In this document: positions 1-64,000 of the stretch, in pieces
Position numbering within the stretch: position 1 is the stretch's first letter
Layout: each line of letters opens with the position of its first letter
NCBI RefSeq assembly: GCF_964355755.1
Contig: NC_092671.1
Span: 13,372,501 to 13,436,500 of the forward strand
Direction: 5' to 3'
From: Antedon mediterranea
Lineage: Eukaryota > Echinodermata > Crinoidea > Comatulida > Antedonidae
DNA: 64,000 bases
Made by a program: the position numbers and the translations under genes
The notes under the pieces: model-generated
What the model was told of the DNA's origin: nothing
Seen by the model: the letters and a program-made list of their open reading frames with translations, nothing else
Database searches by the model: none

Positions 1-1354
1 TGCCACTTTCACATGTTGGATTCTCTTCAGCGCTACTTTTTGAAGATCTAATAATGCCTTTTTAATAAGACCACAGTAATGATCGCTTTTTCCTGATTTA
101 TAAGCCTACATTATGAAAAACATTAGTATAAATATTATAACACCAAATTGTCCAGAGGTCTAATTAAAAGTAGGTATTTCTGAACAAAATCTAGAGACAG
201 ACAATACGATCCTGGATTTGTATTTAAATGGAGCATAGAATCATTTTGAGAGCGTTTCAATCGCAATAAGTAATAATAGTCAATGTATCGTTCGTTTGCC
301 TTCTTTCTAACTAAATGTTGCTAAAATATATGCCTAATGTCACTTAGTTGTATAGTATTTTTCTTCAGACCTGCATGTAGGCACACAACCAACTCTACAG
401 CTGTACAGCCCAGAGAGGCTAGATAAGTTGAATTTGAAAATAATAAACTTATTGTCCTGTATTTTTTTTTAACTGACGTAACTTTAAAAAAAATTACATT
501 TTAAATTTATATTGTTGGATACAATCTGGTTTTTTTTTCACCATAACATAGCCAACTATGTTTTTATCCTAAAAACATGGGTTTATTAACTGAAAACAAA
601 ATCCATACTTTTGCCTGATGGATTCCTGAAAAGGCTAAATTAACACAAGGCTATGGGTCGTTATTCTGCAATAAACTCGAATATTTTGTTTTCATCCTAA
701 CACCTCGCAAAATGTGTGTATCCACACCTAAAAACATGGGTTAATTAAATTGAAAATTCACTATATTTTATAATACGGAAACCAGATAAAAATAAGATTT
801 AACTTGATAAATCAATGATTAAATTGAGAACAGATGTAGACAAATATCTGTTGTTGACGATAATGACTTATGTCACGACTACATTAACTTTTAGTGTATA
901 TTCAACATTTGGCCTTACAATTTATTGAAGAATGTCTCCGAACATTTATGGTTCAATGTTTACCTAATTGAGTATAGGCCCAAACATACAATTACACACT
1001 ATTTTAAATGATGTTCGATTGTCACAATGTTATTTCAGATTGTGTAAAATCATTCGAGACCTTTGTACACTAGTTTTTGTTTTTTTGTTTATTCTGTACC
1101 GTTATAATGGTAATCTTTATTGGGATGAGCAAGAGGAGCAATGAAATCCAAATTAACTACGTGTTTAATACACGTAAAAGAACATTAGTGTGATAAGCAC
1201 ATATATAATATTTTATGTTTGTCTTGTTCATTGTATTTATGTTTGTTGTGGTATGTACAAAGCAACGCATCACATTTTCAGCAAATGTGTTCGTTCTAGG
1301 AAGTATAATAATTACATCATGTCTTATTTTTACTTGTTTTGTATCTTATTTAGA
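1..1354. other. AT-rich non-genic stretch
   Basis: No coding exon, RNA gene or recognisable repeat was found here on either strand. The only open frame near the end (from an ATG at 1215) is hydrophobic and T-rich. It reads like the pyrimidine-rich tail of an intron before the candidate exon at 1355. Confidence 0.5.
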
Positions 1355-1459
1355 AACTAAAATTGACCACTTGAAAGTTGATAACATCAAGTTGGACACA
1401 ATATCAACTGATGGAAGTAGATCAAACCAATCCTCCCCAAATGGCAGACGGAGAGGAAG
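1355..1459 (+). CDS. Candidate 5' coding exon, possibly upstream exon of NOX5-A
   Basis: A typical acceptor (pyrimidine-rich tract ending TTATTTAG) precedes 1355 and a strong donor (AAG|GTGAGT) follows 1459. The open stretch between them encodes a polar peptide ending SPNGRRRG plus two bases of the next codon. That phase matches the first clear NOX5-A exon at 19523, so splicing would give ...RRRGSVYMDEDTKW. Human NOX5 has isoforms with short N-terminal extensions before the equivalent methionine, which makes the idea reasonable. Against it, the intron would be 18 kb, a phase match occurs by chance one time in three, and the exon has no in-frame ATG. An alternative start is the ATG at 1215 without the acceptor being used, or this could be an exon of another transcript. 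Confidence 0.3.
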
Positions 1460-4400
1460 GTGAGTAAATAACACGTTATAAATGTATGCTTTTAAAGATT
1501 GCATCGATAAAAAGAATAACAAATACATTTTAAAACAACAATGTTTCACTCGTGTGAGGATTTATTTTCTGAATGATGAAAGCTTTGAAAAGTGGCAAAA
1601 GAGTATATTTCAAATATTACCTAATGTGCCAAGGATTATCCGTAAAAAGCAACAATCCTGCAGGCTATAAATAATATAAACTGGATATATTTCTACGGAC
1701 TAGAACGTCTACACACGAGGAAATACACCTTTTTTAATTTGATCAAACTTGTGTTGCTTAGCAACTCAAGAGGTTGTAAAAGAAATGTCAAAACCTCGAC
1801 CAATTCCTTCATACCGGTTGTAGAACAGTTTATCAAAGAAATTGTGAAATGCTACAACTGCTGATCTTAATTAGGCCTACTACTAAACTTATATAATGGG
1901 ATACAATATTAGGTTCTAATTTTTGTGTAGGTAACGTTGGCCTTGCAATAATATTAGGCCTATTACATTTTACATTACTAAATAAATATTCAAATGGCAC
2001 TGTAAGCCTACTAAATGTTCTTATTCAACATATTGTGGAAAATAGAAATACAGTGAAATGAACTGTAAACTTCCTGATCTACTTTATACAGTATTCAAAT
2101 AAAGTACGAAACGCCAATTGTGTACTTCGCTTACTGTTTTTTTTTTAATAATCTCGGTCAGTGATCACAACAGTTAAAGTCCATTTATGTTTTGTGAACC
2201 ATGGCTTAATGTCTAACCAAGGTATATCTGCAATCTGTAATGAAATCAAAATACTAACGTAACCAAAATTCGTTTATTAAAACACATTTTGTTATTGATT
2301 CTCGCGTACCCATTAACGGTCCAGTTCTCGTTTATTTCGGCTGAATAGTCTCTGAGATAACATACTACAAATCAACCATCATAGGTCCATAATTTAGTTA
2401 GTTATTACCAAATCGATAAGTAGAGCCACATTATCTTTTAGTATATGTAAACGTAGTTGCCTCTAAATACTGAAATTTGTTTTAGATGAACCTTAACTTC
2501 TTTATTCACCTTTTATAGTCATACCGTATAGTCTACCATGCAATATCATGTATAGGCTATTGGAAGACTAGTAAGGTATAACAAAAAAATGGTATACATT
2601 ACATTTTTTTACACGGAATTCCATATACAACCCAAAGGAATTCAAATATTTGTTTTCTTTGATGAAATGTTTGAACATGCGTACATTATTCGTTTGTTTT
2701 AGTAATTCGTGAATAGGGAAACACAGGCGTATAGTCGCGTTTATAAATAACAAACACAGGCTGTTATATGTCACCAGTCACCAAAATATGAATGATAATA
2801 CTTTAGATTGGAATCTGACAATGAAAATGATAATAATCACTAATTATGATATCCTGTTATATATCATATATTCTACTTAAATAGAGAAAAATGTATAGCA
2901 CATCCCCGGGCGTATTTTAAAAGAAAATACAGTTCCAGAAATGGGGCTCTCCGTCGATACATGATACATGAATAGGAACATAAAGCACGTTAGATAAACA
3001 AAAATGGAGCTGAATAGCTAAGGAGTATGAATACGATGTAGATGAATGTAAGATATGCTGTGTTTATTTTATTTTGACATATCCAGCAGTTCTGTATCCT
3101 AAGCATCTTTCACTCAACGTCAGTTAGATGGTAGTACGTAATCCCGTTGTGTATACGTCGTACTGATATCAGTATACCTTCCACCTTGCCAGATGAGACC
3201 TTAGTACAAACGATGCATTTGCTATCAATTTTATTTTTAAGAAATATTACAAAATACAAAATGATGACAATATTTAGATGTTTTCGCAAGAGGTAAGTAA
3301 TCATTTCTTAGATTTGGCCGTGATGCAGAGATTATTATAACTTGTTCACTCTGGTTCCACAGGTTATGGGCTTTATATTACAGCAAAAGGTTTAGAGTAT
3401 CTATATTCAAATATTCAATGGAATATATTTTCCGAACGTATGGTATCAGTTGTCTTTTGATCTATCTTTATAGTCTGTTCCATGAATTACATTACCCATC
3501 TGCACTTCACAACAATGTAAAATAAGTCAGCCACTAAACATAATAATGGTCCACTAATGTAACGTTAACCACTATCAGGACGCTAACAGGATCTACTGTA
3601 CTTTGTGGGTATTGGGCCTATTAGATCTAATGTTCAGCAACGAAGGTGGTATGAATAAAAAAAAACATAGCTTGTGGGTCTATTTTTGCCAATTTAAATT
3701 TAACACATCAAATAATTTAATTAATCCAATCATCAGCATAACTACTGATTCGTTAAATTGTAAATTAAAGCAATAAATCCATTCAATTTGAATTTTTCCA
3801 GTAGATTTAAGACATCATTGGTATTTTTGTAATCCGTTTTAGTCCAGCATCAAAATAAGTAATAGAACTGTGTGGTGAAATTTGACAAAAAGAGAATAGT
3901 CGAAGGTTTAAACATTTCTAGCATGCAATACAACCGTGCACTAATTTAATACAAGATACGATGACATAAAATATTGCCTTCGTGATTTTAACCTTGTATA
4001 TGAATGGGCTCCACACAGGAAGATCCAGATAAGCTGCTATATTTAGTTAAAAAGGACAAAGCATTGTACTTTTAAATTTTCGTCTTTAAAATATACACAG
4101 TTGGTTGACCGATAGAAAGGATTAACGATCTTTTTTATTAACGTTGCTGAAAAGAGTGGTTGTACTCAAACTATCTGAAGATTTTTAATTAGGACTATGA
4201 ATAAGTGTATTGTATACACTAAAATCGTGTACAGTAATTAAATAGAAATACTGCTGATATACTAATAAGGAGCCGGTGGAGCATTTCTAAAACTGTTTGT
4301 ATTTTACGAATTACGGGGTGTTTTTTTATTATTAAACATTAACAAAACTAAGCCAAGTTGCCACCCATGCTTGATTGTTGTCTAGAATTACCAGAATTTG

Positions 4401-6200
4401 GAGCTTCTTAATTCAAAATTATCAATTTTAGCCAAGGGCGTGAGTAGTTTATTAAACAAGCTTATTGAATGCAATGAATAAGATGTTGACATCACCATTA
4501 CAATTACCTTCAACACTTACTACAAAATGGTTCATTGCTCTACTTTTTGTAATTAATTATTGTATTGATAAACTTATTAAACTTCGTTTGCGATGTGCAT
4601 GTGATGTAGCCTGTGATATAAAATAATGTGACGTACTTGAATCAAGTCAACTAAAGAAATACACAATTATACAGCCCACTCTCCTACAGTATCATGTCAA
4701 GAAACTATATACTAGAGGCATACCAAATTTTGATTTCTGTCTACTTTTGCTGAGGTGGGTTTTTGTTGTTTTATAAATATACTTTTTTTTGTATTGCATA
4801 CCTAATTTTATGACTTATAGCCAAAATAAAATATCATTTTGTTTACTTTAATTCGGTTTGCCTTCTTTAATTTTCTGATTTTGTTGATTAATTATGTGTA
4901 ATTACAAGACCAATTAGTGTTACAGGCGGCTATAGTGCCTTTGGCTATTGTATTATCAGTTATAAGGGATTGATCTTTTCTTTTATTTTGACCTTATCAA
5001 ATTAATTATCCCTAATGAATAAAGCCATTATCATGTATGTATAAAATAAAGAATCCTTAATGGTAAATAGGTATGAAACAGTAAAGATGAGAAAATTTTA
5101 GCCTAAACTGAGACTGTAAACTCGGGTATTTTGTAATTACATTAGACCACTGGGATGTTCGTGTATGATTAGATAGAAACACTTTCACTTATAACGCATT
5201 TGGCCTCCCATAATCAATCAACAACGTTGCTAAAAACGCTAACTATGATGATGAGGATCTCCAAATTCGCCTAACTATTCTATCTGCTACTACGGCGTTA
5301 GCTTTTTACTCTGTTACACAGAAATAAGAACATAATCGTAGGTCCTATAAAATAGTAAACGTAAAATTAATAATCCTGTTATTAAGAACATCGTAAATTA
5401 CAAAGTTAACCTTTTTATAAAACATCACAAATTTGCGGTTATCAAATATTACAGATAAACCATAGATAAAAGACTTTTAATTTATTTTCAAAAAGTCTTT
5501 CAAATTCATAGTGCTTATTCTTGAAATAAAAATTATGTAACATTGACTTTTGAAATCACAACAGTTGCGGCAGTAATCAATCATGGTTCTTATTATGATA
5601 ATTCCCAATACAAATATTTTAATCCAACAAATTAGACAACAGCTAATATCAAAGACTACACACTCAAATCGATAAATAGATAGAATGAACATATTGCCGG
5701 GATGGACTCGTTTGCTGAGCGGAATCTTAATATTTGCCGAGAGAAAGCACACACCAATTATTGGTATGGAATTGTGAGTCTGACGACGATGATGAAGACA
5801 CGCGTAATAAAACATCACGCGTGGACAAGTGCACTGTACATAAACAAACATAACTTAAGATTGTCATCACGTGCTTTTGTACAAAGTTGTTCAGATACTT
5901 AGTCGATTAAGATAACAAACAAGGGTGTTTTCTTTGAATTGACTATTATATATAAACTACTAATGGACAAATTAATTAATTAATCTTATATCATCTGTCA
6001 TTAAGACATTCGATAAAATTTAACAAAATATAATATCAATTAATATAACTTATGACCATCTGGAGTAAGAGATAAAATAAGATAATTAAACGCTTAGGAA
6101 CTATGCAAAATACAGAGCGACAAAGGGCGTGATATTTATTATTTCAGCTCATATTGAAGATACAGATAACTAGACATTTTATTACAGTATAATTTAAAAG
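1460..6200. other. AT-rich non-genic stretch
   Basis: Many short open frames occur on both strands, but none shows a recognisable family, a coding-like composition or paired splice signals. Two perfect TAGGCCTA octamers lie at 1872 and 1955. I see no intact mobile element here. Confidence 0.45.
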
Positions 6201-6204
6201 CGCC

Positions 6205-6258
6205 TTGAGCACTTTGGGGATATGTGCGCTTTATAAATGTTATTATCTTATCTAAAGT
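6205..6258 (+). repeat. SINE/LINE 3'-end module (TTATCT tail)
   Basis: The text GAGCACTTTGGGGATATGTG followed by a GCTTTATAAAT stretch and a TTATCTTATCT tail recurs almost identically at about 61247-61300. Shared short 3' modules ending in simple repeats are typical of retroposon tails. Only the tail is recognisable here. Confidence 0.45.
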
Positions 6259-6389
6259 CATCACTAGTATATCTCGAAAATCAATTAAAAAAACTATATA
6301 CATTTTAACTCACAACAATAGGACCATAACGGTACAAACAAATAAATAAACAAAGCAAGTAAAAACCCACACACAATTTAGAATACTCA

Positions 6390-6834
6390 TTTCAACAATG
6401 TCTATATAGACGTGAAATCCCGTTTATTTGACGCATACATAGCAAGTATTTTCTTATATAACAGTGAACTCTGGGTACTAAACAAAAAATTACAAGAGAG
6501 TATAGATATATATCACAGGAAAATGTTGCGAAAGATGATAGATATTAAATTAACAGATAGAGTGTGTAACACGAAAATATACGAGATAACAAAACAAGAA
6601 GAATGGAGTAAAAGAATTAAACGAAGGAGACAACCAATCAAACAAACAATGAAGGAAACTAACAGGAAAGTAAAACGACCCGTAGGAAGACCAAGAAATA
6701 CCTGAATGAATCAAATAAAGAAAGACTTACAAGGACAAGTAGACACTAACACAATAACAAACCATCCTGCCATAAACAGAAAAAAATGGAAACAAATTGT
6801 GGAAAGCGTAATGTCGGAAGACGGAAAACGTTAA
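6390..6834 (+). mobile_element. Degraded non-LTR retrotransposon, C-terminal end of the ORF
   Basis: From 6412 a frame reads KSRLFDAYIASIFLYNSELW and continues through a basic region ending KRPVGRPRNT, where a TGA follows at 6703. The same frame then continues with NQIKKDLQGQVDTN to a final TAA at about 6832. This is the usual tail of LINE polymerases after the RT palm: tail helices, then a basic GRPR segment before the C-terminal end. The RT core (YADD) is absent, so this is a 5'-truncated dead copy with at least one internal stop. Confidence 0.6.
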
Positions 6835-6982
6835 CAACAACATTTCAACAATAGGGTAACCTCAACAGTATATTTTATGACATGACTAAAGGCAAATATC
6901 ATTTATTGGTAACTACTATTAATTACTGTAGGTTTGTAGGGTATTGTGTTGGAAAACTTTAAGGGTTAGATACTCCGCCGAT

Positions 6983-7066
6983 GATGTGGACGAGGCCGGA
7001 TTCGAACGTACGAAAGTATGTTTCATGCATTAATTGGATGTAACTACTGACTGTACCACTGCCTCG
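6983..7066 (-). repeat. tRNA-like sequence (tRNA-derived SINE head or tRNA pseudogene)
   Basis: On the minus strand the text starts CGAGGCAGTGGTACAGTC and ends GTTCGAATCCGGCCTCG. The B-box (GTTCGAATCC) is good, the outer CGAGGC/GCCTCG ends can pair like an acceptor stem, and an A-box-like TGGTACAGTC sits at the right distance. The T-stem pairs poorly and no convincing anticodon arm is seen, so a functional tRNA is unlikely. A tRNA-derived SINE head fits better. Confidence 0.35.
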
Positions 7067-7069
7067 ATT

Positions 7070-8520
7070 CTTAGGCATACATTTATCATTTGATTGAAAA
7101 AGTAACTATATGCTAAAACTGCCATGGAGTATTACTATTATATAATAATATATATAAGGCTATCTATTTAGGCATGTCTGTCCCCACATTACTAAGCTGC
7201 TTCAGATAATGACCTTTGTTTTTTACTTATAAGTAATAAGTAAAAAGATACCAAACAAAATAATGTGCTGACGCTAGCTTAAGATGATTATTTTAGTACA
7301 TTGCTCTCTCTCCGGAGAATAATATTAATTTTCATTTATTCTTTCATTTCGTAAACATCAAGTACATATCAAAATAAATATAAGTCGGGTAGCACTAACC
7401 CGTCCTCAGTCCAAATTAAATAATAAGCTATATAAGATATATAAGCTAAATATTATACATTGCATAAAGAAAAGAATATATCTCAGTCAATCGCATTACA
7501 CCATTATTGTGAAGAAAAAGAATCGGTATTTTTAGTTTTGTATTTGGCTTTAAGTTTTGAAATGTACGGAAATATAATAAATAGGGAGCTAATTCACACA
7601 GACATAAACCAAAAGAAATATTTATATTAGATTGATCTGTTCAGGATTATTACGCTATGCTCATAAGTATCTCGTAGCCAACAGGTAAATGTAGGCCTAA
7701 TGATTAATAATATAATAAATATAAAATAATTAATTTGATTGCTATCAATTTCCAAGTTAATTTAATTATTATCATTTTTTAATCGTTTCCAATGTTAGTG
7801 TATTTTGAATATTCAGTTTTAATTGATTCAATCAATTATATTTGTCACTACATCTTCTGAACATGTAGGCCTACCCTATGACAAAGAGTGTGGCAGTTAC
7901 ACACAAATATTACCTCACCCATTTTTAATTGATCAGATATCACGTAATTAATATAACATGTCGTCATCAAATGTAAATATTGTATATATCGTGAAATGTA
8001 AAGCCTACACAACTTTACAATTACGCACGCTGTACCGCGAGTTTCGAATTTTAACAGGAAAGAGTTACGTAATCGACCCCTCGCGGAATATTGCCACACG
8101 CTTTTTTTCGAATATACATTATTGCAGTACGCGTGCAAGGGTAGATGTTTTCTAGATGGTACTGTACCTGGATCCTGTTAATAATAATTATTATTATAAT
8201 TGCATTGGTATTAGACTTGTATTCATTGTCTTTTTTTTTATATATATTTGTTTTTATTTCGATTTTTGTCTGAAAATACACAAACTCAAGTAATATACGT
8301 ATGAAACGCCATATGTGCAAAAATATTTATATTTTATTATATTTTTACTAATATTAGGCAAAACTCCGTCTGGAATCCAGACTACATTGGTATATGAACT
8401 AGCCTAATAAAAACTGATAATCATTCAATAAATGTTTATTTGAAAGTTATAACAAGCCGCTTATTTGATAACATGCTAGTTTTGGATCGAGATATCTCCA
8501 CATAAAATAAACGAGATGTG
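7070..8520. other. AT-rich non-genic stretch
   Basis: No supported gene. Short overlapping frames around 7850-8320 on both strands have no recognisable features. TAGGCCTA occurs at 7692 and 7866. Confidence 0.4.
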
Positions 8521-8537
8521 GAAGCAGGGAAGATCCA

Positions 8538-8571
8538 GGGGTGTTGCCCTAGTGGCCCGGGCAACACCCTT
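8538..8571. repeat. GC-rich hairpin in repeat-like DNA
   Basis: The arms GGGTGTTGCCC and GGGCAACACCC (11 bp, perfect) flank a 9-base loop. The preceding text GATCCAGGGG resembles the GGGGCGGATCCAGG seen at about 16025, so both may be remnants of one dispersed element. Confidence 0.35.
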
Positions 8572-8668
8572 AATTCCATACTAAATGTTGTTTCTGCCAC
8601 TAAATTAAAATTTAAGTTCCATTTCATCGTATACAATCTCCTGCACAGCAGTCACCAATAGGTATACT

Positions 8669-9045
8669 ATTTTATCTCTTAGTGTACTTGAATTCTGTAA
8701 TCCGATTGGTCAATATGTATACGATATAATTCCGTAATACGCCCATTTACTCAGTCAAGCGGATCAGAAGGGTAATATATCCCGTATTACCTGTTTGATG
8801 TTTCTACGCGCGCGTTGTTTATGTATTGTATTTTTACCGTTAAGCGCATGCGTAGTTGTGACTTCAACCATCGAATATGAACCCGTATTCGACGGTCCGT
8901 AAAAAAAGCTAATCGTAATCATCGAAAGCTCCCTATTGTTGTTGTGATAGCTAGATTAAATTTATTACACAAGATACTGTATATGTTGGTTTTTTTTCTT
9001 TGTCTTTTGTCCAATTGCTTATATGTGTACACTAAGAGATAAAAT
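8669..9045. mobile_element. Non-autonomous DNA transposon / MITE with 19-bp terminal inverted repeats
   Basis: The left end at 8669-8687 (ATTTTATCTCTTAGTGTAC) is the exact reverse complement of 9027-9045. The roughly 340-bp interior has no coding sequence and contains further inverted bits around CCGTAATAC/GTATTAC. Length and perfect short TIRs fit a MITE. No clear target-site duplication could be read, so the superfamily is undetermined. Confidence 0.6.
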
Positions 9046-9057
9046 CGTTGCACCCTG

Positions 9058-9175
9058 CTTGTTCTTACGAAATACGGGAAATAGGCTATCTACGTTCTGG
9101 TTCCATATTCCATGAGGCCTCATGGAATATGGAACCAGAACGTAGATATTTCCCGTATTCCGTGAACAAGCAGTG
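9058..9175. repeat. Large palindrome (foldback element)
   Basis: The sequence folds on itself around the centre at 9117/9118 (AGGCCT). About 35 bp on each side are perfectly complementary, and the arms continue with a small insertion (GGCT on the left) out to TGCTTGTTC / GAACAAGCA. It lies just outside the TIR element ending at 9045. It looks like a foldback MITE or a recent inverted duplication. Confidence 0.65.
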
Positions 9176-12100
9176 TGTAACTAATAATACCGCGCACAAA
9201 CTATATATCGGCGATCGACGTATTTATTGTTTGTAGAAAGGTTTCTGAGCATGCGCAGAATGAATTTCTGACTGACTAGTTGCTTGTGGTGCGTCATGTC
9301 ATGAGAGCAGGGAGATATCTCTCCTCTGATGAGAGGTACGAGAGGAGGCCAACACACACTGTGTTCGGGGAAAACCCGTCATATGGGTCGTCGATTTGTT
9401 TATAATTATTGCGTTTTGCCGGTTTTCCATAATTTAAGGCCAAATCATAATCTTGTGTATAGTTTTATTTTTCCGTGTAATACCCTATTTATCTTCATTT
9501 CCGTATACGGCCGTAATATTAGGCCGAATTTCCGTAGTAACAGAGAATTATACCGGTAGCAAAGCACATTTTGATAATAATAATAAATATACATTAACAA
9601 AGTATTGTTATTACTATTTGTTACTGTACCAGAATTACCTTCATCGGGAATTCTCCCTAACATTCGCATTGAACGCAACAAAAACTTTATCCTATTTTTT
9701 TTTTTTATTACCCACGCATAGCAGTGTTCCTAGCGCTATTACAGATTACCTCTAATGGATCAAGCATTCACACATGAACTTTGCGTTAAAAAAAATTAAT
9801 TTGCCATTCATTTATCATGAATTGTACGTACCATTTACGGCCATCTAGGGGTGTCATTTAACAATCCGTTTCGACACAGGCCACACGATGGCTCAAATAC
9901 TCAGTGACTACAGCCCTGGACTCTTTGGGAAACCCTCTTAAAATAGTCATACGTCCGCCCCACCTCGATATATTTTCACCCTTCGCTTGACATGTAACTT
10001 AGGGCCTATACACAGTAACGTAGGTACAGAAAATATGTGGTAGTTGTTCAAATTTCCCTGCAACCATAACTGCAATATATTTATCTATGTTGTAACATAT
10101 ATTAGGCCTACAAGTACAGTATTGATCAATTTGCCCCAATTACAACTGGAACCCCTAGGCGATACATATTATTTGCATTATTCTCTAGTATTGTAGAAAT
10201 TTAGTTTACTTAGTTTTGCTTGTATAATAGAACACAGCTTATTGTTATAATAACCCAGTTGAATTTATTTATTTATCAATGATATTTTAACAAAACAGCA
10301 ATTTATAATAGTTTAGCAATACCAATACAATGGGCGGTAATCTTTACTTTACTGTTAACGTGCACGTTTTTAAAATTATGACAGACATTTGACAAATCCT
10401 AACTCTTTAGGCTTTTACATTTTTACCCATCCTCTTTCATTATGGAGTTCTTTATAATTTCATTATTACGGCATCTTCAAATATGTATGAATAATGTTTA
10501 TTTGACGAAGATGAGTAATATCAAATGATCATTGTTTAGAAGAACATTTTTTATAGTAATGAGGTGAGACATTGAACTGATCTATCATACGTCATCTTAT
10601 GTTCAACAATATCCTCATCACTAATAATGCTACTAGAAACATTTCACTAAGCCCCGGCAATATATTGTCTGCTAAAACAGGATCTACGAAAACAACCTGC
10701 TGCCTTGTCAATTCAAAGAGTGTGCTTTCTCAATGATGGTCATTTCAAGTAAGTTTGTTTTGTACCAATCAAGTGGCGGATGTGTGTCTGTTGTAATGTC
10801 GACTGTAAGCTGTACTATGCCGTATGCTGTTTTATTTTTCTATCTTATCTGCTAAACTATACCGTATGCAATAATAATATGGTGATAATACCATGTGGTT
10901 AACAGTTTAATTATATAGCATCTATTATATTATTACATTGACTAATAATCAACATGGCACTTTAAAGTCATTGTTTTTGTATTCTCAACATTGATGAGCA
11001 ACAATGATATCAATTTTATCCTTGAAAATCTCCTTGCTATTATTTCAAGCATTCATGATTCATCTCATGGTTTACTATACAACCCTCATCGCTGGATACA
11101 TCACGATGAGTGACACATTTACATGTAATTTCACTATCCTCTAAAACTTTGTGTTTTGTATAGTATAACTTATTAGTTGGGCTATACACCACCCTTTTGT
11201 TTTTGGTTTCTTTTTTAATAAGAAAAAGAAATAAAAAATCTCATATTACCTTTGATTTATTTGACAAAATGATATCTTAAAGCATCATTTATGGATGTAT
11301 TACAAAAGGCCCGTATACCTCTGTCGTGGTGGATGTATTCTCATGACTAACCCTATTCTCCTCCTACTCCTCCTCCACAATTGTCTAGAAAAAGAAAGCA
11401 AGTTTTTTCACTTTGTATTTACTTCAAATAAAATTTAAATATAATACACTGCGATAGTTTACAGCTACTTTAAAATATACGCCAATAAGCCTGGCGTCGG
11501 ACTTTGTACAGTTTTCAATATATTAATATAAGTATACCTATTGAGTAATTTACAAATTTGTAATAATATTCTCTTTGGGTACTGATATCATTGTATGCAT
11601 TAATTTGTCACGCGCCACCAACTCTGTGCCTAGTTTCTATTGTGATAATCGTCTCTAACCAATACTTGATTGGCCAAATGTTTGATTGATATTTACATAC
11701 TATGGAAAGGCGATAAGTGTTAACATTGTTGTCATACGCCATGTTTCCTTTAAAGACACTATAACTCTTTCAGTTTCCCTGCGTTGCGTTAGCCAATACA
11801 GGATTTACTTCAATCCTGCCTAAATAGTAATAAGAAGTCCTTAATTTAATTATCCACTTGTAACATAGATTGTAATTTTCTATCAAGTGTGTTATTTTAA
11901 AATTCCCAAGTGGATTAAAGCAATGTGTGTTCATTGAGCCAACCATCTCCAGTACTTGTTCAGCTGAATTAATTTAAATACATACGGCAGGTAGCGTGTT
12001 AAATATGATTTTCAATGTTGTTTAACATTCTATGTGTCATGTAAAGTTTGAGCCCTCATTAGTGCGTTTAATATGCAACGTAGATAAGGTATTACTAAGT

Positions 12101-13691
12101 ACGTCCGAATATCAGACCCATGGGACGAAACAGGTTAGATACGATCGAACGTTTGTGCAATTGTCTCGAAACGAGTTTCGCAAAACGCCATCTAGACGAG
12201 CATCTAGACGAGCATCTGGGGTGTTTTGTTGATATTACATTGATAAATAATTGTATTGCGATTGATATTATCACGGACACGCTAGCAGCTACATAAACAT
12301 TTTATGTCAATTAAATCACATGTACTTTCTGTGGCATTCAACAGATTACAAGAGTATTGATAATAACATACGTAATATATACGGTATTGAGTATACTTTT
12401 AAAAAAAACAATTTCCTTGAATTAAAACAATCTGGAGTGTATGCTTTAATTAAAATATGAAAACAAACTGTTATAGGTCTATGTATTTTCCAGTGAAAAA
12501 AGTCCACTCTGAAAATAAGTGGACAACAACAAAGAAATTCCAAAAATCTGAAAAAATATGTTGTTTTTTTTATAGAAAATCCAATGTTAGTGGAAGCATC
12601 GTAGGAGTGTTTGGAATTATAAGAAAGGCTATGAAACTGCATAATAGTACGTTCGGGTTTCAAAATAACTTATAATGAATGCAAGTAATAGTCACACACA
12701 GTGGAATAATTAATCTAAAATTATATTTTACAAACAAATTTAAGATTTAGAAATTAATCATCATGAAGATAAAGTGAGCCATTTGAGGAATGTACGGCGC
12801 CGTTTATTGAATTAGCCATATTTTCTGTTATTATATTAAGTTGTTATGCTCTGTTTGCTGATGATGATGTTGTTATTTTAAAGTACTTTGGGCATGCATT
12901 ATATTATTAAAAACATTAACATCATGCTATCGTTTTATTGATTATTTCCGATATTTTTTATTAATAATTTACTATTTATCATTATAATATTATTGCTTGT
13001 TATTTATTTATGAGCAACACTATCGGTAATATACACAGTTAAGGTTAATTTTATCTCGTCAAAAAGCCTACTAAACTCCAAACATGGACAAATTTTATCA
13101 ATTTAATTAGAGAACTTGAAAAAGAGGATTCTCAAATAACATCCTCAAGCTATAGTTATTTTTTATTTGTTTATATTTACAATCGTAAAAGTGTTACAAA
13201 AACCAGTGCGTTGCGAAGGATTATTTTTGTTTATATATAGTTGTCATATAACATCCAAAGCTAACATGAGTATATCGTGTAGATATGTTTGACTGGCTAA
13301 TACAATCAATATAATTTAATTTTTGACCTAATTGCAAAAAGATTTTGGCAGAAATCCGTACGTATTTAAGAGAATGCAATACAAAAAATAAAGTTAGTTA
13401 TTGTCTGATAAAATGTAAACATTTACGTGGTCATACATCATGGCATAAACATGACCACGTGAGACATCTAATATACACTTAGGGTAGGCCTACGTATACA
13501 CAAATCGTCTCTTCGCGATATCGCTGACGTGTGTGAATTTATCATTATTCATTTATTGAGAGTTTTTCTTAACATTTAATTTTAGTTGAAGTTCATTTTG
13601 CAAATCTGCACACATTGTGCCTAATATCTTACAATATTCTCAGCAGTGGAATTTTCGATGAAAACGTCGAGATTCTCTCTCATCTTTATCT
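9176..13691. other. AT-rich non-genic stretch
   Basis: No coding exon supported. A short direct repeat (CATCTAGACGAG twice, then a partial third) is at 12189-12217. TAGGCCTA occurs at 10103 and 13485. Open frames around 9330-9750 and 12350-12675 overlap each other on opposite strands and show no family features. Confidence 0.4.
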
Positions 13692-14760
13692 TTATCGATG
13701 GTATTCAATTCCATTTATTTTTATTTCGTAAATTTCAGGAAACAGAAAAATCATAAACTTAATGCTTCTACAATACATTTTGGAGTTATGGAGCATATGT
13801 TTGCAAACACAAGCAACAAAGATGTTACAACTATTCAACATACGTTGCATGAAACCATAGGTAGATTTTCGCACGTACTCATTAAAGGAAGGGACACCAT
13901 GTTCAATAAACATTGCACTGGCACTACTACTTCTAGAGACATTAAGTATACGAAGCAGAGCATTATTGTAGCATACATTAAGAGATCTAATAGTCTTCAT
14001 ACGATAGTTACACCAAAGGGCTGTACAATACATATTAATACATTAAGAGACAACATTTAACATTGGTAGAGCATTTCATACATTTGCGATGAGTTGCTTC
14101 GGATTATTTACACAAAGATCTGTACTGACTTTGAATGTCGGCCTCATCACTGCAATCACACATAGGTACCTTTCTCAACATAAGCAAGTTTTTTACCAAA
14201 AAGTTTAGTAATAGAATTACCTTCAAGTTTGCAAGCACGAGGACAGAAACGCATACACAAAGATTCATCATTTTTCTGCGAAAACTCTTCACAAACACGT
14301 ACCAATTGCTGGAGACCAGCAACTGAGGTAGAGTAGTATACAAGATCATCCGCATAACTAAGATGAGTCAAGATAATGTTTCTACATTGGCAACCCTCAC
14401 ACAAACCACCACAATTAAGAGTACTAATATATATGTTATAAAGGTGAGGGGACATAAGCCCCCCCCCCCCTGTCTAACTCCATTGGATACTGTAAATGGA
14501 TTTGAAACAGAGTTTCCCCAACGTATTCTCATACCAACATTTGAGCAATTTAACAATACAAGGATTCATTATTAACGAGCTTACTATAAAGAGTCTAGTG
14601 ATTGACTCGATCAAAAGCCTTACTGGCGTCTAGAAAGCAGGCAAAAACTGGACTACCATTTCTATTGTAGTAGTCAATTACATGTTTTAATACAAAGATA
14701 CACGTATCAGTCGAGTGTTTCGCTTTAAATGCAAATTGGTAGTCATTGGATTCCAATTAT
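13692..14760 (-). mobile_element. Degraded non-LTR retrotransposon (LINE) reverse-transcriptase fragment
   Basis: Read on the minus strand from about 14760 downward, one finds FAFKAKHSTDTCIF, then FACFLDASKAFDRVNH, then VSNGVRQGG, then LSYADDLV at about 14350-14320, and finally a C-terminal segment RILNVSRSSSASAMFIEHGV near 13900. These are RT palm motifs in the correct order, including the catalytic YADD. The pieces fall in different frames and are broken by stops (for example after DRVNH) and by a run of about ten G (C on the plus strand) at 14461. It is a dead copy. Plus-strand frames over the same DNA are shadows. Confidence 0.75.
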
Positions 14761-17700
14761 TATCGTACTAAATATTTAATAATAATTGGCACATTTGGAT
14801 TCTTATGTAAACCCTGCATGTTTCATATAGAAAATACAAAAAACAGATAGAAACAGTTCGTTGTATCAAACGCTTTGATTCCAAATAAAGAAACATTTAA
14901 TTGAAGTCAATTATTTTGCTGTTATCAATTAGCGTGCAAGTAGCTTGTTCTGATCACTACTTGTCACAATCTGGTACTAATATTATCAATCAGTGACAAT
15001 TTATTTCTCACGCTGAGTATATCACCGTAGGTAGTTCGCCTTTTTGCCATATAAAATGTGTAATATCAATATTTTAACGCTTTCAAATATCTTGCAATAA
15101 TGATGCTATTTTTTAGTTACTGCATAAATCAATCAATAGAACAATAAAAAAAGAAAATCAGTAGCCCTTGAATAATCAACTGTGTAACCAAAACATAATC
15201 ATAGTAATATAATCAGGTTTCGTGTTGTTATTGTGATCTCGTACGGTATTATGTCTAGCATAATAAAGAGAACTTGTAGTTTCTTGCCTGCGAACTACAA
15301 CCTTTCTCTTCCTTATTATGCCTTCTGACAGTATACATTGGCACACGTGTGATAAATTGTCCTGTTATGATATGAAACAGGTAACCATGCATTGTTTATG
15401 ACAACAATCGGTGGTAATGCTGTTACTGCTGTATTACATTTTCTTACGTTTCCTAAAGTTGATCTTCACTTGATATAAAATCATGATACATTTTTAAATA
15501 TAACAATGATAATAATGATTTATTTTATCCAGATATATAATTTAATGACCATATAAGTTCTGCTTAAAATAACCGCAAACTAGAACATCAGTTTATTATG
15601 GGGATTAAGTCATCTTAAGTGGCGGAGCTTAGTGCATTGAATTTAACAATAAATCAAACAGCTAATGCATTATTTTACCGTCCCTGATAGTAAACAGTTA
15701 ATATCTGGTATGTTTAAAATACAATCGTTATTCACAATACAATTGATCATGTGAGTTTGGAACATTGTATTTCACGCACAATGTATTAATTTGATAGGTA
15801 GATCAGTATTATTATCATAGTGCATATGAATAAATACACTTGAACTTATTTGACTTGAACATATTACTTTCAAGATATATATTGATACTCTTACGCCCGT
15901 ATTCTTAAACCGGACTTTAGTCGTAGTTCAAAGTTCGACTTGAAAAAGTTCATAGAGAATGTATTTTTTACGGTTCAATAACCGCTGATAGTCAGTGGAT
16001 AGGCCTATACTCTATATACAGATCAGGGGCGGATCCAGGTGCAGCGCTAACGTGTATACAATATTAATATGTGTATCAAAAAGTAAGCCTACTGCATTTT
16101 AGTTGTCAAAGGAGGAGAGAAACCACCTTAGTACTTTCCTCCTCAGAGCAGCTTTTGCCAATGGTGAAATCTGTGAATACCCCACACAATGGTTTCATGC
16201 ACATGAAGTTGTTACAGAAAAAAATAATAAAATTATTTAAATTATTTTGCTTTTCAAACGTTTTACCCAAGAGTTTCAAATGCAATGTCATTAAAGGTCA
16301 TAGCAAAATGACCATTGGTTTGGCACTATCCTTCCACTAATTAGCGAAACATCAGTAGCTTTTTAAATACCTTTTATCTTATACCGTACATAATTTAACA
16401 TACATTTCAAATAAAATACTTACTAATTTAGGCAATAATGTTAAACATTCATTAGAAAAGAAATACTTGAACAACAGACAATGGGACTATGTCTTGTGTA
16501 AAACAATATTAAATCACTCAACAAATCATTTAAATCAAATTTCATAAAAGAAAACTATGTGGACAAAAATACGTTCTAGTTATTTCTAGAAACTATAACT
16601 GGTAATCACAAATATAATTTGTATAGTCAGTTAAAGGATAATTCCGGGGTTTAAGGTTTATATTGTTTACCATGACACCATTTATTTACCGATATCAGTA
16701 AGCATTATCACTAAGTTTGGTAAAAATTGTTTAGACCATCGAAAGGTATTTCACACGCTTAAGCCTGTTTTTTCATAGGAAACGTTGCGCCACGCGTATT
16801 AAAAAAATTCACAAACCAATCAGAACTCGGGAATATTTAATTCGCGCGAATATAATTTATTTTTTATTTATATAATTTATTATATTCGCTAAAAGAAAAC
16901 AAGCTTTACGGTACCTTGTTAGTCTGGTCGAAGGAAGTCAAGTACGTTATCATATTCTTACCAAGCAGAACTGTTAAGATGTTTATTTGAACAATTGTTA
17001 ATTTTAATGATGTAATTCAATTCCATCAAAATCAGTTGTTAGGATCATCATGTAGTCTTAAGTAGCATTTAAAAGACAAAACGGATTTAGAAGACGCATA
17101 TCTTAAGTCTGGCGATCATTTCTTTCGCAATAAGCAATAACTACAATACAGCTAGTTGTAATATAATAAGAAAGAAAATACACATCCCAAGTGTATACTT
17201 GTATACGTAGAGTAGACTTTAAAAGCGGTTTACGATTTATAAATCGTGACTTACTTACTGAATAAATTCAATTGGTCATTTACAAAATAACTGAATTACA
17301 GCAATTGTAATGATATTTTTTTAGTGGATAATTTGATCAGGACAATAATTTTATTTCTACTATTATTACTTGTTCTATACAGTACTAGATTACAATATAC
17401 CGTAGGCCTAGGTTGATATATCGTTTTCCTGTATGGATTTTTTTTAATGCAATTTCAATTTTATAACATATGTTTTGGATTTTTGGCGCCAACGTTGTCA
17501 ATGATACGCGCGTTAATGAAACTGGCACAGCTTTTATACACGTGCGCCAACGTTGTGATATCACACGATTATCACTATAATGACTATATTTATGACAGTA
17601 ACTTTGGGATTCGAATGATCAAATTGTAAGGCCTTTTGTTCATCTATTCTCCGTTAATACTCTGAGGTGTTCTCGCATGAGACGATTAATAAAACACTTC

Positions 17701-19522
17701 CTGATTTATTTGTGAACGTGGTATAACTGTACGCATTCGCAGCCCAATGTGCACCATTTTTAGAAATATTAATTATGGCAAAATTGTTATGAATCATAAT
17801 ACTGTACTCTACTAAGCTAAGTGGGCTGAACGTGTTTTATTATAACACTGTTTTGATTTTTGAAATGACAAGACTAATCAGAATCTGAGAACATTGTGCG
17901 CATTATCACGTGACGAAGCACTTGTGATTAGCGGAGTACTTTTGTATAAATGTCTATAAACGTTTGTGTGTTCGAATTAGTACACGCACCAGCTAAACAT
18001 CCAATCCAACGGACGCAGTTTAATACCGGTATTAATATCAAGTGAATTAATCCTTTAGAAATAGTAATATCACTCAACACTTTGTTATGAGCACGTAGTT
18101 AAATCAGTGCCCACGTGCGCGGCAAACGGTCATGATTGCACTTAATTATCCTACCATTTATAATCTTTCCAATGCAATACTTTATTCATTGTAACAAGCC
18201 GATCGTTCATTATTTGTCGAAAGTTCAAATACTTTTAGGCCAACAATAATAGACAGAAATGATTACACCTATGTAACACGACATTCGTGCACATTTGGCC
18301 TACCTCCTGTCGAAATGATTTACATATTGAAATAGGAGCCCTGGGTTGAAACCAAAATGTGTTCTTAAGTTCTTCACTGGTTTTATGTATCTAAAATATA
18401 TTAGTTGTGTACATTTTCCTAGTATTACCACTAAGTAACGTAAATTCACGTAAATAATTTGTTTTTCGATCCAATTTGTTGTCAAAGTGAATAACTATTA
18501 TGTGACAATAAAATGGCATATTCAACAAAAACATGGTAAAGAATAATTTTTTCAGGGGGACAATATATCTTTAAATATCGTTAGTCTTACTACAACAACG
18601 TACGATGGTATTTATCATCTGAGTACGATCAAGTTGAAATACAATTGTTATTGCTATTTTGATGGTGTGCTGTTGGAATCTACATCATTAGACTCAACAC
18701 TAAAATAGACATTTACATTAATGTTCACAACTATCTCAGAGTTTTAGATTATTACCCTCGTTGGCATGATTAACAACCTAACAACTGCTACATGGTCGAG
18801 TATGTCTCATCATCTCTCGTTTCTGTGTGATCATAATACTAAGTATATATGATTTGGTGGGATATACATTAATTCCATGTTCTAGAAAGTGTTGCCCTGT
18901 TGTTATTTTCAAGTTCTTTGCTATTAGAAAACATTACTGCGATAATTTAGTGCCATGTGAAAAGCTAATCATCAATCAATAGGAACAAGATTAGTTCGCC
19001 TCCATACAGTATACCAATAAAATAGAAACGGAAGCAGCATAAAAATAAATTGCGTCGATACATATACTTGATAACACCAATTATTACATTATTTACAAGG
19101 ATAAAAATATTATATATCGGTTGATACGACACCAGTCATAAAAACAACATAATCCCGATTGCGAAATCCAAAAAAAATAGCAAATTTATTTCAATTAAAT
19201 ATTCATGATAACTAGTTGATTTTACATTACGCTAATGGACAGGTGGAGATTGCGTGTGGAGATGTTTTTTTTTATTTCTTTTACGTAAAAACAGTTTAAT
19301 TGTTATCATTAATAATCGTATGTGTATGTACAACTTTAACACGTACTTCCTGACGTTCAATGAAAAAGTGGCGATTTAAGTTAATAATAATAGAATGATA
19401 TTGAATTAAAGAATAAATTAATAAACTTGTTTTACTTTTCATTATCAACGCAGACATGACTAACAGTTACAGGTGTTACGATGGTTTAATTAACCGACGT
19501 TGTATCTATATCTATTTTGCAG
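14761..19522. other. Non-genic stretch upstream of NOX5-A
   Basis: No coding exon was recognised. It probably contains an intron or the promoter of NOX5-A. A GGGGCGGATCCAGG repeat-like text is at about 16025. TAGGCCTA occurs at 16000 and 17403. I cannot place a promoter with confidence. Confidence 0.35.
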
Positions 19523-31451
<11,929 letters not shown>

Positions 31452-31557
31452 AGATCAAAGAGCAAGGTAGTTATTGCGTTGTTTGAGAGATTGCTTTGCT
31501 TATGTTGGTAATTCAAGAAGTTATCGTCGCATTTATTTTCATAAACACGATTATATT

Positions 31558-31587
31558 TCTCCCTTTCCTTCGGGTTTGGAAAGGGAG
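31558..31587 (+). other. Stem-loop in the NOX5-A 3' UTR
   Basis: CTCCCTTTCC and GGAAAGGGAG form a perfect 10-bp stem with a 9-base loop (TTCGGGTTT), about 107 bases after the stop codon. It could be an RNA structural element in the transcript or a chance inverted repeat. No known element is recognised. Confidence 0.4.
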
Positions 31588-33559
31588 TCAGTATAATCAG
31601 CAAGTTTTTAAAATTTATTATTATTATTTAAGATAATTTATATGATAATTTGGTAGATTAAAATCAAGGTTTTTTCAAGTGATTTTTGTTAGTCGGTTAG
31701 TGTTATGTTGGGGTTTTTGAGTGTTTTTAGAACGGGTTTAATGATAGTCTAAAGATGTTGTTACTACTGACCAAAACGTTTTATAAATAACTACTAATAT
31801 TCCACCTATATAATTATATTGTGTACATATAGCTGTAATAAATTCGTCAAAAGAAGGTAAATAAGGTTTCCTAATTATAATGAAAGTTTTTGTATTTTTG
31901 AATTTATATTGACATTTATAGTATAAAGATTGAACGTTGTTTTAAGAGGAAAAAATATGCACGAGTATGAGAGTCAGAGTGATATACAGTATAGTATCTG
32001 TTATGGATAAACAGGTCTTCCTCAATTTAATATGTTTTAGAGTATATTAGGAGTAAAATATTCCTGAATGATTCTGGAAAATACAGAACAAAAAAGGTTT
32101 AACATTATCAGCAATGCAATACCGGTACTTTTAATACTGCTGTATATAGGAGTGTTTAGTAAATAATTCATGAGAAGAAGTAAATTTTATCAAATAATTA
32201 TATATAGTTAAGAATGCATTAGACTTAATATTAATTCATACCTATCAATACATTCATACATTTCCAAATATAAATATCGAAGAGTATATTAAGAACACAA
32301 TAACGTGGGTTTTGTATTTTTGATTAGATTTTAAGCGTTGATATTCTGTGCCTTTTATTTATATTATGGCATTAGCAGTGCAGTGAACGGTTATAGCTTT
32401 AATATTAGTATATGCGGGAAAGAAGAAAAGAACCTTTTCTATCAACTGTATGTTCTATTAGAAGGTTAGTTACGTCACTTAAGTACAAATGGGTTGGCGT
32501 GAGTGAGAGAAAATCAGAACAGTGTAGAAAGATATTTGACAAAACGCCAACGTCTGCCACGTTTAAGACAGGTTCTGGATTTTCTACGTAATACACGTTT
32601 ATATCAAAATATTGAAGGTTTATTTTCAATTATTATTTTATAAATAAACGGACCTAAGATATAATACTACTCGTTCATTGAGATTATACATTGGCCATAG
32701 ACCTACTTTAGTTATACAATTAAAATTAAAATTTAATAATTAATTTCGATTTCACAATGCTTTACCAAAGACATGAAATGTAACCGACAGTACAGACTGA
32801 CAGTACAGAGACATACAAAGCGACCGTATACGACATCACACAGCAACCACGCATTCAGTGAAATTGAATCCAATTCTAAACCATTATCCTTGTTCAAACG
32901 TAATTTTTACTAAAATACTAATAGAAACAATTATTCAGGCCTATCTATTTTTGTTGACAATTAATTAAATTAATATATATGATGTAAAGTTGTAATGATA
33001 TCAATAACCAACATAGATAATAAATGTAAATATGCATACCAATATTTTGCATATAGCAAAGTTTGACATACACAATGTAAAAACTATATCAACAGTGACG
33101 TCATAAGCAATAAAACAGTAACAAACAAATGCAGTAGAATCATTTTAATAGTTTAAACGATTAAAGTAATTGTTTTTATGGACTTTTTGGCATATTTTTC
33201 TTCTTTGTTTTATCAAAAAAAAAATCTTATAAATCATTAACATGCTTATCGTACAATCTATTATAAGTCAAAATTGTACGGAAGTAGATGAATAAATTAA
33301 ATTAACAAAATGTGTAAACTTTTGAATATCTTTTATAATAACAATTATTGTGTTAAATAAATATATAATCTTGTACATCATGCACGTATTTAGCATTAGT
33401 CACCTGGAATAGGCCTAAATGGCAAGATAACGATGGGTTAAGTCTTTCAAACGTTTAGTGTGGTGAGAGAAACGGTGTATATCTCCATTATAATCAATTT
33501 TGTGTACATTTTATGTAGATTATCTTACCTTTTTATAGTCTAATAATGTGTTGTTAGAA

Positions 33560-33639
33560 ATTGTTGAATGATGGTGGTCGGGTAACGAGACGATTAAATA
33601 CGTCTCGTCAACCAACCACCACCTAACCCTTCAAACAAT
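33560..33639. ncRNA. 80-nt imperfect hairpin, pre-miRNA-like or MITE remnant
   Basis: The arm starting ATTGTTGAATGATGGTGG pairs with the arm ending CCACCACC...TTCAAACAAT across about 35 positions with bulges, closing on an 11-bp region (CGTCTCGT side) with an 8-base AT loop (33593-33600). Size and shape fit a miRNA precursor, but the sequence matches no family I know and MITE remnants fold the same way. The strand of transcription is unknown. Confidence 0.25.
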
Positions 33640-34680
33640 ACATTTTATATTTAGGTTAATGTTTAAGATATGATCAAAGACTTTTTAATAGAGTGGTGCT
33701 CTTTACAATGACATATTAAACAGTTCCATTTTAGTTGTGTTAAGTATTAGTTAGGTCAAATTATTGGAGGGTACTGCTGGCGCCTCCTTTACATTTACCG
33801 CGATTTATCAAATTCGTATAATTGGAGATCTGATATTTAGTCTCATGACTATTGACGGTCATCGGGGGAACGATTGAGTGGTCTTTTAAAAAATATTGAT
33901 TTTATTTGAGTGACTGTTTATGGAAATTAAATGAATATATATGTATAGGCCTATTTTTAACAGCAAAGACAATAAATGCTTTGTAGGCTTAAAAGTGAAA
34001 CTAATTTGGTATATAGTAAGACAAATTCCAAATACTGTGTCAAATTTGAACCCAGAACATGGGATTTGTAAGTAAGAAACCAAGAAAAACACTACTAGGC
34101 CTACTCGTATACTCTATAGCCAATAAAGCACATATTAAGTGCAGGTTTACAGATAATATATTGACTTACATAACTTAATTAGCTGCTACAGAAATATAGG
34201 CCTGCATTAAAGTTCTAAATAAGTTATTTTGCTCTATCGTTGTGCCTTCCATAACACAGTTTACTTAATGTATCGTTTCTCGTTATGTACTTTTATATTA
34301 TTTTTGGTTTCATGTATAATGAATTACATTTCTTTTATGGTTTATCTAATAATATGAAATAAAGAAAAGGATTAATCCTTTGTCTTGAAACATGTTTTAT
34401 TGTATTATTATAAAATCAGAACCAATTGTTGTGTGTGCTAAGTAGGCCTACAAACTTAGTAACTTAGTGCGACAGATATAGCCTAGTTTGGTGTCGCATC
34501 GCAAATGCATTCGACCAAACAAACAAGAAAATGGTATGTCGGAATGATTTGTAGTATGAAGCAACGAAGTACCTTAGCGATTTGCATACAAGTGCTTCAA
34601 TAAGCGAAACAAAATTCCACACTTAGAAAGGTTGACAGTTCACAATAGTTCGTCTTTCGGAATGTTAGCCAGTGGAAAGT

Positions 34681-37600
34681 ATGTTCAGTTCTCATGTACA
34701 AGAATACTGCCTGGCAACTGCACTGTACAGCAGGCAGGTTGATGTCGATGAGTTCTGTAGTGCCGTGCCCTTTGATGAGGTAAGTGAACACGTTCATCAT
34801 TAAGTAGGCCTAAAATTTACAGATAGGCATACTTTTCTCCCAAATGTTCATCTTAGAAATGTCGCTCATCAGTGCTGTTAACGCCCATGCCACCTGGTTC
34901 AAATAGTTCGATAGAGGCTAAATATCAACCGCCAAACCGAAATCAATAGTAAGGCGAACATCACGCAATATCAGCGGGATACACCACCGGTATCCATCCA
35001 GGTGAATATATATAATTATAGTTTCTACTATATTGTATTGTTTGTAATTTTATAGAGCTTTTCAAGATGTTTGTTCAAGTATTTCGACAAAAATGGAGAT
35101 GGTTGGTTGAGGTTATCGAGTGTGGTTCAGTACATCGGTGAATTCGAGTCGTTGCCACCAATTAAAAAACTACGATATATTTTTGAAGTCACTGATGTTG
35201 AAGGTACGTATTTAGAATTACGTGCACAATTTTTATCTGACGCATCAAGTTATTTTACAAATAAGAATACAAAGCGCATCAGTGTTGATTAATGTGCATC
35301 GATTGCTTTATTTATGAAAACTCTTTTGTTTTAATTCCTCTAATATTGTATTGAGACCGGTGTTGTTGCATTTTACACTTGTTATCGTGGTCATCTCAAC
35401 AGTTCGTGATGACTTTTGAGTTCATAATCTGTGCTGCTTTTATAATGCTTAACTGTATGTACGGTAATACATAAATTAAACATTATCTCCAAATTCACGG
35501 ATTCCACCACAATCACGTGTAAAGTATTCTTTTGTCATAATTTCTAATACAGTAGATAAATCAAGGATGAAGCTGTACATCATTAAAGGTTACAGTGTAT
35601 TTATCCTTTTACGGTGAATTGGAGATACTTGAGTATAAGTACGCATTTCAACCCGTGTTATCTATCTAGTCAATCAAGTGCTGTTTGAACTTGCTACATT
35701 TCGCAACAATGTCAATCTTGAATCAAGTTTCTACCATTACAAATATCAAACAAATAGGCATATAATCGATATTGTAACTAAAGATAACGCACGAAGAAAT
35801 GAGTAAACCAGCATATGTGTTTAATTACCTGACTTTAATTCCGGACAATTAATATTAGTTTGGTCAAACATTCTGTATGGGTTAGAGGTCTCGCATATAT
35901 ACTAAATCCCAAAGAAGATGATTTTTGTTCTTGCCTAATCCGAAATACATTTTATACTGTATATAAACAATAACGTTCACAATAACAAAATCGACATTGT
36001 AGTTTTAAAGGAATGGTACACCGTGATATGTTCATGTATTCTTTACAGGTACTGGTCTGTTAACAATGCCTGCGCTACACAAGTATCTGAAACTGTGGGC
36101 CGATGTTCAATCGTCTGGACTTACATGTTCACAAACACACTCAGTTGCTAGTTCCATTTTCACAAGTCTTGGAAATACAAATTTAGTGTCTTTTGAAGAA
36201 GTGATCGTGAAAATAGAAGACAACAAAGCATTAATGTCTGTTATCATGAGGTAATGTACAAAATTGTTTCATTTGTAGAGAAAAGTGGAGAGAGATTAAA
36301 GCCATTTGCCTGAAAATTCACTCGAAATAAGTAAAATTACATTCTGCTCAATCTTCAAAGACGACAGATTGCCCAAAAAGTAAAACCAAACGTTTTTTTT
36401 TAGATAATGTTCCATGCTTACAACAAAATCTTTACTTTTAGTCTTCAAGAGAACCAACTTGTGTCATCCACTAAGCCGCTAGCAAATAGGAAAACTCGGA
36501 CACGCAGGTTACCATTCAAACTTCCTCGCCGTTTCTGTTCTTATAAGTATATCAGTTACAATATAAGAAAGATTTTGATGTTCCTACTGATTTTCTTGCT
36601 TAATATATTCATGACTGTCTATGGAGGATGGAAATACAGAGAAAGCAACTGGTTTGTAATTGTAGGTAAGTATAGAAGAGATTGTAGGTAAGAGATGTGT
36701 TATAAAATAAAACATGTGAAAGCCTTTTGTTGTCTTTCAAAAATAAAATGACTTATGTTTCCTCAGCTCGTGGTTGTGGGGCTTCTTTGAATCTGGCTGT
36801 TACACTGGTAATCATATTCATGTTGCGGTACTGGTGGACCCTGTTACGAAGAACTTGGATGGCGAAATATTTGCCGATGGATAATTTTCAGATGTTCCAC
36901 AAGATGCTTGGTGTATTAGTTGCGTTGTATTCAATAGTCCACACAGGCGCTCATATTGGAAATGCAGGCATGTAGTCTAACAGGCAGCAGTGTTTTTCTT
37001 AGAACAAAAAAAAAATACTACAAATAGTGGCAATAGTGGTTTGCCATAGCAATAGAATGATACACCTAGGTGTATCAATGGGAACTCGGTTAAATGAAGC
37101 GAAACTTTGCGCTTATTACTACCGGCATTATGGGAGTATGGTTCTATACGCGTTTGAAAAAAAAAATGACTGGGGTAATATAATGTTCAGCGCAACATTA
37201 GGCGCTATATAAATCCAGGATATTATTATTATTAAACGGTTGTTTTTTGGTTGTTCTCTTTTCTAGTTACAGTGGCACAATCATCGGAAAATGAACTTGG
37301 GGTTTTTGACGTGTTATTCACTACAAAAGCAGGAGTAGGTTATATCAAGCACAGTGCTTACATTACTGGATGGGTGTTATCCTTGTGTCTTTTTATTCTC
37401 GTCGTTGGATCACTGGACTTTATACGCCAATCCCATTTTCATGTAATCTTTCTTTAATTTATTTGAAATATATTTAATTAATTAGTTGTATTTATATTCA
37501 CACGTCACATATAGTGATAGGTCATAAGATTAGAAATGTACTAAGTATTACGAATCTTTGGTAATTACAATTACTTAGTCACGTAGAAAATCCCGTTTTG

Positions 37601-40600
37601 TTTATTTAATAAAAGAATTTCAACCTAGGTTATGGCAAATGAAAATATATTCACGGTTCTCTGCACTACACTTGTTACTTTAAATGAATGTCTGAACAAA
37701 CATCTAAACGTAATTGCGTCCTGTGTCCTTTTTTCTCCACTATAGATTTTCTTCTTGAGCCATCTGTTCTACCTGCCTTTTGTTACAATTCTGATACTAC
37801 ATGGGCCTAGGTTTTGGAAGTTTTTTGTAATTCCTGGAACATTGTTTGTTTTGGAAAAGATATGGAGTAGTGAGTTATTGAAGCGACTACGGTATGGATT
37901 AACTTACGCCGAAGAGGTTCATTTGCTTCCTAACGGGGTAAGTTACTGAAATGAGCCATACACACATTCTAGTCCAGTGGCCGTATTCACCAATCTCACT
38001 TAGGCTAAGGGAAAAAATTATAAAATAAATTATAATAAAATTTAAGAATTCCCTTAACAAAGGGAAACACTTAAGGGGTATTCACAAATGAGTTAAGGGA
38101 TTCACTTACCTAAGGAAAACACTTAATTTAAGGGTAAAACTTAAGGGTAAAAATAATCATAAATATTCATGAGTTGTCCCATTGTCCAATCACAGAGGAT
38201 TTAATTCCCCTATGGTCCAATCACTTTCCTCTCTAAAACTAATTTGCATATTTAAAAAAAGAGTAAGGGATTTGGGGGTTGGGAAGGATGAAGAGAAAAC
38301 TTTTGTTAAAGTTAGTCCGCCATTTTGAAATCAAAATGGCGGCCACTTACCATGGTCGAAAAAATGGCACCAAAGTTTTTCTTGTTCAATTCTGAGTCAG
38401 AAAAACGTTGGTGCCGACAATTAACATCAAAAGCCTACAAAATGACATAAGCCCCTGGATTATTCTATAGTTTTGAAATAGGACCAATTTAAGCTCAATT
38501 GTATAAACATATTACTAAAAACAAACGAATCACATTTATCGACATGGAGTTTGGGTAAGTTGTCAAGTTAATAATTATTGGCGAAAGAAGTCAACTTGTA
38601 CGGGTAAATGACGGGTTTTTTTTTGGTTTTTTTAGGTTGTTCATTTAAAGATGACTAGACATCGTAATTTTGTGTTTAATCCTGGAGACTACGTATTTCT
38701 ACACATACCGATTCTTCAGAAATATGAATGGCATCCGTTTACGATTAGCAGCTCTCCCGACGACGATGGTAATTGAATATTTAGTATCAACGATATCTAA
38801 ATCTAGACGTAATTATAGCGCAACGTAAAATATAACCTAATACTAAAGAGCACTGTGTTCCGATAATATATATGATATGGTGGATAATTTAAAGATGTTG
38901 AACTGCACCAGTTTTGAAAAGAATATGTTATATTTCAATAGGCCTATTCACAGATACGTACGCTATTTCCTTTCTGTACTATAGCATTCTTGTTAACAGT
39001 ACTATTCTTTTTCTTTAGCGACAATATCGTGTCACATTCGCACATTGGGTGATTGGACAAAGAGTTTGTACAAGTTTTTCGAGGCTCGTAAAGGAGAGCA
39101 AATGGTAGACAACTTCAGAGTAGAACAGACCGAAAAAACAACAAGTAAGTCAAATAATCCAGCTGAATCTGGTCCCACTGTTATGAGGGTTAGACGTAGA
39201 AGTACTTCCTCAATTCGTGCAACACCCACCTTAGAAAAAATAAATGAGGCCGAGAACGAACGAACCGTCACCGACGTAATACGACCGGTACGACAACCAG
39301 GAGAAGCTCGGCAAAAACCACCGGGATATTGTCAGGTAACAGGACTTTGTTCCGCTCAAGAAAAGCTTGAGGAGCTCAGAAGACAAGAAACTTTACTTAT
39401 GATTGAGGATGAGGTTCAAGAGGACGTCATCTATACTAAAAAGGAGAATGTGTCAGACCGTAGGAAATTATATGTAAGCTTAAGATAATATGATGAATCA
39501 AAGAAATTGTTAATATCAAATATCAATATGTTTAAACATTGTAACTTGACGAAATATGTGAACAATCTAAACCTGAATAAATTGAGAAAGCTTGATATTC
39601 GGTCAAAATACCTCAACAGTAGGCTATTTTGGAGATAATATTCTAAGTAGGATAATATCGTTTAACTCGAGTGTAAAATGTTAAACCATGTAAGTGGATA
39701 ATGATCTTGAACTGATCAACAAATGCTTTGAACATAATGCACAATAATTATTTATCTGTATATTGTGTAATATTGTTGTTGCAGCACAATTCAAGGGATT
39801 CGACATGGAAAAGCAAAAGTATTCGACATTCTATTTCAACGCAAACCAGTTGTGATTTAAATACCAATGAAATCAACATTGTATCGAAAATATCTGACGA
39901 TGCTGAAAAACTAAGGGTATTTTGAGCACTTATTAAATACAATTAACGTGCATGTTCTTAATGTATAGGTTATGTAACCACTGCGGTAACTCTATTTCAT
40001 TATCTTTGAATCAACTACTCTCTTCTTGTCTTTTACATCTTATTTCATTTTCTGTAGGTGTACATTGACGGGCCGTATGCAACTCAATCTTGTCGTGTGT
40101 TTGAGACCGATCACGCCGTTCTTGTCGCTACCGGTATCGGGGTTACACCATTTGCATCGATACTATACAGTATTTTACATCGCTATCGTAATTCTAAGTC
40201 AACATGCCCTTCATGCAATTATACGTGGCTAAATGGAAAACTCCGGTATTTAAACCGTTTAAAAAAGGTAGAGTGGTACTTCCGTTCTCTTGGGTCTTTC
40301 CCTTCAGATGTTTTCAGTTGGTGACACATCTTGTTTTTTATCCTTGCTGCCCTTGGAGTGGTGTTGCCCATCTCATCTTCGTCAACATTGGGTTTCCCAT
40401 TCTCATCAATTAATATGTACGAAAATATGTGTTCTCCTTACAGGTTGATTTTATTTGGATAAATCGTGACTCTAAATCTTTCGAATGGTTTGTTGGGTTG
40501 CTAACTCAACTGGAGCATCAACAACAAGAGACGGTCTTCTCAGACTTTCTCACAATCCACTTGTACATGACCTCACAACCACACAAAGATGATACTCGTG

Positions 40601-41110
40601 ACCTTGCACTGCAGATGGCCCTAGATCGCATGTGTCACCAAGATACTGGTGACGTAATCACTGGACTGAAGACAAGAACTAAAATTGGACGACCAAACTG
40701 GGAAGAGGTCAATATTCTTTTATTCTCTTTTAATTAGAAATGCTTGCTCTTGATTAATAATACCTTTTCACATCGCCTTAAACTCCAAAGTCTACACACT
40801 CCACACCACACACCATACAAAACGGCTATGTGAAAGGGGTATAATTTTAATTATACAAAATGTTAACGATGTTTGTGCTAATTTAGTAACGTTAAATTCC
40901 ATTTCTTTATTTACGTTATCTACTTGTGCCCAAGGAAACTTTCGGAATATCTTAAGTTTACGACTCTTTTTTATATAGTTGATGCTGTCAATCAAGAAGA
41001 AACGTACTGGTAAAGTTAAGGTGTTTTTCTGTGGTCCAACCGTATTGGCAAACACAATCAAGTTACACGCACAAAATTGTGGATTTTTGTTCTGCAAAGA
41101 GATATTTTGA
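34681..41110 (+). CDS. NOX5: NADPH oxidase 5 paralogue (NOX5-B) with degenerate EF-hands
   Basis: Exons: 34681-34779, 35056-35203, 36049-36250, 36442-36665, 36767-36967, 37267-37442, 37746-37937, 38636-38768, 39019-39473, 39785-39916, 40058-40267, 40444-40707, 40979-41110 (stop TGA 41108); 2568 nt, 855 aa. An in-frame TAG at 34666 supports the ATG at 34681. Intron positions and phases match NOX5-A. The haem histidines (FHK...IVHTGAH; SHLFY...LILHG), FAD motif HPFTISS and NADPH motifs ATGIGVTPFAS and CGPTVLA are kept, so electron transfer is expected. The calcium half has decayed: DKNGDGWLRLSS lacks the position-12 Glu, DVEGTGLLTMPA lacks most ligands, and the last loop is two residues short (SLGNTNLVSFEE). 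The insert between FAD and NADPH motifs is about 85 residues longer. Exon 5 ends at a GC donor. A likely poly(A) signal AATAAA is at 41115. Confidence 0.9.
36961..36973 (+). other. GC-AG intron donor of NOX5-B exon 5
   Basis: The exon ends AATGCAG|GCATGT, where the homologous NOX5-A junction reads AATGCAG|GTATGT. Both exons are 201 nt, and the next exon needs exactly this phase. The nearby GT (GCAT|GTAGTC) would break the frame. A single T-to-C change in the donor is the simplest reading. Confidence 0.75.
39019..39916 (+). other. Expanded regulatory insert of NOX5-B (exons 9-10)
   Basis: Exons 9 and 10 encode about 195 residues, against about 110 in NOX5-A exons 9-10. After the conserved WTKSLYKFFE the added part is highly charged: a basic Ser-rich patch (MRVRRRSTSSIR), then acidic and Lys/Glu-rich stretches. 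In human NOX5 the corresponding loop carries phosphorylation and phospholipid-binding segments, so this is probably a regulatory region. That role is inferred from position. Confidence 0.6.
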
Positions 41111-41339
41111 ATAGAATAAATAAAATAAATGTTTAGTATATTTTATTCTTGAATAATTTGCATGGTTTCTTATACAAAGCGGTCCTAATTGTTTATAATA
41201 ATCAAGAAATATGTGTAAAACCTTAGGCCTAACTAAAAAAAGTGAATATAAATTAAATAATTATTATAGGCCTTATTATATTGAATAAAGATTACAATGC
41301 AATGACAGAGAGATTTTTTTTTGTCCGATTTTGGCAGGA

Positions 41340-41450
41340 AGACTGAAGCAATTCAGTGAAAACTGACAAGGACATATACATGGCTGCAGTCGCGTGCTTA
41401 AGTTAGTGTTTACCGACCGACCGACCGACCGACCGACCGACCGACATAGT
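41340..41450 (-). repeat. Dispersed repeat with (CGGT)n stretch, copy 2
   Basis: This is the opposite-strand counterpart of 24880-24985. A (CCGA)n run at 41412-41445 (about eight units) is preceded by AGTTAGTGTT, GCGTGC and ATACATGGCTGCAG. It lies within the 633-bp gap between the NOX5-B stop and the next ATG, so it may overlap the promoter of the FAD oxidoreductase gene. Confidence 0.7.
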
Positions 41451-41742
41451 GAGCTGTAGAGCCGCGTTGTACGCGACTAAAAACCAAAACATCATTTTAC
41501 TTAGGAATCGCCTACTAATATTAAGTTAAGTTGGCAAGATCGATTATGTTTCAATGTTTCTGATTGCTTATACTGCCCTCTATAAAGGCTTCTCACAAAA
41601 GTGTCGTTCGTACTTGAATGTCACTAGACTAAGCACTCACCATAGAGATCGTACACACGCTGAGGATACACCTGTGTGCTCTCACTAACCCGGTAGTTTT
41701 ATAATTTATTTTTTTGGGTTGTCATCTTACATAATATCTACA

Positions 41743-44700
41743 ATGAGGAATCGAACGATTTGTATACTTGCAATTGGTACGTACACGCATTTTTAATCAA
41801 ACGTTATAATGTAGACCTATCTATTGTATACTATTTAAGTAAGTTAGTTTCCAGGCTACAGTTACGATTAGTTTATTGTTTTAATGACTAAATGATGAAA
41901 GTTTTAATAGTTAATGTTATTTATACTTTGTATTAATATTGTCGGTGTCAAATACTATGCACATTTTCAAGATTACTACCGTGCACTATTCTACAAGATA
42001 CTAAAACCATATTGTAAAAATGTTTTTTACTTACAGTAATACTTTGGTTCTCATGGGTTGCATTCCCACGACCACCCAGGGTTATCAAACCAGTGAATCC
42101 AAATGACCCTACTAATCTACCAGACCAGGTCACAAAGAATGTGTTAGTAATCGGTAAGTATGTTTGTTAATACTGTAATATATTCGATATAATAATCTTC
42201 AATGCTTTTAAACCCATTACTTTTTTACATTTTTTTTTTATTAATGGTACGTACTGATTTTATCAGTGGTACCAATTTTATCTAACGGTATCCAATCCTA
42301 TTTTTGTTATTGTTTATTTGGTCTTTTTCAATATGTACATTTAAAAAAACTGAATTGGGAGACCAGGGTCGATTGAACTAAATCACTGCCGAATTATCCA
42401 ACCCCATTTCAGTTTACACCATAAAACAAATCAATTAAAAAAATGAAATGAGTACTAAATGTACAATTAATCAAAATCAAAATATAAACTTTTCTAAAGC
42501 CGATTTTCCACTAGGCGAATTTGTTCGAGCGAATCGAATGCGTCAGGTTATACGCATGCGTAGATAGGGATTTGGAAGATGGAAACATGAATACGCATGC
42601 GTATAAGCTAACGCTTTCGATTCGCGCTAACAAATTCGCCTAGTGGAAAATCAGCTTAAGAAAAGAAGATGGGCTTTTTAGGCCATATTATTGGTGGTGC
42701 TTGGTGGTGTAGTGCCTGTTATTTGCGTGATTTGTAAGTAATGGTGGCAATGATTGGCTAAACCTTTTCCTTTGGTAATAGGCGGTGGTCTTGCTGGTTT
42801 ATCAGCAGCATTAGAGTTGTCTGAAAGAGGTTTCAATGTTTCGATTAAGGAAGCCGATACTGTAGTTGGCGGAAGACTGCATACGAAAGATGTGAAGTTA
42901 CTGAACCAAACATGGCCAATTGAGACTGGTTTTCATGGTAAAATTAATAGCTAAATTACAATTTTTTTAAAGCCTACATTGGTACAGGTTTACTATATTA
43001 ACAATACCAAAACATATCTAATAGGTCTTTTTTCCGAATATACAAGGTACGATCGGATCGCCGCCATATTCAAAATGTAATTCTCGAATATGGCCTTGCT
43101 CAAAGTTACAAATTAAGCATGACCCTGTTGGCACGGCTGCCGTTAATCTATTGTTCGGGTTTTCTTATAACTATCCTCGCACTGCAGATGATGTTGCTTC
43201 TTCTAATCCGACACACTTTTAATTTCAGCATGGTTCAATAACTATTTCCAATCACATGACATTTTGGAGAGGCTTGGAGTGAAGTCCAATTTCAGAAGAT
43301 GGGAGGCTGTGGACTATATATTCAGGGACTATGAACCTGAGAGCATTTACAGCAAAGGACCATATCCATTAAATCTATTTGGTAATAAAGATTATTCCAT
43401 TATTTATTTGATCAATATTTACATAACAAAAAATAAATAAACCACCGTGGTTGAGCCACGACACGTGCCCTATTAGGGCTAATCATGAATGCATTAGGGC
43501 CTATGAAAATGTATTGAAAGTTTGAATTACATTTAGGTCTGATACACCGCAGTCCAAATATGAAACTGACCGATGCATTACACAGTGTGAAATCTCTGGT
43601 GGATCTTGCCTATTTCCAGTATGATACCATATTCGAAAAGTATGCTAATACTACACTTGGTAAGTATAAATGAACAGTACGAAAACAAATCTTAATTCGA
43701 GAATAATCCCATAAATAATGTATGTGTATATTATTACCACGTAAGTGTATTAAAATAGTCAGAATTGGTGGGTATTTGTCATGTTTAATAATTAAAAATA
43801 ATTAATTTAATCAACCAACCCATCAATGATAACATTAAATTAATTTCAATATTTTTCATTTATATTTCATGTATTTTGCAGAGGAGTGGGCTAGGGACAA
43901 AGACGTACCACAGTCATTCTACGATATACTGATGAAGCCTATTCTATCCGTGACACTTAATCGTCGAGATATCTTTAGTGCAGCCGAGATGCTAACATAT
44001 AACCAAATATACTTTTTAAGTGACTCGAGCGTAAGCATAATAGGCCGAATTCAACATTTACCTTATTTATTGATCATATTTTACCATTATAATTATCAAC
44101 AATTATTTTGTTGTAATTGTTATATCATTGACTGTTGATTTAATAACCTATATGCACTTGGACCTTTTGTAGGCTGATCATAGAATAATAACTACAAAGA
44201 ATTTCCAAGACGCTGTCATCGGACCATGGACTCAATTGTTACTTTCGTATGGGGTCCGGTAAGTAAACGAATGTTCAAAAATTTATTTTGACGATGTGTT
44301 TTGTATAGGGGAAACGATTGGTTTGCCACAGGGTGGTGGTAAGACTAAGAGGATACAAGAGGTGCTAACAAGTGTAATCTTGATAGTGCATATGTTAAGT
44401 CTAAGGGAAGCGAAATAATACACTATAAAGCAGTAGAATCCTTATCAAGGAGACACATTCGACACACAACAAAGTGTCCCCTTAATAGGTGTGTTCCCCT
44501 GAATAGTGTTGAGCCGTAATGTTAAAACATATATGGTTCTTGTTTAGCTTCACATAAAAGAAGTCCTAATTTATTTTAGTGTCTTAGAATAGGGATTCTC
44601 TATTCCTATTTGTTAATGTGCTAAACTAATGTTTTTTTTTCTTCAGAATTCAGTTAAATACAAAGGTAGAACAACTTGTTATGAATAACGATGGGAGCAA

Positions 44701-45415
44701 ATTTATTTCAACAAGTTCAACTCCAAACGAACAATTTGACCATGTTATCATGGCTGCCAGTTTGGACTCTATTCAGAATATCCTAAAATCCACAGAAAAA
44801 CAATATCATGATAATGAACAAATAAGGAATAAAATTAACTGTTTGCTAAGAAAAGTCGGAAAATTACCCATGTCACCACCGTATAAAGTAATGCGTGTAT
44901 GGTTTGACAAACAATTACAAAATAAACCAGAGATTTTAGAAACACCACATCATCATCCAATTAATCTGATTGTTCAGTATAATCTATTGGAAGAAACATA
45001 TGCCGAATGGGCAAATAGGACTGGTGGGTCTGTTTTAGAATTCCATTTATATACGTGGAGTTACGGAGACGTTTCAGACGACAGAGTCTGGGATTTAATC
45101 CGACCAACAGCAGAAGAAATATATCCAGATATAAAAGATTTTAAAATTTTAGCCTACCATGTACATTCTGCAAACGATTTTCCTTCGTTTGAAATCAATA
45201 CACATCAGTTCCGACCTACTGTAACTTATCCAAAAGAGTGCGAATTGCCGAATCTGTCTTTTGCTGGTGATTGGCTGTACACTGATTTCCCATCGGCACT
45301 GATGGAAAGAGCTGTTACCACTGGCAGGCAAGCAGCAAATCATGTATTATTGTCAGAAGGTGTTAGGCAGTCAAACATTGTATCTATCAATTTGGACGGA
45401 CCAGGAATTGTGTAG
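41743..45415 (+). CDS. FAD-dependent oxidoreductase, phytoene-desaturase/amine-oxidase type
   Basis: Exons: 41743-41776, 42037-42153, 42782-42937, 43229-43381, 43537-43659, 43882-44030, 44173-44258, 44647-45415 (stop TAG 45413); 1587 nt, 528 aa. Residues 1-21 are hydrophobic after a short basic start (MRNRTICILAIVILWF), a signal peptide or anchor. The dinucleotide fold is clear: VLVIGGGLAGLSAALEL with a downstream GGRL. ETGFHAWFNNYF and the C-terminal AGDW...P..LMERAV...AA pattern match FAD-dependent desaturases (plant PDS, bacterial CrtU). The substrate cannot be read; a carotenoid, other isoprenoid or amine is possible. The family oxidises C-C or C-N bonds with FAD as acceptor. The last exon is 769 nt. 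The start is only 633 bp after NOX5-B. A poly(A) signal AATAAA lies near 45727. The animal-lineage role is unknown to me. Confidence 0.85.
42490..42667. mobile_element. MITE with about 45-bp inverted repeats in intron 2 of the FAD oxidoreductase gene
   Basis: The left text GATTTTCCACTAGGCGAATT recurs as reverse complement near 42632-42652, and complementarity extends inward through CGAATCGAA...GCGT and outward to CTTTTCT / AGAAAAG. The middle has two CGCATGCG copies. No coding content. The element is wholly intronic and should not affect the protein. Confidence 0.75.
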
Positions 45416-46072
45416 TTTTTAAAATTAATAATGTATGCAGATGTTTTCTATTATAATGCCACCACTTGTATTACACATTGTGCTAACACAATGGTATTAC
45501 TTAAGGTCAATAACGTTAAGATTATATATAATGCTTTAGTATTGTGTTAAAAATGTCTAAATATGATCAAAACAATGAATAATGCAATCAATTATTTTAA
45601 AGAAAATCCTAATTTTATTTTCTTTATTTTCATATTGCATCCTTACCATTTCCATCATTATTGTTTAAAATGGGGAAAATACAATGAGCGAGTTGATATT
45701 GCTAATACTATAGCTGTTTAATTCACAATAAAATATCAAATCCAATATCCTATTTGAATTAAAATGAAGATTTATATGCCATATACCACGCCGTGTTTCC
45801 TAGTAAAAAAACACAACTTGCATAATCAACAAGCACAACGCAAGTACTAAGGAATTAATGAGTGAGGTATAAACCAGTAACAATATGAGAATGCATTACG
45901 AGCTTATAATAACATCTTAATCCAAATGTATGCTTACAATTCGTGAAGCGTCAAATTGAAAGCTCACAATTGAATCCCCGGATAAATTATTATGAAATGC
46001 TTCAGTTGTAAATTCAACTCGTAAACGTAAAGAAACTCAATACCGGTAAACTATATTCAAACTCAACCAAAG
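45416..46072. other. 3' UTR and spacer after the FAD oxidoreductase gene
   Basis: AT-rich with a candidate polyadenylation signal at about 45727. I see no gene on either strand. Confidence 0.45.
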
Positions 46073-46079
46073 GTGTTCT

Positions 46080-46205
46080 TTAATTGGAAAGGTTGGAGTG
46101 TTATGATGCTTGGCTACTACTCTAGTGGTCCTGAGTTCAAGTCCGGTCACATGTCAGGATTTTTTCTAAGGACAAAACTACAACTCCACTCTCAAAGACT
46201 TGTAA
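46080..46205 (+). repeat. tRNA-derived SINE-like head
   Basis: GATGCTTGGCTACTACTC precedes GAGTTCAAGTCCGGTC (B-box GAGTTCAAGTCC), followed by a T-rich run and AAGGACAAAACTACAACTCC. This layout is typical of tRNA-related SINEs. It directly abuts a LINE 3' fragment, so the two may form one composite insertion. Confidence 0.45.
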
Positions 46206-46229
46206 TAAGACTTTGTTTATGTGAATCTT

Positions 46230-46995
46230 GTGTATATGTCTGCTGGTTGAACCACCCGTTTATTCTACCATATTTATTATATTGCAACATTATTTGGGCA
46301 GCCGATTACCCTTCAAATCTACACAAAATTCTTATATTACAAAAATGTGTCGTTCGCTTAATAACTTTTTCGCCATTTAGAACGCCCTCTGAACCTCTAT
46401 TTAAGAAGTTAAACATCGTAAAAATTAATGACCTTCACACAATTCAAGTTACTTCATTTATGTTTCAGTATGTCAATAATTAATTGTTAACTATATCGAT
46501 TTCAATGTTTTTTTCTAATCGTTTATTACTCCATACTTATAACATAAGGAAACCTAATTTATTATTTGTCCCCTTCGTAAGACTGAGGAAAAGCCAATTT
46601 TTCATTACTTTTTCAGGTCCCACTCAATGGAATAACCTAGATACAGCCACTATTAACGTTAAATCAATTAAACTTTTTAGAAGAAATATGAAAATGCAAT
46701 GTTTATCAAAGTATCAGTCAGATGACTGATAATTATTTGCGCAATCTTTAGTTTTTTAGTATTTTATATTGGTTTGTTTTCTTTTTTGTTGTTGTTGCTT
46801 TTTGTTTGTTTTTTATTTGGGGTCATTGAGACAAGTATTTTTACTTCTAATCTTGATCCCCTATTTATGGTCTTTTGTTTATCATTAATTGATTATATTG
46901 TATGTATTTTGTTTACATCTGTATTGTTATACATTAATGTATTAATTTGACCATATTTACAAATAAATATATTGAAAACTCAAAACTCAAACTAA
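46230..46995 (+). mobile_element. Degraded non-LTR retrotransposon, 3' end (CR1-like ORF tail)
   Basis: The frame reads YCNIIWAADYPSNLHKILIL, then KCVVRLITFSPFRTPSEPLF, then KINDLHTIQVTSFMF. After a TAA at 46482 it resumes with SYNIRKPN-type text and FSGPTQWNNLD to a TGA at about 46727. This is the usual post-RT tail of CR1/L2-type LINEs. The RT palm is absent, so it is 5'-truncated. The 3' end carries short repeats (AAAACTC) at about 46974-46992, as CR1-like elements often do. Confidence 0.7.
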
Positions 46996-47094
46996 TTAAT
47001 ATGGTAAAACAAACAAAAGTTGTAGTAACTGTCATAGGAAAGATCTGGGTACGACCAAATAACTTAATAAACATACTAATATGCTATACTAAAG

Positions 47095-47193
47095 AAGCGG
47101 CCCAAATATAGTAGTGATATGACATCATGTCCATACTAAATGGGCGCATCACATTTTTTTGTCACAAAAAGTTTGATAGTGTCGACAGAGCTT
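47095..47193. mobile_element. Truncated MITE, same family as 21504-21663
   Basis: The right end AGTTTGATAGTGTCGACAGA (47170 onward) and the subterminal GCGCATCACATTTTTTTGTC, plus ATATAGTAGTGATATGACATC, match the intronic MITE of NOX5-A. The left terminal repeat is missing. Confidence 0.6.
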
Positions 47194-47199
47194 ACGTGG

Positions 47200-47806
47200 A
47201 TAATCTTTATAATGATCTTCAAAACGTGCTCTAATATGTAACATTGCTATTAGTATTATGAAATGGGGCCTGCCTCGATGCCGGCCTCGATGAGTCAAAT
47301 GGGAGAGAGGCAACATCCGGCTTTTTGGTTGTATTTGCAATAAATATTTTTTATAATAAAAAGTTTTTTACCAATTGTTTATAAAGAAATATCTTTTCGA
47401 TAGCATAGTCACTAATTTTAGCGCGATATTTCGTCTATCACAGTGCTTTTACTGAAGTACATAACGTATTATGGTGGTTGGTGTTATTTGCTCTTTGAGC
47501 TATCGCCCTCTTGGGTGTATCTGAAAAGTACCCACTAATAAGGCCGCCCGTCATTCGCCCTACTGCTGGCTTTGATTGTACAGTATTTCATAACCCTCGT
47601 CATATTTGTTGAACTCAAGGATGTGGGATTTAAATAATTAAGTATAATATACGTCTCATATCTAACAAAGAAGGTAAATAACTTCGCACTAGTGGAGCAT
47701 ATCACTCGCCGTTGTGCTTAATCCTCTGATTCAGGCTTCACAGCGAATGAATTAATTTTCTGCTGAATCTAGAATTGTTGTCGGTAATACCGGCGTAGAG
47801 TGAAGG
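47200..47806. other. Spacer upstream of the SDR gene
   Basis: No coding sequence found. It should contain the promoter and 5' UTR of the SDR gene starting at 47807, but no element could be placed with confidence. Confidence 0.35.
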
Positions 47807-50800
47807 ATGATAGCGCTACTGGTCAAATGGAGAGTACCTTTAGTAATATCAACAATTGCAATCATTATTACAATGTTATCAATAGATACATTTAATCCAG
47901 GTAAGATGTTAAGTTATATTTTTTTATATATAGGCCAATATTTATTTTATTTAAGATCATAATGTATATAAACGCAACTACAACATTAACATTATGCCGT
48001 ATTTCCGTTGGGAATTATATACAATAATACAGAAATGCAAAATTGCTTACATTTATGGTTGAGCCGTTGAATGTTCAAAGTATACTTTCAAAATTATAAA
48101 TATGATACGTAAGTATAAGGCCATATTACCCCCATACATACATGTGCCAAACCTCGAGCCTACGTCATAACCTATAAAAGACTGTTCCCGGTCATCTAGC
48201 ATTGAATTCCCTGCGGTGGATTTTTTTTTGCCGGGGTGTGCTTGCTACACCGTGGAGAATGCTATTAGTGTTACTGAAGAATATTTGTTAATTTTGTTTA
48301 ATCTCAATCATGCGGTTGATAAAGGAACCGTAGACTAATAGCCTTACTTCACAATTAATCAGACCCCGTACACATATTGCCACAATACTAACAAGAAATA
48401 TCGCCAGTGGATGTGGTTGCATGATATTATTGTCACTAAAAGATTGTATAATCAAGACATCGGATGTGGTAGGCTTATCATTTTAATCGGAGTGGGGGTT
48501 GCTGATCCGAACGACCCCCACATCGGGCCCCACATTCATGATTGTAACAATACATGTCGGTCATTACATGATACTAATACTGTCAATAAAGATAATTATG
48601 CGATATACCTATACAGTCTACTTTACACCTCAGATACGTGTGGAGTAGGCGTAGGCCTACGTACACTAAACACATAAACTTTACGATGTACGGAAACATA
48701 TTTTTCTATGAAAATTGTATCATGTTATCTATCACCATAGGGAATTCCCCTTTAGGTGTATATATCAACCAGAGTCGCTACAATCACTGTACAACGACTA
48801 TTGATGAGTTAGTTGTTTACAATTCAATTCTGACAGTTATCCTTCCGGTTTAACCACCGTATTCAGTTAATATATCGATTAGTTAGAGATTTATAAATGA
48901 AAAGCAACGAAGATCAACAATCGATCAATATCCGGTGATCAATAAAGGAATCGGGTTGTTGACAGGATTATGGAAGGTTCATTGTACACTAATAATATCA
49001 CAGTAATCGATAACATATCAGTATTTACTCAACACTTAGCACAATTAGCCTAGGTGTATTGAAAATGTATGATAAAATTATTATCTTAGGCCTGTATAAT
49101 TCTACTGTACACACGGATACTGATAATACTATTTAAACTTAATAATATAATATAAAATAATTGGTTTCAATTAAATCAATTTTCCACCACTAGGCCTACT
49201 TATGTAATAATTATTACTAATAGGCGGGTAATAGGCCTAAAATAAATGGAGGTTAAATTTTGATTGACGACGCTGAAAAAATGTTAAGAATATGGTGTGA
49301 ATGATGGCCATCCTGTTTATTATTTTAACTTTATACAAAGTACTTTTCTCGGTCTCGACGCGAACGCACGGCTGGTATTAATCGCCCGAACAGCAGGTTG
49401 TGTACTCAAATAAAGGAACAAAATGAACACAAAATCATCGTCCATACATATTTTAAGAATCATAATTCTTTTTGTTTTATAAATAACTTATGAGGTTACG
49501 ATTGCATATGGCGTTGCATACCAACCCAACAGTGTGTTCATTAATCTGTCGCTTTACCTTCGTCGTTCGGTGTAGGTACATTTTAATAAATTCTAAATGA
49601 ACAGAAGTAAAGTTTCTCTTAAATAATTATGATTATATGGATTACAGTACGCCGAGCTTTGGCCCCTGAAGTAGGGCGAGAGACGGCAATTTTGGCTATT
49701 TTAAAACGGCTTCGTGACATCTTTTACGTGTCATATTCAAGTTAAAATATGATTATAAGCTGACATATCTTAACGACCACCTTCCAAGAACAGTTGTTCA
49801 TCTATTATTAGATTGGTGAATATATAGGCCTAATACAAGATCCTGTTCACACTACAACGATGATATGGCTTTGTTTTAAAGGTATATTCTTCTCTTTCAT
49901 GAATCATGGACGATTGTGTGGGTTAAATATGAGATTCAAACTAAGAAACTCTGAATACGATTCGAAAGAGTGCTAAACAAATAGGCCTATTATCGTATAA
50001 TAGAAGTTACCATCTTTGACATAATATCAAATATTCTTTATTCATCGTCATTATCACAAATATACAAAGAAAAAAAACTTAAAACAGATGAAAAACCTTA
50101 AAGTTACGATAAAAAGTCAACACGACATTAGTTATTTCTAGATGCAGGTGATATATTCTGACATTTATGCCAACATTTTACCTCACACCTAAAAAAACAA
50201 TGAGTAGGATATATATGCAGCAGAAGAAGATAGAGGGTGCACGACATATGCACGACAATTGTCTGCATAGTCATTTTTCTCAATAGATTCGTTTTACCCC
50301 AGTATTAATCGTTTTCGGATGACTCGAAACTTTGGTGTGACATCGCATGACCTTGGATGTCTCCTCTCGATATCGGATTCATACCCAGACTATTCTCGGA
50401 AATAATTTACGAAAACCCCACAATAGCAAACTCAACACAAAGTATCACCACACAATATGTACCGTAAGTGATTATATTTCGTACCGCACAGGTGGGAGGC
50501 CAAGAGAAGATTACCTCATCAAAAACCGATCATTTGCCTCTCAAAAGACTCGTTCGATCAAAAAGAAAAGGCTAACATTTTGATGATTTTATATCAGTAT
50601 TCCTGTGCGTATTTCACTGAGCCCAGTGGGTGTAATTCACTTTGTCGTTTTAAATTATAAACATATTCAGAGAGTGACTATAAATTATATTTTAGGAGTA
50701 AAATTCTGGCGGTTTAATGTTTCAATGTTAAAATGCAACAGCCTATCATCATGAAATAGTTTAACAGTAAAAAGGTAAGCGGAGTTTTGGAGGTTTCCTT

Positions 50801-53800
50801 TGTTTTTACATTATTTTTTTCGATCTACTGTCCCACAGGTTCTTAAAACTACAATATGATTCTAGATACTCAAACAAATTATTCTTAAAATTCAACGAGT
50901 CTTCCATGAAAACTGGTTTACTGAGAGATAATATATCAAAATTTAATTCAACTTTATCATAACCAATCACCTAATATTTTCACATTAAAATTAAAGGCCT
51001 ATATTACGTGGCACACGCTCAACAAATCAATATAGGTGAACCCAGAACAAAAGTAAAAGAATTAAGATAGAAGCATAGACCTATACGATTTAGGACTATT
51101 AAAATCCCATGGTTGTAGGCCAATTTCCTGTACCGTATCAGTGTTATAAGCCTACTGAACGCATAAAACTGACAGGTACAGTAGAATTGTAGATATTCGT
51201 CACATTGAAAATTGAATGGTAGTGAAACCTTTAAATCTATTGACCAGCCACTGCTGGTATTATTGCCATTATATAGGGCTAACATAAAACAACAATTAGC
51301 AGATAGTTAAATAAACCTTCAGAAACAGTGAAACTGTATAGAAATAGAAGGACTCATTAGTGAAATGTCTAAAATTGTGCCATTGTGTCCCTCGAAGAGC
51401 GACTCAAGTAATGTGTGAGCGTTCAGTGGGCGCCAGAAATTAGAAAATATAATTCAATATTTATTGGCGATTAATATCGCGTTTCGTATCGTCCAAGTTC
51501 GCGGAATAAATGAGTCACTTTGTAACTTTATGTCCAATAGAAGGTTAAGCTCTAAAAAAACCAACGGCGCTAACCTTTGCTTGCCAATCTGGAACGAATT
51601 TATTTTCCATTGGTCATAAATCCCGTAGAACGAAAAAGACAAATTAACGATCTGTACAACACAATACAGCACTATCTCAATATAAACTTTGAATTTCATT
51701 TGCGACAATAAAATGGAATGGTAATGATGTATTTTATACCTAAATAATTGACTTTTTTTAGAAAGCATCAAGGGTAAACGTGTACTGATCACGGGAGGCA
51801 GTAGTGGTATCGGTGAAGCAGTGGCTTATAAGTTTTGCAGCTTAGGAGCAAAAGTGTTGCTGACTGCTCGTGGCGAAGCAAGATTACAAGAAGTAAAGTT
51901 ACATTCACCCTTGTTCCGGAACGGAAGACGGCGCCGTTTTGTAGAAAACCATCGTCTTTCGTTCCGTGAAACGCAGCAATTGTCCAGTTAGTTTGAATTA
52001 ATATACTGTGCCAATTTATAAATCAGATTAATGATTTCTGTTATTATTATGCAGGAAAATATTTATTTATAAAAGTTGAGGAAAAAAGGAATGTTTTTAC
52101 TTTAATATTCGTAAATAAAGTTTAGTCATCGGTGGTTATTTTTTTGTCCAAGAACAAGATGGAAAATGTCCAGACCTCAGAAGCAAGGGTCATTTAAAAC
52201 AAATAATTGTTATTGTGTGATGGCCAGTGTCATGTTTACACGGTCCCAGTAATTTTATCATGCGTATAATTCTTTTTCATATTTGAAGGCTGTAAAACAA
52301 TGTAAAATACTGGGCGCCGAAGCTGCGTATTACCTACCGCTTGATATGGCAATACCAAACAACACGAGAAAATTAGTAGACGAAGCTGAAAGAAGATTTG
52401 GCGGCATCGACTATCTTGTCTTAAATCACGTCATACCATACAAATTTGAATTCTGGGAAGGGGACTTGGAATACCTTGACCGAACTATGACGGTAAACTT
52501 CGCAGCGTATGTTGCGTTGGCAACGTTTGCAACACCGGTTCTTCATCGGAGCAAAGGGAGGATAGTGGTTGTATCGTCATTATCTGGTGATTACATTTCT
52601 ATGAAAATATTAAATTATTAATGATATGCACAACAGGTTGTTGGCTCCCATATAATCTGTTTAAGCCAGAGTCTAGACTACTAAAGCTTGGTTCCCACTA
52701 GAACGTAACGCAAGGACGTAAACGCAACGCAAGCGTTTTAACCAATGTCAAGCGAAGTTATATACAGTTAGCAATCACAAGCGAATAAGCCATCGCTTGT
52801 GATTTTGGTCAATTCACTTGCGTTGCGTTACGTCCTTGTGTTGCGTCGCTAGTGGGAACCAAGCTTTAGAAACCAATCTTACTGCTTGAAGATACAGATG
52901 TACAAACTATACAACGCATATGATATGTAGTGCACCTCTATAGCTTGGTTCCCACTAGAACGTAACGCAAGGACGTAAACGCAACGCAAGCGTTTTAACC
53001 AATGACAAGCGAAGTTATAGACAGTTAGCAATCACAAGCGAATAAGCCATCGCTTGTGATTGGTTAATTCACTTGCGTTGCGTTACGTCGTTGTGTTGCG
53101 TCGCTAGTGGGAACCAAGCTTATGGTGAAACTGCAGTGACAAATGCATGTAAATTGGTTTACTTTACAAGTGGGTGGTATTTATATATTGTACTACGATG
53201 ATAATACATAATATAACCTTTAATCTTTTACCATGTTTACAGGAAAGGTACCACTTCCGCGTGTAGCCGCATACAGCGCATCTAAGTTTGCTATAAATGG
53301 GTTTTTTGGTGCATTACGTCAGGAGCATAAAATGAAAGGAATTGACGTATCTGTGACGCTTTGCATTATAGGTAAAAATATTTTTTGACATTCACTGCAC
53401 ATTAATCATTTTGATGACGATAGTGATACTGATAATGATTATTGATATGGCAATGACAATTGATGATAATGATGATGGTGATAATGACGCCACCCAGTAA
53501 TAGTGACAATGATGACGGTGATGATAATAGTATGATAACAGACAATGACGACACAGTAACTATAACTATAATTACACTATACTATCCTACTATAGTACTA
53601 TACAGTAATACATTTCTGAAACTTACAACATAAACTATTTTCTCTAGGTCCTGTCGCAACCGAATCAGCACTGACAAGTTCCGCCGGTTTCGTTGATAAA
53701 CGCATCTTTTTCACGTCATCTTCTGATACAGCGTATAAGATCGTAGAAGCAGGTAATTTACGATGGCGTGAGATTCATTATCCAAAGTCTTTAACGATAT

Positions 53801-53877
53801 TGCCGGTACTACTGCGGGATATTGCACCCTGGTTCACCGAATGGTGCACATCATTAAGTAGTGCAGCGAAAACATAG
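47807..53877 (+). CDS. Membrane-anchored short-chain dehydrogenase, 11-beta-hydroxysteroid dehydrogenase 1-like
   Basis: Exons: 47807-47900, 51762-51892, 52289-52586, 53243-53371, 53648-53877 (stop TAG 53875); 882 nt, 293 aa, near the size of human HSD11B1. Residues about 9-25 are hydrophobic ([14 protein letters not shown]), a likely ER signal anchor. The cofactor motif TGGSSGIG, the LNHVIP strand segment, the catalytic Ser in VVVSSLSG and YSASK are all present, followed by [13 protein letters not shown] as in the HSD11B1 group. The family interconverts hydroxyl and keto groups with NAD(P)H, commonly on steroids or retinoids; the substrate here is not readable. Intron 1 is 3.9 kb and intron 3 carries two near-identical MITEs. 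The last 59 coding bases and the stop belong to a 76-bp tandem array continuing downstream. Candidate poly(A) signals are near 54329 and 54690. Confidence 0.9.
47901..51761. other. Intron 1 of the SDR gene
   Basis: 3.9 kb with no recognisable exon. Frames at 48411-48853 and 50347-50583 lack family features and splice support. TAGGCCTA octamers cluster here (48652, 49191, 49232, 49825, 49982). Confidence 0.55.
52684..52866. mobile_element. MITE copy 1 in intron 3 of the SDR gene
   Basis: Starts AAGCTTGGTTCCCACTAG and ends with the inverted CTAGTGGGAACCAAGCTT, about 180 bp. Inner arms (ACGTAACGCAAGGACGTAA against TTGCGTTACGTCC) are also complementary. It may be flanked by TA. It is nearly identical to the next element 75 bp downstream. 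Confidence 0.85.
52941..53122. mobile_element. MITE copy 2 in intron 3 of the SDR gene
   Basis: Same length, orientation and sequence as the element at 52684-52866 apart from a few substitutions and a 2-base difference near CTTGTGATT. The pair is separated by about 75 bp of unrelated DNA. Either a recent duplication of the locus or two insertions by a very young family would explain this. Confidence 0.85.
53400..53560. repeat. GAT/GAC-rich simple repeat in SDR intron 4
   Basis: Irregular runs of GATGAT, GATAAT and GATGACG-type triplets fill this part of the intron between exons 4 and 5. It is low-complexity DNA, not coding. Confidence 0.6.
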
Positions 53878-54075
53878 CAGTTCTATGGTGCGAAATATTG
53901 CACCCTGGTTCACCGAATGGTGCACATCATTACGTAGAGCAGCGAAAACATAACAGTTCTATGGTGCGGGATATTGCACCCTGGTTCACCGATTGGTGCA
54001 CATCATTAAGTAGAGCAGCGAAAACAACAGTTCTATGGTGCGGGATATTGCACCATGGTTTATTGAATGATGCAT
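53815..54075 (+). repeat. 76-bp tandem repeat spanning the SDR stop codon
   Basis: The text ATATTGCACCCTGGTTCACC begins at 53819, 53895 and 53971, and a degenerate fourth copy (ATATTGCACCATGG) begins at 54045; spacings are 76, 76 and 74. Unit 1 contains the end of the SDR coding sequence and its TAG. Unit 2 carries TAA at the same place. A 2-base deletion in unit 3 removes that stop. Downstream units are 3' UTR. Confidence 0.9.
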
Positions 54076-54837
54076 ATTTTTAAGCAAATTGAATTTCTAG
54101 TTTTGTGCCTTGTAACTAAATTAGAGTTTCCATTGTATGTAATATTTATACACTACCCACCAAAAACCAATGTTTTTTTTTATAAAACTTTAAAAAATTA
54201 TTTGCATTGTGACAATGAGTGTGGAATTTTAACAAGTAATCTTGTTGAATCACTTAACAGTAAACCCTGTATAGTTCAGGTGTGTAAATTACTAATGATT
54301 TTTGTACAAAAAATGAACAATATTTTATAAATAAAATTGTGCAAGGAATTACTGTACATTGTTTTTTTTACCACATTGACTTATTTTCAACGAGAGCATC
54401 AATGACGCAATACACAGTTAAAGCGCAGCTGCCGAAAGTGTATATTACGATAGATACAACAAGTTGTGAAAACGTTTATTTCATAGTTTACCAAACCCTT
54501 GCTGACAAATCGTTTCATACTGTAATTGTTGTAGGTGCAATAATACCTTGTTCCAACAAATGGCTGCCGTGGGTCCGTAGAGGACCTAATCCGAATCTCC
54601 TCAGTTTCCAGTTAAGCTTGAGGACAAATATGAATACCTTTACCTTTAGTCTAAAAAGTCTCACTTCATAGTACAGTATTGGGTTTTTCAATAAACCAGA
54701 AATTGTGAACTGTTGAACTGTTACAAACCAAGATATACATTTTTTATTTTTTTTTTAAACTTTGGATGAATTTATACTTTTGTGTAGGAAATTATTCAAA
54801 TTGTAAAAACAAAATATGTATAAAATACGAAATACAT
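54076..54837. other. 3' UTR and convergent spacer between SDR and TTI2-like genes
   Basis: Contains a repeat fragment (GCTGCCGTGGGTCCGTAG at about 54560) also present near 58090, candidate plus-strand poly(A) signals AATAAA at 54329 and 54690, and a minus-strand AATAAA (TTTATT at 54743) suited to the TTI2-like gene. The frame at 54339-54671 is not supported as a gene. Confidence 0.5.
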
Positions 54838-57800
54838 TTAAGTACATACAATTTGATTAACACATTCTACAAACTGTGGAATGCTTTTCACTTCTGATTC
54901 TACAACTTGCTTCAGATCTCTATTCACTGAATCATAACAGCAAACTTGCAGATTTCTTATTGTTTTTACAACAGAATTCTGGATTTCTTTTGTTACTGCA
55001 AGAAAGGTTGAAAATAAATGATTAATTATCAATGTGTACTTTACTATACAATATTGTTTAAAGGTTCATCTCTAGAAGTTTTTTGTAGCATAACAAAAGA
55101 AACGATAAGACATTCTCAACCATACTTCTTTTTGGAAACACTGTACACGTTTCACATGTACACTGTTTGTACAAACAATTAATTGGGTTTTTTCACATCT
55201 TTTTCAGTATCATTTGTTGATGTGCAAAGTTACAAGTTTGATGCGAGATTGTGGGTTTATTTTAAAACTAAAATACATTAACAGGGGAAAATCATTTGTT
55301 TTATATATAAAACTTATTAATATCTAATGTCCTTTTTTTCTTGAATTTTAACAGATTTTTTTTACCAAATACCAAAGGTTCTAAATATCTAACTTTACTA
55401 GTACAGTGAATGTTAACATAACAACAGTATTCATAATTAATCTTTTAGTGAGAACACTAAATTAGCAATTAGTAACAATAAAATGAAAATAACAAAGTAA
55501 TGGATCAGAAGCTACCAGTAAACCTTTTTTTATACTTTTGTTTTAGATGCACATTCATGTGTGCAACTGACGCAAAGGTTTTAGTAAACCCTAACACTAA
55601 CAGTATGAAAATTAACCTAAAGCAACAGTAAGTCCAGTAAGTGGTTACACTTGACCATCACATATAATGTGGATTTAATCCTTCACTTATCTATTTCAAT
55701 TACAATTATCTCAAGATGCCATGAAGTCTAAGACAAAATTATTAAACTGGATAAATCAACAAAAAATCATACAGTGAATTAGTTTCAACATGAAAAACAA
55801 TAATTGATTAAATTTCTAAATGAAAGGCTTTACTTTCAAGGTTGTATTACTAATTACTAGCCATCTGTATTCCAGAATATCACTTTAAAAAAATAGAATA
55901 AGAAGAATAAAATAAACAGTTTTTTATTTAATAAAAATACAGTACTAAAAACAAGTGAGTGAGATATTTCTATGTAGGCCTATTGTTAGAGTTACTAAAG
56001 TACAGAGTAGTAGGCTTGTTTCTATAGTGAGATGTATCTCTCTCTGTTTGTACAATTAGGAACAAAAATAAGAACATTTTGAATTTTAGAAAATGGTTAA
56101 AAAAAACCTGACCCTGAGGAAAAATTTACGAGTTCTGTGTTTTAAAATTTTATTACTTGAAATATTTGTATATTAGGCAATGTACAGTACAAATTAACAT
56201 GGGTTTTTTTCACATTTTTTCAGTATCATTTGTTGATGTGTAAAGTTGAAAGTTTGATGTGAGATTGTAGGTTTATTTTAGAACTAAAATACATTAACAG
56301 GGGAAAATCATTTTTCCATATATATTTAAAACTCATTAATATCTAATGTCCTTTTTTTCTTGAATTTCAAAAGATTTTTTTATCAAACACCAAAAGGTTA
56401 TAAACTTATTACCAACAGGTGGACACAATATTAAATGAACTCATCATGTGTTATACATTGGGTTTATTTAAATGCTACATACATAGCCTTGAACTTTAAT
56501 ACTTAAAATTCCCAATAAATGGTCTAGGGGCACAATCCTTTGCACCTAAGGCATAGGCGATTACCACAGAAACAAATCAGTTATGTGAGAAATTAAAGCA
56601 TAAAGACAAGTAGCCTATGCAAATATAAATGTGGGTTTTTTTTATTTCATACACATAATTTGCCCATATACAGGATGGATAAACTTCCATCATGCTTTAT
56701 ACCCTTTGAGGCTTACTTACGGAGGCCGTGTTCAACACTAGCACTAGCTCAGAATTGAACCCTAGATCTTGTGATTAGAAGGCAAACAACATGCTGACTA
56801 AGTCATGTCAACTGATTCTGGGATCTACAACTGTAATAATTTAACAGAGAATATATTTTGTTTTGTGGCTAAAATGTTACCACAACAATAATGATAAATT
56901 GATTTAGCGAAGTGAAGTCATGAATTTATTTTAACATTTTGAAAATGGCATTTGTCAAGGATGTTTCCATGGAAACATCTTTATCCAACATTAATGCCAG
57001 ACAAGCCACATAAAAAGGAATACTGCAAATTTTATTTCAGTTTTCGAAACAAAATATGTTACTGGTTCATTAACTGGCCATTAAAGGTCCTATAAGAATT
57101 TCTGTCATCTATAATAACAAAAACTAAAATCACAGAATCTTATTCAAAAAATCCAATTAATGTTAACCCTGATATAAAGCCCAGAATGTAGCTGTTTTTT
57201 AAATCAAATCATAAAATATTATGTATGATAAAGAATCAATAATATACAGAAATGAAGATGTTAAGAAAATGTAAACAAATTGTTCTGGTTTCCTTTGAAC
57301 TGTATAACCATACATATACTTGTTGTGACCTGTTTTAAATTAGGCTAATATTCAAAACTCAATAACAAATTATACCTTTATACTTGGTGGCAAAAACAGA
57401 ATAAAGCAACTAATATTTGCAGCTACTTGATGAATTTCTTTTTACAAATGGATCTTTAGTAATTGTCGGTGCAACGGTAAAATAAAACAACTACTAAATG
57501 TATACAGTAAACTATGCAATTTATTCCAAGTGAATCAAGTGAGAATTCTCAATAAATAGATAAAATATACACAATATTTGATAAGACAATGCAATAAACG
57601 GTGTAGCTAAGATGCTGGTTGAGAAAAGAGTGTGTTAATAATGTGGTCAGTGCATGGTAATATTGGGCTTGGCCCATCTCATCTGACCAATTAGGATTAA
57701 GAGAATTAATGTGGTTTTCTGTTTGGTCGTGTTTATACACGCAGTGCATGCTAGGATAAAAGGTCAAATCGTTGATCGCGCTTGAATTGGCTGAGTTGTC

Positions 57801-60800
57801 AACAATCATCGTCGCCTCCTCGCTGTCCGATGTATTCGCGCGGTTTTTACCATTTTCATTATTGTATTCGTTCACGTTTGCATTGTTGTTTATTTTGTTC
57901 TCGGTTCATTTAAATTAATAAAAGTTATTTTAAGGGTTTCATTGTTTCATCTATACACTATGGAAGAAGATGCCATTTTTGCGATGTTATTTTTTATTCT
58001 GTTTGGAGTGGGAAACGATAGTAGAGGCCTACTAAGATCGAATAAGATGCTTTACTCTCATTGCCTAATCTGGTAGGCGCTGCACTGCTGGCTGCCGTGG
58101 GTCCGTGGAGGGCCTAATCCGAATTTCCTCACTGAGGACAAATAATAATACAAAATACAATACAAAATAAAATACTAGTACTACCACTACGAGTTGGCCC
58201 CACTAGGCTAGGCGTAAGAAAGACGTGGTAGGAGGATGATTGCTGGCAGCGAAGCAGCAATAAATGGGCCCAATCTTGTTAGCAATGTCGCATGACATGA
58301 TTGATATTACGACCTGTTTTAACGAGAGGTCAAAATATACCCTGAGGACACTTCCAACACGGTAACGGCGACCGGGAATCCACCAAATTTTAGGATTCAG
58401 CCAAGTAGCCTTTTTTGCAATTAAAATCTCATTACACGGAATCTCTTTGTTGTTATACAACACACTTTTCGTAGGCGTGTAGAATATGCGTGTAATAGCG
58501 TGTTGTATAAACGCGCCCTTAGAGTTATTAGCATTCTTAAAATCCATTAGCTAGAAAAGTGAAGGTAATCTGTCAATGTGAGGTTAAATAAAGAGATATA
58601 TAGAGGATGTATAATCAAATTAAAAGTAAATGTTGAATTGTTTAAAAGCTATGTGGTAGGTCTGCTACAGATCATTAAAAAGTTGATTATTAAAATAATT
58701 TCCATACGTTTGTCCTTTCCTAATCCTTACTATTATTAACTCATGTTAATATAATGTTAATCAGAAAAACTGCATAACAAAAAACCTCATAATAATAGAA
58801 CATTTTTAAAATACATAAATTACTCTGGTGAATAATAAAATAAATATAATCCTACCTGCATTACTCTCATTAAAACCTTGTAAGCATGAATCATATAAAA
58901 GTCTAAGAAGAGCTTTAAGTAGAACATTTGTGTGTCTTGTTAAACTAAAATAAGGGGGAAAGAAATGCATTTGATTTGATTTATTTTACAATTGGCCTCA
59001 CTTCAGGATTGTATAAACATAAGAATAATAATAAAAGAAAACTGGTCACATAAAAATGTATTTACCAAAATAAATAAGAATATACAATAAAAATTGAATC
59101 TAATGAGAAATTATTCCCAAATTAAAAGGCAAATTTCTATTGATATTAAAATACAATACCAATTTGTGAATTTGTTGATAATAACATGACATTTTCATTA
59201 ATGTAGAATTACTTCAATCACATTCTGTCTTACATACACAGTATGTTGGAAAAAAGTCATGAGGTTAAAGACGGTGGGGTTAAATGTTATAAATAAATAG
59301 AGCAACGGAATTTTCAGTTACATAGTAATACATTAGGAATAATTGAATATTATAATTATTATAACTAAGCTATTTTTCAACAGATTATATATTGATGAGA
59401 AATCATAGGAAATTTAAATCGCAAATCAGATAAAAACAAATTCTGAACTAGAAAAATCGACAGTTCATTATAGAGAACAGGAATTACTAATCATGTAACC
59501 GGCACCTTAAGTATTAATAATCTATAACAAAATCACTCATAAATTAAGAAAGTTCATTTTTCATTTGTAATACTGAACAGATACCGCAAAAAATAATCAT
59601 AAAATAATGGACTAACACGTTGAAACCATTGGAGCTTGACCTAGCGCTGGTTGGTCCAGTTTGCATAAACCCTGGGGTATTTGTAGCACATTCTTTTAAT
59701 TAGACTGAAATTACCTTGAGGAGACTGGCAGCACATAGCATGTGTTAGCATTAATACTGTAGGGGTAGTTTCTGTTGTTTAAACAGGAATTAGATTTTAA
59801 GATAGCTCAAAATTTAGCCCCAAGTCTTAAAAATATAGGTTGAGTTGATTAGTAAAACCATTAATCCACTTTACTTATTACTCATAATTTTGTAAGCCTA
59901 GTTATTATGGCAAGTTTAACATAAAATGTGGTAAACAAACACTTTAAATCTAAGATTAAGAAAGCTGTATATGCTACTAATATTATTATGTAACCACGTT
60001 TTCTATCCTATGCTTCTGCTCTGCTCTCCTGAAACAGTTTATAAATTGAGTATACTTTCATATACTAAACTTTTCTATTGGCAATCTAAACACTTAATTT
60101 AACTGTTACTTTGAAAACGCAATTAAAACTTTTCTTTTTACATTGGTTGCATTTCTCTTTAACATAAATTTATTCACATACATGTACTATTTAATTTACA
60201 TACCAGAAACATATCTCTAAGCGTGTTATTAAAATATTAAGAAATGAATAATAAATATCATACCGAGATCCAATGACTTGTACAAGTTTGTTTGTTAATT
60301 GCAATGTAGCCAGTCTTCCTTTCTCTTCTTGTCCATCACTAACTTCAAGATAACTACTTATAATTCGTAGCAAGATCTATTATAATATAATTTATAATTT
60401 ATACACATGCTTGTAGTAAAATTAGTCTAAATCACAAACAGCATTAAGACACACAATATTTTTTTTTTACCAGAGAATTCTTATGTAGGAGAATTTTACA
60501 GTAGGCGGAGGTATGCACTCTCTGAGTTGCTTTCTAGTTATTACTGTATTTAATGTCTATGTATCACTAAATGTACATACATATTTTTTTTTATTTGTTT
60601 GGTTATAACGTTTATTTGTATGTAGTTGAAGTTGACTGCACAACTAATGAGTGTGTTGCCACTGATCCTAAAGTGTCTTGTCAATAAAGCTATTTATTAT
60701 TACTAATAGTAATACTAGGTATTCTTAAAACGAGGAAAGTACAAATGAACTGAGAATTATTTGTTATTAATTTACATCAGTAATTGAAAAATTCCATCAT

Positions 60801-63800
60801 TGAAACATGCAGAAAGACCAAGTCATGCGTGTAGAAACAACAACCCACTAAAAGCCTACAACATTATTCACTGTAAAATGTCAGAATAAAGTAGGTGCCA
60901 CCATTCACAGATAATCTCAGTACTATGCAGATAGTGATACTGTGTTTAGTGTTTAATATCAATTTAAAGTTATATAAATTCGAACCATAGCAGATAAGAT
61001 ATAAACTCAGTTACATGTAAAGCCAGTCCCTGGTGTAGTAGATAAACCTACTACTAACTATGGTATACTTGGACTTGGATTTTGGATGTTTATTTGTTCT
61101 ACAAGATTTGACAATTTCTGAAGGTCAGCTTGTTTGGCCTTTACTACATTGATTTATTTTCAAAGATCGCCACAGATGATCAGCTAAAAGCTGCACAGAG
61201 ATAAACTGGTTAAATGGTGTTCTAACACCCAACCAATTTATTAACACAGTTGAGCACTTTGTGGATATATGTGCGATTTATAAATCTTATTATCTTATCT
61301 TATATTTGTTCACATCAGAAATAGGCCCAAAGTCATTTGAACTGTGTATGAATAAAACCTATATTTTCTTTGAATCTTGGCAGCAGAATGAGGAAAACTG
61401 TTAACATAACATTTTCAAAATAACAATTAAAACCTAATCTATTGCATGTTGAAATGCCATTTAACCAGTTATGGTTATTAAATTTATAGCGACAAGAAAA
61501 TTTAAGACTTTGTTTATGTAGAACTTCTTGTGTGTATGTATGCATTGTCACCTGTATCAGGACAGTAACAAATTGTATTAACAGTCCTTGGCAATATGCT
61601 GAGAAAGAAAATACTAAAAATAATGAAATAAATATATAATATAATATACATATTTTTGAAAAATAAACAAAAAAGCCTAATAAAATGGGGAAAAAATAAC
61701 GTAATGAAAAAACAGCTGCTTCCTTAAAAATAAAATATTGACAAAGAACATTAATGATGCACAGAAAGGTGGTTTCTAAATAGGTTAACTTGCTAAAACT
61801 AAAAAAATAAAACCGTATTCAAGAGAAAGAAAATAAAATGAATGATTATAAACAGATGTCTTTAAAGACTACTGAACAGATAAAGTCTACACCTGGTCTA
61901 CACCCACATACCGACATGTACATTCTAGAACAACCATACAGATATTATAACCATAAATATTCCCAATTTATATCATTAAAACCGACCCAATAAAATTTCG
62001 CCTCCACTTTTTTTTTTTTCATATTGTTTTTCCACTACATTTATCGAGCTTCAATATTTCCTAAAGACCAGGACAAATGGTGGCAGCAAACTTCAAAAAA
62101 TTAAATGAATTTATATTTTTCCCTATGTCTTTTATAATAGTGTGAATGTACATTATTAACACTGTGGCCACCACTCTGGTCTAATAAGATTCTTACCTTT
62201 AAAGCAATAACCAAATGTTTAAATGTGTTTAAGTAAACAGTTGAAGCCTACCTTAATATGGCGTAGTATAGTGACTCCCATCTTATCAACAAACAAAGGA
62301 ACATATTTTAAGTAGAGTCTTCTAAGTACAATAACTTGTTCACTCTCCATGTTGGCCAGTAAAAGTTGCAGTATCTCATCATATCTATTTACCTGTGAAG
62401 ATGAACAAATGTACTTTACAATTCGACACATATATTCATTTTATTTGTCCAAAAGGAATTCATGTTAACATACAATTGCTCAAAATTAGTTGAAGATCAA
62501 CAACTAAGACAACAAATGGAAATTTATTCTAGATATTTGGTCTATAAAACAGGGTGCTTTCATTTCATCTTGTGTCACTCGACAATTCAGACGAATAAAA
62601 GCCATCTGCGCATGCTCAGAAACATATGAGCATGTGCAGAATGACTCTCTAAAATATACAGCATAGAAAAACCAATAAATTAAGATTCATATGGAATGTG
62701 GTATAATAGCAAAAACTTCCATTCTCTATAACTATACACATTTTTTTACCAGAAATTAAAACAACCAATTCCTAATTTCCTAAGCTTTGTTCCTACTTAA
62801 TAATAATCAACAACATTTATTTAGAAACAGTTCATGAAAAAAAAAGAACTGTTTCAGGGATCAGAAAAAGAAGTAAAATATACCAACCCCTAAACAAAAA
62901 CAACAAAAAAGCAACTGCATGACAAATCATTAGCTAATAATAGTAGATCTATAAATTATAATCCTAAAAAAATTCAAAAATGTTTTAGATATTTCATTTA
63001 ACAAATAAAAATTTAATTAACGGCACATTATTGGTACTTGGAAACAACGTAAGAACGTGAGCATGCCGCAAGTAATTTGACCAATAACAACACAATGAAT
63101 CTGAACTGGTGATTGTTCAACTCACGTGTGTCGTGTTACATCCAAGTGGGAATCAAGCTTTAGATAGCAATAATGCTTACATTTCTCACACAATTGTCTC
63201 GTATTGGCGATTTCTCAATGACTCCAAGTATAGACAACATGCATGGGATGACAACGTCTAAAAGATGGGCTTTGTTAGAGTAGATTTGGGAATGCACTGC
63301 GGAGTAGATGACACCAGCTCGATTATGCCACTTTAATTCTGTTGCATCCTGCAATAAATGTGTGAAAATATATTCTAATTTGGATTGATATTTTCAGACG
63401 ATGAGCAAGAGGTCTATATTTGTCAACAAATATTATACATATATTGACTGCTTAGAGGTTAAATATAAGATTTGACATCCCCGAGGGAATGATATTAAGT
63501 TCGAGGGAATATATATTTCCCGAGAACTTAATATCATTCCCGAGGGGATGTCAAATCTTATATTTAACCGATATAAAAGGCAATATCTGTTATATTATAT
63601 AGCCAAGAACAAGTCTGCTGGGTTGGGTGAAGCTAGGCTAGGCCTCCTATAGTATTTGTATTGTATTTAAACAAGCCTGCCTAGACACCTTACCTTGCGA
63701 AGAAGAATATACAGATAATTACTAATTAATGATTCCTTGGCAATAAAATATTCACTTAGGCCTAGGTCGTTTAAATTAACAGGAGAATTTCCATCAATAA

Positions 63801-63879
63801 GCCTATTAATAATAATATTATAATCAGGTAGGCCGAACAATTCGTCTTCTTCTCTTCGAGGAGCCGAATTACCGGATGT
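54838..63879 (-). CDS. TTI2: HEAT-type protein, probably TELO2-interacting protein 2 (5' end unresolved)
   Basis: Exons in transcript order: 63694-63879 (open part, 5' limit unknown), 63181-63348, 62252-62392, 60264-60376, 58856-58944, 54838-54995 (stop TAA 54838). Each junction is GT/AG and in phase, giving about 284 residues. The peptide is helical and repeat-like: KWHNRAGVIYSAVHSQIYS, VLRRLYLKYVPLFVDKMG, LEVSDGQEEKGRLATLQL, NVLLKALLRLLYDSCLQGF. The pattern 'RRLYLKYVPLFVDKMG..ILRHIK', then a 'YLE..DGQEE.RLA' helix, then 'LLKALLRLL' resembles the C-terminal half of TTI2 as I remember it. TTI2 works in the TTT co-chaperone complex (TELO2-TTI1-TTI2) that stabilises PIKK kinases such as mTOR, ATM and ATR. 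Human TTI2 is about 508 aa, so the N-terminal part is missing: the first exon has no ATG and opens just after an in-frame TGA. Its 3' end faces the SDR gene. Confidence 0.65.
55185..55360. repeat. Direct repeat, copy 1
   Basis: About 170 bp from GGGTTTTTTCACATCTTTTT through TCATTTGTTGATGTG, CATTAACAGGGGAAAATCAT and TTAATATCTAATGTCC to the text before CAAAGG. The same order is found at about 56198-56395 with scattered differences. Probably two copies of one dispersed element or a local duplication about 1 kb apart. Confidence 0.75.
56198..56398. repeat. Direct repeat, copy 2
   Basis: Second copy of the repeat at 55185-55360, same orientation, with small indels (for example in the ATATAT stretch). 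Inside the same intron of the TTI2-like gene. Confidence 0.75.
56719..56825 (-). repeat. tRNA-derived SINE-like sequence
   Basis: On the minus strand TGACTTAGTCAGCATG (A-box-like) is followed by GCCTTCTAATCACAAG, shaped like an anticodon arm, and AGGGTTCAATTCTG (B-box-like). This is the usual order for a tRNA-derived SINE. Stem pairing is too poor for a working tRNA. Confidence 0.45.
57549..57875 (-). CDS. Unrecognised ORF inside the TTI2-like intron
   Basis: 108 codons from ATG 57875, starting MNEYNNENGK with an acidic SDSEEATMIVD segment and ending in a hydrophobic stretch. The first two thirds are noticeably less AT-rich than the surrounding intron and have balanced codon use. No family is recognised, and no splice partner or promoter could be assigned. 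It could be a small nested gene, a fragment of a transposon protein, or chance. Confidence 0.25.
   Translation of the reverse strand: MNEYNNENGKNRANTSDSEEATMIVDNSANSSAINDLTFYPSMHCVYKHDQTENHINSLNPNWSDEMGQAQYYHALTTLLTHSFLNQHLSYTVYCIVLSNIVYILSIY
58085..58180 (+). repeat. Retroposon-like tail shared with 54560
   Basis: GGCTGCCGTGGGTCCGTGGA, then CCTAATCCGAATTTCCTCA, GAGGACAAATA and an (ACAAAATA)-type tail. The same order, without the A-rich tail, occurs at about 54560-54630 on the same strand. This fits a dispersed SINE/LINE 3' end. Confidence 0.55.
58203..58547 (-). other. Unrecognised GC-richer ORF inside the TTI2-like intron
   Basis: 114 codons from ATG 58547 (MDFKNANNSKGAFIQHAITR...). It is richer in GC than its surroundings, and a local inverted repeat (GTTATACAACACAC / GCGTGTTGTATAA) overlaps it at about 58451-58510. 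No family features seen. A transposon remnant is the likeliest explanation. Confidence 0.2.
58945..60263. other. Intron of the TTI2-like gene
   Basis: 1.3 kb, AT-rich, with no repeat or exon I can name. Confidence 0.5.
60377..62251. other. Intron of the TTI2-like gene with a retroposon tail
   Basis: 1.9 kb. At about 61160-61310 there is a repeat ending GAGCACTTTGTGGATATATG and TTATCTTATCTTAT, which matches the module at 6205. Otherwise nothing recognisable. Confidence 0.5.
61160..61310 (+). repeat. SINE/LINE 3'-end module (TTATCT tail), longer copy
   Basis: Shares the GAGCACTTTG...GCGATTTATAAATC...TTATCTTATCT tail with 6205-6258. Upstream text (GATCAGCTAAAAGCTGCACA, GGTTAAATGGTGTTCTAAC) may be more of the element body. 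Confidence 0.45.
63035..63165. mobile_element. Divergent MITE related to the SDR-intron pair
   Basis: The right end CCAAGTGGGAATCAAGCTTT and the left TTGGAAACAACGTAAGAACG correspond to the ends and subterminal arms of the elements at 52684 and 52941. The body is shorter and heavily mutated. It ends about 15 bp from the donor of a TTI2-like exon (63181). Confidence 0.5.
63457..63569. repeat. Near-perfect 113-bp palindrome (foldback element)
   Basis: 46-base arms starting GGTTAAATATAAGATTTGAC pair with only a two-base mismatch (GA against TC near CCCC). The loop itself contains the palindrome GGGAATATATATTTCCC. It lies in the intron between the first two recognised TTI2-like exons. It resembles a foldback MITE and could extrude as a cruciform. 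Confidence 0.8.
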
Positions 63880-64000
63880 TCAGCGCGTACTAGTTACTAG
63901 GTTACTACCGTGAGTATTGACCAATCACAAACTGTGTTTCATCACATTTAGGGTGGACTAATAACAAATGAGGGCGCTATGTATTCATAGCTTAAATAGT

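Follow-up and report, generated by a model that had tools for sequence, protein, structure and literature searches.

A NOX5 duplicate with non-canonical EF-hand loops beside a canonical sister gene in the crinoid Antedon mediterranea

In animals, NOX5 and DUOX are the usual calcium-gated oxidases, and the locus described here raises the question whether a NOX5-type enzyme can keep its EF domain and yet leave calcium gating. In the genome of Antedon mediterranea (354 Mb, 18 contigs), we analysed a window of 64,000 bp (C2:13372501-13436500) that revealed two NOX5-type genes, both on the plus strand and arranged head to tail. An earlier note, made from the DNA letters, had described a loss of EF-hand calcium ligands in the interval 34681-36250, which corresponds to exons 1-3 of NOX5-B and thus to its EF domain. 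Such an adjoining sister pair, with the same intron phases and with loops that are canonical in one copy and not in the other, amounts to a natural experiment for telling the switch parts of the EF domain from its scaffold parts. The features are compiled in Table 1.

Table 1. Location of the NOX5 and DUOX features (positions without contig name refer to the window)
Feature	Position	Strand	Content
NOX5-A	19530..31451	+	13 coding exons, 769 aa; canonical EF2-EF4; tandem sister of and reference for NOX5-B
NOX5-B	34681-41110	+	13 coding exons, 855 aa; complete gene model
NOX5-B exon 1	34681..34779	+	start codon; calpain-like EF1 loop ALYSRQVDVDE (34720-34752)
NOX5-B exon 2	35056..35203	+	EF2 loop DKNGDGWLRLSS (35086-35121); opening part of EF3
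NOX5-B exon 3	36049..36250	+	remainder of EF3 DVEGTGLLTMPA; shortened EF4 SLGNTNLVSFEE (36165-36200)
NOX5-B exon 4	36442..36665	+	longer basic linker, preTM1, first transmembrane helix
NOX5-B exons 5-7	36767-36967, 37267-37442, 37746-37937	+	heme-binding transmembrane domain; His269, His283, His287, His356, His369
NOX5-B exons 8-9	38636-38768, 39019-39473	+	FAD-binding domain, HPFTISS; long insert begins; FAD_binding_8 75.4 bits
RRRSTSS motif of the NOX5-B insert	39192-39212	+	
NOX5-B exon 10	39785..39916	+	end of the FAD-domain insert
NOX5-B exons 11-13	40058-40267, 40444-40707, 40979-41110	+	NADPH-binding domain, C-terminal Phe, stop; NAD_binding_6 100.7 bits
NOX5-B CXXC	40205-40216	+	in the region of exons 11-13
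NOX5-B docking segment REFBD	40591-40662	+	D774 and D794
NOX5-C	C6:20549112-20557586	+	12 exons, 918 aa; third NOX5 paralog
DUOX-1, DUOX-2, DUOX-3	C6, about 2.37-2.42 Mb	minus	trio of DUOX genes

The reading frame of NOX5-B revealed neither stops nor frameshifts over its 855 codons, all 13 exons can be spliced, and its intron phases equal those of NOX5-A, exon for exon. An in-frame stop lies directly upstream of the start codon, and an AATAAA follows a few bases 3' of the stop codon. Intron 5 carries a GC donor (36968-36969) and is of the GC-AG type, while the other introns of the NOX5-A and NOX5-B models use GT. Of the aligned residues, the EF domains of the two proteins have 38 of 150 in common, the transmembrane domains 94 of 238, and the dehydrogenase domains 179 of 369. 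Neighbouring reading frames in the window were identified as a flavin amine oxidase (44630-45415; PF01593, 58 bits) and a short-chain dehydrogenase (52253-52621; PF00106, 57 bits).

The NOX FAD domain was matched at no fewer than nine loci of the genome, i.e., at least at NOX5-A, NOX5-B, NOX5-C, three DUOX genes, and three NOX2-like genes. The latter stand in a row on contig C7 (about 23.14-23.23 Mb) and are called NOX2-like by sequence resemblance alone. In an unrooted tree of six sequences (489 columns, with a piece of human DUOX1 that stops within the FAD domain), NOX5-A and NOX5-B were sisters (SH-aLRT/UFBoot 98/94), and the three Antedon NOX5 proteins together with human NOX5 were separated from csNOX5 and human DUOX1 (95.1/76). 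The placement of NOX5-C relative to human NOX5 received a low support of 39.4/48.

For the loops, human NOX5 (PDB 6sz5, 8u7y, 8u85-8u87) served as comparison sequence, to which the N-terminal domain of NOX5-B aligns from EF1 onward. The EF-hand pattern PROSITE PS00018 matched three times each in NOX5-A and human NOX5, twice in NOX5-C, and nowhere in NOX5-B. Pfam EF-hand_1 scored 70.4 bits in NOX5-A, with three stretches, and 15.0 bits in NOX5-B, with none passing the cut-off of 25.4; the best Pfam EF score for the N-terminal domain of NOX5-B was 24.0 bits (cut-off 25). NOX5-A thus does carry the three canonical loops that had been ascribed to it, namely DTDGSGTITLDE, DVDGSGQIDKTE, and DTDASGSISFDE for EF2, EF3, and EF4. 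The three loops of NOX5-B also lie and read as claimed. EF2 (DKNGDGWLRLSS, aa 44-55) retains D1, N3, and D5 and has no acidic residue at 12, to which Arg at 9 is to be added, while EF4 (SLGNTNLVSFEE, aa 122-133), shortened by two residues, retains Glu at 12 and has lost positions 1 and 3 and Gly at 6. For EF3 (DVEGTGLLTMPA, aa 80-91, interrupted by an intron, 35194-36074), the earlier note had listed ligands 5, 9, and 12 as lost. This was overstated, since the Thr found at both 5 and 9 is permitted by PS00018; clearly lost are position 12 (E12->A), as listed, and additionally position 3 (D3->E). In NOX5-C, acidic or oxygen-bearing ligands are in place in EF2-EF4, and its EF2 loop DTDESGGISLCE fails PS00018 with its ligands present, owing to Gly at 7. 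Position 12 is acidic in one of three loops of NOX5-B and in all three of NOX5-A, NOX5-C, and human NOX5. Canonical EF2-EF4 loops, by which the calcium-gated NOX class is recognised, number three of three in NOX5-A and in human NOX5 and none of three in NOX5-B. The calcium-independent NOX1-4 class, defined by having no EF region, does not accommodate NOX5-B either, as its exons 1-3 carry an EF-derived domain. To judge from the sequence, NOX5-B is a NOX5 paralog by descent that by its loops lies outside the calcium-gated class.

EF1 of NOX5 is described in a passage of PMC9421330 as a calpain-like loop with ligands at 1, 4, 6, 8, and 11. Compared with NOX5-A, this loop of NOX5-B retains A1, D8, and E11 and has lost D4, and thus keeps two of the three acidic ligand positions of its sister. 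EF1 is a possible residual non-canonical calcium site, and weak calcium binding through EF1 (D8, E11) together with EF2 (D1, N3, D5) is conceivable as well, so that, with EF1 partly kept, calcium binding cannot be called nil. A residual or shifted sensor, which would bind calcium through EF1 and EF2 at higher calcium, or bind magnesium, and confer low-sensitivity calcium gating, could draw on these residues, and human EF1, as described in part of PMC7317449, is non-canonical but binds calcium. We nevertheless regard such a sensor as unlikely, since E12 of EF3 is gone, EF4 is without positions 1 and 3 and two loop residues, and the EF3-EF4 C-lobe damaged in this way is the one that drives the human switch according to the same source. 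The loss of ordinary calcium gating, as far as EF2-EF4 are concerned, is well supported at the level of predicted protein sequence.

A further rival is an artefact of the gene model, in which the real NOX5-B mRNA would use different N-terminal exons whose loops are canonical. Acceptor-like AG dinucleotides directly before the start codon leave room for a 5' untranslated exon. We searched all six frames of the window, in stop-to-stop stretches of at least 15 aa, with an EF-unit HMM (human units in register) and PS00018. Only exons of NOX5-A were matched (loops split by an intron escape the pattern), and no alternative canonical EF exon for NOX5-B was found; exons of that kind had been named beforehand as evidence that would overturn the proposed loss. 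A tblastn search with the EF domains over positions 31452-41200 revealed no alternative EF exons either. Since the exon phases of NOX5-B are, moreover, those of NOX5-A, an artefact of the gene model seems extremely improbable.

The change is not confined to the ligands. Positions invariant among NOX5-A, NOX5-C, and human NOX5 were used as reference, with gaps counted as lost. The EF domain of NOX5-B kept 23 of 75 such positions, compared with 42 of 71 for its transmembrane and 111 of 144 for its dehydrogenase domain (Fisher test: EF versus dehydrogenase p = 3.7e-11, EF versus transmembrane p = 0.0008). A leave-one-out comparison gave values for NOX5-A, NOX5-C, and human NOX5 of 0.84, 0.74, and 0.83 at non-ligand EF positions and 0.86, 0.78, and 0.84 in the dehydrogenase domain. 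A loss specific to ligands was considered as well and found unsupported, the ligands being kept at 3 of 11 positions versus 20 of 64 other EF positions (Fisher p = 1). The maximum-likelihood branch of NOX5-B measured 2.87 substitutions per site in the EF domain, a saturated value obtained from four sequences, three of them from one genome, versus 1.02 in the transmembrane and 0.72 in the dehydrogenase domain. For NOX5-A, NOX5-C, and human NOX5, the branches were 0.00, 0.48, and 0.27 in the EF domain and 0.16, 0.45, and 0.29 in the dehydrogenase domain. Proportional branch lengths were rejected with all four sequences (2dlnL = 55.4, 8 df, p = 3.7e-9) and not rejected without NOX5-B (p = 0.24), while the rejection persisted when NOX5-A, NOX5-C, or human NOX5 was dropped instead (p = 8.3e-7, 3.1e-9, and 8.4e-6, respectively); the gain in BIC of the unlinked model was small (11144.5 vs 11147.9). 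NOX5-C and human NOX5 revealed no EF-domain shift like that of NOX5-B. Altogether, the EF domain of NOX5-B as a whole is altered in constraint. The claim that ordinary calcium gating had been lost stands for the sequence of EF2-EF4; NOX5-B does not, however, present an otherwise conserved sensor from which ligands alone were lost, as the whole domain is accelerated.

Such a rate might also be expected of a decaying duplicate en route to loss, with its regulatory half freed of constraint, and the one GC-AG intron and two altered glycines (see below) would fit with this. At positions where NOX5-A, NOX5-C, and human NOX5 share a large hydrophobic residue in the EF domain, however, NOX5-B keeps 35 of 44, at a base rate of 0.386 (p = 3.5e-8). 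Shared acidic positions are kept less often, at 7 of 21, yet still in excess of a base rate of 0.131 (p = 0.014), which speaks against the calcium-blind reading set out below. The acidic fraction of the EF domain is 13% in NOX5-B, 23% in NOX5-A, and 20% in NOX5-C. From these residues, the EF domain of NOX5-B is judged not to be in free drift. AlphaFold2, applied to single-exon translations with the NOX5-A exon as the only other row, predicted a retained helix-loop-helix for exon 3 of NOX5-B (mean pLDDT 82.9) and a weaker model, with helices present, for exon 2 (mean pLDDT 73.1). With the exon-3 model, nine of the first ten Foldseek matches were EF-hand proteins, yet none of the 183 matches reached E <= 0.001. 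Decay is rendered very unlikely by this hydrophobic skeleton, by the dehydrogenase invariants retained, and by a frame that is open throughout, with every exon spliceable and an AATAAA after the stop.

The earlier note had called the catalytic half intact, which our analysis largely bears out. Pfam domains for the ferric reductase (40.4 bits), FAD_binding_8 (75.4 bits), and NAD_binding_6 (100.7 bits) all scored above cut-off, and NOX5-B retains the histidines corresponding to human 268, 282, 286, 356, and 369, among them the heme-ligand candidates, as well as the FAD motif HPFTISS and the C-terminal Phe. The description falls short at two glycines of nucleotide-binding motifs that are Ala in NOX5-B, with GPYA in place of GPYG and ATGIGV (ATGIGVTP) in place of the GAGIG[VI] of NOX5-A, NOX5-C, and human NOX5 (40058-40267). 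These two changes may alter activity, cofactor use, or rate. The linker between EF4 and the membrane (36442-36665) is longer and basic in NOX5-B (NRKTRTRRLPFKLPRR) and lacks the SAAxWL segment common to NOX5-A, NOX5-C, and human NOX5; the human linker is basic, too. The FAD-domain insert, counted from WTxxLY to IDGPY, comprises 178 aa in NOX5-B, 93 in NOX5-A, and 239 in NOX5-C, where it is basic and very long. We considered the NOX5-B insert with its RRRSTSS motif as a replacement phospho-switch and dropped the idea: the insert of NOX5-C, whose ligands are canonical, is longer still and has basic sites of its own, so that insert length is no evidence for a replacement switch.

Both REFBD aspartates, equivalent to human D638 and D658, are retained in NOX5-B. 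Passages of PMC7317449 report that mutants of the docking aspartates in csNOX5 are virtually inactive and that the human EF domain on its own is unfolded in part until calcium orders the C-lobe, which then binds the dehydrogenase domain. The inactivity of these mutants and the retention of the aspartates suggest that the docking contact is still used in NOX5-B. The dimer-contact CXXC is retained as well (C704, C707) and is also present in NOX5-A and NOX5-C. It forms part of an insert described as unique to NOX5 orthologs, and in human NOX5 it is one of the contacts that hold the dimer together (both according to sections of PMC11088703). Retention of CXXC is compatible with a heterodimer of NOX5-A and NOX5-B, in which the latter, as a calcium-blind or weakly active subunit, could act as partner or damper of its sister; the tandem position makes co-expression possible, and the GPYA and ATGIG changes could weaken catalysis. 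But CXXC serves homodimers as well, and its retention thus does not favour a heterodimer, while the dimer-interface residues of the FAD domain are not conserved among NOX5-A, NOX5-B, and NOX5-C, so that this role appears quite unlikely.

The reading that we prefer, with moderate confidence, is that NOX5-B, a tandem duplicate of NOX5-A that looks functional, has abandoned calcium gating, its EF domain serving as a calcium-blind scaffold. In human NOX5, according to passages of PMC11088703, calcium causes EF3-EF4 to open, REFBD to be displaced, and preTM1 to become looser. In its calcium-free state the EF domain inhibits the enzyme, and its removal leaves an enzyme with calcium-insensitive, low constitutive activity. 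In NOX5-B, the EF domain would still fold and pack on the dehydrogenase domain as scaffold, while calcium would no longer drive the conformational change that frees the inhibitory contacts of REFBD and preTM1. We infer a calcium-blind scaffold because the C-lobe loops are unlikely to bind calcium in the usual way and the docking aspartates are kept; the two features together predict an EF domain that is folded, docked, and calcium-blind. Activity would then be calcium-insensitive and low at base, like that of human NOX5 without its EF domain. Alternatively, NOX5-B might have gained another input, either through phosphorylation of the FAD-domain insert, which in human NOX5 increases calcium sensitivity (PMC11088703, in part), or through pairing with NOX5-A via CXXC. 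The enzyme may accordingly be constitutive, under another signal, or acting with NOX5-A, as had been proposed for it before.

The DUOX genes of the same genome offer a possible parallel. DUOX-3 revealed two canonical loops, DKDNSGTVSFRE and DVDHSGMLTREE, while neither loop of DUOX-2 (DKENFGTISFRD, DIGRTGTLSREE) or of DUOX-1 (RNREEETISFRE, DVTKSGQLGREQ) fits PS00018. Key positions are missing in both loops of DUOX-1; the losses in DUOX-2 are milder, one loop having Glu at 3 together with Phe at 5 and the second having Gly at 3. All three genes contain catalytic and C-terminal motifs, as well as exons that we take to be peroxidase-like from their motifs. Like NOX5-B, DUOX-1 and DUOX-2 are tandem duplicates without a PS00018 loop whose catalytic motifs look intact. 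Among EF positions common to DUOX-3 and human DUOX, DUOX-1 kept 33 of 45 and DUOX-2 32 of 45; for core positions, the counts were 117 of 138 and 114 of 138, respectively. The domain-rate test, EF versus core, revealed no significant difference (p = 0.40), so that in DUOX the loops changed and not the domain. Apart from the loops, the EF region of DUOX-1 and DUOX-2 is conserved to roughly the same degree as the core, whereas in NOX5-B the whole domain moved. Only tentatively do we propose that calcium gating was lost independently in NOX5-B and in DUOX-1/DUOX-2, each time next to a canonical sister and with the EF fold kept. If so, EF-hand erosion after local duplication would be a repeatable route to calcium-blind oxidases, which could then arise repeatedly by erosion and not by domain deletion, unlike the calcium-independent NOX class, for which a single loss of the whole domain has been proposed.

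Compared with known systems, NOX5-B agrees with human NOX5 in domain order, catalytic core, heme-candidate histidines, CXXC, and REFBD aspartates, and differs in EF2-EF4, which are canonical in the human protein, and in its longer preTM1 linker; a passage of PMC11088703 places the human insert at residues 480-515, with limits other than those used for the 178 aa of NOX5-B. Calcium insensitivity is expected both for NOX5-B and for NOX5-epsilon or engineered NOX5 without EF domain (PMC11088703, in part), but there the domain is absent, while in NOX5-B it is present and apparently folded. An EF fold that is predicted to persist with an incomplete set of calcium ligands is also described, in the relevant passages, for EF4 of plant RBOH (PMC9421330) and for the third helix-loop-helix of DUOX (PMC1940245), though in these families the other EF-hands stay canonical, unlike in NOX5-B. 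Among echinoderms, two NOX5 are mentioned for sea urchin in a passage of PMC1940245, which also notes rare EF exceptions for DUOX, and a table in PMC9524095, as read, counts three NOX5 in sea urchin and six in sea star; the passages concerned in both papers contain no statement on the EF loops of these copies. According to parts of PMC9421330, most animals bearing NOX5 have one such sequence, and NOX5 is duplicated in tardigrades; in some NOX5 of flatworms and tardigrades, EF1-EF2 have been lost and EF4 is mutated, so that it probably does not bind calcium. In the literature surveyed, judged by titles and abstract openings, no similar NOX5 case was found beyond this remark. As in NOX5-B, some EF motifs of these proteins no longer fit calcium binding; in NOX5-B, compared here with their description and not their sequences, EF2, EF3, and EF4 are all non-canonical and EF1 is partly kept. 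Eroded EF-hands in NOX5 thus have a direct precedent in tardigrades and flatworms, and what the Antedon genes add is the test within one genome and the parallel in DUOX.
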